The notes beneath the pieces are model-generated. The model saw only the letters and a program-made list of their open reading frames with translations, was not told where the DNA came from and did not search any database. A stretch of 64,000 nt of DNA from Xanthomonas sp. AM6 (GTDB taxonomy: Bacteria; Pseudomonadota; Gammaproteobacteria; Xanthomonadales; Xanthomonadaceae), in NCBI RefSeq assembly GCF_025665335.1, contig NZ_CP106869.1, positions 708,501 to 772,500 on the forward strand. Reading direction: 5' to 3'. A program made the translations under genes and the position numbers. Positions 1 through 64,000 of the stretch are shown here, in pieces (within the stretch, counting starts at the first letter, position 1; each line of letters opens with the position of its first letter).

Positions 1-1372
1 TGCTCGCGCATGCGACGCCGATGCTCACCGTCACGTGGGAGCTCGTCGGGCTGGAGGCGTGCGGGAGGTTCAGGGCGCGCACCGCCGCGCGCACCTGTTC
101 GGCCAGTTTCTCCGCGCCGGCCTGGTCGGTGAACGGCAAGACGAGCGCGAATTCCTCGCCGCCGTAGCGCGCGGCGGCGTCGTGCGGCCGCAGTGCGCAG
201 GAGGCCATGGCCTGGCCCACCTGGCGCAGGCAGGCGTCGCCGTTCACGTGTCCGTAGGTGTCGTTGTAGAGCTTGAAGTGGTCGATGTCGATCATCAGCA
301 GCGAGACGGGCGAGTGCACGGCTTCGCTCTGCTGCAGCGCGCGCCGCAGTTTGTGGTCGAAGCCGCGGCGGTTGTAGATGCCGGTGAGCGTGTCGATCCA
401 CGCTTCCGTGCTCAGCTTGGTCTCGCTGGCGTGCATGCGCCGCAGTTGCTGGTCCAGCCAGATGCCGAGGCCGACGAACAGGACGCAGCCCACGAGGGTG
501 ATGATGGAGCGGCGCACGGCCAGTTCGCGCCATGGCGCGAGCACTTCGCTGGAGGACACGCCGGCCAGCACCGATAGCGGATACGGCCGCGCCTGGGCGA
601 ATCCGGAGATGCGCTCCACGCCGTCCAGCGGCGACATGTAGATGACCCAGCCGCGGTGCAGGGTCTGCATCGTCCGGTGGATCGGCGTGCCGGCGATGCT
701 GCTGCCGCTGAGGCTCTCGTCGCCGGGGTGGCGCGAGACGATGGTGCCGTCGTCGTGGATGATGGCGATCGAGCCGCGCTGGCCGACGTCGAAGGTGCTA
801 TGGAAGCGCTTGAAGTACTCCACGCGGATGCTGGCCAGCACGACGCCGCCGAAGGAACCGTCGGGATTGTTGATGCGCCGGGTCAGAGTGACGATCCACG
901 AGCCGTCGGACCGGCTCTGGATCGGATGGCCGACGAACGCCATGGCGTTGTTGTGGGCCTTGTGGTGCCGGAAGTAGGCCCGGTCGGAATTGTTGTGGTG
1001 CCGGGGCCCGCCCGGCAGCGACGAGTTCACCCAGTTGCCGGCCGCGTCGTAGACGAAGATGGCGTGCACGCGGTCGGAGCGGTTGGCTTCCTCCACCAGG
1101 AAGGTGTGCAGCGCCTTCGGCTCGGTGTTGCCGGTCTCCACGCGCGCGACGATGCCCGACAGCACGGTCTCGGCGATCGCGAACGAGTCGCTGGTGTGCT
1201 GGGCGAGGGAACTGGCCAGGTTCAGCGAGCTGGTCTGGGCGGTGCGCAACGCCGTGCTTCTGGCATCGCGCAGCGACGAGTACTCCGAGGCGACCAGCAT
1301 CGCCCACGCCGCGGTGACGAACAGGTGCAGCGCCACCCGTTGGGCCAGGTACCTTCGATGCTTGCCTATCAT
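1..1372 (-). CDS. Membrane-bound diguanylate cyclase (Cache-like sensor + GGDEF), 3' end cut by window edge
   Basis: Predicted to make cyclic di-GMP from two GTP at the inner membrane. Reading back from the ATG there are 457 codons without a stop up to the window edge, so only the C-terminal tail is missing. A short cytoplasmic start is followed by a first membrane segment (about residues 13-26), a periplasmic double-Cache-like sensor region (about 30-270), a second membrane helix (about 285-305), then the GGDEF domain. The active-site motif is GGEEF at about residues 404-408, preceded by the usual aspartates and followed by the family strand TVSIGVA. GGEEF is normally active. The ligand of the sensor cannot be read from sequence. 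The gene points away from the ParD-like/map operon and shares the 244-bp gap upstream with it. Confidence 0.9.
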   Translation of the reverse strand, partial: MIGKHRRYLAQRVALHLFVTAAWAMLVASEYSSLRDARSTALRTAQTSSLNLASSLAQHTSDSFAIAETVLSGIVARVETGNTEPKALHTFLVEEANRSDRVHAIFVYDAAGNWVNSSLPGGPRHHNNSDRAYFRHHKAHNNAMAFVGHPIQSRSDGSWIVTLTRRINNPDGSFGGVVLASIRVEYFKRFHSTFDVGQRGSIAIIHDDGTIVSRHPGDESLSGSSIAGTPIHRTMQTLHRGWVIYMSPLDGVERISGFAQARPYPLSVLAGVSSSEVLAPWRELAVRRSIITLVGCVLFVGLGIWLDQQLRRMHASETKLSTEAWIDTLTGIYNRRGFDHKLRRALQQSEAVHSPVSLLMIDIDHFKLYNDTYGHVNGDACLRQVGQAMASCALRPHDAAARYGGEEFALVLPFTDQAGAEKLAEQVRAAVRALNLPHASSPTSSHVTVSIGVACAS

Positions 1373-1559
1373 GTCCGTCTCCCGCTAGGGGCCAATGGAC
1401 CTGTCCTTGCAATCCCTGTGCCGATGCTGGCGCCGCCGCTCCGACACGCGCCGGCCGGCCCGCCGGGCATCGCTTTGCGCCAAGTGCCGGACGGCCGTCA
1501 GGGGCCGTGAGGGCCGGAACGTCGCAGTGGCGCCGCCTGCCGATGAACGCTGGCAACGA

Positions 1560-1588
1560 TTGCCCGGCATATACGAAATGTATATGAT
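1560..1588 (+). promoter_or_regulatory. Promoter with embedded palindromic operator for the antitoxin-map operon
   Basis: A sigma-70 type promoter is visible: -35 TTGCCC (1560-1565), 17-bp spacer, -10 TATGAT (1583-1588). The spacer and -10 contain a perfect inverted repeat, CATATAC-GAAAT-GTATATG (1568-1586). This is an AT-rich island in very GC-rich DNA, 28 bp before the antitoxin start. An antitoxin bound here would block RNA polymerase, the usual autoregulation of type II toxin-antitoxin operons. The role is inferred. Confidence 0.65.
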
Positions 1589-1616
1589 CCATGTATAAAT
1601 TCCATCGGGAGCCGAC

Positions 1617-1829
1617 ATGGGCATCGTCAACATCGACGACGAGTTGCACGACCAGCTGCGCCGCGCCTGCACGGTGACCAGCCGCTCCATCAATGCGCAG
1701 GCCAACTTCTGGATCAAGATCGGCATGTTGTGCGAACTGCATCCGGAACTTTCGTTCCAGGACCTGGTGGCGCGCGAGCTGCGCGCGGCCGGGGTGCAGC
1801 CGCAGGCGTTGACGCCGGGGCGGGCGTGA
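1617..1829 (+). CDS. ParD-like antitoxin-family protein
   Basis: Small 70-residue protein of the ParD_like type. The first third (NIDDELHDQLRRAC) resembles the ribbon-helix-helix DNA-binding fold of ParD/CopG antitoxins, with a beta strand then two helices, and the rest is a short helical tail. ParD proteins normally repress their own operon and neutralise a ParE toxin. No ParE-like gene follows; the coupled downstream gene is a methionine aminopeptidase. The GTG start of that gene overlaps this stop codon (GTGA), so the two should be cotranslated. A palindrome in the promoter fits autoregulation. Family assignment is from sequence character; the partner is not known. Confidence 0.75.
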   Translation: MGIVNIDDELHDQLRRACTVTSRSINAQANFWIKIGMLCELHPELSFQDLVARELRAAGVQPQALTPGRA

Positions 1830-2602
1830 TCAAGCGGCCGGACGAACTCGCATTGATGGCCGAGTCCGGCCGGCTGCTGGCGCAGGTGTTCCATGCGCTG
1901 GACCAGCTGCCGCTGGAAGGCCGCAGCACGCTGCAGATCAACGACTTCGTCGAACGGATGATCGTCGACGAGCTGGGCGCGCGGCCGGCCAGCAAGGGCC
2001 AGTACGGGTTCCCGTTCGTGCTCAACGCGTCGATCGACGACGTGGTCTGCCACGGCGTGCCCGCGGCCGGCGACGTGCTGCGCGGCGGCCAGATCGTCAA
2101 CCTGGACATCACCCTGGAGAAGAACGGCTACATCGCCGATTCCAGCACCACCTATCTGGTCGGCGAGGTGGCGTATCCGGCGCGGCGGCTGGTGCACACG
2201 GCCTACCAGGCGATGTGGAAGGGCATCGCCGCGGTGCGCCCGGGCGCGCGCCTGGGCGACATCGGCCACGCCATCGCCCGCCATGCGCGCGAACACGGCT
2301 ACAGCGTGGTGAAGGAGTATTGCGGGCACGGCATCGGCCGCGAGATGCACGAGGACCCGCAGATCCTGCATTACGGCCACGCCGGCACCGGGTTGGAGCT
2401 GCAGGAAGGCATGGTGTTCACCATCGAGCCGATGCTCAACCAGGGCAGGGCGGCGATCCGTTCCGAGCCGGAGCAATGGCCGGTGCACACCCGCGACGGC
2501 AAGCTGTCGGCGCAGTTCGAACACACGGTGGCGGTGACGCGCACGGGCGTGCGCGTGCTGACGCTGCGGCCTGGAGAAAGGCCGCTATGCCGGGTGGAGT
2601 GA
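1826..2602 (+). CDS. map: Type I methionine aminopeptidase
   Basis: Removes the N-terminal methionine from nascent proteins in the cytoplasm using a dinuclear metal centre. Length (258 aa with the GTG start) is normal for the type I enzyme. All metal and catalytic residues are present: His76 (CHGVP), Asp94 (NLDIT), Asp105, His168 (GHGIG), Glu201 (FTIEPM) and Glu232 (QFEHT). The GTG start is chosen because it overlaps the antitoxin stop and begins the family's N-terminal helix (IKRPDELALM); longer in-frame starts would run through the antitoxin gene. The housekeeping map gene usually sits beside rpsB/tsf, so this is probably an additional paralogue. An 84-bp decayed copy of its metal-site region lies 4 kb downstream. 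Confidence 0.93.
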   Translation: MIKRPDELALMAESGRLLAQVFHALDQLPLEGRSTLQINDFVERMIVDELGARPASKGQYGFPFVLNASIDDVVCHGVPAAGDVLRGGQIVNLDITLEKNGYIADSSTTYLVGEVAYPARRLVHTAYQAMWKGIAAVRPGARLGDIGHAIARHAREHGYSVVKEYCGHGIGREMHEDPQILHYGHAGTGLELQEGMVFTIEPMLNQGRAAIRSEPEQWPVHTRDGKLSAQFEHTVAVTRTGVRVLTLRPGERPLCRVE

Positions 2603-2813
2603 GGCGGGTCGGCAGGTGAGGGCGCCGCGGCGGGTGCGGCGACTGCCGCGACCGACCGGCGCACGCGAGCGCACCGCATGACGGCATGGGCCTGGCGCGG
2701 GCCAGTGGGCGCCGGTGGTGACGGGCGCCTATGTGCGATGGCGGACGCATCGGCGCGCGCGATGCGCGTCGCGCTGGCTGTGGTGGTGCCGATCGCGGCG
2801 CCGCCGCATCGGA

Positions 2814-3677
2814 TCAGCCGAAGTGTTCGATCAGCAGGTCGGTCAGCACGCGGATCTTGCGCGCCGGGTGCGCGGCCGGTGGCCTGACGACGTACAGGCC
2901 GGCCACGGGCAGGGGATAGTTGCTCAGCACCCGCACCAACGCGCCGGAGGCGATGTGGTCGGCGATCAGGAAATCCGGCAATGCGGCGATGCCAAGCCCG
3001 GCCAGGGCGGCGGCGGCCAGCGCGGCGCCGTTATCGGCCTTGAAGCGCCCACGCGGGTGCAGGGTGATCATCCTGTCGCCGTCCGTCAGCCGCCAGGCTT
3101 CGGTGCCCTGCATCAGCGCTTCGTGCGCCAGCAGCGCCTCCGGCGTGTCCGGTTCGCCGTGTTCGCGCAGGTAGTCGGGGGTGGCCACCAGGCTGCCGTG
3201 CATCGGCGCCACGCGGCGCGCGATCAGGCTGGAGTCGGGCAGGTAGCCGAGCCGGATGGCGCAGTCGAAGCCCTCGGCGACCAGGTCGATGTAGCGGTCG
3301 CTGTAGCAGGCATGCACCTGCAGCGCGGGATGCCGGCGCGCCAGCTCGGCGAGCACCGGCGCCAGGTGGGTGGGGCCGAAGGTCAATGGCGCGGCGATGC
3401 GCAGGCGGCCGCGCAGGTCGCCGGCCGGGACGATGGTCTCGCGCGCCACGTCCATCTCTGCGCAGATGCGCGCGGCGTGTTCGCGGAAGGTGGCGCCGGC
3501 CTCGGTGACGGCCGCGCCGCGGGTGGTGCGGGCGAGCAGCTGGATGCCCAGTTCCTCCTCGAGCCGGAGCAGGCGGCGGCTGACGATGGACTTGGCCAGG
3601 CCCAGGCGGCGCGCGGCCGGCGACACGCCGCCGGCATCGGCCACCTCGACGAAGGTGCGGAGATCCTCGATGTCCAT
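2814..3677 (-). CDS. LysR-family transcriptional regulator
   Basis: A 287-residue LysR-type regulator with an N-terminal winged helix-turn-helix (about residues 1-60) and a substrate-binding effector domain (about 88-285). I chose the internal ATG that begins MDIEDLRTF because it is the standard LysR start; an upstream in-frame start adds 11 residues unlike the family. It is divergent from the cysteine hydrolase/DoxX/pirin genes with a 116-bp gap, the classical LysR arrangement, so it most likely controls those genes and itself. The inducer is unknown. The effector domain looks like the subgroup often found next to quinone and oxidative-stress genes, but this is a weak inference. Confidence 0.88.
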   Translation of the reverse strand: MDIEDLRTFVEVADAGGVSPAARRLGLAKSIVSRRLLRLEEELGIQLLARTTRGAAVTEAGATFREHAARICAEMDVARETIVPAGDLRGRLRIAAPLTFGPTHLAPVLAELARRHPALQVHACYSDRYIDLVAEGFDCAIRLGYLPDSSLIARRVAPMHGSLVATPDYLREHGEPDTPEALLAHEALMQGTEAWRLTDGDRMITLHPRGRFKADNGAALAAAALAGLGIAALPDFLIADHIASGALVRVLSNYPLPVAGLYVVRPPAAHPARKIRVLTDLLIEHFG

Positions 3678-3793
3678 GAGCGTTCCTGTTTCCGCGACAC
3701 GGAAAGTCATTTCATGCGGCTAGTATGCCGGAACGGGGAACGTCAAAGTCTGCTCCGAGGTCGCCATCGCGGCGGCCACCAAAGGAGACGGCA

Positions 3794-4402
3794 ATGAGCA
3801 ACAGCAAAGGCGTGTGGCGGTCGGAAGATGTGGCCCTGGTCCTGATCGACTATCAGAAGGAAATGTTCGAGCACGTGCGTTCGGAGACCGACGCGGCGAC
3901 GATCGATCTGAACGTGCGGCTGTTGATCAAGGCTGCCAAGGCGTTCGGCATCCCGGTGGTGTTGAGCACCGTCGGCGTGCAGATGGGCGTCAACGGGCCG
4001 ACCCGCGCCTCGATCCTGGAGGAACTGCCGGGCGTGGAGGTCATCGACCGCAGCTCGATGAACGCATGGGAAGACGACGCTTTCCGCGCGGCGATCGAAC
4101 GCACCGGTCGCAAGCGGTTGGTGTTCGGCGCGCTGTACACCGAGATCTGCCTGGCGTTCCCGGTCGTGGACGCGCTGCGCGACGGTTACGAGGCGATGTT
4201 CGTGGTCGATGCGGTCGGCGGCATGTCGCAACTGGCGCACCGCACCGCGATCGAGCGGTTGACCGCGGCCGGCGCCGTGCCGACCACGGCGCTGGCGCTG
4301 TGGACCGAGCTGTTCCGCGACTGGAAGTCCCCGCTCGCCGACAAGGCGCGCGAACTGTTCGCCTGGTACGTCCCGGAACTGCAGGCGCTGGCCGCGCGCT
4401 GA
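3794..4402 (+). CDS. Isochorismatase-like cysteine hydrolase
   Basis: A 202-residue hydrolase of the isochorismatase superfamily, closer to the YcaC/nicotinamidase-like branch. The catalytic Asp is in the first strand (VLIDYQ, Asp19) and the nucleophilic Cys is Cys119 (ALYTEICLAF), as in the family's Asp-Lys-Cys triad. The start is set by a strong ribosome site, AAAGGAGA, 6 bases before ATG. It is the first gene after the divergent LysR promoter region and is followed by doxX and pirin-like genes. Such clusters are common in proteobacteria and are usually thought to act on electrophile or quinone stress, but the substrate cannot be deduced here. Confidence 0.85.
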   Translation: MSNSKGVWRSEDVALVLIDYQKEMFEHVRSETDAATIDLNVRLLIKAAKAFGIPVVLSTVGVQMGVNGPTRASILEELPGVEVIDRSSMNAWEDDAFRAAIERTGRKRLVFGALYTEICLAFPVVDALRDGYEAMFVVDAVGGMSQLAHRTAIERLTAAGAVPTTALALWTELFRDWKSPLADKARELFAWYVPELQALAAR

Positions 4403-4508
4403 GCCTGCGCATGCCTGCGGCGGTGCGCTTCAACGCGCCGCCGCATCGGCATGGCGGCAGCGTCCGCTCCATCGCTATTCCTCTTCACACTCTATCGAGA
4501 CTGCACAC

Positions 4509-4919
4509 ATGACCACCGCTACCTTTCCCAACCACGCGCCGTCCGGGCGCCTTACCCGCGGCCTGTCCTGGACGCTGCGGATCTTCGCCGCCGTGGCCTT
4601 CCTGGCAGCGGGCGGCGCCAAGCTGGCCGGCGTCCCGATGATGGTCGAGGTGTTCGACCACATCGGCCTCGGCCAGTGGTTCCGCATCGTCACCGGTGTG
4701 ATCGAGGTGATCGGCGCGATCGCGCTGCTGCTGCCGGCCACGGTCGCGTTCTCCGGCGCCTGGCTTGCGGCGATGATGTTCGTGGCCGCCGGGGTGCACC
4801 TGTTCGTGATCGGCGGCAGCCCGATCCCGGCGATCGTGCTGATGCTGGTCACCGCCACGGTCGCCTGGTTGCATCGCGACCACCTTGCGGCGGTGCTGCG
4901 CACCGCGCGTTCGGCATGA
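4509..4919 (+). CDS. DoxX-family integral membrane protein
   Basis: A 136-residue protein with four hydrophobic helices (about residues 23-42, 55-78, 82-103 and 107-126) in the DoxX/quinol-oxidase-subunit-like fold. Many bacterial DoxX proteins sit next to stress enzymes and are thought to work with quinones or thiol stress. Here it lies between a cysteine hydrolase and a pirin, all on the same strand. Its stop overlaps the pirin start (ATGA), so the two are translationally coupled. A specific biochemical role cannot be assigned. Confidence 0.85.
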   Translation: MTTATFPNHAPSGRLTRGLSWTLRIFAAVAFLAAGGAKLAGVPMMVEVFDHIGLGQWFRIVTGVIEVIGAIALLLPATVAFSGAWLAAMMFVAAGVHLFVIGGSPIPAIVLMLVTATVAWLHRDHLAAVLRTARSA

Positions 4920-5869
4920 ACGCGGGAGCGCACGCCATGCAGACGCTGTCCACGCCGGTCCTTCCCCTCGCCACGCCTGCGCCTGCGGCGCCGCCGGCGC
5001 CGCCGCGCGCCATCGTGTACCGCACCCGCGGCCACGGCGCAGGCCCCATCACCCGCCTGATGAGCCCGTCCGATCTCGGACAGGCGCTGAAGCCGTTCGT
5101 GTTCCTGGATATCTTCGAGGCGCAGGGTCCGACCCTGCAGGCGATGGCCGCGATGCCGCTGCATCCGCATTCCGGCATCGCCACGGTCACCGTGTTCACC
5201 GAAGGCACGATGCGCTACGACGACCCGGGCAGCGGCCGCGGCGAGATCGGCTACGGCGGCGTGGAATGGATGCGCGCCGGGATCGGCGTGTGGCACGGCA
5301 AGGAAATGGCTCCGCCGCCCGATGCGTCGCACATCCAGGGCTTCCAGCTGTGGCTGGCGTTGCCGGCGGCGCTGGAGACGTCGGAACCGCAGAGCCGTTA
5401 CGTCGAAGCGCAGGACATGGCCATGGCTGGGCCCGCGCACGTGGTGATCGGCCACTACGATGGCATCCACAGCCCGATCGACGCGCCGGACGGGATCAAC
5501 TACCTGCTGGTCACCCTGCATCCGGGCGAGCGCTGGGTCTACCATCCGCCGGCCGGCCACCAGGTGGCATGGCTGGCGCTCGCAGGCGGCGCGCTCGATG
5601 CCGGTGCGCCGGTGTCGCGCGGCGAGATGGTGATCTTCGCCGACGACGGCGCGCCGATCGCGCTGGAAGCGCGCGGGCAGGAGCCGGCGGTGTTCGTGCT
5701 CGGCTCGGCGGTGCCGCATCCGCATGCGCTGCACATGGGCAACTACTCGGTGCACACCTCGGCGCAGGCGCTCGCGGCCGGCGAGGAGCGCATCCGCGAC
5801 CTGGGCCGGAAGCTGAAGGCCGCGGGCGACCGCCGCACCGGGTCCGGGACGATCCCGGTGTTCAAGTGA
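4916..5869 (+). CDS. Pirin-family bicupin protein
   Basis: Pirins are two-domain cupins; some are quercetinase-like and others are metal-dependent regulators. The 317-residue reading frame begins at the ATGA overlap with doxX (an ATG 21 bases later is also possible). The N-terminal cupin has the metal-site pair His-x-His (LHPHSG). The second part of the site reads WHGKEM, placing three bonds from His to Glu where the common pirin motif is HSE; the extra residue may alter metal geometry. The N-terminal 25 residues are Ala/Pro-rich and probably disordered. Context suggests control by the LysR regulator upstream. Confidence 0.87.
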   Translation: MNAGAHAMQTLSTPVLPLATPAPAAPPAPPRAIVYRTRGHGAGPITRLMSPSDLGQALKPFVFLDIFEAQGPTLQAMAAMPLHPHSGIATVTVFTEGTMRYDDPGSGRGEIGYGGVEWMRAGIGVWHGKEMAPPPDASHIQGFQLWLALPAALETSEPQSRYVEAQDMAMAGPAHVVIGHYDGIHSPIDAPDGINYLLVTLHPGERWVYHPPAGHQVAWLALAGGALDAGAPVSRGEMVIFADDGAPIALEARGQEPAVFVLGSAVPHPHALHMGNYSVHTSAQALAAGEERIRDLGRKLKAAGDRRTGSGTIPVFK

Positions 5870-5888
5870 GGTAAGCGCCTGCGTCATC

Positions 5889-5929
5889 GGTGGCGGCGCG
5901 CGTGCGCGAGATGCACGCGCCCCGCCACC
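5889..5929 (+). terminator. Hairpin after the pirin gene
   Basis: Two 17-bp arms (5889-5905 and 5913-5929) pair with a single mismatch around a 7-base loop, starting 19 bp after the pirin stop. There is no clear run of T, so it is a candidate terminator or mRNA-stabilising stem only. The rest of the 460-bp space up to the efflux adaptor gene holds the map remnant and the response-regulator box listed separately. Confidence 0.45.
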
Positions 5930-6051
5930 TCGCATGAACTGCGGGCGTGGGAGACATCACGGCGGACGTGTCGGCTTACCGCCGCGTTGCGCACGCCGCA
6001 GCTCGGCGTGCCAGCCGGCGTGTCTTCGTGCAGCGCGGCTGCCCCGGCCTC

Positions 6052-6135
6052 GACGTGCTGCGCAGCGGCCAGATCGTCAACCTGGATTTCACTCTGGGGA
6101 AGAACGGCGACATCGCCGATTCCAGCACCGCTTAT
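6052..6135 (+). pseudogene. Remnant of a methionine aminopeptidase gene
   Basis: This stretch aligns without gaps to bases 2072-2155 of the intact map gene, with roughly nine in ten bases identical by eye. It covers the codons for GQIVNLD through IADSST, including both metal-binding aspartates. Similarity stops abruptly on both sides and there is no start, no remaining active site and no antitoxin trace. It looks like the scar of a partial duplication or of a lost second map copy. An open frame runs through it, but nothing suggests that it is expressed as a protein. Confidence 0.7.
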
Positions 6136-6240
6136 TGGCATGCCGCTGCGCAAGGCCCGCGCAGGCGCAGCGCCACCGCTTGCGCCATCGATCGCTCCGT
6201 TGGCTCTGAGCTTCTGCAGACGACGGCCCAACGAAACCGC

Positions 6241-6272
6241 GCGACATTTCCGCGACATCCGCGGCCGATGAT
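6241..6272 (+). promoter_or_regulatory. Candidate response-regulator box and promoter for the RND operon
   Basis: Direct repeat GCGACA at 6241-6246 and 6252-6257, start-to-start spacing exactly 11 bp, each preceded by C and followed by T. A -10-like GATGAT begins 15 bp after the second repeat starts. The same arrangement occurs before the MipA gene and before the LpxO-like gene. Tandem repeats one helical turn apart overlapping the -35 region are how OmpR/PhoB-type activators bind. The encoded OmpR-family regulator nearby is the natural candidate. Confidence 0.6.
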
Positions 6273-6329
6273 CGGCGCAGGCTCCATCTCGGGCCGGGCG
6301 GCAAGCGCGCCACAAGCGAAGGAATCCCA

Positions 6330-7505
6330 ATGAAGCAACGCCGAATCGTGCCGATCGGTGCGGTGGTCCTGATGATTGCCATCGCCCTGGTGGTGGTGGC
6401 GGTGAAACCCGGCAGCGGCAGCCAGGCCGCAGCTACCGCCGCCGCGCCCGCGCCCGTGCTGTCCGTCGCCATGACCACGGCGCAGGTCGCCACGCTGCCC
6501 GTGCGCATCCCAGCCAGCGGCAACATCGCCGCGTGGCAGGAAGCCAGCATCGGCACCGAGGTGGATGGGCTGCGCCTGACCGAGGTGAGGGTCAACGTGG
6601 GCGATACGGTCCGGCGCGGCCAGTTGCTGGCGCAGTTCGCGCCGGAGATGGTGGCCGCCGACGTGGCCGAGGCGCAGGCGTCGCTGGCCCAGGCCAAGGC
6701 GCAAGCCTGGGAGGCGCAGGCCAATGCCGAGCGCGCGCGGAAGCTCGACGCGTCGGGCGCGATGTCGACCCAGCAGGTCGATCAGCTGGTGGTGGCGGCC
6801 AGGACGGCGCTGGCCAGGCTGGACGTGGCGCAGGCGATCGAGACGCGACAGCGCCTGCGGCTGGCGCAGACCCGGGTGCTCGCGCCCGGCGACGGGATCA
6901 TCACCTCGCGCACGGCCACGGTCGGCGCGGTGATGCCGGCGGGACAGGAGCTGTTCCGCCTGATCCAGGACGGCCGGCTCGAATGGCGGGCGAGCGTGGC
7001 CATGGCGGACATCGGCAAGCTGGCGCCGGGCCAGCGGGCGGTGGTCGCGGTGCAGGGACAGCCGCCGATCGAGGGCCGGCTGCGGATCGTCGCCCCGGCC
7101 ATCGAGACGCAGACGCACACCGGCCTGGTCTACGTGGATCTGCCGCCCGATCGCGCGCTCCAGGCCGGCGCGTTCGCGCGCGGGCACATCGAGGTCGGCG
7201 AGGGCAAGGCGCTGACCGTGCCGCAGGGCGCGGTGGTGCTGCGCGACGGCTTCCATTACGTGATGCGCCTGGGCCCCGCGTCCAACGTGATGATGACGAA
7301 GGTCGCCATCGGACGGCGTGCGGGCGAGCGCATCGAAATCGTCGGCGGGCTGGCCGCTTCCCAGCCCATCATCGCGTCGGGGCTGAGCTTCCTGAGCGAG
7401 GGCGACACGGTCAGGGTCGTGCGCGACGCCGGCGGGCGCGGGCGCGGTGCGGCCGCCGCCCACGCGCAGCCGGACGCGGCGGTGGCGCGCGGGGCCGCGC
7501 CATGA
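6330..7505 (+). CDS. RND efflux periplasmic adaptor (membrane fusion protein)
   Basis: A 391-residue adaptor linking an inner-membrane RND pump to an outer-membrane channel. It has an N-terminal signal-anchor (about residues 8-25), a biotinyl/lipoyl-like half (about 60-100), a coiled-coil hairpin rich in Ala and Gln (about 105-170), a second lipoyl half, then beta-barrel and membrane-proximal domains. AAGGAA lies just upstream of ATG. The last 25 residues are Ala/Arg-rich and low in complexity. Its stop overlaps the pump's start (ATGA). No cysteine lipobox is seen, so it is anchored by the N-terminal helix. Substrates are unknown. Confidence 0.92.
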   Translation: MKQRRIVPIGAVVLMIAIALVVVAVKPGSGSQAAATAAAPAPVLSVAMTTAQVATLPVRIPASGNIAAWQEASIGTEVDGLRLTEVRVNVGDTVRRGQLLAQFAPEMVAADVAEAQASLAQAKAQAWEAQANAERARKLDASGAMSTQQVDQLVVAARTALARLDVAQAIETRQRLRLAQTRVLAPGDGIITSRTATVGAVMPAGQELFRLIQDGRLEWRASVAMADIGKLAPGQRAVVAVQGQPPIEGRLRIVAPAIETQTHTGLVYVDLPPDRALQAGAFARGHIEVGEGKALTVPQGAVVLRDGFHYVMRLGPASNVMMTKVAIGRRAGERIEIVGGLAASQPIIASGLSFLSEGDTVRVVRDAGGRGRGAAAAHAQPDAAVARGAAP

Positions 7506-10500
7506 ACCTCAACGTGTCCACCTGGTCGATCCACAATCCGGTCGCCACCACGCTGCTGTTCATCCTGCTGACGATCGCCGGGATCGGCGGTTTCCTGGCG
7601 ATGAAGGTGCAGAACTTCCCCGACATCGATTTCCCGATCGTCACGGTGAGCGCGGAGCTGCCCGGCGCCTCGCCGCCGCAGCTGGAAAGCGACGTGGCGC
7701 GGAAGATCGAGGATGCGCTGGCGAACATTCCGCGCATCAAGCACATCGCCAGCGCGCTGACCGACGGCACGGCGACCGTCACCGCCGAGTTCCATCTCGA
7801 CAAGCCGGTGCAGGAGGCGATGGACGACGTGCGCGACGCGGTGTCGCGCACGCGCGCCGACCTGCCCGCAGACCTGCGCGACCCGGTCATCACCAAGCTG
7901 GAACTGGCGAGCACGCCGGTGCTGACGTACACGCTGACCTCCACGCGGCTGGATGGCGAGGCGCTGTCCTGGTTCGTGGACAATCTGGTGCGCAAGCGAC
8001 TGCTGGCGGTGCCGGGCATCGGTGCGGTGTCGCGCGTGGGCGGGGTGACGCGGGAGGTGCGTGTCGAACTGGATCCCGATCGCCTGCTCGCCTTGAACGC
8101 GACCGCAGCGGAGATCTCCGAACAGGTGCGCGACCTGCAGCAGGAGGCGTCCGGCGGGCGTGTGGAAGTCGGCGGCGCGGAGCAGTCGGTGCGCACGATC
8201 GCCACGGTCGCCACGGCCGAGGAGATCGCGGCGCTGGACGTGTCGCTGGGCGATGGGCGCAGGGTGCGCCTGGACCAGCTCGCCACGGTCACCGACACGG
8301 CGGCGCAACCGCGCTCGCTGGCCCTGTTCGACGGCCGGCCCGCGGTGGGGTTCGAGGTGCTGCGGGCGCGTGGCGCCGGCGAGATCGATGTTGCGCAGGC
8401 CGCGCGCGCCGTCGTGCAGGAGCTGCAAGCCGCGCATCCGGAAGTCCAGTTCACCGAGGCGCTAAATTCGGTCGATCCGATCGTGGACAACTACCGGGGA
8501 TCGATGACGCTGCTGCTGGAAGGCGCGGTGCTGGCGGTGCTGGTGGTGTTCTTCTTCCTGCGCGACTGGCGGGCGACCGTGATCGCCGCCGTCGCGCTGC
8601 CGTTATCGGCCATTCCGACCTTCGCGGTGATGTACCTGATGGGGTTCTCGCTCAATACCGTCTCGCTGCTGTCGTTGTCGCTGGTGATCGGCGTGCTGGT
8701 GGACGATGCCATCGTGGAGATCGAGAACATCGAGCGGCACCTGCTGATGGGCAAGCCGCCGATGCGCGCGGCGGTCGAGGCCGCCGACGAGATCGGCCTG
8801 GCCGTGGTGGCCACCACCTTCACCCTGATCGCGGTGTTCCTGCCGACCTCGCTGATGGGCGGCGTGGTCGGCAGGTACTTCGTGCAGTTCGGCTGGACCG
8901 CGGCCATCGCGGTGTTCTTCTCGCTGGTGGTGGCGCGGATGCTGACGCCGACGATGGCCGCATATCTGCTCAAGGCGCCGAAGAAAGAACCCGCCAGCCC
9001 GAAGTGGATCGCCACCTATCTGCGCTGGGTGCATGTCTGCCTGCGGCACCGCGCCGCCACCCTGGGCGCGACGGCGCTGCTGGTCGTGGGCGGCCTGGGG
9101 ATCGCGATGCAGCTTCCCGGCGAATTCATTCCCGCCGACGATGGCGACCAGACCCAGGTCACGCTGTCGCTGCCGCCGGGCAGCCGGCTGGCCGAGACCC
9201 GGGCGTTGGCCGAGCAGGCGCGTCGCACGATGGCCGCCCATCCCCACGTGGCCTCCGTGTACACCGCCATCGGCACCCCGATCGCGGCGGCCGAACCGGA
9301 CGAGGGCGGCGGGCCTGCGGCGGGCGTCGCCACCGCCGTGCTCACCGCGAACCTGACCCCGCGCGAGGACCGTGGCGGGGTGACCAGGCAAGCCATCGAA
9401 AGCCAGCTACGCAAGGAACTGGTGCTGTTGCCGGGGGCGCGCGTCAGCGTCGGCAGCGGCGAGAGCAGCGAAGGCTACGCATTGGTGCTGGCGGCCGAGG
9501 ATGGGCAACTGCTGGCGCAGCACGCCAGCCGCGTGGAGCGCGAACTGCGGAGCATTCCCGGGATCGGCGCGGTGACCTCCTCGGCCAGCCTGGTCCGGCC
9601 GGAACTGGTGGTGCGCCCCGATTTCGCCCGGGCGGCGGACCTGGGCGTGACCTCCGCGGCGATCGCCGAAACGCTGCGGGTGGCGACGGCGGGCGACTAC
9701 AGCCAGGCGCTGGCCAAGCTGAACCTGAGCGAGCGCCAGGTGCCGATCGTGGTGCGGCTGGCCGACAGCGGCCGCGACGATCTGGACACGCTGCGCCGGC
9801 TGCCGGTGCCGGGCGCGCGCGGACCGGTGCCGCTGGAGAGCGTGGCGGACCTGCAGATCCTGAGCGGTCCTTCCGAACTCACGCGCTACGACCGCACCCG
9901 CAACGTCAACCTCAGCGTCGAACTCAACGGCCTGCCGTTGGGCGACGTCGAGGCCGCCGCCGAGGCGCTGCCGAGCCTGCGCACCCTGCCCAAGGGCGTG
10001 TCCGTGGCCTCGACCGGCGACGCCGAGGCGATGGGCGAACTGGCCGCCGGCTTCGCGGTGGCGATGCTGTCCGGGGTGCTGTGCGTCTACATGGTGCTGG
10101 TGCTGCTGCTCAAGGACTTCGCGCAGCCGCTGACCGTGCTGGTGGCGCTGGTGCTGTCCGTGCCCGGGGCGTTCGTCGCCTTGCTGGTCACCGGATCCAC
10201 GCTGTCGATGCCCTCGATGATCGGCCTGATCATGCTGATGGGCATCACCACCAAGAATTCCATCCTGTTGGTGGACTACATCGTCATCGCCCGCCGCGAC
10301 CACGGGCTGGACAGGCTGGACGCCATCGTCGACGCCTGCCGCAAGCGCGCCCGCCCGATCGTCATGACCACCATCGCCATGGGCGCCGGCATGCTGCCGA
10401 TCGCCATCGGCCTCGGCGCCGACCCGAGTTTCCGGTCGCCGATGGCGATCGGCGTCATCGGCGGGCTCATCACCTCCACCGTGTTGTGCCTGCTGGTGAT

Positions 10501-10606
10501 CCCGGTCGCCTACAGCTACATGGACGATGCTATCGAGGCCGCCAAGGCGCGCCTGAAGAAGCGCGCACATGGCGCGGCGATCGGCAGCGCCGGAAGGACC
10601 GCGTGA
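7502..10606 (+). CDS. RND-family efflux pump, inner-membrane permease (HAE-1-like)
   Basis: A 1034-residue proton-driven exporter with the usual 12 transmembrane helices and two large periplasmic loops. TM1 lies at about residues 12-32. The proton-relay Asp-Asp pair is present in TM4 (VLVDDAIVEIENI) and the partner Lys in TM10 (TTKNSILLVDY). Length and layout match hydrophobe/amphiphile exporters. It is translated from an ATGA overlap with the adaptor. The matching channel gene is not adjacent; it lies 3.2 kb further on, after the two-component genes and the MipA gene, on the same strand. Confidence 0.94.
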   Translation: MNLNVSTWSIHNPVATTLLFILLTIAGIGGFLAMKVQNFPDIDFPIVTVSAELPGASPPQLESDVARKIEDALANIPRIKHIASALTDGTATVTAEFHLDKPVQEAMDDVRDAVSRTRADLPADLRDPVITKLELASTPVLTYTLTSTRLDGEALSWFVDNLVRKRLLAVPGIGAVSRVGGVTREVRVELDPDRLLALNATAAEISEQVRDLQQEASGGRVEVGGAEQSVRTIATVATAEEIAALDVSLGDGRRVRLDQLATVTDTAAQPRSLALFDGRPAVGFEVLRARGAGEIDVAQAARAVVQELQAAHPEVQFTEALNSVDPIVDNYRGSMTLLLEGAVLAVLVVFFFLRDWRATVIAAVALPLSAIPTFAVMYLMGFSLNTVSLLSLSLVIGVLVDDAIVEIENIERHLLMGKPPMRAAVEAADEIGLAVVATTFTLIAVFLPTSLMGGVVGRYFVQFGWTAAIAVFFSLVVARMLTPTMAAYLLKAPKKEPASPKWIATYLRWVHVCLRHRAATLGATALLVVGGLGIAMQLPGEFIPADDGDQTQVTLSLPPGSRLAETRALAEQARRTMAAHPHVASVYTAIGTPIAAAEPDEGGGPAAGVATAVLTANLTPREDRGGVTRQAIESQLRKELVLLPGARVSVGSGESSEGYALVLAAEDGQLLAQHASRVERELRSIPGIGAVTSSASLVRPELVVRPDFARAADLGVTSAAIAETLRVATAGDYSQALAKLNLSERQVPIVVRLADSGRDDLDTLRRLPVPGARGPVPLESVADLQILSGPSELTRYDRTRNVNLSVELNGLPLGDVEAAAEALPSLRTLPKGVSVASTGDAEAMGELAAGFAVAMLSGVLCVYMVLVLLLKDFAQPLTVLVALVLSVPGAFVALLVTGSTLSMPSMIGLIMLMGITTKNSILLVDYIVIARRDHGLDRLDAIVDACRKRARPIVMTTIAMGAGMLPIAIGLGADPSFRSPMAIGVIGGLITSTVLCLLVIPVAYSYMDDAIEAAKARLKKRAHGAAIGSAGRTA

Positions 10607-10718
10607 GCGTGCATCGACAGTTTGCGGGCGGCGCCGGCCGTCGCCCGCATCGACGCGCATTGAGGGCCACCCTGCGTTTCGCTACCTTGCACGCACGCGG
10701 CATCGCACAGGCAGGACC

Positions 10719-11414
10719 ATGAGCAAAGATTCGCTGTCCATCCTGATCATCGAGGACAACGCGCAGCTGGCGGCGAACCTCTACGACTACCTGGCCGGGT
10801 GCGGCCACAGTCTGGATGCCGCGCCCGATGGCCTGTCGGGATTGCACCTGGCCTCGTCCAAGGACTACGACGCGATCCTGCTCGACTGGAACCTGCCCCG
10901 GCTCGACGGCCTCACCGTGCTGCGCAGGCTCAGGCAGGAGGCCAGGAAGCAGGTGCCGGTGATCATGCTGACCGCGCGCGACCAGCTTGCGGACAAGATC
11001 GACGGCTTCGAATCGGGCCTGGACGACTATCTGGTGAAGCCGGTGGCATTGCCGGAGATCGAGGTGCGCCTGCGTTCGCTGGTGGCGCGGCTCAAGCAGG
11101 TGGCCGCGCCGGACCACGTGCTGGCGATCGGCGACCTGCATTTCGATCTGCGCACGCTGCAGGTGCGCCGCGCCGGCAGGAACGTGGCGCTGACCCGGAT
11201 CGGGCGGCGCCTGCTGGAGCTGCTGATGCGGGAGAGCCCGAACATCGTCAGCCGCGCGCGGCTGGAGCGGGCCGCCTGGGGCGACATCGTGCCCGGGACC
11301 GATCTGCTGCGCTCGCATATGCACGTGCTGCGCCGGGCGATCGAGACGCCGGCGGACACGCCGCTGCTGCACACCGTGCCGGGCCATGGTTACCGGCTCT
11401 GCGAAGATGCGTAG
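10719..11414 (+). CDS. OmpR-family response regulator
   Basis: A 231-residue two-domain regulator: receiver (about residues 7-120) with acidic pocket Glu12-Asp13, phosphoacceptor Asp56 (LLDWNLP) and conserved Lys in LVKP; winged-helix DNA-binding domain at about 130-228 ending in the family motif TVPGHGYRL. The start follows the efflux pump by 112 bp and the 3' end overlaps the histidine kinase by 8 bp. It is the likely protein that binds the 11-bp-spaced GCGACA repeats found before the RND, MipA and LpxO-like genes. That assignment is inference from location and spacing. Confidence 0.93.
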   Translation: MSKDSLSILIIEDNAQLAANLYDYLAGCGHSLDAAPDGLSGLHLASSKDYDAILLDWNLPRLDGLTVLRRLRQEARKQVPVIMLTARDQLADKIDGFESGLDDYLVKPVALPEIEVRLRSLVARLKQVAAPDHVLAIGDLHFDLRTLQVRRAGRNVALTRIGRRLLELLMRESPNIVSRARLERAAWGDIVPGTDLLRSHMHVLRRAIETPADTPLLHTVPGHGYRLCEDA

Positions 11415-12753
11415 CCTGGTGAACCTGATCCGCCGGCCGCGCGGCGTGCACTGGTGGATCAGCGCGGCCTTGATCGGCTCCGGCCTGGCGATGCTGACCG
11501 CGCTGAGCGTGCAGAGCTTCAGGAGCCAGCAACTGATCGAGCACAGGTTCTGGGTCGATCTGCTGCACTCCACCTCGGCCGATCATGCGGCCCGGGTGCG
11601 CGCCGGCCAAGCCGATGCGCTCCCGCAGGGCGGCATCGTGCGCTCCTGGTATGTCGCGCCCGGCCGCGCGGCTGTGCGCATGCCCGGGTATCTGGCGGCG
11701 CTGCCGCCCGGGCTCTACTCGACCGAGGCCGCGTATGGCACGTTCCAGGACAACGTCGCCTTCGAGGCCCTGGGCGGGCACAGAAGTTTCCACGCCCTGA
11801 TCGTCGATCTTCCGCCCGGCCGGCTGATCACGACCGTCGATATCGCCCAGCTCGAGGACCAGCAGAACTGGAATTCCGTGCAGAGCGCCATTTGGGGCTG
11901 TTTCTTCGTCGTCTTCATCGGCGGAGTGATCGTCTGGCTGCATGCCAACCTCGTGCGGCCGGTGCGGGATCTGGCGCAGCGCATGCAGGCCATCGTGCCC
12001 GGCACCGCCGGCGAGCGGCTGCCCACCACCTACCGGCGCGAAGAGATCCAGGTGATCGCCCACGCCAGCAATGCGCACCTGGAACGGGTGGAGCAGTTCA
12101 TTGAACGCGAACGCAGCCTGCTGGCGCAGGCCAGCCACGAGTTCAGGACGCCGATCGCGGTGATCTCCGGCGCGGTCGACGTGCTCAAGCAGATGGCGCT
12201 GCCCGACACGGCGACGCCGGTGCTCGCGCGGATGGAGAGCGCGGTCAACGATCTGTCCGAAACCATGGTGGCGCTGCTGCACCTGGCCCGCGAAGCCCGC
12301 GCGGGCGAGGAGCCGATGGACGTGACGGTGTTGCACGACTTGCTGCCGCGGTTGGTGGCCGATCATCAGCACATGCTCGGCGACAAGGCGGAACTGCGGG
12401 TCGGGGAGATCGAACCCACCTTCATTGCGGTGCCCGAGGCCATGGTCCGCATCGCGGTGAGCAACCTGATCCGCAACGCGATCGAAAGCACCGACGATGG
12501 CCATGTCGAAATCGCGCTGCGCGGCGGCGTCGTTTCGGTCGTCGACTCGGGCAGCGGATTCAATCCGGTCGAGGCGGCCCGGCGCTATCGCGAGAACCTG
12601 CGGCGGTCGGCGCCGATTCGCGGGCAGGGGCTGGGCCTGTTCCTGATCGGCCGGATCTGCGACCGGTTCGGCTGGACGCTCTCGATCGAACCGGCCACCG
12701 GCGGCGGCACGCGCGCCGCGCTGGACGTTGCCGCGAGCGTCATCGCGCTGTAG
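11407..12753 (+). CDS. Sensor histidine kinase
   Basis: A 448-residue membrane kinase. TM1 is at about residues 17-35, followed by a periplasmic sensor of about 125 residues, TM2 at about 162-180, a HAMP-like linker, and a HisKA domain with the phosphorylated His244 (ASHEFRTPIAV). The ATPase domain has an N box (NLIRNAIES), a G1 box (VDSGSGF) and a G2 box (GQGLGLFLI). I chose the ATG that overlaps the response-regulator stop; an in-frame start 21 bases earlier lies inside that gene. The sensor domain is of a size seen in kinases for cationic peptides, metals or envelope damage, but the signal is not identifiable. Confidence 0.92.
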   Translation: MRSLVNLIRRPRGVHWWISAALIGSGLAMLTALSVQSFRSQQLIEHRFWVDLLHSTSADHAARVRAGQADALPQGGIVRSWYVAPGRAAVRMPGYLAALPPGLYSTEAAYGTFQDNVAFEALGGHRSFHALIVDLPPGRLITTVDIAQLEDQQNWNSVQSAIWGCFFVVFIGGVIVWLHANLVRPVRDLAQRMQAIVPGTAGERLPTTYRREEIQVIAHASNAHLERVEQFIERERSLLAQASHEFRTPIAVISGAVDVLKQMALPDTATPVLARMESAVNDLSETMVALLHLAREARAGEEPMDVTVLHDLLPRLVADHQHMLGDKAELRVGEIEPTFIAVPEAMVRIAVSNLIRNAIESTDDGHVEIALRGGVVSVVDSGSGFNPVEAARRYRENLRRSAPIRGQGLGLFLIGRICDRFGWTLSIEPATGGGTRAALDVAASVIAL

Positions 12754-12792
12754 CCGTCAGTACAGGCATCGTTCAGTCGCTCGCCACGGCAC

Positions 12793-12824
12793 GCGACATT
12801 TAGGCGACACCGCCGGTCCATTCT
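12793..12824 (+). promoter_or_regulatory. Candidate response-regulator box and promoter for the MipA gene
   Basis: GCGACA at 12793-12798 and again at 12804-12809, start-to-start spacing 11 bp, with CATTCT as a possible -10 starting 15 bp after the second repeat. It matches the box before the RND adaptor in repeat, spacing and -10 offset. The transcript would have a leader of about 80 bases before the MipA start. Confidence 0.6.
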
Positions 12825-12910
12825 GAGGTGGATGTTTACAGCGGCCCGCTGCCAGCGCACGGACTCGCCGCAAACGCGCTCTTCCACCACTCAATGAGGT
12901 TAGGCGTCCC

Positions 12911-13711
12911 ATGAACAAACTCCTGTCGCTCGCGTTGCTGTCTGCCCTGTCGCTGGAGGCGATGGCCCAAACAGCGGATGCAGAGGATGCATTTCCCGAG
13001 CAGGGACCGCCGCGGTGGGGGCTGGGCCTGGCCACCGTGGTCAGCGACAGCCCCTATGCCGGCGAGGGCACCCGGGTGACGCCGTTCCCGCTGGTCAGCT
13101 TCCAGGGCGAGAAATTCTCCTTCAGGGGGCTGACTGCCGGCTACCAGCTGATCGGCGGCGATTCCTTCGCGCTGTCGGCGATCGCCAAGTTCCGTTTCGA
13201 CGGGTTCGACATCGACGACCTGGGCCGGAAGGAACTGGCCGCGAACGGACTGGATTACCGGTTGCTCGAGGATCGCGACGACGGGCTGGATGTCGGGCTG
13301 GCGGCGACGTGGAGCGGCGCGGCGGGCGAGATCGAAGCGGAGATCCTGGCCGACGCGATCGACGCCAGCGGCGGCCAGGAGGTCTCGCTCCAATATGGCT
13401 ATCCGTTGCAGCTCGGCAAGGGCCGGCTGACGCCGAACGTGGGTGTCACCTGGCTGTCCAAGGACATGGCCAACTACTACTACGGCACGCTCGACGAGGA
13501 AGTCGCGCGCGGCGTGGTGGACTACAAGCCGGACGCGGTGACCATCCCGCACGTGGGGGCGTCCTACTTCCGGCCGATCGGCGAGAAATGGTCGGTGCTC
13601 GCGTTCGTGAAGTACAGCGTGTTGCCCGACGAGATCAGCGACAGCCCGTTCATCGAACCGGACACCGACGGCACCGCGTCGATGTTCGTCGGCGTCTCGC
13701 GCGGCTTCTGA
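12911..13711 (+). CDS. MipA/OmpV-family outer-membrane protein
   Basis: A 266-residue predicted outer-membrane beta-barrel. A signal peptide (about residues 1-19, cleavage after AMA) is followed by alternating amphipathic strands, and the chain ends in the typical C-terminal Phe (VSRGF). MipA in E. coli scaffolds murein synthases; OmpV relatives are often induced by two-component systems sensing antimicrobials. Here it sits directly after such a system and shares its promoter box, and the NodT-type channel follows 121 bp later. A role in envelope adaptation or export is likely; the exact function is open. Confidence 0.9.
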   Translation: MNKLLSLALLSALSLEAMAQTADAEDAFPEQGPPRWGLGLATVVSDSPYAGEGTRVTPFPLVSFQGEKFSFRGLTAGYQLIGGDSFALSAIAKFRFDGFDIDDLGRKELAANGLDYRLLEDRDDGLDVGLAATWSGAAGEIEAEILADAIDASGGQEVSLQYGYPLQLGKGRLTPNVGVTWLSKDMANYYYGTLDEEVARGVVDYKPDAVTIPHVGASYFRPIGEKWSVLAFVKYSVLPDEISDSPFIEPDTDGTASMFVGVSRGF

Positions 13712-13832
13712 CCGTCGCGCGGCCACGGCGGCGGCCGTGGCCGCCCGCTTCGATCGTCCCGCTGCAGCGGTCGGGCCCGGCGCCCGGCCGCTGCCCGAAT
13801 CGCGCGCTCCGCGCAGTTGCAAGAGGCCAGGC

Positions 13833-15269
13833 ATGCAGTCGCGTTCGACCTTCTACACGTGGCGATCGGCCCTCGGTTGCCTGGCCAGTGCGGCGCTGAC
13901 GGCGGGGTGCTCGCTGGCGCCGGCCTACCAGCGACCGCCAGCGCCGGTCCCGGAGCAGTGGGCGGATGGCACTGCGCAGGCGACGAACGACCCTGCGCCT
14001 CCCGGGGTCAACCTGGACTGGCGGGAGTTCGTGGTCGATCCGACGCTGCGCGAACTCGTCGCGCTGGCGTTGGCCAACAACCGCGACCTGCGGCAGGCGC
14101 TGTTGAACGTCGAGGCCGCGCGCGCCGAGTACCGGGTGCAGCGCGCCGACCGCCTGCCCACGCTGCAGCTCGACGCCAGCGGCGTTCGCCAACGCGCGCT
14201 CGGTACGCCGGAGGTGGAGAGCAGTTACCAGGCCGGCCTCGGGCTGGCGGCGTTCGAACTGGACCTGTTCGGACGCGCGCGCAACCTGTCCGCCGCGGCG
14301 CTGCAGGAGTATCTGGCCACCGAGCGCGCGGCGCACGGCGCCCGCGTCAGCCTGGTCGCCGAGGTCGTCCAGGCCTATCTGGTCCGCGACGGTGCACAGC
14401 AGCGCTATCGGATCGCCACCGACATTCTGCAGGCGCGCGAGACCTCGCTGCGGTTGACGGCGCAGCTCCGCGCGTCGGGCGTTGCGAACGAACTCGACCA
14501 TCAGGAGGCCGTCGGCCTGGTGGAACAGGTCAAGGTGGATCTGGAGCGCATCGACCGCGAGTTCCGCCAGGCGAGCAACGCACTGTCGCTGTTGCTCGGC
14601 GTCGCCGACGCGGGCGAGCGCTTGCCCGCGTTACCCGCGACCGGCACGGCACTGGTGCAGGCGATCGCACCGGAAACGCCGTCGGCGCTGCTGATGCGGC
14701 GTCCGGACATCCGCGCCGCGGAGCATCGGCTGAAGGCGCGCCATGCCAGCATCGGCGCGGCGCGGGCGGCGTTCTTCCCGCGCATCGCGCTCACCGGCAC
14801 GTCCGGGCGCGGCAGCACCGAGCTGTCGGATCTGTTCGGGTCGGCGGGCCAGCGCCTGTGGTCGTTCTCGCCCCAGCTCACCCTGCCGATCTTCGACGCA
14901 GGCCGCAATCGCGGCGATCTGGACCTGGCGCACGTGCGCAAGGACATCGCCATCGCGGCCTACGAACAGGCCATCCAGGCCGCCTTCCAGGAAGTATCCG
15001 ATGCGCTGGCGGCCACGGACACGCTGGCGCGCGAAGAAGCCTCGCAATGGGCGGCGGCGCGGGCGACCGCCGAAGCCTTGCGCTTGTCCGAGGCGCGCTA
15101 CCGCAGCGGGGTCGACGATCATTTGCGCCTGCTGGAAGCGCAGCGCAGTGACTTCGCCAGCCAGATGGCGCTGGTGGAGGTGCAGACCCAGCGGCAGATC
15201 GCGCTGTCCACGCTGTTCCGCGCGCTGGGCGGTGGCTGGCGCGGCGATCTGTCCGCACGGGCGCCTTGA
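13833..15269 (+). CDS. NodT-type outer-membrane efflux channel lipoprotein
   Basis: A 478-residue TolC/OprM-like channel that should complete the tripartite RND pump. The N-terminus has a lipoprotein signal with lipobox LTAGC (Cys at about residue 29). Two outer-membrane efflux protein repeats follow, with the long periplasmic helices at about residues 60-240 and 270-460. I chose the ATG beginning MQSRSTF because of the purine-rich AAGAGG 6-12 bases upstream and because the upstream extension is not family-like. The gene is separated from its pump by the two-component and MipA genes, an unusual order that suggests a composite, co-regulated cluster. Confidence 0.92.
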   Translation: MQSRSTFYTWRSALGCLASAALTAGCSLAPAYQRPPAPVPEQWADGTAQATNDPAPPGVNLDWREFVVDPTLRELVALALANNRDLRQALLNVEAARAEYRVQRADRLPTLQLDASGVRQRALGTPEVESSYQAGLGLAAFELDLFGRARNLSAAALQEYLATERAAHGARVSLVAEVVQAYLVRDGAQQRYRIATDILQARETSLRLTAQLRASGVANELDHQEAVGLVEQVKVDLERIDREFRQASNALSLLLGVADAGERLPALPATGTALVQAIAPETPSALLMRRPDIRAAEHRLKARHASIGAARAAFFPRIALTGTSGRGSTELSDLFGSAGQRLWSFSPQLTLPIFDAGRNRGDLDLAHVRKDIAIAAYEQAIQAAFQEVSDALAATDTLAREEASQWAAARATAEALRLSEARYRSGVDDHLRLLEAQRSDFASQMALVEVQTQRQIALSTLFRALGGGWRGDLSARAP

Positions 15270-15366
15270 ACCGATGCCGTTGCCGGCCGCATGCCTGCGC
15301 ATGCGCGCCGCGCAGGAACAGGGCGCCGCAGCGCTCGCACGATCCATCCCCCACTCAGGAATCACG

Positions 15367-15567
15367 ATGCAAGCCCGTACCCCCAAGCAGCACAAAGACT
15401 GGAGCAAGCGCGAGGGCTTCCGCGCGCTGCGCGATCTTCCCGAGCTGCCGTCGCTCAGGCAGACCCTCGCTGCGCGTCGCCACAACGCCTGGCTACGGCG
15501 CGTGGCGGCCTGTTTCGTGCTGATCTCGCTGGCGTTGATCGTGCGCGCGGTGTTGCTGCATCCGTGA
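15367..15567 (+). CDS. Small single-pass membrane protein, unknown
   Basis: A 66-residue protein I do not recognise. The first 45 residues are basic and hydrophilic, with a KREGFRALRDLPELPSLRQ stretch; a hydrophobic helix (about residues 48-63) follows and the protein ends just after it. CAGGA lies 7 bases before the ATG. It follows the channel gene by 97 bp on the same strand and precedes the hydroxylase, so it may belong to the envelope regulon. Small tail-anchored proteins of this type sometimes modulate pumps or kinases, but nothing here proves it. Confidence 0.6.
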   Translation: MQARTPKQHKDWSKREGFRALRDLPELPSLRQTLAARRHNAWLRRVAACFVLISLALIVRAVLLHP

Positions 15568-15663
15568 GGTTTTGCGCCATGCGCGCGCGTGGCGCCCTCG
15601 GCGCACGTCGCTGCATGAGCACCTCGTGCCGCAGCCGTGATCGATGGAGCCGCTCCGGCTGGC

Positions 15664-15695
15664 GCGACATTCCGGCGACGTCCGCTCTTCACTAT
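15664..15695 (+). promoter_or_regulatory. Candidate response-regulator box and promoter for the LpxO-like gene
   Basis: GCGACA at 15664-15669 and GCGACG at 15675-15680, again with 11-bp start-to-start spacing, and CACTAT as a possible -10 exactly 15 bp after the second repeat begins. It is the third copy of the arrangement within 10 kb and the repeats lie about 75-85 bp before the hydroxylase ATG. The second half-site differs in one base from the other two copies. Confidence 0.55.
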
Positions 15696-15750
15696 CGGGC
15701 GCATACGACGCCATGGCGATGCCCGCACGCGTCCCCAAGCGAGACCTCCA

Positions 15751-16737
15751 ATGCCTTTCAGCACGCTTGCCCTCTGCGCAATGGGCCTCTATGCCGTGGC
15801 CGCCATCGCCTACGTCTACAGGTGGCGCGCCCGCCTGCGCTACGCCGGTTTCGGCCAATACCTGCGCAAGAGCTGGCCGGTCTTCGCGCCATTCAACTGC
15901 CTGCTGTACATGGCCACGCGCCGGTTCGCGCGCCGCCCGGTGCTCGACGCCGGTTACCTCGACGGGATCGCGGTCCTGCGCGCGCACTGGCCGCAGATCC
16001 GCGCCGAGGCGCTGGCGCTGCACGCCAGCGGCGCGCTGGATGCCACCAGCCAGCCCGGTTCTGCGGGTTACCACGACGTGGGCTTCCGCACCTTCTACCG
16101 GCGAGGCTGGAAGAAGTTCTACCTGAGCTGGTACGGCGCGCCGCACCGTTCCGCGCAGCGGCTGTGCCCGCGGACGCTGCGGCTGCTGGCGCAGGTGCCG
16201 GGCATCCGCGGCGCGATGTTCTCGGTGCTGCCGCCGGGCGCGGAACTGAGCCTGCACTCGGACCCGCTGGCGTGCTCGCTGCGCTACCACCTGGGCCTGG
16301 TCACGCCGAACGACGATGGCTGCTTCATCAACGTGGACGGCCACGCGCTGTCCTGGCGCGATGGGCAGGATTTCGTGTTCGACGAAACCTACCCGCACTA
16401 CGCCCGGAACGACACGGACGCGCTGCGGCTGATCCTGATGTGCGACGTCGAGCGGCCGATGCATGTCGCCGGCCGCGCGTTCAACCGCGTGTATGCGCTG
16501 CTGGCACGCGCGCTGGTGGTGCCCAACACGCCGGAGGACCGGCGCGGCGCGCTCACCGCCGTGTTCGCGGCGATCGCGCCGTGGCGCATGCGCGGGTTGG
16601 CGCTGAAGGCGCGCAACCGCAGCCTGTACCGGTTGCTGAAGTACGCGCTGAACCTGACGCTGGTCCTGCTGGCGTTCCTGCCGGTGTACGCCGCGCTCAA
16701 ATGGCTCGAGCGCGCCGGCAGCGTTGCGATCTACTAG
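15751..16737 (+). CDS. lpxO: LpxO-like aspartyl/asparaginyl beta-hydroxylase-family lipid A hydroxylase
   Basis: A 328-residue Fe(II)/2-oxoglutarate oxygenase. LpxO 2-hydroxylates a secondary acyl chain of lipid A at the inner membrane. Both termini are hydrophobic (about residues 6-24 and 300-318), as in LpxO. The oxygenase core has His169-x-Asp171 (LHSDP), a second conserved His180, the distal His216 (YPHYARN) and Arg226 (ALRLILMCD) for 2-oxoglutarate. In enterobacteria lpxO is under PhoP/PhoQ control; here a two-component box precedes the gene. I chose the start at MPFSTLA because it gives the family N-terminal helix. Acting on lipid A is inferred from family and topology. Confidence 0.82.
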   Translation: MPFSTLALCAMGLYAVAAIAYVYRWRARLRYAGFGQYLRKSWPVFAPFNCLLYMATRRFARRPVLDAGYLDGIAVLRAHWPQIRAEALALHASGALDATSQPGSAGYHDVGFRTFYRRGWKKFYLSWYGAPHRSAQRLCPRTLRLLAQVPGIRGAMFSVLPPGAELSLHSDPLACSLRYHLGLVTPNDDGCFINVDGHALSWRDGQDFVFDETYPHYARNDTDALRLILMCDVERPMHVAGRAFNRVYALLARALVVPNTPEDRRGALTAVFAAIAPWRMRGLALKARNRSLYRLLKYALNLTLVLLAFLPVYAALKWLERAGSVAIY

Positions 16738-16823
16738 GCCGGTGCGCGCCAGCGCCGGCCGCCCGCGCGAGCGTGCTCCAACGTTTGGCATCTCGTGCGT
16801 GCGAGGCGCGGCGGCAGCAGGAG

Positions 16824-17816
16824 TCACCCAGCGGGCGGATCGGCGAAGTCGAACACCTGCCCGGGCTCGGCTGCGACGAACCGGTCGGCGGGAATCCCTG
16901 CCAGTCGCAATGCGTCGGCCAGCGTCTCGCGCGGCTCCTCGCGGGGTTCGTCGGTAAGCTGGAACGTGCCCCAGTGGATGCCCAGCGCGTGCCGCGCGCC
17001 GGTGTCCTGGAAGATCCGGACCGCTTCGGCCGGATCGACGTGCTGCGGCGCCATGAACCAGCGCGGCGCGTAGGCGCCGATGGGAATCAGGGCGACGTCG
17101 GGCGCGCCGAACCTGTCGCGGATGCCACGAAAGATCGCGCCGTCGCCGTAGCTGGTGTCGCCCGCGAACCAGATGGAGCCCTGCGCCGTCTCGATCAGGA
17201 AGCCGCACCACAGCGCCATCCTGCGGTCTCGCACGCCACGGCTGGACCAATGGTTGGCGCGGGTGAGCGTCGCCGTGGCGGCCTCGCCGATCGGCAGCCG
17301 GTCGTGCCAGTCACCGGCTTCCGCCCGCGCGCCGGGCACGTGCTTGCGCAGCAGGGTGTCGTTGCCCAGCGGCATCAAGAACAGCGGCCGGTGCGCGTCC
17401 TGCAGCCTGCGCAAGGTGGCGACGTCGAAATGGTCGTAGTGGTTGTGGCTCAGCAGGACCGCATCGATCGGCGGCAGGTCGTCGAAGCGCACGCCTGGTG
17501 CGGTGACGCGCTTGGGGCCGGCGAGTTGCGAAGGGCTGGCGCGCTGCGACCACACCGGATCGGTGAGGAGGTTGAGGCCGGCCACCTGGATCAGCACGGT
17601 GGCGTGGCCCACCATGGTGAGGCGCAGCCGGTCGCAGCGCGCGGCCGGAACGGTGGCGCGCACCGGCACGCGGGCAGGCCATCGCGCCGCGCCCATCGCG
17701 GCTTTCCAGCGCAGCACTTCCGCTGGCGAACGGTCGGTGGACGGCTGGCCGGGATTGAAGAAGCGCACCCCGTCGAAATGGTCGCTGGCGGGGCCGTCGT
17801 AGTAGGGATTTTTCAT
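16824..17816 (-). CDS. Metallo-beta-lactamase-fold hydrolase, NAPE-PLD-like
   Basis: A 330-residue zinc hydrolase. The metal motif HNHYDH is at His124-His129, preceded by the family's DPVWS block; a GDTSYG motif and a distal His (GIHWGTF) complete the site. These features match the branch that contains N-acylphosphatidylethanolamine phospholipase D and the lactonase UlaG. The substrate in bacteria is usually unknown. No signal peptide is seen, so it should be cytoplasmic. It lies last in a same-strand group behind the FAD monooxygenase and the TetR gene, 76 bp after the latter, and may be co-transcribed. Confidence 0.87.
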   Translation of the reverse strand: MKNPYYDGPASDHFDGVRFFNPGQPSTDRSPAEVLRWKAAMGAARWPARVPVRATVPAARCDRLRLTMVGHATVLIQVAGLNLLTDPVWSQRASPSQLAGPKRVTAPGVRFDDLPPIDAVLLSHNHYDHFDVATLRRLQDAHRPLFLMPLGNDTLLRKHVPGARAEAGDWHDRLPIGEAATATLTRANHWSSRGVRDRRMALWCGFLIETAQGSIWFAGDTSYGDGAIFRGIRDRFGAPDVALIPIGAYAPRWFMAPQHVDPAEAVRIFQDTGARHALGIHWGTFQLTDEPREEPRETLADALRLAGIPADRFVAAEPGQVFDFADPPAG

Positions 17817-17892
17817 CGGGCGTGTGGGTGCAATGCGATGCGAGGCAACGGGAGTGCGGCCGGCGGCGGGATCGGCGCGGTCCGGTCCGGGC

Positions 17893-18531
17893 TCATCCGT
17901 CGCCGGTGCGCGGCGCGATCCCGTGCAGCAGCAGGCGCCCATGTTGCGCAGCCAGCGCGCGAAGGTCCGGTGCATGCGCGCTGTCGCTGCCGAAGACCTG
18001 GTGGAACAGCATCGCCATCAGCATCGGGCCCATGATCGACAGCACGTAGAGCTTCGGGTCGCCGGCGGGGGCGGCGCCGCGCGCCTGCGCGTTTTCGATG
18101 AGGCCGGCGACGGTGGACATCACCCGGTCGATGGCTTCGTCGTGCCAGATGCGGGCCAGTTCCGGGAAGGCGCGGCTCTCGCCGATGACCATGCGCATGA
18201 TCGCCGGCAGGCGGCGATCGCCCATGCTGTCCGCGGCGCGCGCCAGCAGCATGGTCGCGAGCTCGGCGAGCCCGCCCTCGAACCCGGCCGCGGCGGCTTC
18301 GATCGGTGCGAGGTTGGTCAGCAGCGCATGCCGCACCACCGCGGCGAACAGGTCCTGCTTGTTGTCGAAATACAGGTACAGCGTGCCTTTCGCGATGCCC
18401 GCGCGCCGGGCCACGTCCGCCAGCTTGGTCTCGGCGAAGCCGTGCTCGACGAAGGCGTCGAGCGCGGCGCCGAGGATCTCCGCGGGGCGCTCGTCCTTGC
18501 GGCGTTTCCATTTGGGCGTCGCTTCGGTCAT
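17893..18531 (-). CDS. TetR-family repressor
   Basis: A 212-residue TetR regulator. After a basic N-terminal tail the helix-turn-helix spans about residues 16-62 (IAKGTLYLYFDNKQDLF), followed by the ligand-binding helical core. The start is the ATG beginning MTEATPKWKRR; longer frames would overlap the monooxygenase gene. It begins 13 bp after the stop of the FAD monooxygenase and reads in the same direction, so it is probably the second gene of that operon. The 7+7 palindrome upstream of the monooxygenase is its likely operator, giving negative autoregulation. Confidence 0.88.
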   Translation of the reverse strand: MTEATPKWKRRKDERPAEILGAALDAFVEHGFAETKLADVARRAGIAKGTLYLYFDNKQDLFAAVVRHALLTNLAPIEAAAAGFEGGLAELATMLLARAADSMGDRRLPAIMRMVIGESRAFPELARIWHDEAIDRVMSTVAGLIENAQARGAAPAGDPKLYVLSIMGPMLMAMLFHQVFGSDSAHAPDLRALAAQHGRLLLHGIAPRTGDG

Positions 18532-18544
18532 GCGGTCCAGGTTC

Positions 18545-20062
18545 TCAGTGCGGGGCGTATCCGTGCGACACAAGATACCCGTCCAGTTCGGTGCGCGACG
18601 CGTCGGGGGCGGCAAAGGCGACGTAACCGTCGGGGCGCACGAGATACGCCGCGTCCTGCGCGAAGCCGGCACGCTGGTGTTCGGATTGCCATGCGAACAC
18701 GCGCAGGGCGATGCCGCGTTCGCTGCACCAGGCCTGCAGGTCGGGCGGCGCGGCGCCGTAGACGTGCAGCTGCCAGCCGATCTGCGGCAGCGGCGCGTAG
18801 TTGTCGGCGTCCTGCGTCTGCACCCACGGCAGGCGATCGCCGCCGGCGACGTCGCCGGCCCTGCCGGCGCTCAATGGGCTGTCGCGGTAGTGCAGCATGG
18901 TCTGCGAGACGGTGCGGAACATGAGTTCGCTGGCGTTGCGGTTGCGGTAGGCCAGGCTGGCCAGGGTCGGTGCGACGTAGGTCCTGACGAAGCTGGCGAC
19001 GCTGCCTTCGGCGGTGACCAGGGTGAAGGCGCGGTCGGTGGTGTTGACCAGGGTGCGCGCGAAGGCCTGCCGCTCGGCGGCGTAGCTGTCGAGCACGGCG
19101 TCACCCGCCCGGCCCTTGAGCACGTCGGCGAGTTTCCAGGAAAGGTTGATGGCGTCGAGGATGCCGGTATTCATGCCCTGGCCGCCGACCGGGCTGTGCA
19201 CGTGCGCGGCATCGCCGAGCAGGAACACGCGCCCGCGGCGGAACGCGTCGGCGACGCGGTGGTGCACGCGGTAGGTGGAGAACCAGTTGACCCGGTCGAT
19301 GCGCACGCCGAGGTTGCCGATGGCGTCGTCGCTGACGTCGGCGAAGCTCAGCTGCTCGGCGCGGTCGGCGCGCGCATCGCGCACGGTGCCGATGAGCCGA
19401 TAGTGGCCTGCCTGACTGTAGGCCAGCAGCAGGATGAAGTCGCCGTCGCCCAGCGCGATGTGCGCTTCGCCGGTCGATTGCAGGCCGCCGAGCTCGACGT
19501 CGGCGACGTAGAAGACCTGCCTGTAGGTGCCGCCTTCGAAGCCGATGCCGAGCCAATGGCGCACCGGCGACCGCGCGCCGTCGCAGGCCGCCAGATAGCC
19601 GGCCTCGGCGGCCTGCTCGCAGCCGTCGGGCAGGCGCAGGCGCACGCCGACGCGGTCGCCGTGGTCCTCGACCGCGACCAGCTCGGTGTCGCGCTCGACC
19701 GTGACGCCCAGCGAGGCGAGCTGTTCGATCAGCAGGCGCTCGTGCCGGTCCTGCGGGTACACCAGCACGAACGGGTAGGGCGAGATGCCCGCGGCCGAAT
19801 CCTGCAGCGCGATCCGTGCGCGGCGCTTGCCGCGTGCCCACAGGTTCATCGCCGGGGTGCGATGGCCGGCGGCGACGACCGCCTCGGCGATCCCCACCTG
19901 GCGGTACAGCTCCAGGGTGCGTGCCTGCACCGCCATGGCGCGCGAGGTCTCGCCCGGGCCGGCGCTCTTGTCGATGAGGCGCACGCCCACCCCCTGCCGG
20001 GTCAGCCACAACGCCAGCGTCAGCCCGGTGGGGCCGGCGCCTACGATCAGAACCTCGCTCAT
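18545..20062 (-). CDS. FAD-dependent aromatic-type monooxygenase
   Basis: A 505-residue group A flavoprotein hydroxylase of the PheA/TfdB/MhpA type, using NAD(P)H and O2. The FAD-binding Rossmann motif is GAGPTG at residues 8-13; the DG motif (CDGARSPVRHWLG) and the FAD-ribityl GD motif (LLGDAAHVHSPVGGQGMN) are intact, and a thioredoxin-like C-terminal domain (about 400-505) is present. Paired with a TetR gene such enzymes commonly modify drugs or aromatic compounds; rifampicin and tetracycline monooxygenases belong to the same fold. The substrate cannot be fixed from sequence. First gene of the putative operon monooxygenase-tetR-metallohydrolase. Confidence 0.9.
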   Translation of the reverse strand: MSEVLIVGAGPTGLTLALWLTRQGVGVRLIDKSAGPGETSRAMAVQARTLELYRQVGIAEAVVAAGHRTPAMNLWARGKRRARIALQDSAAGISPYPFVLVYPQDRHERLLIEQLASLGVTVERDTELVAVEDHGDRVGVRLRLPDGCEQAAEAGYLAACDGARSPVRHWLGIGFEGGTYRQVFYVADVELGGLQSTGEAHIALGDGDFILLLAYSQAGHYRLIGTVRDARADRAEQLSFADVSDDAIGNLGVRIDRVNWFSTYRVHHRVADAFRRGRVFLLGDAAHVHSPVGGQGMNTGILDAINLSWKLADVLKGRAGDAVLDSYAAERQAFARTLVNTTDRAFTLVTAEGSVASFVRTYVAPTLASLAYRNRNASELMFRTVSQTMLHYRDSPLSAGRAGDVAGGDRLPWVQTQDADNYAPLPQIGWQLHVYGAAPPDLQAWCSERGIALRVFAWQSEHQRAGFAQDAAYLVRPDGYVAFAAPDASRTELDGYLVSHGYAPH

Positions 20063-20080
20063 GCCGCGCCTCGTTTTTAT

Positions 20081-20096
20081 ATGACCCGTGGGTCAT
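20081..20096 (-). promoter_or_regulatory. TetR-type operator before the FAD monooxygenase gene
   Basis: Perfect inverted repeat ATGACCC-GT-GGGTCAT, 18 bp before the monooxygenase start and next to an AT-rich stretch (TTTTTATAT on the plus strand) that could be part of the promoter. Size, symmetry and position fit the operator of the TetR protein encoded by the second gene of the operon. Confidence 0.65.
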
Positions 20097-20332
20097 TTAG
20101 GCCTGGCCGCGACCTCGCCGTCAAGAGCGGTCGCGCATTTCCGGTCTCCTCGCACGGCGCTCCCTGCCGGCTGACTCGTTCAGCAAGAAAATGGAATGGC
20201 TCTCTCAGGTTTGCGCCGCCGGCGCCGTTACCTCTCCAGCGATAACGCCCCAATCCCACTGCACACAGCGGAATTGGATGCCGCCGTCCGTCCGCCAGCG
20301 ACGGTCCGGACACTCTGCCTGGAGTTGCAACC

Positions 20333-22585
20333 ATGAAGTGGTTCCACGATCTGCCTATCGCCCGCAAGCTGGCGGTGGGGTTCACTCTGACGACCCTGAT
20401 GACGGTCATGCTCGGCACCTTCGCCCTGGTCCGCCTGGGCGGCGCGCATACCGAACTGGCGGCGATGGCCGGCAACGAGATCCCCTCGGTCCAGCACCTG
20501 GGCGAGGTACGCGCGCAGCTCGGCGAGTTCCGCACCTTCGAGCTGTCGCAGCTGACCATGCTGGCCAAGCCGGACAAGGTCGCCGACTACAACAAGCGCA
20601 TGGATGCCACCACCAAGCTGGTCCGCGAAGAGCTGACCTCCTACGCCGCGCTGCCCGCCGACGACAAGGAACACGGGCTGTACCGGAAGGTCGAGGCCGA
20701 CGTGGACGCGTACTTCGGCGCCAACGCCGAGATGCGCAAGGCGGTCGCCGTCGGCGACGGCGCGCTGGCGCAGCAGATTTCCGACGAGAAGTCGCGCCCG
20801 GCGCGGCGCAAGCTGTTCGAGGACCTCAAGGCGCTGGGCGCCTACAGCAACGAGCAGATGCAGGCGAAGATCGTCAAGGCCGACGCGACGCACCGCACCA
20901 GCGTGATCGCCATCGTCGGCTGCATGCTGCTGCTGTCGCTGCTGGCCGCCGCGCTGGCGGTGGTGATCTCGCGCGCGGTCACCGGTCCGCTGGGCAAGGC
21001 CGTGCACGCGATCCAGTCGGTGGCCCGCGGCGACCTGTCGGTGAACATCCAGGTCACTAGCGCCGACGAGGCCGGCAAGATGCTGGCCGCCACCCGCGAC
21101 ATGACCGTGATGCTGCGCCGCTTCTCCGGCGAGACCCAGCAGATGGCGCAGATGCATGCCGGCCCGGACATCGGCCACCGCATCCCGGAAGATTTCCCGG
21201 GCGTGTACGGCGAGCTCGCGGTCGGCATCAACACGGTGATCTTCGAGCACCTGGACGCGATCAAGGACGCCATCGCCGTGCTCAACCAATACGCCGCCGG
21301 CGACCTGTCGCAGAACGCGCGGCGCCTGCCCGGCAGCCGCGCGATCCTGCACGAATCGATGGATGCGGCCAAGGCCAGCCTGCTGGCGATCAACACCCAG
21401 ATCCAGTCGCTGGCGCAGGCCGCGGCGGTCGGCGATTTCAGCCAGCGCGGCGACGCGCTGCGCTTCGATCACGATTTCCGGGTGATGATCGAACACCTCA
21501 ACACCATGATGCAGGTCGCCGACACCAACCTGGCGCAGGTCTCGCAGCTGCTGCGGGCGATCGCCAACGGCGATCTGACCGTGAGCATGCACGGCGAATT
21601 CCATGGCGTGTTCGCCGGCATGCGCGACGACGCCAACAGCACTGTCGCGCAGCTGACCCAGATCGTCGGCCGCATCCAGCAGGCGTCTTCCAGCATCAGC
21701 ACCGCGGCCGGCGAGATCGCCTCGGGCAACGACGACCTGTCGCGGCGTACCGAGCAGCAGGCGGCGAACCTGGAAGAGACCGCCGCCTCGATGGAGGAGC
21801 TGACCTCCACGGTCAAGCAGAACGCCGAGCATGCGCGCCAGGCCAACCAGCTGGCGATCGGTGCGGCCTCGGTCGCCTCCCAGGGCGGCGAGGTGGTCGG
21901 CCGCGTGGTCACCACCATGCACGAGATCGACGCCTCCTCGCGCCGGATCGCCGACATCATCACCGTGATCGACGGCATCGCCTTCCAGACCAACATCCTG
22001 GCCTTGAATGCCGCGGTGGAAGCGGCGCGCGCCGGCGAGCAGGGCCGCGGCTTCGCCGTGGTCGCCTCGGAAGTGCGCACCCTGGCGCAGCGTTCGGCCA
22101 GCGCCGCCAAGGAGATCAAGGGCCTGATCGACGAGTCGGTCGGCAAGGTCGCGGTGGGGTCGCAGCTGGTCAACCAGGCCGGCGACACCATGGGCGAGAT
22201 CGTCGCCTCGGTGCAGCGCGTGACCGACATCATGGCCGAGATCGCCGCAGCCTCGCAGGAGCAGTCCGCCGGCATCGAGCAGGTCAACCAGACCGTCACC
22301 CAGATGGACGAAGCCACCCAGCAGAACGCGGCGCTGGTGGAAGAGGCCACCGCGGCGGCGCGCTCGATGGAGGAGCAGACCGGCCACCTCAACGATGCGG
22401 TGGCGCTGTTCAAGCTGGACGCGCATGCCGCCGCGCCGGCGACGGCGGCCGCGCCCCGCGTGGCCCGGGCCGCGGTTCCGGTGCGCGCACCGGCCAAGGC
22501 GGCGGCCCCGGCGCGGCGTGCGCCGGCCCGCGAGCCGGTGCGCGAACCGGTCGCGGCCAACGCCGGCGACTGGCAGGAGTTCTGA
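20333..22585 (+). CDS. Methyl-accepting chemotaxis protein with four-helix-bundle sensor
   Basis: A 750-residue chemoreceptor. TM1 is at about residues 12-33, a periplasmic four-helix-bundle-like sensor at about 35-188, and TM2 at about 190-213. A HAMP domain follows, then a long insert of roughly 200 residues with repeated HAMP-like segments, and the signalling hairpin tip (about 540-590, [20 protein letters not shown]). The last five residues, DWQEF, fit the aromatic-x-x-aromatic tether that recruits CheR/CheB. The preceding 60 residues are an Ala/Pro/Arg-rich flexible linker. The ligand is unknown. The signalling half is nearly the same as in the chemoreceptor at 54.1-56.4 kb, so the two are recent paralogues. 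Confidence 0.93.
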
Positions 22586-22600
22586 TTCCCACAAAGTCCC

Positions 22601-22729
22601 TGTAGGAGCGACTTCAGTCGCGACGAGCGGAGCCAGAAACCTCGGCGGCACCAGTGACCTGTCGGGGCAGAAGCCCCACCCAGCAAGACGGCCGCGGCTC
22701 CTGCTGGAGCGCCTCCAGCCGCGACGAAC
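22601..22729. repeat. Two single REP-like arms
   Basis: Bases 22601-22628 are a 28-base arm of the repeat that begins TGTAGGAGCGAC and ends CGCGACGAGC; bases 22702-22729 are a more diverged arm (about six differences) in the same orientation. Neither has its inverted partner next to it, unlike the paired copies at 56.5 and 59.1 kb. They lie in the 514-bp gene-free stretch between the chemoreceptor and the hydrolase. The part of that stretch from 22781 to 23099 holds nothing I can identify. Confidence 0.65.
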
Positions 22730-22740
22730 AGCGCAAGCTG

Positions 22741-22780
22741 CAAACGACGACGCCCCGCTTCGGTGGGGCGTCGTCGTTTG
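22741..22780. terminator. Strong bidirectional hairpin after the chemoreceptor gene
   Basis: Perfect 16-bp arms (22741-22756 and 22765-22780) around the 8-base loop GCTTCGGT. The stem ends in AAA on one side and TTT on the other, so it could stop transcription from both the chemoreceptor and the convergent hydrolase operon. The U-run is short. Confidence 0.6.
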
Positions 22781-23099
22781 TGCTTTCCAGCCTCCGCAGC
22801 CCGGCGCTGTTTGCGCTGGGCCTGGTGGATCCTTCGCCGCGCAACGCGATGCCCGGCCCAGCACAACGGCGCGCTCGCCTTGCGGCGAAAGGCTGAACGC
22901 CGTACGGCCTCGTGCCCGGCCATCGTCTCGCCGCTTCGGCTTGGCCGCCGGTTTCCTGAAGCCAGGCGCAGCACGCGAACGCCGTGCCAGCCGCCGCCGC
23001 TGTTCCGCCAATGCGGCGATCGGTCCAGACAATCACCGCAGATCATGCGGGGATTGCCCGGAGCGTCACGTCGTCACCGCAGCATCCGCGGCGAAAGGC

Positions 23100-23999
23100 C
23101 TATCGCCGCGACAGGAACGCCAGCAGTTCCGCCACTACCTCTTCCGACGATTGCTCCGGCTGCAGGTGCCCGCCGGAAATCGCCTTGCCGCTGACGTCGC
23201 CGGCCCAGCGCCGCCACAGCTCGAGCGGCGATGGCGCGCCGGCCTGCGCGTGCGGCCACAGCACCAGCACCGGGCAGTGCAGGGTGGTGCCGGCGGCCCG
23301 GTCCGCGGCGTCGTGTTCCAGGTCTTCGTGCACGGCGGCGCGGTAGTCCTCGCAGATCGCGTGGCGGACCGCGGGATCGCGAAACGCCGCCTTGTACGCG
23401 GCGAGCGCGGCGGCGTCGATGCGCTCCAGCCCGCCGGCCATCCGCGTCAGCGCGGCCTCGATGAAGGCATCGGGATCGGCGGACAGCAGCCGCTCCGGCA
23501 GGTCGAACGGTTGCGCGAGCAGGAACCAGTGGTAGTTGGCCAGGCCGTGGCGCATGTCCATCGCCTCCCAGGCGTCCGCGGTGGGGACCACGGTCAGCGA
23601 GGCGTAGTGCGTGACGCGGTGCGGATGGTCGAGCGCCAGGCGATAGCCGGCGCGCGCGCCGCGGTCGTGGCCGGCGACGGCGAAGCGCGGATGCCCCAGC
23701 TGCGCCATCAGCGCGGCCAGCGCGTCGCCGACGCGGCGCTTGCTCCAGCGCGGCTGGTCGCGATGGGTGCGGCTGCCGCCGTAGCCGGGCAGGTCCGGCG
23801 CGATCACCGTGTACGCCTGCGCCAGCCGCGGCGCGACCAGGCGCCAGGTCAGGTGCGTCTGCGGAAAGCCGTGCAACAGCAGCAGCGGCGGACCGGACCC
23901 GCCGATCACGCCGTCGAACGCGACCCCGCCGGCATCGGCCTGCAGGCGGGCGAAACCAGGAAACGCGATGGTGGGATCCTGCGATGCGTGGAGCGACAT
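23100..23999 (-). CDS. Alpha/beta hydrolase resembling fluoroacetate/haloacetate dehalogenase
   Basis: A 299-residue hydrolase close to the haloacetate dehalogenase branch. The oxyanion loop HGFPQTHLTW is followed by nucleophile Asp112 in HDRGAR, with Arg113 and Arg116 in the places that hold the substrate carboxylate. His157-Trp158 (NYHWFLLAQPF) and Tyr219 match the halide cradle, and His278 the catalytic base. From memory of the family, the catalytic acid Asp that follows the nucleophile elbow (LDILPT) reads Thr136 here (LTVVPT), so activity may be altered or the acid supplied elsewhere. It starts 21 bp after the secreted hydrolase gene, so both are one operon downstream of a MerR-type promoter. 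Confidence 0.82.
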   Translation of the reverse strand: MSLHASQDPTIAFPGFARLQADAGGVAFDGVIGGSGPPLLLLHGFPQTHLTWRLVAPRLAQAYTVIAPDLPGYGGSRTHRDQPRWSKRRVGDALAALMAQLGHPRFAVAGHDRGARAGYRLALDHPHRVTHYASLTVVPTADAWEAMDMRHGLANYHWFLLAQPFDLPERLLSADPDAFIEAALTRMAGGLERIDAAALAAYKAAFRDPAVRHAICEDYRAAVHEDLEHDAADRAAGTTLHCPVLVLWPHAQAGAPSPLELWRRWAGDVSGKAISGGHLQPEQSSEEVVAELLAFLSRR

Positions 24000-24020
24000 G
24001 CTGGCCTCGCGGGTGGGCGC

Positions 24021-24944
24021 TCAGTGCGCGATGGCGGCATCGACGAAGGCGGCCAGGTCGCGGTCGAACCGCTCCGGCTCCTCGAGGAAAGGCGCATGCC
24101 CGGACTGCGCGTAGAGCGTGCTGCTAACGCGCGGGTTCAGCGCCTTGGCGCGGGCGATCGCCGGCCCGGCCTGCACCAGCGCATCGCGCTCGCCGTACAG
24201 CAGCAGCACCGGCACCTGCGCCTTGCCCAGGCCTTCCCGGGCCTGCACGGTCATCGACTGGACCGCGCGCTGCATGTCCCACGAGGCCATCGCGGCGTTG
24301 GCGAGCAGGCGCTGGAAGGTGGCCTGGTCCGGCGGGGTGTGGAAGCACAGGGCGAGGAAGGCGCGCACGGTGTCCAGGTGCGTCTTCAGGTCGGGCGAAT
24401 TCAGGTCGCGGTAGACCTGCGGATGCGCCACGATCTGCTCCGGCTTCAGCTCGATCACGCCGTCGACGTAGACCGCGCCGGCGATGCCGCCGTCGCCGTA
24501 CTTGGCCAGATAGTTGGAGATCACCGCGCCGCCCAGCGACCAGCCCACCAGCACCGGCGCGCGCGCCTGGCTGGCGGCGATGACCGCATGCAGGTCGTCC
24601 GCCCAGCGCGTGCCGTCGACATAGGCCGCTGCCTCGGTCGGCTTGGCGGAGAGGCCGTGGCCGCGCAGGTCGTAGGTGATCATGCGGTAGCGCTGCAGCT
24701 GCGGGCTGTTGACCTGCGCGTCCCAGTTGAGGTGGCTGCCGAGCAGCCCATGCACGAACACGATGCTGGGGCCGTCGGGGTTCCCGGCTTCCTGCACGGC
24801 CAGGGTGACGCCGTCGGCCGCGGTGACCGTGTAGCGCTTGGTGTGGGCCTGTGCGGCCAGGGGCGCCAGGCACGCCGCGGCGGCGAAGGCGAGGGCGAGC
24901 AGGATGCGGTGGAACAGGGTGCGGTGGAACAAGGGGGTGGACAC
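24021..24944 (-). CDS. Exported alpha/beta hydrolase
   Basis: A 307-residue serine hydrolase with an N-terminal signal peptide (hydrophobic core about residues 14-31, cleavage near AQA). The oxyanion region is HGLLGSHLNWD, the nucleophile elbow GWSLGG, the acid lies in YGERDALV and the base His in SGHAPFLEEP. The fold suggests an esterase, peroxidase-like or lactone hydrolase acting in the periplasm; the substrate is unknown. The N-terminus repeats FHRTLFHR, from a short DNA duplication. The promoter region shared with the divergent merR gene carries a MerR-type long-spacer promoter, implying inducible expression. Confidence 0.87.
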   Translation of the reverse strand: MSTPLFHRTLFHRILLALAFAAAACLAPLAAQAHTKRYTVTAADGVTLAVQEAGNPDGPSIVFVHGLLGSHLNWDAQVNSPQLQRYRMITYDLRGHGLSAKPTEAAAYVDGTRWADDLHAVIAASQARAPVLVGWSLGGAVISNYLAKYGDGGIAGAVYVDGVIELKPEQIVAHPQVYRDLNSPDLKTHLDTVRAFLALCFHTPPDQATFQRLLANAAMASWDMQRAVQSMTVQAREGLGKAQVPVLLLYGERDALVQAGPAIARAKALNPRVSSTLYAQSGHAPFLEEPERFDRDLAAFVDAAIAH

Positions 24945-24973
24945 GGGCGAGCTCCGGTTGGACGAGTCCGGGC

Positions 24974-25005
24974 AGTGTCGGCCCTCACACTGGTGTGAGG
25001 GTCAA
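24974..25005 (-). promoter_or_regulatory. MerR-type operator and long-spacer promoter for the hydrolase operon
   Basis: Perfect inverted repeat CCCTCACAC-TG-GTGTGAGGG (24982-25001). On the minus strand TTGACC (25005-25000) is a near-consensus -35 and GACACT (24979-24974) a weak -10, separated by 20 bp with the palindrome filling the spacer. An over-long spacer with a dyad inside is the hallmark of promoters untwisted by MerR-family activators. The divergent MerR gene starts 10 bp beyond the dyad, and GAGGG at its edge doubles as that gene's ribosome site. Confidence 0.72.
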
Positions 25006-25010
25006 GCGCC

Positions 25011-25418
25011 ATGGATGCTATGCTTTTTTCCATGGATACCGCGCCTGCGCAACGCACGCTGAGCATCGGCGAACTGGCCCGCGACACCGGCGCGAGCGTG
25101 CGTTCGATCCGCCACTACGACGCACACGGGCTGCTGACCTCGTTCCGCGCCGGCAACGGCTATCGCGCGTTCCCGCCGGCGGCGGTCACCCAGGTCCGGC
25201 AGATCCAGCGCATGATCGCGACCGGTTTCAGCCTGGCCGAGATCCGCGCCTTCCCCGATTGCATGCGCATGATCGAAGGCGCCAGCGCGTGCCCCGAGAC
25301 CAGCGCGGCGCAGCGCAAGCGGCTGGCCTCCATCGAACGGCAGATCGCCGATCTGGAGCGGCGCCGCGCGCGCCTGCTGAAGACGCTGGCCGAAGGCGTC
25401 GTGCCGCCGCTGGAATAG
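25011..25418 (+). CDS. MerR-family transcriptional regulator
   Basis: A 135-residue regulator. The winged helix-turn-helix occupies about residues 16-50 (IGELARDTGASVRSIRHYDAHGLL), followed by the second DNA-contact helices and a C-terminal dimerisation coiled coil (about 95-128). One Cys (about residue 84) lies before the coil and another at 93, but there is no metal-site pattern of MerR, CueR or ZntR, so it is more likely a small-molecule sensor. ATG at the first position is preferred because GAGGG precedes it; an ATG 21 bases later has no ribosome site. Divergent from the two hydrolases, which it probably controls. Confidence 0.88.
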   Translation: MDAMLFSMDTAPAQRTLSIGELARDTGASVRSIRHYDAHGLLTSFRAGNGYRAFPPAAVTQVRQIQRMIATGFSLAEIRAFPDCMRMIEGASACPETSAAQRKRLASIERQIADLERRRARLLKTLAEGVVPPLE

Positions 25419-25456
25419 GGCCGTCGGCGACACGGATCGGCGCCGTTTGCCGCTGC

Positions 25457-25484
25457 GCCCGTCGCGACCGACGTCGCTCCCACG
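25457..25484. repeat. Single REP-like arm
   Basis: A 28-base arm starting GCCCGTCGCGAC and ending GCTCCCACG, the right-hand half of the repeat found paired at 56.5 and 59.1 kb. It lies between the convergent MerR and VOC genes. Confidence 0.65.
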
Positions 25485-25506
25485 CGGGCGCTCGGCGGGG
25501 CACGTG

Positions 25507-25986
25507 TCAGCCGCGCCGCGCGGCCTCGATCGCGGCGATGTCGATCTTGGTCATGCCCATCATCGCGTCGAATGCGCGCTTGGCCGCCGCCGGATCGGGA
25601 TCGGTGATCGCGGCGATCAGCACGCGCGGGGTGATCTGCCACGACAGCCCCCACTTGTCCTTGCACCAGCCGCAGGCGCTCTCGCGGCCGCCGTTGCCGA
25701 CGATCGCGTTCCACAGCCGGTCGGTTTCGGCCTGGTCGTCGGTGGCCACCTGGAACGAGAACGCCTCGCTGTGCGGGAACGCCGGGCCGCCATTGAGGCC
25801 GAGGCAGGGGATGCCCAGCACGGTGAACTCGACGGTGAGCACGTCGCCCTGCCTGCCGTCGGGATAGTCGCCGGGGGCGTGATGCACGGCATGCACCGCG
25901 CTGTCGGGAAAGGTCTGCGCGTAGAAGGTCGCCGCGTCCAGCGCGGTGCCGTCGAACCAGAGGCAGATCGTGTTCTTGCTGGTCAT
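25507..25986 (-). CDS. VOC-superfamily protein, PhnB/3-demethylubiquinone-like
   Basis: A 159-residue protein of the glyoxalase/VOC fold, in the PhnB-like subgroup: N-terminal LWFDGTALDAATFYAQTFPDS, the GDVLTVEFTVLGI strand, then the CGWCKDKWGLSWQITPR block with a Cys pair. These proteins are often annotated as 3-demethylubiquinone-9 3-methyltransferase, but the catalytic role is unproven. I chose the ATG beginning MTSKNTI because the VOC fold starts there. No operon partner; the neighbours on both sides read toward or away from it. Confidence 0.88.
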   Translation of the reverse strand: MTSKNTICLWFDGTALDAATFYAQTFPDSAVHAVHHAPGDYPDGRQGDVLTVEFTVLGIPCLGLNGGPAFPHSEAFSFQVATDDQAETDRLWNAIVGNGGRESACGWCKDKWGLSWQITPRVLIAAITDPDPAAAKRAFDAMMGMTKIDIAAIEAARRG

Positions 25987-26267
25987 CTGGACTCTCCTGG
26001 GTGGAAAGAGACAGCGCATCCGGGCGGTCACGGGGAAGGTGTGCAGGGCAAGCGCATGCGATGCGACGCGACGGGTGCCGGGCGGTCGTGCCGCACGGAG
26101 GATTCTACGTCGCCACCGGCGCTGCGGGTCGGGCCGGAAACGCTTGCCGCGCGGGCGCCGTGGGCGCATCCGGCTCGGCTCGGCAAGCGCCGTCGCAGGT
26201 TCGGGCTAGCGAGCTCTTCACCTGCGGTGTGATGTGTTAGTGGGCATTGCCACCAAGGAGCTTTCGC

Positions 26268-26423
26268 ATGGATACCACGTTGATGCCATGGGTCGTCGGA
26301 CTGTTCGTCCTGTTCATCGGATCTGCCCTGTATCTGGTCACCCGGGCCAAGAAGAACCGCAACCGTCCGGCCAAGGACGCGGCCGCGACCAAGGCCGGCG
26401 ACGACGCGTCGCTGAAGAAGTAG
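26268..26423 (+). CDS. Small single-pass membrane protein, unknown
   Basis: A 51-residue protein with a good ribosome site (AAGGAG, 7 bases before ATG). Residues 6-23 form one hydrophobic helix (MPWVVGLFVLFIGSALYLV); the rest is Lys/Asp/Ala-rich and hydrophilic, ending DDASLKK. I do not recognise the family. Codon use is as in neighbouring genes and a perfect 14-bp hairpin follows 83 bp later, which together support a real gene. The long GC-rich upstream region (25987-26267) shows no other gene. Confidence 0.65.
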   Translation: MDTTLMPWVVGLFVLFIGSALYLVTRAKKNRNRPAKDAAATKAGDDASLKK

Positions 26424-26506
26424 GCTGCGGGGCGCAACTGCGGCTGGGCCATCTCGCCCGTCGCTGGCACTGGCGCTGGCAATGGGAGCGCTGTGGGCGA
26501 ACCCGA

Positions 26507-26542
26507 GCGCGAAGCGCGCACACGGGTTTGCGCGCTTCGCGC
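26507..26542. terminator. Hairpin between the small membrane gene and the P450 gene
   Basis: Perfect 14-bp arms, GCGCGAAGCGCGCA (26507-26520) and its complement (26529-26542), with the 8-base loop CACGGGTT. It sits between convergent genes, 57 bp past the P450 stop on the minus strand, and probably ends both transcripts. No clear U-run. Confidence 0.5.
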
Positions 26543-26598
26543 AGGGCGGCCGCTAGCAGGAGGCACCTGGGTGCCATGCCCGCCGCGGTATCCTGCGT

Positions 26599-29500
26599 TC
26601 AGGAGAAGATGTCGGCCACGTAGCGGCCGTGCTCGCGTTCGATGCGCTCGGCCCAGGCGTTGGCTTCCTCGGCGCCGACGCCCATGCTCTCGCGGTAGAT
26701 CCGCACGAAGGTCTCGCGCACCGCCGGCGCCATGTGCTCGCCGTCGCCGCAGACGAACACGGTGGCGCCTCGCTGGAACAGGTCCGCGACCCGCGCGCGG
26801 TCCTCCCACACGCGGTGCTGGACGTAGGCGACGCCGTCCTGCGGCGCCTGCGAGAAGGCGGGGCGCACCTCGACCACGCCCATCTCCTGCCAGCGCTGCA
26901 ATTCCTCCCTGTACAGATAGTCCACGTCGGGATGGTCGATGCCGAAGAACAGCAGCGCCTGGCCGATGTTGCGCCCGCCCGCCTTCTGGATCGCGCGTTC
27001 CTGCAGGAAGCCGTGGAACGGCGCGATGCCGCTGCCGGCGCAGACCAAGATGATCGGCGTGGCCGGATCCTCCGGCGGATGGAAGCTCGCCTGCGACGGC
27101 CGCACCGCCACCGACAGCGGCGCGCCTTCGCCCAGCCCGGCCAGGTAGGTGGAGGCGACGCCGCGACGGCGGCCGCTGCCCGACAGCGCCGGCGCATCGA
27201 GCACGGCCACGGTCAGCGAACACTGCGCCGGGTCGCGCAGCGGCGAGGAGGAAATGGAGTATTGACGCGCGCGCAGCGCGGGCAGCGCGCCGAGGAATGC
27301 GCCCAGCGACAGCTCGCAGGCCGGGAAGCGCTCCAGCAGGTCGAGCAGGCTGGTCTTCCTGGCGAGCACCTCCTGCGTGTAGGCCGGTTCGGCAGCCAGC
27401 GCCTGCAGCGCGTCGCGATCGGGCGGGCAGCGGGTGGCCGCGGCCAGTTGCGCGACCTGCGCGCGGGTCGCCGGTTGCGCCAGCTCCACGTAGTCGCTCA
27501 GCACCTCGGCCAGGGCCACCGGATAGCCGCTGGGCAGGCCGGACGCGGCGCCGGGGCGCTTGCCGATCACCACCTGGGTATCGCTGGCCAGGCCGAAGCG
27601 CCGCAGCACGCGCTCGACCTGCGCGGCGGGGTTGCGCGGCAGCACCGCCAGGTAGTCGCCGGTGCGGTAGCGCATGCCCTCGGGCAGGGCGATCTCGATG
27701 TGGCGCTTGGAGCGTGCGAACGGCGCGGACATGTCGACCAGCTCGCGGTTCTCGACGATGCGGCCCTGGTCGAGTTCGGTCAGCCGCAGCGCGCCGAGCC
27801 GCGCGGACGGCACGATGTCCACTTCCAGCTCATGTGTGGCCTGCGCCGTGGCCGTCTTGCCCAGCGCCTGGCCGAGCGCGGGCCACAGCTCGGCGTACCA
27901 GGCGTCGAAGCCGCCGAAGAAATCGCCGCCGGCGTCGGTTTCGCCGCGCGGTTTGAAGCGCGTGGCGCCGGCCGCCGCGAACGCGGCATCGACCCGCTTC
28001 GGGATCGCCTGGTAGGTGCGCGCCCACTGCCGATTGCCGGAACCGAACACGGTGTAGCGCACGCCGGCCAGCGCGTCGGCGGGCAGGGTTTCGATCCAGT
28101 CGACGAAGCGGCGCGCGTTGTCCGGCGGCTGGCCTTCGTAGGAGGAGGTGACCACCACCACCGCGCCGTCGCGCGGCAGGCGGCCGGCGCAGTCGTCCAG
28201 CGGCGCCACCACCGGCGCATAGCCCTGCGCCGCCGCGTCGCCGCCGATGCGCTGCGCGAACGCTTCGCACGAGCCGGAATTGCCGCCGTACAGCACCAGC
28301 AGCGGCGTGCCCGGCGACGTGCCAGCGGCGGCCGGCGGCGCCGCCGGCGCCAGCGGTTTCTGTGGCGCGGACGGCACCGCGCTGCGCCGGCGCGGGGCGA
28401 CGTCGCCGCGCCGCCGCGCGCGGATGCGGAAGCCGTCGGGCTTGAGCGTCAGCGTTTCCGCCACCTCGAGCTGATAGGTCGGATCGACCTCGTCCAGATC
28501 GAACCGCTGCAGGATCAGGCTCAGCACCAGCTGCGCCTCCTGCATCGCGAAGCCGCGCCCGATGCAGGCGCGCGCGCCGTTGCCGAACGGTTTCCAGGCG
28601 TTGGGCGGCAGCCGCTCGGCCGCCTCGGGCGCGAAGCGCTCCGGCCGGAACGCTTCCGGGTCTTCCCACACCGCCGGGTCGCGGTGCAGGCTGGGAATCA
28701 GCACCAGCAGGGTGTCCTGCGGCGCGATCGCATAGCGGCCGGCCAGCGTCGTGGCCTGGCGCGCCGCCACCGCGAATGCCGGCGCGGTGGGCCACAGCCG
28801 CAGGGTTTCCTGCAGGACCTGTTCGATGTAGCGCAGTTTGGCCAGGTCCTCGACCCGCGGCGGCTGCGTGCCCAGCGCGGCGTCCACCGCCTGGCGCGCG
28901 CGCGCCATCGCCGCCGGATTGCGCAGCAGCAGGTACAGCGCGAACGACAGCAGCCCGCTGGTGGTCTCGTGGCCGGCGATCAGGAAGGTCACCATCTGGT
29001 ACCGGATGTTCTCGTCCGACAGCGCCTCGCCGGTGGCCTGGTCGCGTCCGTACAGCATCAGGTTGAGCAGGTCGTCGCGCGCGGCCGCGCCCGGGTCCGC
29101 CTTGCGCTCGGCGATCAGGGTGTCGGCGACGCTGCGGATCAGCGCCAGGTCGGCCTCGTAGCGGCGCCGGCCCGGCGCCAGCAGGCGGTTGGCGATCTCC
29201 GGCCGGCGCGCGCGTGCGCCGGCCTCGGCCAGGGCGCCGACCATCGCCGCGACGAAGGGGTGCATCTCGTTCTGGTAGAAGCTGTTGAAGCGGTAGTCGA
29301 AGGCGCACAGCGCGATCGTGTCCAGGGTCAGCCGGGTCATGTTGTCGGCCACGTCGATCGCCGCGTCCGGGCCGAACCGTTCCCAGCGCTGCAGCATCTG
29401 TTCGGCGATGTCCTCCATGCGCTCGAACATCGAGCGCACGCCGATCGGGCCGAACGCCGGCATCAGCAGCCGGTGCGCCTTGGCCCAGTTGGGTTCGTCG

Positions 29501-29772
29501 TTGTAGGCGGTGAACAGGCCGTCGCCGCCGAGATCGCGCAGCGCTTCGAGCGGGCGGTGCAGCTTCTTGGCGAAGCGGGTTTCGTCGCAGACCTCGTCCA
29601 CCAGTTGTTGACCGCTGAGTACGGTCAGCGACAGCGGGCCGCTGTTGAGGCGAAAGATCGGGCCGTGCACCTTGGCCAGCCGCATCAGGCTCTGCACCGG
29701 CGCGTCGCCGTCGAGATGGTGGAAGTTGCCGAGCAGCGGCAGCGAACGCGGTTGGGGGATCGCTTCGGTCAT
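26599..29772 (-). CDS. Self-sufficient cytochrome P450/NADPH-P450 reductase fusion (CYP102/BM3 type)
   Basis: A single 1057-residue chain, close to P450-BM3 (1049 aa). Heme domain at about residues 1-460: oxygen-binding AGHETTS (266-272), ExxR Glu322-Arg325, heme Cys403 in FGNGARACIG. A basic/Ala-Pro linker (about 455-485) leads to the FMN domain (LLVLYGGNSGSCEAFA, about 488-630), the FAD domain (RQYSISSSP) and the NADPH domain (CAGSGIAPFHGFLQER). BM3 numbering holds at the N-terminus: Phe87 is conserved, but Arg47 and Tyr51, which grip the fatty-acid carboxylate, are Leu and Val. BM3's Trp1046 is Phe1056. Substrates may therefore be uncharged or differently bound. Coupled by an ATGA overlap to the tetR gene upstream. 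Confidence 0.94.
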   Translation of the reverse strand: MTEAIPQPRSLPLLGNFHHLDGDAPVQSLMRLAKVHGPIFRLNSGPLSLTVLSGQQLVDEVCDETRFAKKLHRPLEALRDLGGDGLFTAYNDEPNWAKAHRLLMPAFGPIGVRSMFERMEDIAEQMLQRWERFGPDAAIDVADNMTRLTLDTIALCAFDYRFNSFYQNEMHPFVAAMVGALAEAGARARRPEIANRLLAPGRRRYEADLALIRSVADTLIAERKADPGAAARDDLLNLMLYGRDQATGEALSDENIRYQMVTFLIAGHETTSGLLSFALYLLLRNPAAMARARQAVDAALGTQPPRVEDLAKLRYIEQVLQETLRLWPTAPAFAVAARQATTLAGRYAIAPQDTLLVLIPSLHRDPAVWEDPEAFRPERFAPEAAERLPPNAWKPFGNGARACIGRGFAMQEAQLVLSLILQRFDLDEVDPTYQLEVAETLTLKPDGFRIRARRRGDVAPRRRSAVPSAPQKPLAPAAPPAAAGTSPGTPLLVLYGGNSGSCEAFAQRIGGDAAAQGYAPVVAPLDDCAGRLPRDGAVVVVTSSYEGQPPDNARRFVDWIETLPADALAGVRYTVFGSGNRQWARTYQAIPKRVDAAFAAAGATRFKPRGETDAGGDFFGGFDAWYAELWPALGQALGKTATAQATHELEVDIVPSARLGALRLTELDQGRIVENRELVDMSAPFARSKRHIEIALPEGMRYRTGDYLAVLPRNPAAQVERVLRRFGLASDTQVVIGKRPGAASGLPSGYPVALAEVLSDYVELAQPATRAQVAQLAAATRCPPDRDALQALAAEPAYTQEVLARKTSLLDLLERFPACELSLGAFLGALPALRARQYSISSSPLRDPAQCSLTVAVLDAPALSGSGRRRGVASTYLAGLGEGAPLSVAVRPSQASFHPPEDPATPIILVCAGSGIAPFHGFLQERAIQKAGGRNIGQALLFFGIDHPDVDYLYREELQRWQEMGVVEVRPAFSQAPQDGVAYVQHRVWEDRARVADLFQRGATVFVCGDGEHMAPAVRETFVRIYRESMGVGAEEANAWAERIEREHGRYVADIFS

Positions 29773-30473
29773 GGGATGTCTTCCTGGGGGGAGCGCAGCG
29801 TGGCGGCCGGCGCGGCGCCGGTGTCGCGCTGCGGGGGATGCAGCAGGGTGGCCAGCACCGTCTCGACCAGCCGCGCCCGCGCCTGGCTGGCGTCGATCTC
29901 CGGCGCCAGCCGCGCCAGCAGCTGCGGGAACTCCGGCGGCTGGCTCAGCATGCTGTTCAACAGCACGAAGAACAGCGCCGGGTGCGCCGCCTTCACGATG
30001 CCGGCCTCGATGCCGGCCTGGATCAGCGCCTGTCCGGCCTCGTAGGCGGGACGCAGCAACTGCTCGGTGACCACGGCGGCGCGCTCGGGGCGTTCGGACA
30101 CCACCCGCGCGACGAAATCGCGGACCGCCGGATTGGTGTCGTAGAAGGCGGCCATGATCAGGATGGCGTCGGTCAGCCGCGCCGGCAGCGCGCGGTGGTC
30201 GTGCCCGGTCAGCTGCGCCATCGCCGCCAGCCGTGGCCGCAGGTCCTGCGAGAGCCGGTCCACGCAGGCGCTCCACAGCTCGGCCTTGCCGCCGAAATGC
30301 ACGCGCACCAGGCTCGGGCTGACGCCGGCCGCGGCGGCGATGCTGCGGATGTCGGCGCGGTCGAAGCCGTAGCGGGCGAAGATGCCGGTGGCCGCCGACA
30401 GCAGCGCCTGGCGGCCGTCGGCCTGGTCCTTGGTCGGGCGGCCGCGGGGCCGTGGAGAGCGCGTTGCCGGCAT
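29769..30473 (-). CDS. TetR-family repressor of the P450 fusion operon
   Basis: A 234-residue TetR regulator. A basic tail (RPRGRPTKD) precedes the helix-turn-helix (about residues 22-68, IRSIAAAAGVSPSLVRVHFGGKAELW); the ligand core resembles the TetR_C family with long helices. Its stop overlaps the start of the P450 fusion, so both are co-translated. The order repressor-then-P450 is the same as Bm3R1-CYP102A1 in Bacillus megaterium, where fatty acids or other hydrophobic effectors lift repression. An inverted repeat upstream is the likely operator. Confidence 0.9.
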   Translation of the reverse strand: MPATRSPRPRGRPTKDQADGRQALLSAATGIFARYGFDRADIRSIAAAAGVSPSLVRVHFGGKAELWSACVDRLSQDLRPRLAAMAQLTGHDHRALPARLTDAILIMAAFYDTNPAVRDFVARVVSERPERAAVVTEQLLRPAYEAGQALIQAGIEAGIVKAAHPALFFVLLNSMLSQPPEFPQLLARLAPEIDASQARARLVETVLATLLHPPQRDTGAAPAATLRSPQEDIP

Positions 30474-30490
30474 GCTGGGTGCGTCCGAAA

Positions 30491-30512
30491 TAAATGTTCA
30501 GACGTACATTTA
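30491..30512 (-). promoter_or_regulatory. Operator candidate for the tetR-P450 operon
   Basis: Inverted repeat TAAATGT (30491-30497) and ACATTTA (30506-30512) with an 8-base centre, 18 bp before the TetR start. It is an AT-rich island in GC-rich DNA. Position and dyad size fit TetR autoregulation. Confidence 0.6.
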
Positions 30513-30694
30513 ATGCCGATCGGCGGGTTCTTCAAGCCGGCCGTTCAGCGGCTGGTTCGGCAGGCCGCCGCGGGGCACGCAGCGATGCGCTCCTGCCTGA
30601 CTGCGATGCGTTTGGTCGATGCCTTGCGGCGAGCCGGGCGATCAATGCCCGGCCGGCGCCTGCGCCAACGTCCCCGCGCAGGCGGGCGGCCGCA

Positions 30695-31999
30695 TCACTT
30701 CGGCGTGCCCAGCCCGCCGATGTTGACCATCACCCGCAGGCCGATCACCAGCGCGTTGTCCGGCGCGCGGCGCGCGGTCGGATTGCCCAGGATGTCGGGA
30801 TTGACGATGTATTGCACGTTCGGCACCAGCGACAGCGGCAGCTGCGCGACGCGGTAGCTGTAGTTGAGTTCGAGGATCGTCTCGTTGCGCGAGATGTCCG
30901 GCGCGGCGCCGCGCCTGCGCAGCAGGTCGTTCATGAAGCCCTGCTGGTCGGCGCTGAAACGGTAGTAGTTGGCGATGGCGCCGAAGCCGTCGTTCGGCCG
31001 CGCTGCGAACGGGCCGGCGTAGTACAGGCCGGCAGTGAGCTGCAGGTCGTACACCTGGCGCGCATCCAGCGGCGCGGCGAGATTGCCGAACGCGACCAGC
31101 ATGCGCTTGCCGGCCAGCCCCTGCGGCCGGTAGAGCGCGCGCTCGCCCATCAGGTAGACGCCCCAGCGCCCGCCGTCGTACATGCGGGCCGGCCCGCCGG
31201 CCAGGCCGCGCAATCCGCCGGACCGGTTGTAGCGCAGGTCGGCGTAGTCGGCCGAGTTGTACCAGACGCCGGCTAGGTAGCGCGGCGCGCCCTGGCCGCG
31301 CGCCGGATCGGGTTCGTAGCCGACCTCCAGCGTGCCCAGCACGCCGTTGCTGTCGGCGGTGCTCCAATCGAAACCGTTGGTGTTCTTGCGTTGCGGATTG
31401 AGTTCGAACGCGCCGACCGAGACGTAGCGCGCATCGGGCTTGTAGCGCAGCTTCGCGCCCCAGTTGACGTAGGGAAAGCCGACGAAGCCGCCATCGGCCT
31501 GGCTCAGCTGGAACGGGCAATCGGACGCGCCGACGAAGCGGCAGCCGTAGCGGCTGCGCGCGAACTGCCAGGTGGTGTTCATGCGCCCGGCGACCAGTTG
31601 CCAACGGCCATCGGCGAACGCCTGCTCCCAGGTCAGCTGCGCCAGCTGCGCCTGTTGCTGCGGGTACCAGTAGCCCTGCACCTTGACGCTGTTGCCGATC
31701 TGGCGCTGCGACAGGCTGTCGCCGTAGTACCAGGCGCCGGTGGCGTGCAGGGTGGCGCCGGGAATGCCGAACAGGCGTTCCAGGTCCAGGTCGGCCCCGG
31801 CGACCACGCCGCCGGCGTTGCGATCGCCGCGCGACAGGCCGCCGGCGGCGTTGCGCGCGTAGTCGTTGGACCAGACGAAACGCGGCGCGATGCCGTGTTC
31901 GTCCAGCCAGGTGTCGGTATCGGCGGCGGTGGCGACAGCGGGCAGCGTGGCCGCGATCGCCAGCGCGAGGAAGGACACGAAAGCACGGGATCGGGACAT
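30695..31999 (-). CDS. OprB-type carbohydrate-selective porin
   Basis: A 434-residue outer-membrane porin. A signal peptide (about residues 1-25, cleavage after ATA) is followed by the OprB family pattern: early LERLFGIPGATLHATG, many alternating beta strands and GYEP repeats. OprB porins pass sugars and sometimes aromatic or sugar-acid compounds. I chose the ATG at MSRSRAF because it gives a clean signal peptide. It is the last gene of the same-strand group with the IclR regulator, MFS carrier and DapA-like lyase, 279 bp behind the lyase, and probably provides outer-membrane entry for the same substrate. Confidence 0.9.
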   Translation of the reverse strand: MSRSRAFVSFLALAIAATLPAVATAADTDTWLDEHGIAPRFVWSNDYARNAAGGLSRGDRNAGGVVAGADLDLERLFGIPGATLHATGAWYYGDSLSQRQIGNSVKVQGYWYPQQQAQLAQLTWEQAFADGRWQLVAGRMNTTWQFARSRYGCRFVGASDCPFQLSQADGGFVGFPYVNWGAKLRYKPDARYVSVGAFELNPQRKNTNGFDWSTADSNGVLGTLEVGYEPDPARGQGAPRYLAGVWYNSADYADLRYNRSGGLRGLAGGPARMYDGGRWGVYLMGERALYRPQGLAGKRMLVAFGNLAAPLDARQVYDLQLTAGLYYAGPFAARPNDGFGAIANYYRFSADQQGFMNDLLRRRGAAPDISRNETILELNYSYRVAQLPLSLVPNVQYIVNPDILGNPTARRAPDNALVIGLRVMVNIGGLGTPK

Positions 32000-32278
32000 G
32001 GGACGCAGGCTCCACGGACACGGACGAGTCGATGCACCCGGGCGCGCGCGGCAGGTGCGCGGCGTCGCGGCGGTGCGCGAAGGGAACACGCTTGCGGTCG
32101 TGGCGCCGCACGCGGCCATCGCGTCCGTCGCGGCGGACACGGCACGCCGTGCAGGCGGTGGGGGGAGACCGGCAGAAGACGCGGCGGCAACGGTGTTGCG
32201 CGGCGCCGACGCATGCGCCGGCGCCGCAGCGGATGGGCCGCGCCGCTGCACGGCCCACCGCGTCGGGTCACACCAGGG

Positions 32279-33208
32279 TCAGCCCACCTTGCCGAGGCCG
32301 GCGGCGGCCATCGCCTCGGCGATCTCCTTGTCGGCGCCCTCGGCCAGCGGCAGCAACGGCGAGCGCACCGTGGCGTGGTCGAGCAGGCCGCGCGCGGCCA
32401 GCGCCCACTTCAGCGCGACCGAGCCTTCCATGTGCGAACCGCGGTGATACACGCTCTTGGTCACCGGCAGCAGGCGGTCGTGCAGCGCGCGCGCCTTGGC
32501 GTAGTCCTTGGCCTTGCCGGCGGCGATCATCTCGATCAGCGGTTCCGGGGCGATGCAGCCGTAGCCCACCAGCGCGCCGTCCACGTCGAACATGGTGTGC
32601 AGCAGGTATTCGTCGTGGCAGGTCAGCACCGGCACGTTCGGGCGCTCCTTGCGGAACACCGGGATCTCGGTGTCCCAGCGCTTCATGTTGCGCACGCCGT
32701 TCTTCATCGCGATCACGCCCGGCAGCGCGGCGATCTCCAGCAGCGTCTCCAGGTTGTAGGTGGCCTTGGTCACGTCCGGGTACTGGAACAGGATCATCGG
32801 CAGGCCGCTGGCCTCGTGGATGGCCTTGTAGCGGTCCTGCGGCGCGCCCTTCTGGTAGCCGAAGCGCAGCCAGCCGTGCGAGGGATAGATCAGGCCGGCC
32901 GAGGCGCCGGCGGCGACCGCGCGCTTGGCTTCGTCGGCCGCCACCTTGGTGCCTTCCAGGGTGATGCCGGCGATGATCGGGATGCGGGCGTCGACCGCAT
33001 CGCGGAACGCCTCGATCACCTTGGCCTGCTCGTCGCGCTCCAGGAAGGTGCCTTCGCCGGCGTGGCCGAGCACGGTCAGGCCCTTGACCCCATCGATGCC
33101 GCCCAGCCATTTGCCGATGCGCTTGATGGCGGGATAGTCGACGGCGCCGTCGCGGGTGAACGGGGTGACCGGCGCGGGGACCAGACCTTTCAGGTCGATG
33201 TTGCTCAT
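32279..33208 (-). CDS. DapA-superfamily aldolase/dehydratase (class I, Schiff-base)
   Basis: A 309-residue TIM-barrel lyase of the dihydrodipicolinate synthase/N-acetylneuraminate lyase superfamily. Lys169 (VIAMKNG) is the Schiff-base lysine and Tyr143 (LFQYPDV) the catalytic tyrosine. The substrate-loop motif is GHAGEGTF rather than the GTTGE of lysine-pathway DapA, and the gene lies in a transport cluster, so a catabolic keto-acid aldolase or dehydratase is likelier than lysine synthesis. Candidate substrates are 2-keto-3-deoxy sugar acids or hydroxyproline-type compounds; sequence alone does not decide. Confidence 0.85.
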   Translation of the reverse strand: MSNIDLKGLVPAPVTPFTRDGAVDYPAIKRIGKWLGGIDGVKGLTVLGHAGEGTFLERDEQAKVIEAFRDAVDARIPIIAGITLEGTKVAADEAKRAVAAGASAGLIYPSHGWLRFGYQKGAPQDRYKAIHEASGLPMILFQYPDVTKATYNLETLLEIAALPGVIAMKNGVRNMKRWDTEIPVFRKERPNVPVLTCHDEYLLHTMFDVDGALVGYGCIAPEPLIEMIAAGKAKDYAKARALHDRLLPVTKSVYHRGSHMEGSVALKWALAARGLLDHATVRSPLLPLAEGADKEIAEAMAAAGLGKVG

Positions 33209-33351
33209 GCGGATTTCCTCTTCTTTCGGATCAACGGGGGATGGAGTCGAACGCAGCGTCCGACGTGGGGGGGGTGCAAGGCGCAGGCAGGCGGCGGCCT
33301 GCCGATGGCGGCCCGCGTTGCCGGCGGCGAGGCCGCCGGCAATCGCGGCGC

Positions 33352-34758
33352 TCAGGGCGAGAGTTCTTCCAGCGATCTGCCCTTGGTCTCCAGCGCGCAC
33401 AGCAGCGTCACCGCCGCGCCGGCCAGCAGCACCGCGGCGAAGGCGACGAACACGTAGCGCAGGCCGATGCCGGCGATGACCGCACCGACCACCAGCGGGC
33501 CGCTGGCCGAGCCCAGGCGCAGCCAGGCGCTGCCCAGCCCGGTGCCGATGGCGCGGATGCGGGTGGGGTACAGCTCGGCCGAATACAGGTACAGCGAGAA
33601 GGTGATGGTCTGCACCGCGGCATAGGCCAGCGCCGCGAACACCAGCACCTGCAGCGCCGAGGTGCCGCCCAGCATCGCCAGCGCCAGCAGCGGGATGCTG
33701 CCCGCGGCGAAGGCCAGCACGTACCAGCGCTTGCGCCCGACCTTGTCGATCGACAGCGCGCACACCACCGCGGCGGCGACGCCGGCCAGCGAGGTGAGGA
33801 AGCCGTAGGCGATGCTCTGCTGCAGCGACAGCCCGAAATGCTGGCGATACAGCGTGGGCAGCCAGGTGATGATGCCGTTGGCCACCAGGTACGAGCAGAA
33901 CCACAGGCACCAGATCACCAGCGTGCGCTTGAGATAGATGCTGCCGAACAGTTCGCGCCAGTCCGTGCGCTGCGCCTTGGGCAGCGCGTTGCGGTCGAAC
34001 GCCGGCGCCGGCAGCGGGCCGTGGCGGCGCTCGGCGCTGCGCTCCAGGTCCGACACGATCGCGTCGGCCTTGTCGTAGCGGCCCTTGGACGCCAGCCAGC
34101 GCGGCGACTCGAACATGAAGAAGCGCAACGGGATCATGATCGCCGCCGGGACCAGCCCGACCATGAACATCGCCTTCCAGCCATAGGCCGGCACCAGGAA
34201 GTAGCCGATGCCGCCGGCGGCGACCAGCCCGAGCAGGAACATCACTTCGTACAGCAGGAAGAAGCGGCCGCGCTTCTTGGAGCCGATCAGTTCGTTGATG
34301 TAGGCGCTGGCCACCGGCACTTCGCCGCCGGTGCCGATGCCCTGGATGAAGCGGAACGCCATCATCGCCGCCGCGCTGCCGGCGAACAGGCAGGCCACGT
34401 CCATCGACACGAACAGCAGGATGGTGAACAGCAGCACGTGCAGGCGGCCGACGCGCTCGGCCAGCCAGCCGAAGAACACCGCGCCCAGCAACTGGCCGAG
34501 GTAGCCGGCCGACAGGATCATGCCGATCTGCGATGGCGTCAGCTGCCATTCCTTGGCCAGCACCGGCATCGCGTAGGCGATGGCGATCACCGTGTAGCCA
34601 TCGAAGAAGGTGGCGGCGCCGACGATGTTGCGCGCCCACCACACCTGGCGGGTGACGGGCAGGCGTTCGAGCCGCGCGCCGATCTCCGCCTGCGCCTCGG
34701 CGGGCGGCAGCGAACGTGCGGTGGCGGCGTTGGTGGCGGTGGTGGTGGGCATGAGCAT
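33352..34758 (-). CDS. MFS transporter (sugar/aromatic acid:H+ symporter type)
   Basis: A 468-residue major facilitator with 12 predicted helices. The first-half signature FFGWLAERVGRLHVLL and the IGTGGEVPVASAYINE block in TM4-5 place it with sugar-acid and aromatic-acid carriers (AAHS and metabolite:H+ symporters). The loop between TM6 and TM7 is long and charged. GAGAGG upstream supports the first ATG. It starts 99 bp after the IclR gene and is followed by the DapA-like lyase and the porin, so it likely imports the lyase's substrate. Confidence 0.9.
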   Translation of the reverse strand: MLMPTTTATNAATARSLPPAEAQAEIGARLERLPVTRQVWWARNIVGAATFFDGYTVIAIAYAMPVLAKEWQLTPSQIGMILSAGYLGQLLGAVFFGWLAERVGRLHVLLFTILLFVSMDVACLFAGSAAAMMAFRFIQGIGTGGEVPVASAYINELIGSKKRGRFFLLYEVMFLLGLVAAGGIGYFLVPAYGWKAMFMVGLVPAAIMIPLRFFMFESPRWLASKGRYDKADAIVSDLERSAERRHGPLPAPAFDRNALPKAQRTDWRELFGSIYLKRTLVIWCLWFCSYLVANGIITWLPTLYRQHFGLSLQQSIAYGFLTSLAGVAAAVVCALSIDKVGRKRWYVLAFAAGSIPLLALAMLGGTSALQVLVFAALAYAAVQTITFSLYLYSAELYPTRIRAIGTGLGSAWLRLGSASGPLVVGAVIAGIGLRYVFVAFAAVLLAGAAVTLLCALETKGRSLEELSP

Positions 34759-34857
34759 CGGTGCTGCCTCTCACAGGACAAGGAGAACCCGGCGCAGGCG
34801 CCGGAGCGTCCACGAAGCGGTCGGATTGCAGGGGAAACCGGGCGGGCGCCCGGGCGG

Positions 34858-35712
34858 TCAGGTGCTGGGTGCGGTCACGGCGATGCTCCCGCTGGCCTGG
34901 ATCGCGAACGCGATGTCCTTGGCCGCGAGCAGGGTGGGTTGGAGGGCGGTGCTCAACAGTTCGTCATGGCTGGTGCGTACCGACGGCGCGGCGACGCTGA
35001 TCGCGCCGAGCGGGTAGTCGTCGGCGTCCAGCACCGGCACCGCCAGCACGCGCAGGCCCTCGGTCAGCATCGAGTCGAGGATCACGTGGCGGTCGCGGCG
35101 GATGCGCTCGAAGGTGCCGAGCATGGCGGCGATCTCCGGGCTGTGCGGCGCGTGCACGTCGACCCCGGTCACCCGCGTCACGTCCGCCGGCGACAGGTGC
35201 GCGAGCATGGCCAGGCCGATCGCGGTGCGGGTGCTGGGCACGGTGGTGCCGATGCGGATGTCCACGCCCAGCCGGGTGATGCCGGCGCGCACGCGTTCGA
35301 TGTAGAGCACGTCCGGGCCCTGCAGCACGGCGAAGCTGGCCGCTTCGTTGACGTCGCCGACCAGCGTGCGCAGCAAGGGCCGCACCACGCTGCGCAGGTC
35401 GCGGCGGGCGATGGCGTGGAAACCGAGGTCGAGCACCTTCAGCGTCAGCCGGAAGCGGCGGCTTTCGGGAATGCGGTTCACATAGCCCAGCTCGACCAGC
35501 GTGTTGAGCATGCGGAACGTGGTGCCGGGGTCGAGCCGGGCCAACGCCGCGATCTGGCTCAGCGACAGTTCCTCGTGCTCGGAGGAAAACGCCTCGAGCA
35601 CCCGGAAGCCCTTGGCCAGCGACTGCACGGTGCTGCGCAGCTTCTTGTCCGCCGCCTCGTCGCCGTCGTCGGCGGCGGGATCGGGCGCGCCTGGGGAGAT
35701 CGTCTTGGTCAT
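34858..35712 (-). CDS. IclR-family transcriptional regulator
   Basis: A 284-residue regulator with an N-terminal winged helix (about residues 25-88, LSLSQIAALARLDPGTTFRMLNTLVELGYV) and a C-terminal IclR effector domain with GAF-like fold (about 100-270). I prefer the start at MTKTISP; the longer upstream frame runs over the probable operator. It heads the same-strand group with the transporter, lyase and porin and should control them, as activator or repressor, in response to a pathway intermediate. Three phased TTTCG/CGAAA half-sites upstream look like its binding region. Confidence 0.9.
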   Translation of the reverse strand: MTKTISPGAPDPAADDGDEAADKKLRSTVQSLAKGFRVLEAFSSEHEELSLSQIAALARLDPGTTFRMLNTLVELGYVNRIPESRRFRLTLKVLDLGFHAIARRDLRSVVRPLLRTLVGDVNEAASFAVLQGPDVLYIERVRAGITRLGVDIRIGTTVPSTRTAIGLAMLAHLSPADVTRVTGVDVHAPHSPEIAAMLGTFERIRRDRHVILDSMLTEGLRVLAVPVLDADDYPLGAISVAAPSVRTSHDELLSTALQPTLLAAKDIAFAIQASGSIAVTAPST

Positions 35713-35785
35713 CTGCACATTCCTGGTGGCCGTCGTATGGCGCCAGCTTGCCGAACCGGCGTGATGGCGTCGCTTGACAAGCATG

Positions 35786-35812
35786 TTTCGGATTGCGAAA
35801 ATTATTTCGTAA
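35786..35812 (-). promoter_or_regulatory. IclR operator region with three phased half-sites
   Basis: TTTCG (35786-35790), CGAAA (35796-35800) and TTTCG (35805-35809) are spaced 9-10 bp apart, giving two overlapping imperfect dyads, 74-97 bp before the IclR start. The AT-rich core could also hold the promoter. The remaining gene-free part up to 36215 shows nothing I can identify. Confidence 0.5.
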
Positions 35813-36215
35813 GTACATGCCAAGGTTCGCCAGACGCTCCTGCAACGTCAAGTTGCAGCGCAGCATGCGTGCCGGCGCGGCATGGCCGTCGAGGCGCGTG
35901 TCGCGCTCGCGGAAGCCTGCTGGCCTTCATGCCCTGGATCTGCGGGCCGCTGTCGGGGATGCAGCTGCGCCGGCAGCACGCGCTCGACGTTCGCGCAGCG
36001 GCTGGAATCGCCGATGGCGACCCGATGACGATCGGCACAGGACGCTCCGATGGTTCGGCGCGGGGCGTCGGCGCCTCGTCTCCGCCGAGACGCCGTTACT
36101 CCGGTCTGCGACCGATGCGCCCGGTCGCGGATCGCTGTGTAGACGAACGCCGCCGCGATCGGCAGTGCAAGCGTTGCTGGCAGACAGACGCCGCGCGGCG
36201 CCGATAGCGTGGCGC

Positions 36216-36689
36216 ATGGGCCGAACCAATCGACAGACGCCGCCGCAACCGCCTGCGCAGAAATGGTGGCAGACGCTGTCGTTCAAGCGCGCCGCCGCCG
36301 AAGTGTCGGCGGTGCTGGTGCTGGTCGGCGGGACCTACGGCTTCGTGCAATACGTGGAGGTCAAGCCGCTCGAACGGCGCCTGGCCGAGGCGCAGGCGGC
36401 CGCCTGCAAGCCGGCGCCCGCCGCGCCGTGGATGTCGTTCAGTCTGTTGCCCGGCGATAGCCGCGTCCTGTGGGATGGCGCGCTGACCGTGACCAATGCC
36501 ACGCGCGGCGACGACGGCGCGAGGGCGCGGTTGCGGGCGACGCCGCGTGAGGGCGCGCCGGTCGAGCGGGCGGGGTTGTCGCCGGGCGACAGCTTCGGCG
36601 TGCAGGCGCCCGGGCAGGGCGGCTATCAGGTCTACCTGAAACGGAGCACGGCCGATTTCATCGAGGTGTCGGTGCTGCGTCGGCCATGA
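36216..36689 (+). CDS. Hypothetical protein with one membrane helix
   Basis: A 157-residue protein I do not recognise. After a Pro/Gln-rich cytoplasmic stretch there is a hydrophobic helix at about residues 28-47 (AAEVSAVLVLVGGTYGFVQYV), then a probable periplasmic domain of 110 residues with the alternating pattern of a small beta fold. The start is uncertain: no good ribosome site is seen, and the open frame continues upstream without family-like sequence. It ends 57 bp before the convergent NTF2-like gene. No operon partner. Confidence 0.6.
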   Translation: MGRTNRQTPPQPPAQKWWQTLSFKRAAAEVSAVLVLVGGTYGFVQYVEVKPLERRLAEAQAAACKPAPAAPWMSFSLLPGDSRVLWDGALTVTNATRGDDGARARLRATPREGAPVERAGLSPGDSFGVQAPGQGGYQVYLKRSTADFIEVSVLRRP

Positions 36690-36700
36690 CCGCTGCGCAG

Positions 36701-36732
36701 GGCGCGGCGTCGCGCAACGGCGTCGCCGCGCC
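36701..36732. terminator. Short stem between convergent genes
   Basis: GGCGCGGCG (36701-36709) pairs with CGCCGCGCC (36724-36732) across a 14-base loop in the 57-bp gap between two convergent genes. Plausible terminator; GC-rich DNA makes short stems common, so evidence is modest. Confidence 0.35.
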
Positions 36733-36746
36733 GCGGTGCGCGCGCG

Positions 36747-37514
36747 TCACGGCGCTGTCGCGGTCTCGACGACGGTGCCGTTCTCGTACACGGTGAGCTG
36801 GCGCGTGCCTGCCTTGCGCGTGCCTGCCCGCGCCGCCGGTGCGAACACGAAGCGCAGGTCGCGTTCCTCGGCAAAGAAGCGGGTCGGCGCTTCGGCGCGC
36901 AGGGTCACGGCCAGCGTGCCGGCGCTGAGCTTCAGGTGGTCGCCTTCCACGACCACGCGGATGTCGCCGACGCGCTGGCCGCGGTAGTCGCCGGCGTAGC
37001 GGGCCAGCACTTCGGGTGCCAGGGTCAGCCGCGTGGCGGGCGGTACGTACGCCGCCGCCGCGTGCGCATAGCTGTAGATGCGGCGCATGCGCCATTGGCC
37101 ATCGACCGACTGCCAGAGGTTGGTGAACTCGGCCTGCCCGTCCAGGCGTTCGGGTTCGCCCTTGCGCTGCACGTGGAAGCGGTGGGTGCCCGACAGCAGC
37201 GCGAAGCCGCCGGCCAGCGGATGGAACTGCACGCTGCCGGCGACCGCTTCGCGGCGCAGGTGCATCGCCGGGTCGGCGCAGGGGCCATCGCGCAGGGAAT
37301 GCAGTACCGCGGCCTTGGTCGCGGTCAGGCCGGTCCTGTCGTGATAGAACTCCACGTCGTCGGTGAGCAGCTCGCCCATCGTGCCCATGTCGCAGGCGTT
37401 GTAGGCCTGCCAGTAGCGCGTATCGGCGGCGCGCACCGCCGCTTCGTCGTCGGCCGCGGCCGCGCCGAAGCTCAGGCCCAGCAACGCGCACAGCGCAAAA
37501 TGGCGAACGGGCAT
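36747..37514 (-). CDS. Exported NTF2-like (DUF4440/SnoaL-type) protein
   Basis: A 255-residue protein with signal peptide (residues 1-21, cleavage after GAAA). An NTF2-like cone domain follows at about 22-130 (YWQAYNACDMGTMGELLTDDVEFYHD), typical of DUF4440. The C-terminal 110 residues form a second beta domain (LTLAPEVLARYAGDYRG), as seen in serine beta-lactamase-like lipocalin tails. The function of such exported NTF2 proteins is generally unknown; small-molecule binding or isomerase activity is possible. Translation starts at MPVRHFAL, which gives the clean signal peptide. Confidence 0.82.
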   Translation of the reverse strand: MPVRHFALCALLGLSFGAAAADDEAAVRAADTRYWQAYNACDMGTMGELLTDDVEFYHDRTGLTATKAAVLHSLRDGPCADPAMHLRREAVAGSVQFHPLAGGFALLSGTHRFHVQRKGEPERLDGQAEFTNLWQSVDGQWRMRRIYSYAHAAAAYVPPATRLTLAPEVLARYAGDYRGQRVGDIRVVVEGDHLKLSAGTLAVTLRAEAPTRFFAEERDLRFVFAPAARAGTRKAGTRQLTVYENGTVVETATAP

Positions 37515-37931
37515 GGCGGACTCCTGCAGCAGGACCGCGATTGCACTCCAGTGCCGCGCGCCTGCCGCGTGCAACAAGTCATGGGCACGGATGGGCCGGC
37601 GTCGGGCGGTCGCGGTGAAGGCTGCGCGGCGGCCACAGTGCGCCGGAGTGCAGCGGTGAAGGCCGGCGTCGCCAAGGTGTGCGACAGCCGTAAACGCGAG
37701 GGTGCCGGGAGCGCTGCGCGGCCCAGCTGCGATCGCAGGCGCGCCGCACGCCGGCGCTGGCGTTGCGCAATGCGGTTACCATGTCCTGCGCCAGGGGGCG
37801 GCGTCGCGTGGCCTGCATGCGGCCACATGTCGCGAAGACGACGGACGATCGTGCATTCGCGCGCAGGTGCGTCGGTTGTGCAATCGTCGCATACTGGCCC
37901 CGCAGGGGTGCGAGGGGAGGAGCGGTTGGCG
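37515..37931. other. Gene-free 417-bp stretch before the second kinase gene
   Basis: No convincing gene, repeat or dyad is visible. It should hold the promoters of the divergent NTF2-like gene and histidine kinase gene. The kinase frame stays open upstream to an ATG at 37827, which remains an alternative start. Confidence 0.5.
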
Positions 37932-39329
37932 GTGCTGACGCAAGGCGGTGGGACGTTCAAACGATTGCTGCACGGCCCGGCCAGGTGGCTGCGTGCGGTG
38001 CCGATCGCCGATCCGGTGGATCTGCGCAATGCGCCGATGTTCCAGGTGGTGCTGTTGCTGTTCGGGACCTTGCCGGTCGCGGCGTGGCTGTATCGCGCGA
38101 TCGCGGTGCCGGATGCGTGGCGTCCCGGCGAACTGACCAGCCTGGCGTTGAGCGTGCTGTTCAGCGCGGTCGCGCTGCTGGGCGTGGTGCTGATCCGTTT
38201 CGGCCGGTTCCGCTGGGCGGCCTACCAGACGCTGTGCGTGTTCGCGATCTCGGTGCTGGCCAGCTACGCCGCCAGCGGATTCGGCGGGCAACGCTTCGAG
38301 CAGCCGGTGCTGGTGGTGCCGATGGCGATCGCCGCGCTGGCGGTGGGGCGGCCGGCGTTGTGGATGATGTTCGCCGCGGTGCTGCTGTCGTTCGCGCTCG
38401 GAACGTACGTGGACCTGGGCAACGGCAAGCCGCGGGACTACATCGGCGATGCCGTCATCAGCGGCGTCATCTTCCTGCTGATCGCGGTGGTGCTGGACCG
38501 CACCTCGGCCGCGTTGCGGCAGAGCCTGCGCGAGGCGCAGGCGCGCGCCGAGCAGCTGGGCATCGCGCACGAGTCGCTGCGGCGCGAAGTGCAGGAGCGG
38601 CAGCGGATCGAAGAGCAGCTGGTGAACGCCAAGAAGGTGGAGGCGGTGGCGCGGCTCGCCTCCGGCCTCAACCACGATTTCAACCACCTGCTGAGTCTGG
38701 TGCTGGGCTACGTGCGCCAGGGACGCCGCGCCAGCGATGCGCAGGCGGTCGGCGCGGCGTTCGATGGCGTTGAAGCGGCGGCCAGGCGCGCCACCGCGCT
38801 CAGCGCGAAGCTGCTCAGCTTCAGCCGCCAGGACGAGAGCCATGCCGAGGCGCTGGATCTCGGCGAACTGGTGGCGACGCTGCAGCCGCTGCTGAAGCAG
38901 GCGCTCAAGCCCGGCATCGCGCTCGAGGTGCAGGTGCCGCCCGGGCTGCAGGTGCATTTCGACCGGCAGCAGCTGGAGTTGATCCTGCTCAACCTGGTCG
39001 CCAACGCCGACGATGCGATGCAGCACGGCGGCACGGTGACCCTGCACGGGCGGCGCGTCGGCGGCGAGGCCTGGCTGCAGTGCCGCGATACCGGCCCGGG
39101 CATTCCCGCGGCCCTGCGCGAAAAGATCTTCGAGCCGTTCTTCACCACCAAGCCGGTCGGCCACGGCACCGGGCTCGGCCTGGCGATGGCCAACGGGCTG
39201 ATGCAGCGGCATGGCGCGCGCATCTGGGTCGACGCCGAGACCGGCGCCGGCGCCGCGTTCGTGCTGAGCTTTCCGCACGGGCAGGCGCAGCCGCCTGCGC
39301 TGGCGGACGCGAAAGGCGTGGAGGGCTAG
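37932..39329 (+). CDS. Integral-membrane sensor histidine kinase
   Basis: A 465-residue kinase whose N-terminal half is five or six closely spaced hydrophobic helices (about residues 35-190) without a large periplasmic domain. A short coiled coil (about 195-235) follows, then the HisKA-type box with His248 (GLNHDFNHLL), and an ATPase domain with NLVANADDAM, DTGPGIP and GTGLGLAMANG. GTG is chosen as start because GGGGAGGAG lies 9 bases upstream; an ATG at 37827 is possible. The partner response regulator follows after 72 bp. Membrane-embedded sensors of this style often detect quinones, lipids or membrane state; the signal is unknown. Confidence 0.88.
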   Translation: MLTQGGGTFKRLLHGPARWLRAVPIADPVDLRNAPMFQVVLLLFGTLPVAAWLYRAIAVPDAWRPGELTSLALSVLFSAVALLGVVLIRFGRFRWAAYQTLCVFAISVLASYAASGFGGQRFEQPVLVVPMAIAALAVGRPALWMMFAAVLLSFALGTYVDLGNGKPRDYIGDAVISGVIFLLIAVVLDRTSAALRQSLREAQARAEQLGIAHESLRREVQERQRIEEQLVNAKKVEAVARLASGLNHDFNHLLSLVLGYVRQGRRASDAQAVGAAFDGVEAAARRATALSAKLLSFSRQDESHAEALDLGELVATLQPLLKQALKPGIALEVQVPPGLQVHFDRQQLELILLNLVANADDAMQHGGTVTLHGRRVGGEAWLQCRDTGPGIPAALREKIFEPFFTTKPVGHGTGLGLAMANGLMQRHGARIWVDAETGAGAAFVLSFPHGQAQPPALADAKGVEG

Positions 39330-39401
39330 CCGCGTGGCGTGCGCGTGCCGCATGCAGTGCGCGCCGTGCGCGTGGCTGCCGCCGTTCGGGACGTGCCGGC
39401 G

Positions 39402-40115
39402 ATGAGCGCGTCGCCGGGGCTGGTGCTGGCCGGGGTGCGGATCGCGGTGGTGGAGGACGATCCGGAACTGCGCGCGATCGTCGTCGACGAGCTGCGCCAC
39501 GAAGGCGCACGGGTGCTGGGGTTCGGCAGCGCCGAGGCCTTGTACCGGCACCTGCTGGGCGATACCTGCGAGCTGGTGGTACTGGATGTCGGGCTGCCGG
39601 GCGAGGACGGCTATTCGGTGGCGCGCTATCTGCGGCAGATCGTGCCGCAGGCAGGCATCGTGATGCTCACCGGCCGCGGCGCGAACACCGACATGACCCG
39701 CGGCCTGATGCAGGGCGCGGACCTGTACCTGGTCAAGCCGCTGGACGTGGAGCTGCTGATCGCCGCGCTGGCCAACCTGCGCCGGCGCCTGCAGCCGGCG
39801 GCGCCGTCCGCGTCGCCGGCCGTGCAGGACTGGCGGCTGAGCGACGACGGCTGGACGCTGTTCGCCCCGGGCGCGCGCACGCTGGCGCTGACCGAAGCCG
39901 AACGCGGCCTGCTGAAGGCGCTGTTCGCGCAACGCGGCGCGCCGGTGGACCGCGACACGCTGATCGCCGCGGTCACCGATGCGCCGTGGGATTTCGATCC
40001 GCACCGCCTGGAGGTGCTGGTGCACCGGCTGCGCGCGCGGGTGACCGCCGCCACCGCGGCGACGCTGCCGCTGCGCGCCGTGCGCGGGCAGGGGTATCTG
40101 CTGGGCGAGGCGTAG
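39402..40115 (+). CDS. OmpR-family response regulator (degenerate winged helix)
   Basis: A 237-residue regulator. Receiver domain at about 10-125: acidic pair Glu18-Asp19-Asp20, phosphoacceptor Asp62 (LDVGLPGEDG), switch Thr (MLTGRG) and Lys (LVKPLD). The C-terminal domain (about 135-235) is a winged helix recognisable from VLVHRLRARV and the terminal LRAVRGQGYLLGEA. It likely pairs with the histidine kinase just upstream. Target genes are not evident; no box like that of the first two-component system is seen here. Confidence 0.9.
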   Translation: MSASPGLVLAGVRIAVVEDDPELRAIVVDELRHEGARVLGFGSAEALYRHLLGDTCELVVLDVGLPGEDGYSVARYLRQIVPQAGIVMLTGRGANTDMTRGLMQGADLYLVKPLDVELLIAALANLRRRLQPAAPSASPAVQDWRLSDDGWTLFAPGARTLALTEAERGLLKALFAQRGAPVDRDTLIAAVTDAPWDFDPHRLEVLVHRLRARVTAATAATLPLRAVRGQGYLLGEA

Positions 40116-40729
40116 GCCCGCCGACCCGATCGGAGTAGGCCGCGCCGTGGTCGGCGCATGTGCGGCCGGCGGGCGAAGGGGCGAAGGCCCGCATCCTCCA
40201 GGCGACCGAACGCCGCCGACCGGTGGGCGCCCAAGCGTGGCTTTTCGAAGCGCCGTGTTCGGCGTCCCGGCGGCCGCGCGCCTTGGACCGGCGGCCCGCC
40301 TGCCGCGGCGCACCGCACCACCAACCAGGCGCCGGCATGGCGCCGCGCCGGCGCGCCATCGCGTCAAACATCCCTTGATATCCCGCATTCGCGCATGGAC
40401 CGCGGCCCCGAGGCTGCGCGATCGGTAGACAGATTGCGGGTTTCGCCGTGCGCACCGGCGTCCCTCCGCTCGTCACAGTCCGTCCACGGGCGGCGTCCCA
40501 TTGCCATTGCGGCATGCGTCTCGCGGCAGGTGTGAGGAAGTGAGAGGGGGCGCGAACAGCTGCTACTGACTGCCTGCGCCTCCCTGCGCAGAATCCGCGC
40601 CACCACACCGGCAGGCCCTGCCTGCGCGTTCGGAGTGGGTTCCGATCCCGATCGTCAGCGCGCCCCGCGGCCTAGGCCTGGGGCGCCGGTTCGTGGGTCC
40701 GGTTTGAATGCTTGGGGAGAAAGAGGCAA
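40116..40729. other. Gene-free 614-bp leader before the giant surface-protein gene
   Basis: No convincing gene on either strand. It must hold the promoter of the three-gene surface locus. CAGAAT near 40589 is a conceivable -10, but no matching -35 stands out. The size of the region leaves room for extensive regulation. Confidence 0.45.
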
Positions 40730-43700
40730 ATGACTGATCTGATGCGCGGCAGCCGTGCGGCTGCGTTGCGGGCGTGGGCGCGTGTCGCCCGCGGCGACCA
40801 CCGAGCCACGGCGTCGTCGGGGCGAAGCCTGCGGCTGATGATGGCCATCTTGCTGCTGGCCGCGCCTGCGTTGGCGGCCGCCGCGGACCTGCAGATCACC
40901 AACCTGTCCGACACCGGCTACGATCCCACGCCGGCCGGGGGCAGCGTGGTCTACAGCGTCACCGTCGAGAACAGCGCCGCCGACACGGTCAACAACGCGG
41001 TGGTGATCTTCGATCTGCCCGCCGGCGCCCAGGCCGGCGCGCCGCTGCCGGCCACCTGCAGCGTGGCCGCCGGCAATGCGCAGCGCATCGAGTGCCGGGT
41101 CGGCACCCTGGTCGGCACCTTCTCCTCCAACGGCGCGCCGGTGACCTTCCAGTTGCCGGTGAGCACGGTCGGCCTGGCCCCGGGCACGATCGAGATCCGC
41201 GGCGCGATCGGCGTGGAAACCGGCCTGCCGGCGGCGAGCACGCCGATCGCCTCGCTGGCCGATGCCGATGCGTTCTTCGCCGGCGACAGCAACGCGGCCA
41301 ACAACCGCCGCCTGGAAGCGACCACGCTGGAATCGGCGGGCGACCTGAGCGTGGAGAAGACCGCCACGCCGAACCCCGTCGTCGCCGGCGCCGAGGTCAC
41401 CTACACCGTCACCGTGCGCAATGCCGGGCCCAGCGCCTCGGCCGGCTTCAGCGTGATCGACACGCTGCCGGCCGCGGTGCAGTACGTGGCCAACAGCTTC
41501 AGCGGCAGCGGCTGGACCTTCAACAGCGGCAGCATGACCGCCACCCACGCCGGCGCGCTGGCCAACGGCGGCAGCAGCAGCTTCACCTTCCGCGCCCGCG
41601 TCACCGCCGCCAGCGGCAACATCATCAACACCGCGCGGGTGGAAGCCGGCGGCACGCCCGATCCGCTGCCCGACAACAACACCGGCAGCGTGACCACCAC
41701 GGTCAGCGCTGGCGCCGACCTGGCGCTGAGCAAGAGCGTCAACCCCTCGCCGGCGATCTCCGGCCAGCCGGTCACCTTCAACATCCAGGTGCGCAACCAG
41801 GGCCCGAGCGCCGCGGTCAATCCGCGTTTCGTGGACAACCTGCCGACCGGCTTCCTGGCCACCGGCGGCACCGCGCCGGCCGGCTGGACCTGCACCAACA
41901 GCAACGGCAACGCCACCCGCACCTGCGTGCTGAACGGCAGCCTGGCGGTCGGCGCCGTGGCCGATTTCACCATCGAGAGCACGGTGCCGGCGTCCGGCAC
42001 CAACAGCAGCGGCGACGTCACCAACAGCGCCACCGCCAGCGCCGACACCCCGGATGCGAACAACGCCGACAACACCGGCAGCACCACCTTCACCGTGCTC
42101 GCCGACGGCGCCGACCTGTCGATGAACAAGACCAAGACGCCGGCGCTGGTGCCGGTGTGGAGCGGCATCGGCAGCGATCTGGACAGCCGCATGACCAGCA
42201 CCATCGTCGTGCGCAACATGGGCCCGCGCCCGGCGACCGGCCAGGTGCAGACGGTGGATACGCTGGCGACCGGCGAAGAACTGCTGCAGCCGGACGGCAG
42301 CGTGGCGCAGCCGGGCGTGGCGTTCGCCGCCGGCGCGTGGACCTGCGTGGTCGACCAGGCCTACAGCGGCGCCAGCGTGCAGCACGTGACCTGCGACCTG
42401 GGCGCCGGTTCGCTGCCGTTGGCGGTGGGCGCGCAGGCGCCGACCCTGCAGCTGCTGACGCGTGCGCGCAGTTCCTCGGCCAATCTGCTCAACAACGCCT
42501 GTACCGGCGGCTCCGGCGGCTCGATCGAGCCGCTGACCGGCAACGGCATCGACCGCGATCCGGAAACCGACAACGACTGCTCCGGCGCGGGCACCCGCAC
42601 CACCGACGAGCGCGCCGACCTGTCCATCGCCAAGCGGACCAATGGCGCCGGCGACGGCGACAACGTGCTGGCGGCCAACCAGGACACGCTCAGCTACACG
42701 CTGACCGTCACCAACAACGGCCCGGACAGCACCACCGGCGTGGTGGTCAACGACACCGTTCCCGGTTTCGTCAACGGCCGCACCCAGATCAGCGTGACCA
42801 CCACCCCGGCCGGCTGGATCTGCACGATCAACGGCGCCTCGGTGGTCTGCCGCTCCGGCACCACCGCGCTGGCCAACGGCGCCACCGCGCAGATCGTCAT
42901 CCAGGTCCAGCGCGCGCTGTTCGACAGCTTCAACCAGGCCGCCGGCACCTGCGGCGGCACCGCCATCAGCGGCGCGTTCTGCAACACCGCCGGCGTCGGC
43001 ATCGATGCGGCCGTGGCCGGTTCGGTGGGCGAGCTCAACGGCAACAACAACCAGGCCTCGGACTGGATCCGCATCGCGCGCGTGGCCAACGTCGCCACCA
43101 CCGCCAAGACCATCTCCTCGGGCACGCCCGGCCGCGCCGGCGTCAACACCACCTACGTGATGTCCTACATCAACCGCGGCCCGTCGACGGTGCCCGGGGT
43201 GATCTTCCGCGACGTGTTCACCCTGCCGGCCAACGATTCGGGCTTCGTGCTGGTGTCCGCGCAGCGCACCGGCGCCGGAACCCGCACCTGTACCGCCACC
43301 GCCGGCGCCGGGGTGACCGTCACCGTCGACGCGGGCGGCACCTCCTACGCCAACCCGACCGGCGCGCCGGCGCAGGTCACCGTGCAGTGCCCGGCGCTGC
43401 CCTCGCTCACCAACGAGCAGACCGAAACCCTGCAGGTGGTGATCCGGCCCAACGTCAACAGCGGCAACACCGGCCGCCAGTTCGACAACACCGCCGACTT
43501 CGTGGTGGACCTCGATGGCGACGGCACGGGCGACCCGACCGCGGGCACCGATGGCGACGGCAACACCTACGACTTCAACACCGACACCAGCGACGACAGC
43601 AAGAGCGCGCAGCTGCCGTTCGAGGCCGGCCAGGTCGACCTGATCACCAACAAGGTGGACACCGGCTTCACCGGCGGCGTGGATCCGCTCGGCTTCGACG

Positions 43701-46700
43701 CGACCAATCCTGCCGCGAACCTGATCACCTACCGGATCACGATCCGCAACAACGGCCCGTCGGTGGCCACCGACGTGCGCCTGGCCGACACCTTCACCCC
43801 GCCGTCCGGCCGCACCGTCACCTTCATCGGCGCCTCGGCCACGCCCACCGGCACCTTCGACCCGGCCGCCTGTTCGGTGACCTCCGGCAGCAACCCGACC
43901 GTGGGCGCGGTGCAGGTGCTGAACTGCCTGATGCCTGGCATCGGCTTCAGCAACAACGTCGCCGGCGTGGTCGCGTCCGGCCAGACCAGCACGCTGTACC
44001 TGCGCTACCGCTACGACACCCCGCCCGGCGCGGCCGGCGACACGGTCAGCAACCTGGCCCAGGCCACGTCCGCCGAGACAGACAGCAACACCGCCAACAA
44101 CGGCGCCAGCCAGGAAACCACGATCCGCGCCTCGGCCGACGTGGGCGTGAGCAAGCACGTGATCACCGCCACGCCCGATGCCGATCCGGATGTGGCGCTG
44201 CCGGCCAACGCCACGTCGGTGGGCCTGCGCCAGCCGTTCTTCTACGTCATCGACGGCATCAACAACGGCCCCGGCGCGAGCCTGTCGCGCGACCGCAGCG
44301 GCAGCAGCCCGCTCAACGGCACCGGCACCGTGGTCAGCGACACGCTGCCCGCCGGGCTGGTGGTCGTCGGCCAGGTGACCTGGCAGAAGAAGGGCCCGAT
44401 CCCGGGCGGCGGCGGTGGCGAGGTGCCCAACGGCACCGGCAACTGCACCCAGGCCTCGGCCACGCTGACCTGCAACCTCGGCGACGTCACCGTCGGCGGC
44501 AAGCTGCGCATCGTGGTGCCGGTGCGCTGGGATACCTACCCGGGCGCGTCGGCGATCAACAACACCGCGACCATCACCACCGAGCAGGTCGATCGCGTCC
44601 CGCCGAACAACACCTCCACCGTGCCGATCCTGGTCACGCGGGCGTCGCTGGCCGGCACCGTGTTCGAGGACCGCGACCGCGCCGGCGCCAACGGCGGCGT
44701 CCGCCAGGGCGGCGAACCGGCCATCGCCGGCGTCACCATCGTGCTGACCGGCACCGATGCCTACGGCAATGCGGTCAACCGCAGCACCACCACCGCGGCC
44801 GACGGCAGCTACAGCTTCGACAACCTGTCGGCCGCCGGCGCGGGCGGCTACACGCTGACCCAGACCCAGCCGGCCGGCTATCGCAACGGCCCGGTGGATC
44901 CGCCGGTCGCCGGCGCCAGCGCGCCGTCGCTGGGCGGCACCTATGCCGCCGGCAGCCCCAACTCCAGCTACACCGCGATCCCGGTCGGCGCGACCGATGC
45001 GGCGGTGCGTTACGACTTCCCGGAAGTGCGCCGCCCCAGCCTGTCCGGCCGGGTCTACGCCGACCTGAACTTCAACAACGTGCGCGACGGCGGCGACCCG
45101 GCGATCGCCGGCGCCACCGTGGAACTGCTCAACGCCGTCACCGGCGCGGTGCTGGCCACCACCAATACCGACGGCAACGGCGTCTACCGCTTCGACGACC
45201 TGGATCCGACCCTGACCTACAGCGTGCGCGAGCCGCTGCCGGCCGGGCAGTACAGCAACCGTCCCAGCGCGATCAATCCCGGCCAGATCGGCGGCGCGGC
45301 GTGCGCGCCGGGCACCTGCGTGGCCGGCACCGCGGTGGCCGCCCCCGGCGGCCCGGATGCGGCCACCACCGATCGCATCTCGCAGATCCAGCTGGACGCG
45401 GGCCTGGACGGCACCGAGTTCAACTTCGGCGAGAACCCCAGCGGCAGCGCGATCCAGGGACGGGTGTGGCGCGACGACGACAACGACGGCGTGATCGACC
45501 CGACCGAGACCGGCCTGGCCGACGTGGACGTGGTGCTGACCGGCACCGACCAGAACGGCCAGGCGGTCAACCTGACCACCAAGACCGACGCGACCGGCAA
45601 CTACAGCTTCATCGGCCTGCTGCCGGGCACCTACACGGTGACCGAACCGACCCAGCCGACCGGCACCCTCAACGGCAAGACCGTGCCCGGCGACAAGGGC
45701 GGCACCGCCACCGACGTGGCCACCACGCCGTCGGCGATCGCCACCATCGTGCTCGGCGCCAACCAGCAGGGCCAGCACTACGACTTCGGCGAAGTGCAGG
45801 CGGCCTCGCTGTCCGGCCGCGTCTACTACGACAACGACGACAACGGCGTGGTCGGCAGCGACGAGACCGGCATCGGCAACGTGCGCGTGGTGCTGACCGG
45901 CACCGACGACCTCGGCGCCGCGGTGCAGCTGACCGTGCAGACCGACGCGCAGGGCAACTACCGCTTCGAGAACCTGCGTCCGGGCACCTACACGGTGACC
46001 GAACCGGAGCAGCCGGCCGACACCCGCAACGGCATCACCACCGCGGGCACCGTCGGCGGCGCCACGCGCGGCGTGGCGACCCCGCGCGAAACCGTGCCGT
46101 CGGCGATTTCGGCGGTGGTCCTGGCCCCGGGCGCGCAGTCGATCGACAACAACTTCGGCGAGATCGCCAACACCCCGGACCTGGTCGTCAGCAAGATCGC
46201 CGACCCGGTCAAGTTCACCGTCAACAACACCGCCACCTACACCATCAGCGTGCGCAACATCGGCCCGCGTCCGACCGCCGGCGTGTACCAGGTGCAGGAC
46301 CGCCTGCCGCCGGGCGTGACCCTGGCGGCGCTGCCCACCGGCAGCGGCTGGACCTGCGCCGGCGCGGTCGGTGCCGACCGCTTCAGCTGCGACGCCAGCA
46401 CGCTGATCGCGCCCGGGCAGACCGCCAGCGACCGCATCCAGGTGCAGGTCGCGGTGGGCGCGGCCGCGGCCACCGGCAACCCGGTCAACAACGCGGTGCT
46501 GGTGCAGGGCGGCGGCGAAGACGCCTCGCACGGCCCGACCCCGGCCGAGCGCGGCGCGTTCGACGGCGACGTGACCCAGCTGCCGGTGTGCGATCCGGCG
46601 ATCATCCAGAACGCCTGCCGCCTGCCGACGCAGGTGCAGCTGGCGGCCTCGGTGACGGGCACGGTCTGGTTCGACGTCGGCAACGACGACACCCTGCTCG

Positions 46701-48475
46701 ACGGCGGCGATCGCCGCCTGCAGAACTGGATCGTCGAACTGGTCGATCCGACCAGCGGCCAGGTGGTCAGGACCACGCTCAGCGCCGCCGACGGCAGCTA
46801 CCGCTTCGGCGACGTGATCCCCGGGCAGAAGTGGCACATCCGCTTCCGCGATCCGAGCTCCGGGGTGATCTGGGCGTTCCCGGTCAGCGGCGAGACCGCT
46901 GCCGGCGCCGCCGCCCCGTGCGCGGCCGACGCGGCGATCAGCAACGGCAGCGCCAGTTCGTGCCGGGTCAGCGACGGCGGCGTCAGCCAGCTGGAAGTGG
47001 TGCTCAAGGCCGGCGAGAACCTGCCGCAGCAGAGCCTGCCGGTGGATCCGTCGGGCGTGGTCTACGACGCGGTCACCCGCGACCCGGTGCCCGGTGCGAT
47101 CGTCACCCTGGCCCCGGTCGGCGTCTGCGCCGGCTACGACCCGGCCACCAGCCTGCTCAACACCGCGGCCGGCGGCTACCGCATCAACGGCAACGCGGTG
47201 TCGATGACCGTCGGCAACGACGGCTACTACCAGTTCCTGTTCGGCCCGGCGGCGCCGGCGCGCTGCGAGTTCGAGCTGACGGTGACCCCGCCGGGCGGCT
47301 ACGTGTTCGTCTCCACGCTGATCCCGGCCGAAGGCAACTCGCTGTCGCCGCCCGGCGCGGTGGGCAGCAACTACCAGGTGCAGCCCAACGCGCTGGCGCC
47401 GACCGGTCCGGTCGGCACCGCGACCCAGTACTACCTGCGGCTGTTCGCCGGGTCGGCCACCGCCGGCATCGTCCACAACCACATTCCGCTGGACACCGCG
47501 GTGGCCACCGGACTGGCCATCACCAAGACCGGCGACCGCCAGACCGCCGAAGTGGGCGACACCGTGCAATACACCATCACCATCCGCCAGACCGCCGGCA
47601 ATCCGTTGCAGATGGTCAACGTGGTCGATCGCCTGCCGCGCGGCTTCACCTACATCGAAGGCACCGCGCGCGCCAACGGCGTGGCCGTGGCAGAACCGCT
47701 GGGCAAGCCCGGCCCGACGCTGGGCTTCAGCGCCGGCCCGATCCAGGTCGGCCAGCAGATCGCGCTGACCTACCGCGTCCGCGTCGGCGTCGGCGCCCAG
47801 CAGGGCGACGGCATCAACCGCGCCCAGGCCTATGGCTGCTCGATCGCCGGCGGCTGCGTGGATCCGGTGTCGCTGCAGCCGCGCTCCGGCGCGCTGCCGT
47901 CCAACCAGGCGCAGTACCGCGTGCGCGTCACCGGCGGCGTGTTCACCGAGGAGGGTTGTGTGCTGGGCAAGGTATTCGTGGATTGCAACGTCAACCACGT
48001 GCAGGACCGCGAGGAGATCGGCATTCCCGGCGTGCGCCTGTACTTCGAGGACGGCACCTGGGTGATCAGCGATTCGGAAGGCAAGTACAGCTACTGCGGC
48101 CTGCCGCCGCAGAGCCACACGCTGAAGGTCGACGCCAGCACGCTGCCGCAGGGCGCGCGCCTGACCACCAGCAGTAACCGCAACCTGGGCGACGCCGACA
48201 GCCTGTTCATCGATCTCAAGAACGGCGAGCTGCATCGCGCCGACTTCATCGAGGGCAGCTGTTCCAACCCGGTGCTGGAGCAGGTCAAGGCGCGGCGCAC
48301 GCAGGGCGAGGTGCGCGCACCGGAGACCGAGACCGGCAAGGCGCCGCTGCGCTTCAGCAGCAAGCCGGCGCGCGCGCCGCAGCAGGCCACCGACTCGGCG
48401 GCGCAGTCGCCGATCGTCAAGCCACGCGGTACGCCGCCGCCCGATGTCACCGTTCCTGCGGAGGTGCAGCCATGA
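40730..48475 (+). CDS. Giant exported DUF11/SdrD B-like repeat protein
   Basis: A 2581-residue exported protein. A long N-terminal region ends in a hydrophobic core (about residues 38-52, MMAILLLAAPALAAAA), an extended signal peptide. About eight DUF11-type domains follow (each opening like ADLSxxK and containing RNxGPS), then four SdrD/Cna-B-like domains (about 1305-1810; each with xGRVYxDxNxNG and GTYTVTEP), a ninth DUF11, two variant B domains, a tenth DUF11 and a Cys-bearing B domain before a Pro/Lys-rich tail. A DxDGDGxGD loop near codon 930 looks like a Ca2+ site. Gram-positive Sdr proteins use such rods as adhesive stalks; no LPXTG or Gram-negative type V domain is present. Coupled by ATGA overlap to the barrel gene. 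Export route is unknown. Confidence 0.88.
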   Translation: MTDLMRGSRAAALRAWARVARGDHRATASSGRSLRLMMAILLLAAPALAAAADLQITNLSDTGYDPTPAGGSVVYSVTVENSAADTVNNAVVIFDLPAGAQAGAPLPATCSVAAGNAQRIECRVGTLVGTFSSNGAPVTFQLPVSTVGLAPGTIEIRGAIGVETGLPAASTPIASLADADAFFAGDSNAANNRRLEATTLESAGDLSVEKTATPNPVVAGAEVTYTVTVRNAGPSASAGFSVIDTLPAAVQYVANSFSGSGWTFNSGSMTATHAGALANGGSSSFTFRARVTAASGNIINTARVEAGGTPDPLPDNNTGSVTTTVSAGADLALSKSVNPSPAISGQPVTFNIQVRNQGPSAAVNPRFVDNLPTGFLATGGTAPAGWTCTNSNGNATRTCVLNGSLAVGAVADFTIESTVPASGTNSSGDVTNSATASADTPDANNADNTGSTTFTVLADGADLSMNKTKTPALVPVWSGIGSDLDSRMTSTIVVRNMGPRPATGQVQTVDTLATGEELLQPDGSVAQPGVAFAAGAWTCVVDQAYSGASVQHVTCDLGAGSLPLAVGAQAPTLQLLTRARSSSANLLNNACTGGSGGSIEPLTGNGIDRDPETDNDCSGAGTRTTDERADLSIAKRTNGAGDGDNVLAANQDTLSYTLTVTNNGPDSTTGVVVNDTVPGFVNGRTQISVTTTPAGWICTINGASVVCRSGTTALANGATAQIVIQVQRALFDSFNQAAGTCGGTAISGAFCNTAGVGIDAAVAGSVGELNGNNNQASDWIRIARVANVATTAKTISSGTPGRAGVNTTYVMSYINRGPSTVPGVIFRDVFTLPANDSGFVLVSAQRTGAGTRTCTATAGAGVTVTVDAGGTSYANPTGAPAQVTVQCPALPSLTNEQTETLQVVIRPNVNSGNTGRQFDNTADFVVDLDGDGTGDPTAGTDGDGNTYDFNTDTSDDSKSAQLPFEAGQVDLITNKVDTGFTGGVDPLGFDATNPAANLITYRITIRNNGPSVATDVRLADTFTPPSGRTVTFIGASATPTGTFDPAACSVTSGSNPTVGAVQVLNCLMPGIGFSNNVAGVVASGQTSTLYLRYRYDTPPGAAGDTVSNLAQATSAETDSNTANNGASQETTIRASADVGVSKHVITATPDADPDVALPANATSVGLRQPFFYVIDGINNGPGASLSRDRSGSSPLNGTGTVVSDTLPAGLVVVGQVTWQKKGPIPGGGGGEVPNGTGNCTQASATLTCNLGDVTVGGKLRIVVPVRWDTYPGASAINNTATITTEQVDRVPPNNTSTVPILVTRASLAGTVFEDRDRAGANGGVRQGGEPAIAGVTIVLTGTDAYGNAVNRSTTTAADGSYSFDNLSAAGAGGYTLTQTQPAGYRNGPVDPPVAGASAPSLGGTYAAGSPNSSYTAIPVGATDAAVRYDFPEVRRPSLSGRVYADLNFNNVRDGGDPAIAGATVELLNAVTGAVLATTNTDGNGVYRFDDLDPTLTYSVREPLPAGQYSNRPSAINPGQIGGAACAPGTCVAGTAVAAPGGPDAATTDRISQIQLDAGLDGTEFNFGENPSGSAIQGRVWRDDDNDGVIDPTETGLADVDVVLTGTDQNGQAVNLTTKTDATGNYSFIGLLPGTYTVTEPTQPTGTLNGKTVPGDKGGTATDVATTPSAIATIVLGANQQGQHYDFGEVQAASLSGRVYYDNDDNGVVGSDETGIGNVRVVLTGTDDLGAAVQLTVQTDAQGNYRFENLRPGTYTVTEPEQPADTRNGITTAGTVGGATRGVATPRETVPSAISAVVLAPGAQSIDNNFGEIANTPDLVVSKIADPVKFTVNNTATYTISVRNIGPRPTAGVYQVQDRLPPGVTLAALPTGSGWTCAGAVGADRFSCDASTLIAPGQTASDRIQVQVAVGAAAATGNPVNNAVLVQGGGEDASHGPTPAERGAFDGDVTQLPVCDPAIIQNACRLPTQVQLAASVTGTVWFDVGNDDTLLDGGDRRLQNWIVELVDPTSGQVVRTTLSAADGSYRFGDVIPGQKWHIRFRDPSSGVIWAFPVSGETAAGAAAPCAADAAISNGSASSCRVSDGGVSQLEVVLKAGENLPQQSLPVDPSGVVYDAVTRDPVPGAIVTLAPVGVCAGYDPATSLLNTAAGGYRINGNAVSMTVGNDGYYQFLFGPAAPARCEFELTVTPPGGYVFVSTLIPAEGNSLSPPGAVGSNYQVQPNALAPTGPVGTATQYYLRLFAGSATAGIVHNHIPLDTAVATGLAITKTGDRQTAEVGDTVQYTITIRQTAGNPLQMVNVVDRLPRGFTYIEGTARANGVAVAEPLGKPGPTLGFSAGPIQVGQQIALTYRVRVGVGAQQGDGINRAQAYGCSIAGGCVDPVSLQPRSGALPSNQAQYRVRVTGGVFTEEGCVLGKVFVDCNVNHVQDREEIGIPGVRLYFEDGTWVISDSEGKYSYCGLPPQSHTLKVDASTLPQGARLTTSSNRNLGDADSLFIDLKNGELHRADFIEGSCSNPVLEQVKARRTQGEVRAPETETGKAPLRFSSKPARAPQQATDSAAQSPIVKPRGTPPPDVTVPAEVQP
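44640..46160 (+). repeat. Tandem SdrD B-like domain repeats inside the giant gene
   Basis: Four consecutive domain-coding units of about 350-400 bp. The third and fourth (about 45.44-45.79 and 45.80-46.16 kb) are the most alike and share blocks encoding VVLTGTD, GTYTVTEP and DxDNDGVxxxxETG. Conservation at DNA level makes unit gain or loss by recombination possible. Confidence 0.7.
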
Positions 48476-51400
48476 GCCGGCCCGTCACGACGCGCCGCCT
48501 GCCGCGGCTGACCCTGCTGGCCTGCGCCCTGGCCGCGCTGCCGGCGCTGGCCCAGCAGAGCGTCGGCAGCAGCCGCTTCACCCCGGTGCTGGGCGAGGCC
48601 GGCACGCTGTACCCGCGCACGCCGGGCAGCGCTGACGCCGCCGCGCAGACCCTGGCGCCGCGTTCGGGCTCGCTCGACGCGCGCGCCGGGCAGGGCATGG
48701 ACCAGGTGCAGGTCGAGGTCGACCGCGACGGCGCGCCGGCCGACGGCCAGAGCCCGGTGCACGTGACCGTGCGCCTGCTCGACGACGCCGGCAAGCCGCT
48801 GCAGGGCGAGCACTTCGCCACCATCGAGCACACCGGCGGACGCATCCTGCTGCCGGGTTCGCGTACCGACGAGCTGGGGCCGGGCGCGGCCGATGCCGAC
48901 AAGGTCACCCCCGGCGTGCAGTTGCCGGTGCGCGACGGCGTGGCCGAGTTCGACCTGCTGGCGCCGGACCAGCCGCAGGACGTGGTGCTGCGGGTCACCG
49001 CCGGCGGCCACAGCGCCGAGGGCACGATCGGCTTCGTGCCGGAAATGCGCGAGATGATCGCCACCGGCCTGATCGAGGGCGTGGTCAATTTCCGCCGCCG
49101 CGACAACAGCGGGCTGATCGCCCCGGTCGACCATGACGACGTGTTCGAGCGCGACATCCGCCGCTGGGAGAAGCAGTTCAACAACGGCAAGGCCAACGCC
49201 TCGGCGCGCACCGCGTTCTTCGTCAAGGGCCGGATCAAGGGCGAGTACCTGCTCACCGCCGCCTACGACTCGGACAAGGAAGTGCGCGGGCGCCTGCTGC
49301 GCGACATCCAGCCGGAAGAGTTCTACCCGGTGTACGGCGACTCCTCGCTGCGCGGCTTCGACGCGCGTTCGGCCGAGCGCCTGTACGTGCGCGTGGACAA
49401 CCGCCGCAGCTACCTGCTGTACGGCGATTTCCAGACCGGCGACACGCTGGCCACCGCGACCGGCATCGGCGCGCGCAGCAGCATGCCGCAGCGCAGCCTG
49501 GGCACCTACAACCGCACCGCCACCGGCCTGGGCTGGCACTACGAGAACGAGCGCGTGCGCACCAACGTGTTCGCCATCCAGGACTCGCTGCGCCAGGTGA
49601 TCGAGGAATTCGCCAGCCAGGGCAGCGGCCCGTACGCATTGCGCAACAACGCGGTGCTGGAAGGCAGCGAGCGCGTGGAAGTGGTGGTGCGCGACCGCAA
49701 CCAGCCCTCGCGCATCGTCTCGGTGCAGCCGCTGGCGCGCTTGGTGGACTACAGCTTCGAGCCGTTCTCCGGGCGCATCCTGCTCAACCAGTTCCTGTCC
49801 GCCTACGACAGCAACCTCAACCCGGTCTCGCTGCGCATCACCTACGAACTGGACCAGGGCACCGAGCGCTTCTGGGTGTACGGCGCCGACGGCCAGCTGC
49901 GGCTGACCAATGCGCTGGAAGTCGGCGCGTCAGTGGTGGACGACCGCAACCCGTTCGCCGAGTTCCGCATGGGCAGCGCCAACGCCGGCTACCGCTTCGG
50001 GCCCAACACGGCGCTGGTGGCGGAATTCGCGCGCACCCAGAGCGAGATCAACACCAACTCGATCAACCAGATCGCCACACCGGGCCTGCAGGACCTCAGC
50101 GGCCGCGTCGAAGGCGATGCCTGGCGCGTGGAGTTCGGCCACGACGGCGACAAGCTCGACGCCAACCTGTTCGCCGCGCGCACCGATCCGGCGTTCAACA
50201 ACCCGGCCTCGCCGCTGTTCGGCGGGCGCGGCGAGTACAACGCCAAGCTCGAGTACCACCTGACCGAACGCGTGGACCTGTACGTCGAAGGCCTGCGCAG
50301 CGAGGACCGCAATCCGGATGGCGGCAAGCGCGATGCGGGCGGCGCCGGCGTGCGCGTGGGCGCCACCGAGAAGCTGACCCTGGACTTCGGCGTGCGCTCG
50401 ATCCGCGAGACGGTCGGCGCGTACTCGCCGTGGTCCACCGACACCGGCTACGGCAACAGCGGCGGCCTCACCGGCGGCTTCGCCACCGGCGCCGGCGGCG
50501 GCGCGCTCGGCTATGGCCAGCAACCGCTGGACCCGCTGACCGGCCTGCCGGTGATCGGCTCCAGCAGCGCGGTCACCGGCACCGCCAGCGACCTGCCGAT
50601 CGGCACGCGGCTGGAATCGGACAGCGCCCGCATCGGTGCCGGCTACCGCGTCGGCACCAAGCTGTCGCTGGGCGCCGAGTACGAGCAGAGCGTGTCCGGC
50701 GAGGACCGCAACCGTGTCGCCGCCGGCGTCGACTACCAGGTGCTGGAACGCAGCCGCCTGTACGGCCGCTACGAGAAGCAGACCGGCCTGACCAGCGCCT
50801 ACGGCATCACCACCACCGACCGCGAGGCCGATGCGCTGGTGTTCGGCATCGACAGCAGCTACGTGCGCGATACCCAGGCGTTCTCCGAGTACCGCATGCG
50901 CGATGCGATCAGCGGCCGCGATGTGCAGGCCGCCTCGGGCATCCGCAACACCTGGGACGTGCGCGAAGGCCTGCGCCTGAGCAGCTCCGCCGAACACGTC
51001 AAGATCTACGACGGCAACACCGGCGATGCCACCGGCCTGGCGCTGGCGCTGGACTACAGCGCCAACCCGCTGTGGCGCGGCTCGGTGAGGGTGGAGCACC
51101 GCATCAGCGGCGACGTCGCCGAGACCGAGACCGACGAGGCCTTCGACACCACGCTGGTGCAGTTCATGCTGGCGCGCAAGCTCAGCCGCGACTGGACCCT
51201 GCTCGGCCGCAACTACCTGCTGCAGACCAACTACGCCGCCCGCGGCGACGTGCTGCAGAACCGTTTCCAGCTGGGCGTGGCCTACCGCGATACCGACACC
51301 AACCGGATCAACGCGCTGGCCCGCTACGAGTACAAGCTGGAACGCGACGAGAGCGGGCTGACCCTGCTCGACGGGCAGGCGGTGGACGGCAGCAGCCAGG

Positions 51401-51849
51401 ACATCAGCAGCCGCGCGCACATCGTCTCCACCCATGCCGACTGGCATCCGTCGCGGCCGTGGTGGCTGACCGGGCGCGTGGCCGGCAAGTGGCAGCAGGA
51501 CCGCTTCGCCTATGCCGACGGCGGCCGCGTGGACAGCCGCTTCCATGCGGTGCTGGTGTCCGCGCGCGTGGTCTACGACATCACCGAGAACTGGGACATC
51601 GGCGTGCTCGGCTCCACCTTCCGTGGCCAGCTCGGTTCCAACCAGTACGCCTACGGCCTGGAAGTGGGCCGGCTGCTGCGCCAGAACCTGTGGCTGTCGG
51701 CCGGCTACAACTGGTCCGGCTTCGAGGGCGACCGCGACCTGTCCGGCTACGAGTACACCCAGCAGGGCGCGTTCCTGCGCCTGCGCTTCAAATTCGACGA
51801 AGACCTGTTCCGCCGGGATCCGGTCCGTTACCGCGACCCGGCGCGCTGA
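48472..51849 (+). CDS. Large predicted outer-membrane beta-barrel with N-terminal Ig-like domain
   Basis: An 1125-residue protein. Signal peptide (about residues 1-28, cleavage after LALA or ALA-Q), then a 40-residue linker, an immunoglobulin-like domain (about 75-190, VHVTVRLLDDAGKPLQG) and, from about residue 195 on, long runs of alternating polar and hydrophobic strands rich in Tyr, Arg and Asp ending LRLRFKF, as in outer-membrane barrels. The 14 residues after that Phe are unusual. Many barrels are exporters or anchors for a neighbouring exoprotein, and this gene is coupled to the giant repeat gene by an ATGA overlap. No TonB box, POTRA or plug domain is apparent. I do not recognise a named family. 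Confidence 0.8.
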   Translation: MSRPVTTRRLPRLTLLACALAALPALAQQSVGSSRFTPVLGEAGTLYPRTPGSADAAAQTLAPRSGSLDARAGQGMDQVQVEVDRDGAPADGQSPVHVTVRLLDDAGKPLQGEHFATIEHTGGRILLPGSRTDELGPGAADADKVTPGVQLPVRDGVAEFDLLAPDQPQDVVLRVTAGGHSAEGTIGFVPEMREMIATGLIEGVVNFRRRDNSGLIAPVDHDDVFERDIRRWEKQFNNGKANASARTAFFVKGRIKGEYLLTAAYDSDKEVRGRLLRDIQPEEFYPVYGDSSLRGFDARSAERLYVRVDNRRSYLLYGDFQTGDTLATATGIGARSSMPQRSLGTYNRTATGLGWHYENERVRTNVFAIQDSLRQVIEEFASQGSGPYALRNNAVLEGSERVEVVVRDRNQPSRIVSVQPLARLVDYSFEPFSGRILLNQFLSAYDSNLNPVSLRITYELDQGTERFWVYGADGQLRLTNALEVGASVVDDRNPFAEFRMGSANAGYRFGPNTALVAEFARTQSEINTNSINQIATPGLQDLSGRVEGDAWRVEFGHDGDKLDANLFAARTDPAFNNPASPLFGGRGEYNAKLEYHLTERVDLYVEGLRSEDRNPDGGKRDAGGAGVRVGATEKLTLDFGVRSIRETVGAYSPWSTDTGYGNSGGLTGGFATGAGGGALGYGQQPLDPLTGLPVIGSSSAVTGTASDLPIGTRLESDSARIGAGYRVGTKLSLGAEYEQSVSGEDRNRVAAGVDYQVLERSRLYGRYEKQTGLTSAYGITTTDREADALVFGIDSSYVRDTQAFSEYRMRDAISGRDVQAASGIRNTWDVREGLRLSSSAEHVKIYDGNTGDATGLALALDYSANPLWRGSVRVEHRISGDVAETETDEAFDTTLVQFMLARKLSRDWTLLGRNYLLQTNYAARGDVLQNRFQLGVAYRDTDTNRINALARYEYKLERDESGLTLLDGQAVDGSSQDISSRAHIVSTHADWHPSRPWWLTGRVAGKWQQDRFAYADGGRVDSRFHAVLVSARVVYDITENWDIGVLGSTFRGQLGSNQYAYGLEVGRLLRQNLWLSAGYNWSGFEGDRDLSGYEYTQQGAFLRLRFKFDEDLFRRDPVRYRDPAR

Positions 51850-51856
51850 GGAATCC

Positions 51857-52879
51857 ATGATGACCACGACCCATACCCGCTTCGTCCTGTCCCGCACCGT
51901 CGCCGCCGCCCTGCTGCTGGGCGCCTGTGCCGCCGGCAACGCGCAGACCCAGTTGCTGCCGCAGCAGCAGCGCATCAGCGACGAGGCCATCGCCGCCGAC
52001 CTGCAGGGCTACCAGTCCGTGCAGGACCGCATCCAGGCGCTCAACGACGGCGGCCGCCCGGTACGCGACTACGCCTTGTCCAAGGCGCAGTGCTGGCTGG
52101 ACGTGTCCTTCCACGAGTACACCCGCAACGACCGCAGCGCGTTCCCGCAGGGCGCGCTCGGCGAGTCGGAGAAGCTGGTGCAGCTGATGGAGCAGCGCGC
52201 CACCACGATCCCGACCAAGACCCCGCTGGTCAACGACGCCAAGTACCTGCGCGACGACCTGTGGCAGCGCCTGCGCGCGCTGCACGGCAGCGCCGGCTTC
52301 AGCTGCGCGCAGCAGGCGGTGGCCTGCGGCGAGGTCGAGCTGGTGCATGCCGGCAACGAGTTCAACCAGCAGCAGTGGCGCCATTCCAAGCCGTACATCC
52401 AGATCGCCGAGGACATGGTCAACGACGCCGAGGCGCTGGCCCGGCAGTGCGGCGGCCCGGAGCGTCCGGACACGCCGGCGGCGGCGCCGATCCCGCTGGT
52501 GGCCAACGTGCTGTTCGAGTTCGACCGCGACGGCTACAAGGACATCCGCACCCATTCGCTGGAGAGCCTGGACCGCGCGCTGGCGCGCATCGCCGAAGAG
52601 AAGCTGACCTTACAGAAGGTGGAGCTGGTCGGCCACGCCGACCGCATGGACGGCCGCGGCCACGACTACAACCAGGGCCTGTCCGAGCGCCGCGCGCGCA
52701 CCGTGCGCGAGCTGCTGATCGGCCGCGGCGTGCCCGCCGACCGCATCCGCTACGAGTACCGCGGCGACAGCCAACAGGTCCAGCAATGCACCGGCGTGAA
52801 GCCGCGCGCGGCGCTGCTGGAATGCCTGCTGCCGAACCGCCGCGTCGAAGTGCGCCTGGTGGTCGGCCGCGGCGACTGA
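51857..52879 (+). CDS. OmpA-family protein, third gene of the surface locus
   Basis: A 340-residue protein. A hydrophobic export signal contains LLLGAC (lipobox-like, Cys at about residue 23), so it may be an outer-membrane lipoprotein. The middle (about 30-200) is helical and of unknown fold; the C-terminal OmpA domain (about 215-335) has the peptidoglycan-binding features VLFEFDRDGYKDI, VELVGHADRMDG and the paired Asp/Arg of NxxLSxRRA (here NQGLSERRA). Two Cys near the end may form a disulfide. GAGGAA precedes the start, 7 bp after the barrel gene. It would tie the outer-membrane complex to the cell wall. Confidence 0.88.
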   Translation: MMTTTHTRFVLSRTVAAALLLGACAAGNAQTQLLPQQQRISDEAIAADLQGYQSVQDRIQALNDGGRPVRDYALSKAQCWLDVSFHEYTRNDRSAFPQGALGESEKLVQLMEQRATTIPTKTPLVNDAKYLRDDLWQRLRALHGSAGFSCAQQAVACGEVELVHAGNEFNQQQWRHSKPYIQIAEDMVNDAEALARQCGGPERPDTPAAAPIPLVANVLFEFDRDGYKDIRTHSLESLDRALARIAEEKLTLQKVELVGHADRMDGRGHDYNQGLSERRARTVRELLIGRGVPADRIRYEYRGDSQQVQQCTGVKPRAALLECLLPNRRVEVRLVVGRGD

Positions 52880-52895
52880 CCGCCGCGAGCTTCGG

Positions 52896-52932
52896 CCCCT
52901 CTCCCCCGGGAGAGGGGGTGGGGTGAGGGTAT
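52896..52932. repeat. CCCCTCTCCC-type intergenic repeat hairpin
   Basis: CCCCTCTCCC (52896-52905) pairs with GGGAGAGGGG (52908-52917), followed by TGGGGTGAGGGT. This short element is widespread in Xanthomonadaceae and pseudomonad intergenic DNA. It lies 17 bp after the OmpA-like stop and may end the three-gene transcript. Nothing else is seen up to the next gene. Confidence 0.6.
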
Positions 52933-53124
52933 GTGCCCAAGCCCTGGCACCGTTCAAGCCGCACCAGGCTTCGCCCGCACCCAGTCACGGCCCCATTCAA
53001 GCCAAGCTGCCGCCAGCGAGACGCCATGGCCGCCGCCGCGCTCAAGAATCCCCGGCCGCCGCCGCCATCATGGACAAGCGAAGCCGCTTCGCCGCCCGCA
53101 TCGGCCGTCCATGAGGTCACGCGC

Positions 53125-53943
53125 ATGTTGTCCCTGCCACGCCTGCTGGGTCGCCACCTGGCCAAGTTCCTGTCCAAGCCGCGGCGGCACCGTTCGGAAC
53201 TGCCGACCAGCCCGCCGCCGTTGCTGCGGGCGGCGCTTCGCAAGGGCGACGTGCTGCTGGTGGAAGGCAACAGCCGCTTCTCGACCGCGATCAAGTACCT
53301 GAGCCAGTCCACCTGGTCGCACGCGGCGCTGTACATCGGCGATCACCTGGGGCCGGCGACGGACGAGGACGCGCCGACCTTCTGCGACGTGGACATCAAC
53401 GTCGGCGTGCGCCTGGTCGGGCTGGGCGAGTTCGCCGGCCTGCACACGCGCATCTGCCGGCCGGTGGGCCTGGGCGCCGAGGAGATCGAGGCGGTGGTCG
53501 ACTACATGGTCAGCCGCGTCGGCAACAGCTACGACCTGAAGAACATCTTCGACCTGGCGCGCTACCTGATCCGCACCCCGCCGCTGCCGTCGTCGGTGAA
53601 GCGGCGGTTCCTGGAGCTGGGCAGCGGCGAGCCGACCAAGGCGATCTGCTCGACCCTGCTGGCGCAGGCCTTCGGCGCCATCCGCTATCCGATCCTGCCG
53701 GAGATCGGCCACGCGCCGGTGGCCGACGCGCAGGACGCGGAAATCCTGCACAACCGCCATCACAGCCTGTACCTGCCGCGCGACTTCGACGTCTCGCCGT
53801 ACTTCAACGTGGTCAAGCCGCGGCTGCAGGCCGGCTTCGATTTCCATCGGCTGGTGTGGCATGGCGACGCCGGCGACACCGTGGCCGGGCGCAGACGCGA
53901 GCGCCAGCCCGACGAGCAGCACGCCTCTGCCGCCACCGGCTAG
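53125..53943 (+). CDS. Permuted NlpC/P60-like (YiiX/YaeF-type) hydrolase
   Basis: A 272-residue protein of the permuted papain-fold group. GDVLLVEGNSRFS (about 41-53) opens the domain; His66 (TWSHAALYIG) and Cys175 (KAICSTLL) match the catalytic pair in permuted order. No signal peptide is clear, although the basic N-terminus could associate with membranes. Such enzymes cleave amide or ester bonds in peptidoglycan peptides or lipids. The start is uncertain; MLSLPRLLGR is preferred because the family begins there. It follows the surface-protein genes by 245 bp on the same strand, but a repeat hairpin intervenes. Confidence 0.8.
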   Translation: MLSLPRLLGRHLAKFLSKPRRHRSELPTSPPPLLRAALRKGDVLLVEGNSRFSTAIKYLSQSTWSHAALYIGDHLGPATDEDAPTFCDVDINVGVRLVGLGEFAGLHTRICRPVGLGAEEIEAVVDYMVSRVGNSYDLKNIFDLARYLIRTPPLPSSVKRRFLELGSGEPTKAICSTLLAQAFGAIRYPILPEIGHAPVADAQDAEILHNRHHSLYLPRDFDVSPYFNVVKPRLQAGFDFHRLVWHGDAGDTVAGRRRERQPDEQHASAATG

Positions 53944-54044
53944 CGCCCGCACGGGCGCCGTTCCGGCACGGCGGCCGCCTGTACCGCCGCTGCGTGGAAT
54001 CCGGCATCCGGTCACAACGCTTCAGGCTTCCTGTCACCCGGGCG

Positions 54045-54072
54045 TCAAGTTTGAAATGCCTACGGCCGATAT
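54045..54072 (+). promoter_or_regulatory. Candidate sigma-28 (flagellar) promoter
   Basis: TCAAGTTT (54045-54052) and GCCGATAT (54065-54072) match the FliA promoter elements, with a spacer one base longer than the E. coli optimum. The site is 40 bp before the chemoreceptor ATG. Chemoreceptor genes are often read by sigma-28. Confidence 0.6.
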
Positions 54073-54111
54073 CAACGGACATACCTCACCGGCATCGTCC
54101 CCAGGATCGCT

Positions 54112-56388
54112 ATGAATCCCCTCCATTTCCTGCGCCGCCGCATCGCCAACCTGCCGATGACGCGCAAGTTCGTGGTGCTGTGCACCCTGCTCGCCATCGG
54201 CGTGGTCCTGCTCGCCGTCGCCGCCGCGCGCCTGCAGTACCTGGACCTAGTCGCCGCGCGCAAGCAGAGTGTGAAGACCCAGGTCGACATGGGCATCAGC
54301 GTGATCGAGCACTACGCCGCCAAGGCCAAGCGCGGCGAACTCACCCAGGCGCAGGCCCAGGACGCGGCCAAGGCGGCGCTGGCCGACATGAAGACCAACG
54401 GCGGCGTGGACTACTTCTTCATGCTCGACCCGCAGATGCGCATCCTGATGCATCCCAAGCGCAAGGTCGGCACCGACATGTCCGACTACAAGAGCGATGC
54501 CGGCGAGTTCGTGTACCGCGACATCCGCACCGCGGTGACCAGCGGCGACGGCTTCAGCTACTACAGCGCGCCCAAGCCGGGCAAGGACGAGCAGCTGCCG
54601 AAGATCAGCTACGCCAAGCTGTACCCGCAGTGGAACTGGGTGCTGGTGATGGGCGTCTATGCCGAGGACATCCAGGTCGAGGCGCTGGGCTTCACCAAGA
54701 TCCTCACCGCGATCGGCGCCGCGCTGGTCGGCCTGGTGGTCGGGCTGTGCTGGCTGATCGCCAGCGCCATCGTCACCCCGCTGCGCGCCGCCACCCGCAC
54801 CGCCGAGGCCATCGCCTCGGGCCGCTTCGACAACGCGATCAAGGTGGAGTCGCGCGACGAGACCGGGCAGCTGATGAGCAGCATGCAGCAGATGCAGACC
54901 CAGCTGCAGCGCTTCAACGGCGAAATGCAGACCCTGGTGCAGCTGCAGCAGGGCGAGGACATCAGCCACCGCATGCCGGAGGATTTCCCCGGCGACTACG
55001 GCACGCTGGCGCGCGGCATGAACACCGCGCTGTTCGAGCACCTGGACGCGATCATCGAGGCGATGGCGATCATGGGCGAGTACGGCCGCGGCGACCTGCG
55101 TCGCGACATGCGCCGCCTGCCCGGCCAGCGCGCCGCGCTGCACGAGGCGCTGGACGCGGTGAAGACCAACCTGTCGGCGATCAACGGCGACATCGCGCGC
55201 CTGGCCGACGCGGCCGCGCGCGGCGATTTCTCCGCGCGCGGCGACGAGGCGCGCTACCAGTTCGCGTTCAAGGAAATGGTGGAAGCGCTGAACCGGCTGA
55301 TGCTGCAGGCCGAAAGCGGCCTGGCCGACGTCGGCCGGATCATGGGCGCGATCGCCGACGGCGACCTGTCGCAGCGCGTGGACGCGCGCTACGAGGGTGC
55401 GTTCGGCCAACTGGCCGACGCCGCCAACCGCACCGCCGAGCAGCTGACCGCGATCGTGCAGGGCATCCAGCGCTCGGCCGAGTCGATCAACACCGCCGCC
55501 GGCGAGATCGCCAGCGGCAACAGCGACCTGTCGGTGCGCACCGAGCAGCAGGCGGCGAGCCTGGAAGAGACCGCCGCGTCGATGGAGGAGCTGACCTCCA
55601 CGGTCAAGCAGAACGCCGACAGCGCGCGCCAGGCCAACCAGCTGGTGCTGGGCGCCGGCGAAGTGGCCGAGAGCGGCGGCCGCGTGGTCGAGGACGTGGT
55701 CACCACGATGGCGTCGATCAGCGCCGCTTCGGCGCGCATCGCCGATATCATCGGGGTCATCGACGGCATCGCCTTCCAGACCAACATCCTGGCGCTCAAC
55801 GCCGCGGTGGAAGCGGCGCGCGCCGGCGAGCAGGGCCGCGGCTTCGCCGTGGTCGCCTCGGAAGTGCGCTCGCTGGCGCAGCGCTCGGCGGCGGCGGCCA
55901 AGGAGATCAAGACGCTGATCTCCGACTCGGTGCAGGAAGTGGAGCAGGGCTCGACCCTGGTCGCGCGCGCCGGCACCACCATGGCCGAGGTGGTGACCTC
56001 GGTGAAGCGGGTCACCGACATCATGGCCGAAATCTCCGCGGCCAGCGCCGAGCAGAGCTCGGGCATCGAGCAGGTCAGCAAGACGGTGATGCAGCTGGAC
56101 GAAACCACCCAGCAGAACGCGGCGCTGGTGGAGGAAGCCACCGCGGCGGCCAAGAGCCTGGAAGACCAGGCCTCGGACCTGACCCGCGCGGTGGCGGTGT
56201 TCCGCCTCGCCGGCGGCGCCCAGCCGGTCGTGGCCGCGCCCAGGGCAGCGGCCGTGCAGGCGCCGGTCCGTGTAGTCGCCCCCGCGCGCGCGCCGCTCAA
56301 GAAGGCGCCGGCCGCGGCGGCGCGCCCGCTCGCGCGCGGCAAGACCAGCGGCGCGCTGGCCGAAAGCTCGGAGTGGGAAGAGTTCTGA
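54112..56388 (+). CDS. Methyl-accepting chemotaxis protein with sCache sensor
   Basis: A 758-residue chemoreceptor. TM1 (about residues 18-38), a periplasmic single-Cache-like sensor (about 45-187, with [15 protein letters not shown] and the final WVLVMGVY strand) and TM2 (about 195-220) precede HAMP and the same long HAMP-like insert as in the paralogue at 20.3 kb. The signalling hairpin tip is at about 555-605. The C-terminus EWEEF fits the CheR tether. sCache domains bind small organic acids or amino acids; the ligand is unknown. The candidate sigma-28 promoter upstream ties its expression to flagellar genes. Confidence 0.94.
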
Positions 56389-56430
56389 GCCTGCGCCACG
56401 GCGCCGGCAACGCACGCCATTGCCGACAAC

Positions 56431-56458
56431 GACGCCGATGCCTTGGTGCATCGGCGTC
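56431..56458 (+). terminator. Terminator-like hairpin after the chemoreceptor
   Basis: Arms GACGCCGATGC (56431-56441) and GCATCGGCGTC (56448-56458), perfect, loop CTTGGT, followed by GCCGTTTC. It is 43 bp after the stop codon. The weak T-run leaves some doubt. Confidence 0.6.
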
Positions 56459-56545
56459 GCCGTTTCTGCGCAGGCCGCGGTCGCGGCCGCGGAACGCCTG
56501 TGGCCGACGGCCTCGGCCGCAAGCTCGATGCCGGGCGATGCCGTT

Positions 56546-56613
56546 TGTGGGAGCGGCTTCGGTCGCGACGGGCCTTCCCGGTAGAGCCCGTCGCGACTGA
56601 AGTCGCTCCCGCA
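56546..56613. repeat. REP-type inverted pair, 28 + 12 + 28 bp
   Basis: Left arm 56546-56573 starts TGTGGGAGCGGC and right arm 56586-56613 ends GCTCCCGCA; loop of 12 bases. The arms pair over most of their length with a few mismatches. It has the same architecture as the perfect copy at 59.1 kb. It sits in the 389-bp gene-free stretch after the chemoreceptor, where nothing else is seen. Confidence 0.75.
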
Positions 56614-56777
56614 TGGGTTTGCGCCAGGGCCAGTCCGAGTGCGCTGCAGGAAAGGTGGCGCGGCCCTCATGCGGCACGCGCGGTGCGTCGTGCGATCCAG
56701 TTGCGGGGGCGCCACGAGACCGCTCCGCGGCCGCATCTGCCACACTGGGCCGCCCCGTTCAAGGAAGGACTCGCCTG

Positions 56778-57239
56778 ATGCAGCTTCGTGCCGTGCTCGC
56801 CGCCGTACTCGCCGTGCCCAGTTCCATCGCCGCGGCGCAGGAGCCGCCCGCATCCGCTGTCGCGCCGCTGCTCACCCAGGTCGGGTTCGCCGGTGGCGAC
56901 GTGCGGTTGGGCGAGCGCGGCGGCCGCTGCGTACTGCTGCGCGGCGAGACCGAACTGCTGGCGCTGGCGATCCCGGCGCCGTGCGGGTTCAGTCCAGACC
57001 GCCACGGCAAGGTGCGCGTCGAGCCGTTCGATCGCGGCAGCCGCATCGTCCTGGTCGAGCACGTCCGCGCGGATCGGCGACCGCCGCTGCGCGGCAGCGT
57101 GGGACCGGACTGTCTCCGCGAGGCGCAGGCCGTGCGCGAGATCGGCGGCACGCTGGAGGCCGGCCATGTGATCGCCTCGGCCGGCTGTGGTCGCGGCCCG
57201 ACCGACCAGAAGATGTTCGTCGGCGGTTTCGATTGGTGA
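56778..57239 (+). CDS. Exported protein of unknown function
   Basis: A 153-residue protein with signal peptide (about residues 1-20, cleavage after AAA). The mature part has four Cys (about 52, 69, 113, 134), consistent with two disulfides in the periplasm, and a beta-rich pattern. AAGGAAGGA precedes the start by about 9 bases. I do not recognise the family. It is monocistronic and convergent with the SRAP-family gene 37 bp away. Confidence 0.65.
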   Translation: MQLRAVLAAVLAVPSSIAAAQEPPASAVAPLLTQVGFAGGDVRLGERGGRCVLLRGETELLALAIPAPCGFSPDRHGKVRVEPFDRGSRIVLVEHVRADRRPPLRGSVGPDCLREAQAVREIGGTLEAGHVIASAGCGRGPTDQKMFVGGFDW

Positions 57240-57276
57240 GATTCGCGCGCGCGGCGCGAGCATGCCGCTGGGCGTG

Positions 57277-58002
57277 TCACTCGTCTTCGTCGTACTCGTC
57301 CTCGTCCGCGTCGGCAACATCGCCGGGCCGGGCGGCAGTGGCATCCACAGGCTCCAGCAAGGTGTAGTCGTTGCGTTCGCGGCGCTGGTAGGCCGAGGAC
57401 ACCGGATAGGCCAGCAGCCGCGGCTGCGGCGCGCCGCTCAGGAATGCGCTGGGAAACAGCCGCGGTCCGCGCAGCCAGCTGCGCCAGCGCTCGCCGCTCA
57501 GGAAGATCGGCCCGTCCGCGGTCAGCGGCGCGGGGATGGCGGGATTGGCGTGGGTCAGCACGCTGAAGCTGAGCAGCGCCGGTTCGCCGCGTTCCCAGCG
57601 TTCCCACAGCCCCGCCGCCAGCAGCACCTCGCCTTCGGCGTGATGGATGTAGTAGGGCTGCGTCGGTTTGCGGCTGCGGTCCCACTTGTAATAGCCGGAC
57701 AGCGGGATCACGCAGTGCTGGCTCTTCCACGGCGCGGCGAAGATGCGGCTGCGCGCCGCCCGCTCCAGCCGCGCGGTGACGGTGGTGTAGGGCGTGTCCG
57801 GGGTCTTCGACCAGCGCGGCACGATGCCCCATTGCAGGCGTTCCACCTGGGCGACGCCCTCGCGGCACACGATCACGGTCGCGACGTCGCCCTTGCCGAG
57901 GTTGTAGTCGTCCGGATACGCGGCGAGCGCCTCGCGCAGCGGCGGGTCCAGCTGTGCGGGCAGGGCGTCTTCGATGCCGAAGGCTTGTACGAAACGTCTC
58001 AT
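57277..58002 (-). CDS. SRAP (HMCES/YedK)-family protein lacking the catalytic residues
   Basis: A 241-residue SRAP-fold protein. Active SRAP proteins start MCGRF; Cys2 forms a crosslink with abasic DNA sites, helped by an Asn (NARAE), a Glu (xYEW) and a His (HHRMP). Here the start is MRRF, the Asn position reads Thr76 (VTARLE), the Glu position Lys106 (YYKWD), and the His block is replaced (APLTADGP). Framework residues (WGIVPRWSK, CVIPLSGYYKW) are intact and the frame is open, so this looks like a retained pseudoenzyme rather than a decaying gene. It ends in a strongly acidic tail. A role in binding DNA without covalent linkage, or a different substrate, is possible. Confidence 0.85.
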   Translation of the reverse strand: MRRFVQAFGIEDALPAQLDPPLREALAAYPDDYNLGKGDVATVIVCREGVAQVERLQWGIVPRWSKTPDTPYTTVTARLERAARSRIFAAPWKSQHCVIPLSGYYKWDRSRKPTQPYYIHHAEGEVLLAAGLWERWERGEPALLSFSVLTHANPAIPAPLTADGPIFLSGERWRSWLRGPRLFPSAFLSGAPQPRLLAYPVSSAYQRRERNDYTLLEPVDATAARPGDVADADEDEYDEDE

Positions 58003-58211
58003 CGGTTCCTCGCACGGTACGCATCGGCACCTTAGAGCGCGGGCCGGGCAGTGCAGGTGAAGAACGCGGCTCGCACCGCTGCGTGGCCGCTGCGAATGCA
58101 TTGCTGCAGCGCGGCTGCTTCTTCATCCGCTCTTCCCGCGCGCGCTTGCATATTCCCTGCCACCCGCGATCGCACGCCGTCGCACGCGGCGCAGCAAGGA
58201 GACATCCGCTC

Positions 58212-58853
58212 ATGTTCTGGAAACGCAATGGTTTGTCGCTGGTGCTGCTGGGGCTGACGCTGCTGTTCATGGCCGGCCAGGCGCTCAGCGGCCACCTCGC
58301 CTACAACGACGAACTGCGCCAACAGGGCCTGGCGCCGCTGATGTTCTGGGAATACCTGCGCAGCGGCCATTTCGTCGGCGCGTTGTTCGAGAACTGGGAA
58401 AGCGAATTCCTGCAGATGGGCATGTACGTGGTGCTGACGGTCAAGCTGCGGCAGTGGGGATCGGCCGAATCGCGGCCGCTGTCGCCCGAAGAGGAAGACG
58501 ACAGCGTCGCGCCCGGTACGCCGCCGTGGCCGGTCCGCGCCGGCGGGATCTGGCTGAAGCTGTACGAGCGTTCGTTGGCGCTGGCCTTCGGCCTGCTGTT
58601 CGTGACCAGCTTCGTGCTGCATGCGCTGGGCAGCTGGCGACACGAGCTGGCCGAGCGCGCGATGCAGCGGCTGCCGTCGGTGTCGCTGCTGGAGCATCTG
58701 ACCGGCGCGCAGTTCTGGTTCGAGTCGATGCAGAACTGGCAGAGCGAATTCCTGGCGGTCTTCGCGCTGGTGGTGCTGACCATCTGGCTGCGGCAGAAGG
58801 ATTCCCCGCAATCCAAGCCGGTGCATGCGCCGCATTCGCAGACTGGGGATTGA
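58212..58853 (+). CDS. DUF6766-like multi-pass membrane protein
   Basis: A 213-residue inner-membrane protein with about four hydrophobic helices (about residues 7-25, 62-80, 118-140 and 178-195). Two parallel halves each hold the motif (F/Q)(E/Q)NW(E/Q)SEF(L)(Q/A), which suggests an internal duplication. It matches what I recall as DUF6766, often located with stress genes such as catalases and YciE/YciF; here manganese catalase, YciF- and YciE-like genes follow on the opposite strand. AAGGAG lies 10 bases before the start. Biochemical role unknown. Confidence 0.75.
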   Translation: MFWKRNGLSLVLLGLTLLFMAGQALSGHLAYNDELRQQGLAPLMFWEYLRSGHFVGALFENWESEFLQMGMYVVLTVKLRQWGSAESRPLSPEEEDDSVAPGTPPWPVRAGGIWLKLYERSLALAFGLLFVTSFVLHALGSWRHELAERAMQRLPSVSLLEHLTGAQFWFESMQNWQSEFLAVFALVVLTIWLRQKDSPQSKPVHAPHSQTGD

Positions 58854-59083
58854 TCGAGGGGAGTGCCGATCATTTGCAGTGTCGCGTGGGCAGTGGCGGA
58901 CGCATGGCCGTACTCCCGGCTCACGCACTGCCGGCCCGCCGGTTCAATGCGTTTGATGCAAGCGACGCCAGTGAATCATGCGTGCCGTCGCCATGGACGA
59001 TGCCGCTGCGATGGGTTTGGTTGAAATTCGATAGGCAATGCGAACGTGGCGGGTCGGGCGCATTTTCATAGATTAGATGCAAC

Positions 59084-59151
59084 TGTAGGAGCGACTTCAG
59101 TCGCGACGGGCTTCACCGGCAAGGCCCGTCGCGACTGAAGTCGCTCCTACA
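59084..59151. repeat. REP-type perfect inverted pair, 28 + 12 + 28 bp
   Basis: Left arm 59084-59111 (begins TGTAGGAGCGAC) and right arm 59124-59151 (ends GCTCCTACA) are perfectly complementary around a 12-base loop. It lies between convergent genes (DUF6766-like and Mn catalase) and can act as a bidirectional terminator. With single arms at 22.6, 22.7 and 25.5 kb and a pair at 56.5 kb it forms one repeat family. The 403-bp gene-free stretch holds nothing else but the terminator below. Confidence 0.82.
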
Positions 59152-59214
59152 AAAGTGCTTGCTTAGCCGTTTCTCTCAGCGCCACCGATCTTTGCACGGT
59201 GCCTTGCACCGAAA

Positions 59215-59244
59215 CAGCGGCGAAGGCCTTCGCCTTCGCCGCTG
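59215..59244 (-). terminator. Terminator of the manganese catalase gene
   Basis: On the minus strand, perfect 12-bp arms CAGCGGCGAAGG (59215-59226) and its complement (59233-59244), loop CGAAGG, followed by TTTCGG. It is 12 bp after the catalase stop. Confidence 0.7.
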
Positions 59245-59256
59245 CAGGCTCCACGA

Positions 59257-60159
59257 TTACAGCTTGATGTTGCCCTTGGTCGAACCGGCGCCCGGGCCTG
59301 CGCCCAGATCGGCGCCGGTGGTCGGGTCGCTGTCCGGCTGCGACATGGTGCGTCCCGCCAATGCCTTCAGCGCGCTTTCCTCGGCCTTGCTTAGGCCGAC
59401 GCTGGGCACGCCGCTGCCGCCGTCCACCGCCGCCTGGCGGTTGCGGTCGGAGATCTTCTCCCACTGGCTGCCGCTGTTCCACGGGCCGTTGATGTCGCCG
59501 TCGCCCTGCGACATGTCGTAGAACTTGTCGGTGAACGCCGGATCGCCCGGCAGCTTGCCCGACGGGAAGTTCGGCTCGATCGCATACAGCGCCTTCTCGA
59601 ACGACTTCTGGTGCGCCACCTCGCGGGTCATCAGGAAGGTCAGCGCATCGACGATGCCCGGATCGTCGGTGACGTTGATCAGGCGCTCGTAGACGATCTT
59701 GGCGCGCGCCTCGGCGGCGATGTTGGAGCGCAGGTCGGCGGTCGGTTCGCCGATGGAATCCACATAGGCCGCACTCCACGGCACGCCGCTGGAGTTCACC
59801 AGGGCCGGGCCGCCGCCGTACAGGATCTGCTGGGTCTGGCTGGTGTTGTTGTTCATGGTCAGGTTGCGCATCTCCTCGGCCTCGACCATGCCTTCGGACA
59901 GCACCGCCTTGGGTCCCTGGTTGAGCATGGCGATGATCGAACCGATGATCTCCAGGTGGCTCAGTTCCTCGGTGGCGATGTCGTAGAGCAGGTCCTTGCG
60001 GCCCGGATCGACCTCGCCGATGGCCTGGGTGAAATAGCGCATGGCTGCGGCCAGCTCGCCTTGCGGCCCGCCGAACTGCTCGAGCATCAGCGAGGCCAGC
60101 GCCGGATCCGGCTGCGCCACGCGTACCGTGTACATCAGCCGCTTGTTGTGCATGAACAT
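59257..60159 (-). CDS. Manganese catalase
   Basis: A 300-residue non-heme catalase that splits hydrogen peroxide at a di-manganese site in a four-helix bundle. The metal ligands match the Lactobacillus/Thermus enzymes: Glu35, Glu65, His68 (EELSH), Glu150 (AAEARAKIVYERL) and His183 (REVAHQ). The C-terminal 50 residues are Gly/Pro/Ser-rich. The start at MFMHNK is standard for the family. It lies beside YciF and YciE-like genes on the same strand, a common stress set whose members are often induced in stationary phase or by osmotic stress. No export signal; cytoplasmic. Confidence 0.95.
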   Translation of the reverse strand: MFMHNKRLMYTVRVAQPDPALASLMLEQFGGPQGELAAAMRYFTQAIGEVDPGRKDLLYDIATEELSHLEIIGSIIAMLNQGPKAVLSEGMVEAEEMRNLTMNNNTSQTQQILYGGGPALVNSSGVPWSAAYVDSIGEPTADLRSNIAAEARAKIVYERLINVTDDPGIVDALTFLMTREVAHQKSFEKALYAIEPNFPSGKLPGDPAFTDKFYDMSQGDGDINGPWNSGSQWEKISDRNRQAAVDGGSGVPSVGLSKAEESALKALAGRTMSQPDSDPTTGADLGAGPGAGSTKGNIKL

Positions 60160-60279
60160 CGAAACTCTCCTGGAGTACCGCCCACGGCAAGGCCACGACG
60201 ACGAACGATCGGGCGTCGTGGCCAGGGGGTGGCGTCTGGGTAAAACGCGGCGCCGAGGATCGGCGCCGCGGTCGTGCGG

Positions 60280-60786
60280 TTATGCGGCCTTGCGCTTCTG
60301 CGCGGCGGCCTCGTTGCCGCCCTGTTCGGCGAGCATGGTCAGCTTCTCGTCGGTGGACTTCTCTTCTTCCAGCGTTTCCAGCAGCAGCTTGAGCGCGTCG
60401 GTCTTGCCCAGCTGCTTGGCCATGGCGGCCAGCGTGCCGTAGGAGGCGATCTCGTAGTGCTCGACCTTCTGCGCGCCGCCGATCAGGGCCGCATCGCGCA
60501 CCGGGCCGGCTTCGATCGTCTCGATCACTTCCTTGCCCTCTTCCACCAGGCCTTCCATTGCCGCGCACTTGATGCGCTTCAGGCGCAGGTCGAGGATCTC
60601 CACGATCTGGTCCAGGCGCTCGATCTGGCCCTGGGTTTCTTCCAGGTGGGTCTCGAAGGCCGCGCGCAGCGCCGGGTTGGTGGACGCACGCGCCAGCTTC
60701 GGCAGCGCCTTGGTCAGCTGCTTCTCGGCGCTGTAGATGTCGGAAAGCTCGTGCAGGAACAGTTCGTCGATGGTCTTGATAGCCAT
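60280..60786 (-). CDS. yciF: YciF-like ferritin-fold protein (DUF892)
   Basis: A 168-residue protein of the DUF892/YciF family, a four-helix rubrerythrin-like bundle with metal-ligating Glu/His residues (helix starts at IDELFLHELSDIYSAEKQL; HEYEIASYGTL-type block is KVEHYEIASYG). E. coli YciF is a stress-induced protein of unknown activity. The start at MAIKTI is chosen from family alignment in memory and gives an SD-spaced start. It lies between catalase and the YciE-like gene with gaps of 120 and 64 bp, likely one operon. Confidence 0.9.
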   Translation of the reverse strand: MAIKTIDELFLHELSDIYSAEKQLTKALPKLARASTNPALRAAFETHLEETQGQIERLDQIVEILDLRLKRIKCAAMEGLVEEGKEVIETIEAGPVRDAALIGGAQKVEHYEIASYGTLAAMAKQLGKTDALKLLLETLEEEKSTDEKLTMLAEQGGNEAAAQKRKAA

Positions 60787-60850
60787 GGCGTTGGATCTCC
60801 GTAGTGGGTAGTTGGTTGGATGGTGGGATGTCGCAGGGAAGCGCACGGAC

Positions 60851-61363
60851 TCAGTGCTTGGCGGTCTGGCCTTCGGTCCGTTCGCGTTTCAGGAAGGACA
60901 GGATGACGGCCTCCTGATGTTCGATCAGCCACTCGGCCATGGCGATTTCCTGGTCGAGGATGGCGGCGCAAATGTCGGCGATCTGCGGTTGCCCGGCCTC
61001 CTTGGCGGCGATGACCAGCGCGCGATAGCTGGCGACTTCCATGTGTTCGAACGCGTAGCTGACACCGAGGCTCTTGGCCACTTCGTCGCTCATCATCGAA
61101 TTGCCGGCGGCGTGCACCGTCGCCATCACGCTGGCCACGGCGCCCTTGATCGTCGGCAGCGAGCCGTCGAGCAGTTCGATGCAGCGCTTCACCTGCTCGG
61201 ACTGGTCGCGGGTCTCGTTGATGTGCTGCTCGATCCGCGCCTTGAGTTCCGGGTAGTGCTCCAGGCGGCCGGCGGTGGCGGTCAGCATCGTGTTGGCCTC
61301 CTGCTCCATCGCATAGGCGTCCTGCAGCCATTTCAGCAAGCGCTCGGTATTGCTTCGCGTCAT
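60851..61363 (-). CDS. YciE-like ferritin-fold protein (DUF892)
   Basis: A 170-residue relative of YciE/YciF. The helix pattern with WLQDAYAMEQEANTML, HINETRDQSEQ and FEHMEVASYRALV fits the four-helix bundle with conserved Glu and His. First gene of the set that continues with the YciF-like and manganese catalase genes. The start at MTRSNTER follows a purine-rich GGAGAG 8 bases upstream. Expected to be a cytoplasmic oxidative- or osmotic-stress protein; the exact role is unknown. Confidence 0.85.
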   Translation of the reverse strand: MTRSNTERLLKWLQDAYAMEQEANTMLTATAGRLEHYPELKARIEQHINETRDQSEQVKRCIELLDGSLPTIKGAVASVMATVHAAGNSMMSDEVAKSLGVSYAFEHMEVASYRALVIAAKEAGQPQIADICAAILDQEIAMAEWLIEHQEAVILSFLKRERTEGQTAKH

Positions 61364-61626
61364 GAAAATCTCTCCAAAATGATGTGGCTCCAACTTGGGC
61401 GCACGACGCGGTGGATGCGTCGCGTGTCCGGTGTTTTTTGCCCCTGTGGACGCCAACCTAGACTGCGTGGCGTTAGTGCCGATTCAATGAAGGGTGAACG
61501 CTTTGCGAGGAGCGCGCGCTTTCTTCCCACGCTGAATGCGCGCGCGGCCCCTGCCAGTTGCGCGGCGACCGTGCGTTCACGGCGGCCACGCCAGGCTCGT
61601 GCCGGCCACCCCTACAGGAGACCCAT

Positions 61627-62382
61627 GTGCCGAAACTCGATCACGCCGACTGGCCGCAACGTCTGTGGCTGGTGCGGCATGGACAGAGCGCGGGCAACGT
61701 CGCCCGCGACCTCGCCGAGGCATCCGGGCAGGAGTTGATCGACATCGCCACCCGCGACGCCGATACGCCGTTGTCCGATCTGGGCCTGCAGCAATCGCAG
61801 CAGCTGGGCCGCTGGTTCGCGGCGCTGCCGGAGAACCAGCGGCCCAACATCCTGCTGACCTCGCCGTTCCTGCGCGCGCAACAGACCTGCGCGGCGATCG
61901 GCGAGGCGCTGGCGCTGCCGACGGCGGCGCCGGCGCTGGACGAGCGCCTGCGCGAGAAGGAATTCGGCATCCTCGACCGCTACACCCGGCATGGCATCGT
62001 CAGCCGCTTCCCGGAACTGGCCGAACAGCGCGCCTCGGTCGGCAAGTTCTATTTCCGCCCGCCCGGCGGCGAGAGCTGGTGCGACGTGATCCTGCGCCTG
62101 CGCAGCGTGGTCGAGGAACTGCGCCGCGACCACGCCGGCGAGCGCGTGCTGATCGTGGCCCACCAGGTCATCGTCAACTGCATGCGCTACCTGCTCGAAC
62201 GCCTGGACGAGAAGGCGATCCTGGACATCGACCGCGGCGGCGACGTGCCCAACTGCAGCGTCACCGAATACGCCATCGGCGACGCCGACGGCACGCCGCG
62301 CTTCGACCTGGTCCAGGCCAACGCGGTGCCGTTCGAGGTGCCGGTGACCACCGCGGCCGACCAGCCGGGCGGGCCGCGATGA
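61627..62382 (+). CDS. Histidine phosphatase-superfamily protein
   Basis: A 251-residue phosphoglycerate-mutase-like phosphatase. The phosphorylated His sits in the LVRHGQSAGN motif (about residues 16-25), and the second His in VAHQVIVNCMRY. GTG is chosen as start because AGGAG lies 6 bases upstream and the frame then begins right before the fold; the longer ATG frame lacks family similarity. The stop overlaps the start of the NAD(P)HX dehydratase gene (ATGA), so the pair is an operon. Substrate unknown; SixA, phosphosugar or nucleotide phosphatase roles are all possible. Confidence 0.88.
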   Translation: MPKLDHADWPQRLWLVRHGQSAGNVARDLAEASGQELIDIATRDADTPLSDLGLQQSQQLGRWFAALPENQRPNILLTSPFLRAQQTCAAIGEALALPTAAPALDERLREKEFGILDRYTRHGIVSRFPELAEQRASVGKFYFRPPGGESWCDVILRLRSVVEELRRDHAGERVLIVAHQVIVNCMRYLLERLDEKAILDIDRGGDVPNCSVTEYAIGDADGTPRFDLVQANAVPFEVPVTTAADQPGGPR

Positions 62383-63245
62383 CCCGGGCGCGCGCGATCG
62401 CGGTGACGGCGACGCTGCTGCGGCGCTGGCCGTTGCCGAGCGCCGCCGGCGTCACCGGCAAGGAACAGCGCGGGCGCGTGCTGGTGATCGGCGGCAGCAG
62501 CGAGATCCCCGGCGCGGCGTTGCTGGCGGCGGAGGCGGCCCTGCGCGCCGGCGCCGGCAAGCTGCAGGTCGCCACCGCGCGTCCGGTGGCCACGGCGATG
62601 GCGATCGCCTTGCCCGAGGCGCGGGTGGTGGGGCTGCCGGTGGCCGCCGATGGCGAACTGCGCCTCGGCGGCAAGGCGTTGGAGGACGATGCCGCGCGCG
62701 CCGATGCGCTGCTGATCGGTCCCGGCATGCGCGGCCGGCCGGCGCTGCGCAGACAGATCGCGCAGCTGCTGGCGGCCGCCCGCTGCGGCGTGGTGCTGGA
62801 TGCCGGTGCGCTGGTGGACACGCGCGGCATGGCCGATCCGGGGCGGATCGTGCTGACCCCGCACCATGGCGAGATGGCCGCGTTGAGCGGCGTGCCGATC
62901 GAACGCATCGCCGCCGATCCGGCGGCGATGGCGCTGCGCCACGCGCGCCACAGCGGCGCGGTGGTGGTGCTGAAGTCGGCGACCACGGTGATCGCCGCGC
63001 CCGACGGCACGCACTGGGTGCACCGCGGCGGCAGCGTGTCCCTGGGCACCTCCGGCTCCGGCGACGTGCTCGCCGGCATCATTTGCGGCCTGCTGGCGCG
63101 CGGCGCCGGCAGCGCGCAGGCGGCGGTCTGGGGCGTGCACCTGCACGCGCGCGCCGGCGCCCTGCTGGCCCGCCAGCTCGGCCCGCTCGGCCCCCTGGCC
63201 CGCGAGATCGCGGCCCACCTCCCAGGCCTGCTCGCCACCCGCTGA
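62379..63245 (+). CDS. nnrD: ADP/ATP-dependent NAD(P)H-hydrate dehydratase
   Basis: A 288-residue ribokinase-fold enzyme that repairs hydrated NADH/NADPH. Family marks: N-terminal GKEQRGRVLVIGGS, AGAGKLQVAT, LTPHHGEMAAL and the nucleotide-binding GTSGSGDVLAGI, all intact. It matches the C-terminal half of fused YjeF/NnrED; the epimerase half is absent here, as in many split forms. It is coupled to the histidine phosphatase gene. Convergent with the short-chain dehydrogenase gene beyond a stem. Cytoplasmic housekeeping. Confidence 0.92.
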   Translation: MTRARAIAVTATLLRRWPLPSAAGVTGKEQRGRVLVIGGSSEIPGAALLAAEAALRAGAGKLQVATARPVATAMAIALPEARVVGLPVAADGELRLGGKALEDDAARADALLIGPGMRGRPALRRQIAQLLAAARCGVVLDAGALVDTRGMADPGRIVLTPHHGEMAALSGVPIERIAADPAAMALRHARHSGAVVVLKSATTVIAAPDGTHWVHRGGSVSLGTSGSGDVLAGIICGLLARGAGSAQAAVWGVHLHARAGALLARQLGPLGPLAREIAAHLPGLLATR

Positions 63246-63272
63246 TCCAGGCCCAGCGTCCAAAACGGCAAC

Positions 63273-63298
63273 GGCGGCGCCAAAACCGCAGCGCCGCC
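63273..63298. terminator. Stem between convergent genes
   Basis: GGCGGCGC (63273-63280) pairs with GCGCCGCC (63291-63298) around a 10-base loop, 28 bp after the nnrD stop. Plausible bidirectional terminator; arms are short. Confidence 0.45.
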
Positions 63299-63314
63299 AT
63301 CGTCTATCGCTAAT

Positions 63315-63360
63315 CCAGGATCCGGGCTTCCAATCCCGAATCCCCAATCCCAACTCCCGG
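63315..63360. repeat. Short tandem ATCCC-type repeat
   Basis: CAATCCCGAATCCCCAATCC and neighbouring bases carry four spaced ATCCC units. GGGATT-type runs of this kind are common in Xanthomonadaceae intergenic DNA, and this one sits right after the convergent dehydrogenase stop. Confidence 0.5.
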
Positions 63361-63362
63361 CC

Positions 63363-64000
63363 CTACAGCGTGACCGCCCCACCGGCAATGGTGATCAGCG
63401 TCCCGGAGGTATAGCTGGACGTGTCGGAGGCGAGCAGCACATAGGTCGACGCCAGTTCCACCGGCTGCCCGGGGCGGCCGAACGGGGTCTGCGAACCGAA
63501 GTCCTTCACCGACTCCTCGTCCATGCCGGCGGGAATGAACGGGGTCCAGATCGGGCCCGGCAGCACCGCGTTGACCCGGATCTTCTTGTCGGCGAGCAAC
63601 CCGGCCAGGCCGATGGTCAGGTTGGCGACCGCGCCCTTGGTGGTGGAGTAGGGCAGGATGTTCGGGGTCGGCTTCTTCGAGTTGACCGAGGCGGTGTTGA
63701 TGATCGAACCGCCCTCGGGCATGTGCGGCACCGCCAGCTGCACCAGGTGGAACGGCGCGTGCACGTTGGTGGCGAAGGTCCTCTCCCACTCGTCGAGGGT
63801 GATCTCCTCGAAGCTGTGGAAGTAGCGCTGGTAGGCGGCGTTGTTGACCAGCACGTCGAGCCCGCCGAAACGTTCGACCACGGTCTGGACCAGCGCCTGC
63901 GCCTGCGCGCGGTCGCTGATGTCGCAAGGGTGCAGCAGCACGCGCACGCCGGCGGCCTCGACCAGCTTGCCGATGCGCTCGGCGTCGTCCTGCTCGCTGG
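63363..64000 (-). CDS. Short-chain dehydrogenase/reductase, 5' end cut by window edge
   Basis: C-terminal 212 residues of an SDR. Visible motifs: NNAA (LVNNAAYQRY), catalytic Ser in NTASVNS, Tyr-x-x-x-Lys in YSTTKGA, and the family end GGAVTL. It resembles the YghA-type oxidoreductases; cofactor choice cannot be read because the glycine-rich N-terminal loop lies beyond the edge. Convergent with nnrD. Confidence 0.9.
   Translation of the reverse strand, partial: SEQDDAERIGKLVEAAGVRVLLHPCDISDRAQAQALVQTVVERFGGLDVLVNNAAYQRYFHSFEEITLDEWERTFATNVHAPFHLVQLAVPHMPEGGSIINTASVNSKKPTPNILPYSTTKGAVANLTIGLAGLLADKKIRVNAVLPGPIWTPFIPAGMDEESVKDFGSQTPFGRPGQPVELASTYVLLASDTSSYTSGTLITIAGGAVTL

Follow-up and report, generated by a model that had tools for sequence, protein, structure and literature searches.

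A conserved rod, barrel and OmpA gene trio as a candidate outer-membrane export and anchoring unit for a giant adhesin-like protein in Gram-negative bacteria

How a Gram-negative bacterium releases a giant rod of immunoglobulin (Ig)-like domains when no type I, type V or chaperone-usher genes lie nearby is a question to which we know of no general answer. It is raised by three adjacent genes of Xanthomonas sp. AM6, located in a stretch of 64,000 nucleotides that was analysed as a whole (the window). The rod gene (40730..48475) has an ATG start and encodes 2581 residues comprising a signal peptide, DUF11 and SdrD_B Ig-like domains, and a conserved C-terminal tail. The start codon of the second gene (48472..51849), which encodes a barrel protein of 1125 residues, lies in an ATGA overlap with the rod stop codon. 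An OmpA-domain protein of 340 residues is encoded by the third gene (51857..52879), starting 7 bp past the barrel stop. This layout confirms the original prediction, which had described an exported rod of this length, a barrel protein starting within an ATGA overlap and an OmpA-domain protein 7 bp downstream.

Directly 5' of the trio, a histidine kinase (HATPase_c) and an OmpR-type response regulator are encoded (36936..40115); the true start of the kinase is internal to its listed frame. Both genes and the trio lie on the plus strand, as do the features of the trio given below, and the two-component system is probably a dedicated regulator of its neighbours. An antisense open reading frame (40655-48235, 2526 residues) was dropped as a gene and is read as a mirror of the codon bias of the rod.

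The rod begins with a putative Sec signal region (residues 1-52, 40730..40885), recognized by reading the sequence rather than by a predictor, which is hydrophobic and ends in ...APALAAAA. Counting stretches that each fall under an E limit of 1 by themselves, Pfam finds nine of DUF11 (whole-protein E 1.3e-104) and six of SdrD_B (E 5.7e-66), while local profiles find ten DUF11 and six SdrD_B domains. The ten or so DUF11 domains foreseen originally are thus recovered by the local profiles; of the seven predicted SdrD/Cna-B domains, six were found and no seventh. Local profiles and Pfam place eight DUF11 domains (residues 53-1299, 40886..44626), four SdrD_B domains (residues 1309-1810, 44654..46159) and two further domains of each kind, DUF11 at residues 1817-1937 and 2261-2381 and SdrD_B at residues 1977-2080 and 2413-2512. 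A Lys/Asp/Asn triad occurs in plain register in at least six of the ten DUF11 domains, according to a simple motif script. Pfam recognizes no known adhesive domain in the rod, its N-terminus included. Sortase-type Sdr anchoring was rejected, as reading the sequence confirmed the predicted absence of an LPXTG motif and, by eye, revealed no C-terminal membrane segment or hydrophobic tail.

The trio recurs well beyond this genome. A genome scan with a mixed barrel alignment returned 277 relatives, of which the best 80 were kept, yielding 79 loci. These best 79 loci of the 277 matches lean to close relatives, and the barrel of Xanthomonas bonasiae is the nearest (95%) among the best 80 of the 277. 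They span Xanthomonas, Stenotrophomonas, Pseudoxanthomonas, Lysobacter, Luteimonas, several Burkholderiales and two Rhodocyclaceae, and homologous loci include L054, L089 and L112 of the plant-beneficial species Stenotrophomonas rhizophila. Rod tail, barrel and OmpA gene occur together in 68 of the 79 loci (again from the best of the 277 matches), with the order rod-barrel-OmpA in all of the complete loci except one (67/68), L116, where it is barrel-OmpA-rod. Of the 11 incomplete loci, eight are interrupted by contig ends, which fall upstream of the barrel in six and shortly after it in two. In two Massilia loci (L124 and L125), no OmpA gene is found within about 10 kb downstream. The Ottowia locus (L120) has no rod upstream; a DUF11 frame downstream runs off the contig, and an OmpA gene may lie beyond it. 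The gene-neighbourhood survey therefore supports the predicted conservation of the trio, and the three genes are a real unit because their order is conserved and because natural fusions join them.

In four overlapping draws, barrel relatives were found in 18 of 60 genomes of relatives, in at least 90 of 198 genomes and at least 33 of 54 genera of the family, in 54 of 369 genomes of the class (one by a match to the Ig domain only and one by a short, weak match) and in 65 of 398 genomes of the phylum (nine of them by the Ig domain only). Plasmids carry them on 22 of 72,556 records, including some from Alphaproteobacteria and one from the cyanobacterium Synechococcus sp. NIES-970. Public labels of these proteins vary, among them 'TonB-dependent receptor', 'OmpA family' and 'DUF11'.

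Fusions among the three genes are diverse and make the topology of the trio directly testable. Three sets of 20 loci were picked from the matches for variety, so the counts of architectures are not frequency estimates. Rod and barrel form a single chain of 3.7-4.2 thousand residues in Stenotrophomonas humi (L068), in Lysobacter selenitireducens (L118, the same contig as L135) and in three members of the family (L132-L134). In these five proteins, 150-198 residues separate the tail from a motif in the barrel Ig domain, the linker contains no stretch as hydrophobic as a signal peptide, and the OmpA gene remains separate. On the barrel tree the five group together with a support of 100, and split systems are the closest neighbours of this clade (parent forks 83 and 85); a sixth fusion, L152, is placed elsewhere on a long branch. 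This placement suggests that rod-barrel fusion arose at least twice. Long open frames that resembled such fusions in close relatives were dismissed as the out-of-frame openness of GC-rich DNA.

Other fusions involve the OmpA domain. In the type II branch (L040-L047 and L170) an OmpA domain forms the end of the rod, and the barrel comes immediately after; the domain is above the Pfam cut-off in seven of the eight rods scanned (all but L043, with L041 just under). OmpA domains instead occupy the N-terminus of the barrel, with a separate rod, in L142-L145 (above the Pfam cut-off in all four) and in Eleftheria terrae. A single chain combines everything in L136, in the order DUF11-tail-barrel-OmpA, and in L159 and L171 the OmpA domain lies between tail and barrel. 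Many of the loci L153-L168 encode a tail-barrel protein of about 2000 residues beside separate, small DUF11 frames, as does a plasmid of Acinetobacter haemolyticus, where the OmpA gene begins 3 bp further on. Across this variety the barrels are one family: in HHalign, type I matches all other types with a probability of 100 and an E of 4e-133, the latter profile being built without the type I-like rows L038, L039 and L146-L152, and matches type II alone with an E of 8.5e-48. Since OmpA domains bind peptidoglycan and are fused to these ends, the rod C-terminus, both barrel termini and the OmpA domain itself should face the periplasm.

The part of the rod that adjoins the barrel in the fused proteins is also its most conserved. 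This tail (residues 2261-2512, 47510..48265) consists of the last DUF11 and the last SdrD_B domain and is a candidate periplasmic dock and stopper. Over 63 rods, mean identity is 76% in residues 2326-2500 and 50% in the best-matching stretch within residues 1-2250, and in 62 of these rods the former value is the higher. Total frame length varies among relatives from about 1,600 to over 3,300 residues. Six tail cysteines form three coupled pairs (2370/2376, 2410/2456 and 2419/2511), the last of which, seen in the tail alignment, stands at both ends of the final SdrD_B domain (Cys2419 and Cys2511, 47984..48262). Both residues are kept in 70 of 71 split rods, only L119 having neither. They are lost as a pair in five of the six fused rods, all of one clade and hence by a single evolutionary event, and kept in the sixth, L152. 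This pattern fits a putative disulphide-stapled stopper that becomes dispensable once tail and barrel are one chain, and the pair may be likened to the cysteine hooks of HMW1 and CdrA. A local profile of the tail, built on the C-terminal 330 residues of 72 rods, also matches the barrel (58 bits), as two of these rods are fused and contributed barrel C-termini; the conservation and cysteine counts are independent of it, save that it served to trim four fused proteins that were added to the set.

The third protein pairs an N-terminal domain that has no family name with a C-terminal OmpA domain (PF00691, Pfam E 1.3e-11; 52541..52792, by Pfam and alignment). An alignment of 31 sequences shows no variation at Asp262 (52640-52642) or Arg279 (52691-52693), which we take to be the two residues that bind diaminopimelate. 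Many residues of the N-terminal domain are invariant there as well, and it is perhaps with this domain that the protein grips the tail or the barrel. NCBIfam places TpgA first for the whole protein, with E. coli OmpA and PdsO also among the hits, all under cut-off. TpgA, the partner of Ata, and PdsO resemble the third protein in being OmpA-domain partners of surface proteins. The systems they serve, a trimeric autotransporter and a sortase system, are unlike the rod of the trio.

In the barrel protein, Pfam finds nothing above cut-off, the best sub-threshold match being Big_1, and NCBIfam finds no match. Its N-terminal Ig-like domain (residues 74-192, 48691..49047) belongs to the Big_1/invasin/intimin fold. 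In the AlphaFold2 model this is followed by six predicted barrel strands (residues 241-371, 49192..49584), by a small inserted beta domain with the next strand (residues 373-461, 49588..49854) and by roughly 30 remaining strands (residues 467-1106, 49870..51789). The model predicts about 36-38 long strands at a moderate pLDDT of 70, so that strand number and closure are to be read as predictions. Insertion of the beta domain after strand six is as in fimbrial ushers, with whose plug it was aligned.

With type I, and likewise with the other types pooled, a profile of the plug region alone scores higher than every control; the pooled types reach 29.4 without the type I-like rows named above and 32.9 with them. 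The corresponding HHalign probabilities are 41% and 15%, and a set of 17 type I rows reaches 64%. Taken by themselves, the nine type II rows score 15.0, within the range of the controls (up to 16.5). The likeness of the inserted domain to the usher plug is therefore suggestive. Whole-barrel HHalign was discarded as proof of usher kinship: TonB receptors used as controls score as well or better, at 96.3% versus 95.5% for ushers, or 96.1% versus 88.7% without the type I-like rows. Structural re-alignment of the model places FimD and PapC among the best, with the unrelated barrels TOM40 (Z 13.6) and VDAC (Z 13.5) close by. The Foldseek ranking was likewise set aside, because ushers appear only on re-alignment; for both models the top 50 include TonB, SusC, LptD, SlpA and SprA among others, and no usher. 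A viral structure search produced nothing useful.

The Pfam usher family (PF00577) has no match at E up to 1 in the window barrel or in 10 relatives, and the barrel has no autotransporter, POTRA or FhaC-type Pfam match, in agreement with the earlier remark that no type V or chaperone-usher domains were visible. The host genome, searched as a single 4.9-Mb contig, contains no usher and no PapD chaperone (PF00345). Among the eight flanking proteins, four of which have no Pfam match at all, Pfam recognizes no PapD chaperone, no exporter and no type IX gene. Structure prediction and an exporter-family search, both proposed at the outset, thus give a modelled barrel of some 36-38 strands with an inserted domain, and whole-barrel profile scores that do not single out ushers. 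On the model, the barrel is possibly an enlarged, chaperone-free relative of the ushers.

Like the chaperone-usher pathway of FimD and PapC, the trio combines an outer-membrane barrel, modelled here with a beta domain inserted after strand six, with a substrate of Ig-like domains. A fimbrial usher barrel, however, has 24 strands. In addition, the rod is a single chain whose tail can fuse to the barrel, rather than a donor-strand polymer of separate subunits, and the trio includes a dedicated OmpA anchor. The trio is not classed as a chaperone-usher system because its sequence family, its want of a chaperone and its predicted strand number all differ. The SprA barrel of type IX secretion, with 36 strands, is comparably large and ranks 3-4 in Foldseek for the better model, yet its TM-score is very low (0.21 by query length) and no Pfam match links the two. 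Type 11 secretion (SlipAM) was also considered; the barrel is devoid of PF04575 and the sole copy in the genome lies over 300 kb away. A DUF11 count in PMC12282271, considered in that connection, refers mostly to DUF1194 in the portion of the paper available. The trio seems to have no established name. The original statement that no named system matches holds for membership and is weaker for ancestry, given the inserted domain that scores above controls against the usher plug.

By a modest balance of the evidence, the trio probably serves to export one giant adhesin-like rod across the outer membrane and to anchor it. All three proteins would reach the periplasm through their own signal peptides, as read from the sequence. 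In the outer membrane the barrel is predicted to form a very wide pore, shut by the inserted plug domain and either descended from the fimbrial usher or convergent with it, a step that the plug comparison partly supports. The conserved tail would dock at the periplasmic side of the barrel, the side indicated by the fusions, and stay there. The Ig-like domains would leave by the pore, probably already folded or in the course of folding as they appear, with most of the approximately 16 ending up outside the cell. At about 4 nm per Ig-like domain, the length of the rod greatly exceeds the width of the periplasm. The tail, held together by a disulphide across its last domain, would act as a stopper unable to follow. 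Judging by the conservation of its binding residues and by the fusions, the OmpA protein would bind both the tail-barrel complex and peptidoglycan, routing pulling force to the cell wall instead of the membrane. The neighbouring two-component system probably turns the trio on. The DUF11 triads could lock domains already folded in the periplasm; a wide pore like that of an usher, able to let folded Ig domains through, would accommodate them. The first reading of the locus had proposed that the barrel exports or holds the rod. Gene order and fusions argue for holding, whereas export is probable; the proposed tie of the complex to peptidoglycan is well supported by the same two lines of sequence evidence.

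Three other explanations of the locus deserve consideration. The rod might cross the barrel unfolded, C-terminal hairpin first, as in type V secretion, in which case the split form would be a reversed two-partner system and the usher likeness merely a general likeness of barrels. The fused relatives do follow the type Va order of N-terminal passenger and C-terminal barrel, the Ig domain of the barrel protein matches intimin and invasin, whose Ig-like rods exit through small type Ve barrels, and whole-barrel profiles give ushers no advantage. Autotransporter barrels, however, have 12 strands, and across type V the range is 12 to 16, far below the size predicted here. Neither the inserted domain, matching the usher plug above controls, nor the separate OmpA protein is typical of type V; its Pfam signatures are absent, and the isopeptide-type triads suit folded passage better. 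This route is rather unlikely. It is improbable that the barrel is a surface or receptor barrel acting as a mere membrane mount for a rod exported otherwise. A relative in Nitratireductor is annotated as a TonB-dependent receptor, and the unlinked SlipAM/T11SS protein of the genome might be enlisted as the exporter, but none was recognized among the eight flanking proteins, a rod and barrel in one chain make another exporter hard to imagine, and the inserted plug-like domain of the barrel also speaks against a mere mount. Finally, the rod could remain periplasmic and brace the outer membrane against the wall, since by the evidence of the fusions both its tail and the OmpA domain face the periplasm. 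Very little probability attaches to this, as about 16 Ig-like domains would extend over several periplasm widths and the spread in rod length is unlike that of a spacer. DUF11 domains are, moreover, stalk domains of surface fibrils in the available part of PMC12617251.

The export and anchoring reading can be extended to a more tentative proposal, which appears plausible at somewhat less than even confidence. The trio would represent a separate secretion type in which chaperone-free, usher-derived giant barrels of 36 strands or more export pre-folded, isopeptide-locked Ig rods, held by a disulphide-stapled periplasmic stopper that is tied through OmpA to peptidoglycan. Its rod, barrel and OmpA modules would recombine freely in Pseudomonadota as well as in one or more cyanobacteria, and many genomes would use it to assemble separate small DUF11 subunits too. 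If so, few known single-chain barrels would be as large, and an usher could work chaperone-free on a single-chain substrate. Usher ancestry of the barrel would supply giant Ig rods with a dedicated and widespread exporter.

The anchoring half of the arrangement has precedent. In the parts of both sources available, OmpA-like anchoring of Gram-negative fibrillar adhesins is already published (PMC10952558; PMC12617251), and the two surveys name anchors for such adhesins; OmpA-like domains are listed as an anchor predominantly of Proteobacteria (PMC10952558). DUF11 has been renamed CLIPPER, in the portion available, after a crystal structure from an Acinetobacter fibrillar adhesin with a terminal OmpA-like anchor showed a Lys-Asn isopeptide bond (PMC12617251). 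The rod, with its long stalk of tandem Ig-like domains, is like this adhesin (Acinetobacter silvestris B9T28_05395; PMC12617251), whose layout recurs in the type II relatives with OmpA on the rod C-terminus. The window differs in that OmpA has its own gene and a dedicated barrel belongs to the unit. As far as the main text of PMC12617251 was available, it contains zero mentions of a barrel, secretion or the outer membrane, and the exporter is not discussed. Open-licence text in PubMed Central yielded no paper on the barrel with DUF11 rods among the matches listed. The OmpA gene XALc_0557 of X. albilineans was considered as a candidate link.

Directly upstream of the rod gene, the window encodes a histidine kinase and an OmpR-type response regulator on the forward strand (36936-40115). 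In the stretches around the barrel relatives, a kinase and/or regulator resembling this pair is present in 31 of the 79 named loci, which represent the best 80 of 277 matches (kinase in 23, regulator in 19), the loci concerned lying within L048-L112; both proteins belong to large families, however, and some of these matches may be unrelated. Where matches occur in the named loci, the regulator mostly lies immediately upstream of the rod gene and the kinase mostly downstream of the OmpA gene. The trio is probably under dedicated two-component control.

At loci L153-L168 and on Acinetobacter haemolyticus plasmid p4 (L275), separate DUF11 ORFs surround genes in which the conserved rod tail is fused to the barrel. 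These ORFs encode proteins of ~100-500 amino acids, with a larger set of ~700-1160, and could represent separate fibre subunits. A cyanobacterial relative, on plasmid1 of Synechococcus sp. NIES-970 (L276), encodes a tail-like protein of 541 amino acids, an overlapping barrel protein of 1543 and then a DUF11 protein of 2018. One Stenotrophomonas humi genome has two copies of the system, one fused and one split (L068, L076).

In public records, the barrel relatives of Nitratireductor (L278) and plasmid matches H10, H15, H16, and H18 are named TonB-dependent receptors. This label is likely a misannotation; in Nitratireductor a DUF11 rod overlaps the start of the barrel relative. In a few relatives (L101, L103/L037, L119, L122) the barrel gene is broken into two frames, through either decay or an error in assembly. 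Within the second piece in L119, an OmpA domain follows directly on the end of the barrel.

A single SlipAM (type 11 secretion) gene lies at another site of the genome that contains the window (G000:C1:1086584-1087459) and is unlinked to the trio. An antisense ORF of 2526 amino acids (40655-48235, reverse strand) mirrors the rod gene; it is probably artefactual, a product of codon bias where DNA is GC-rich.
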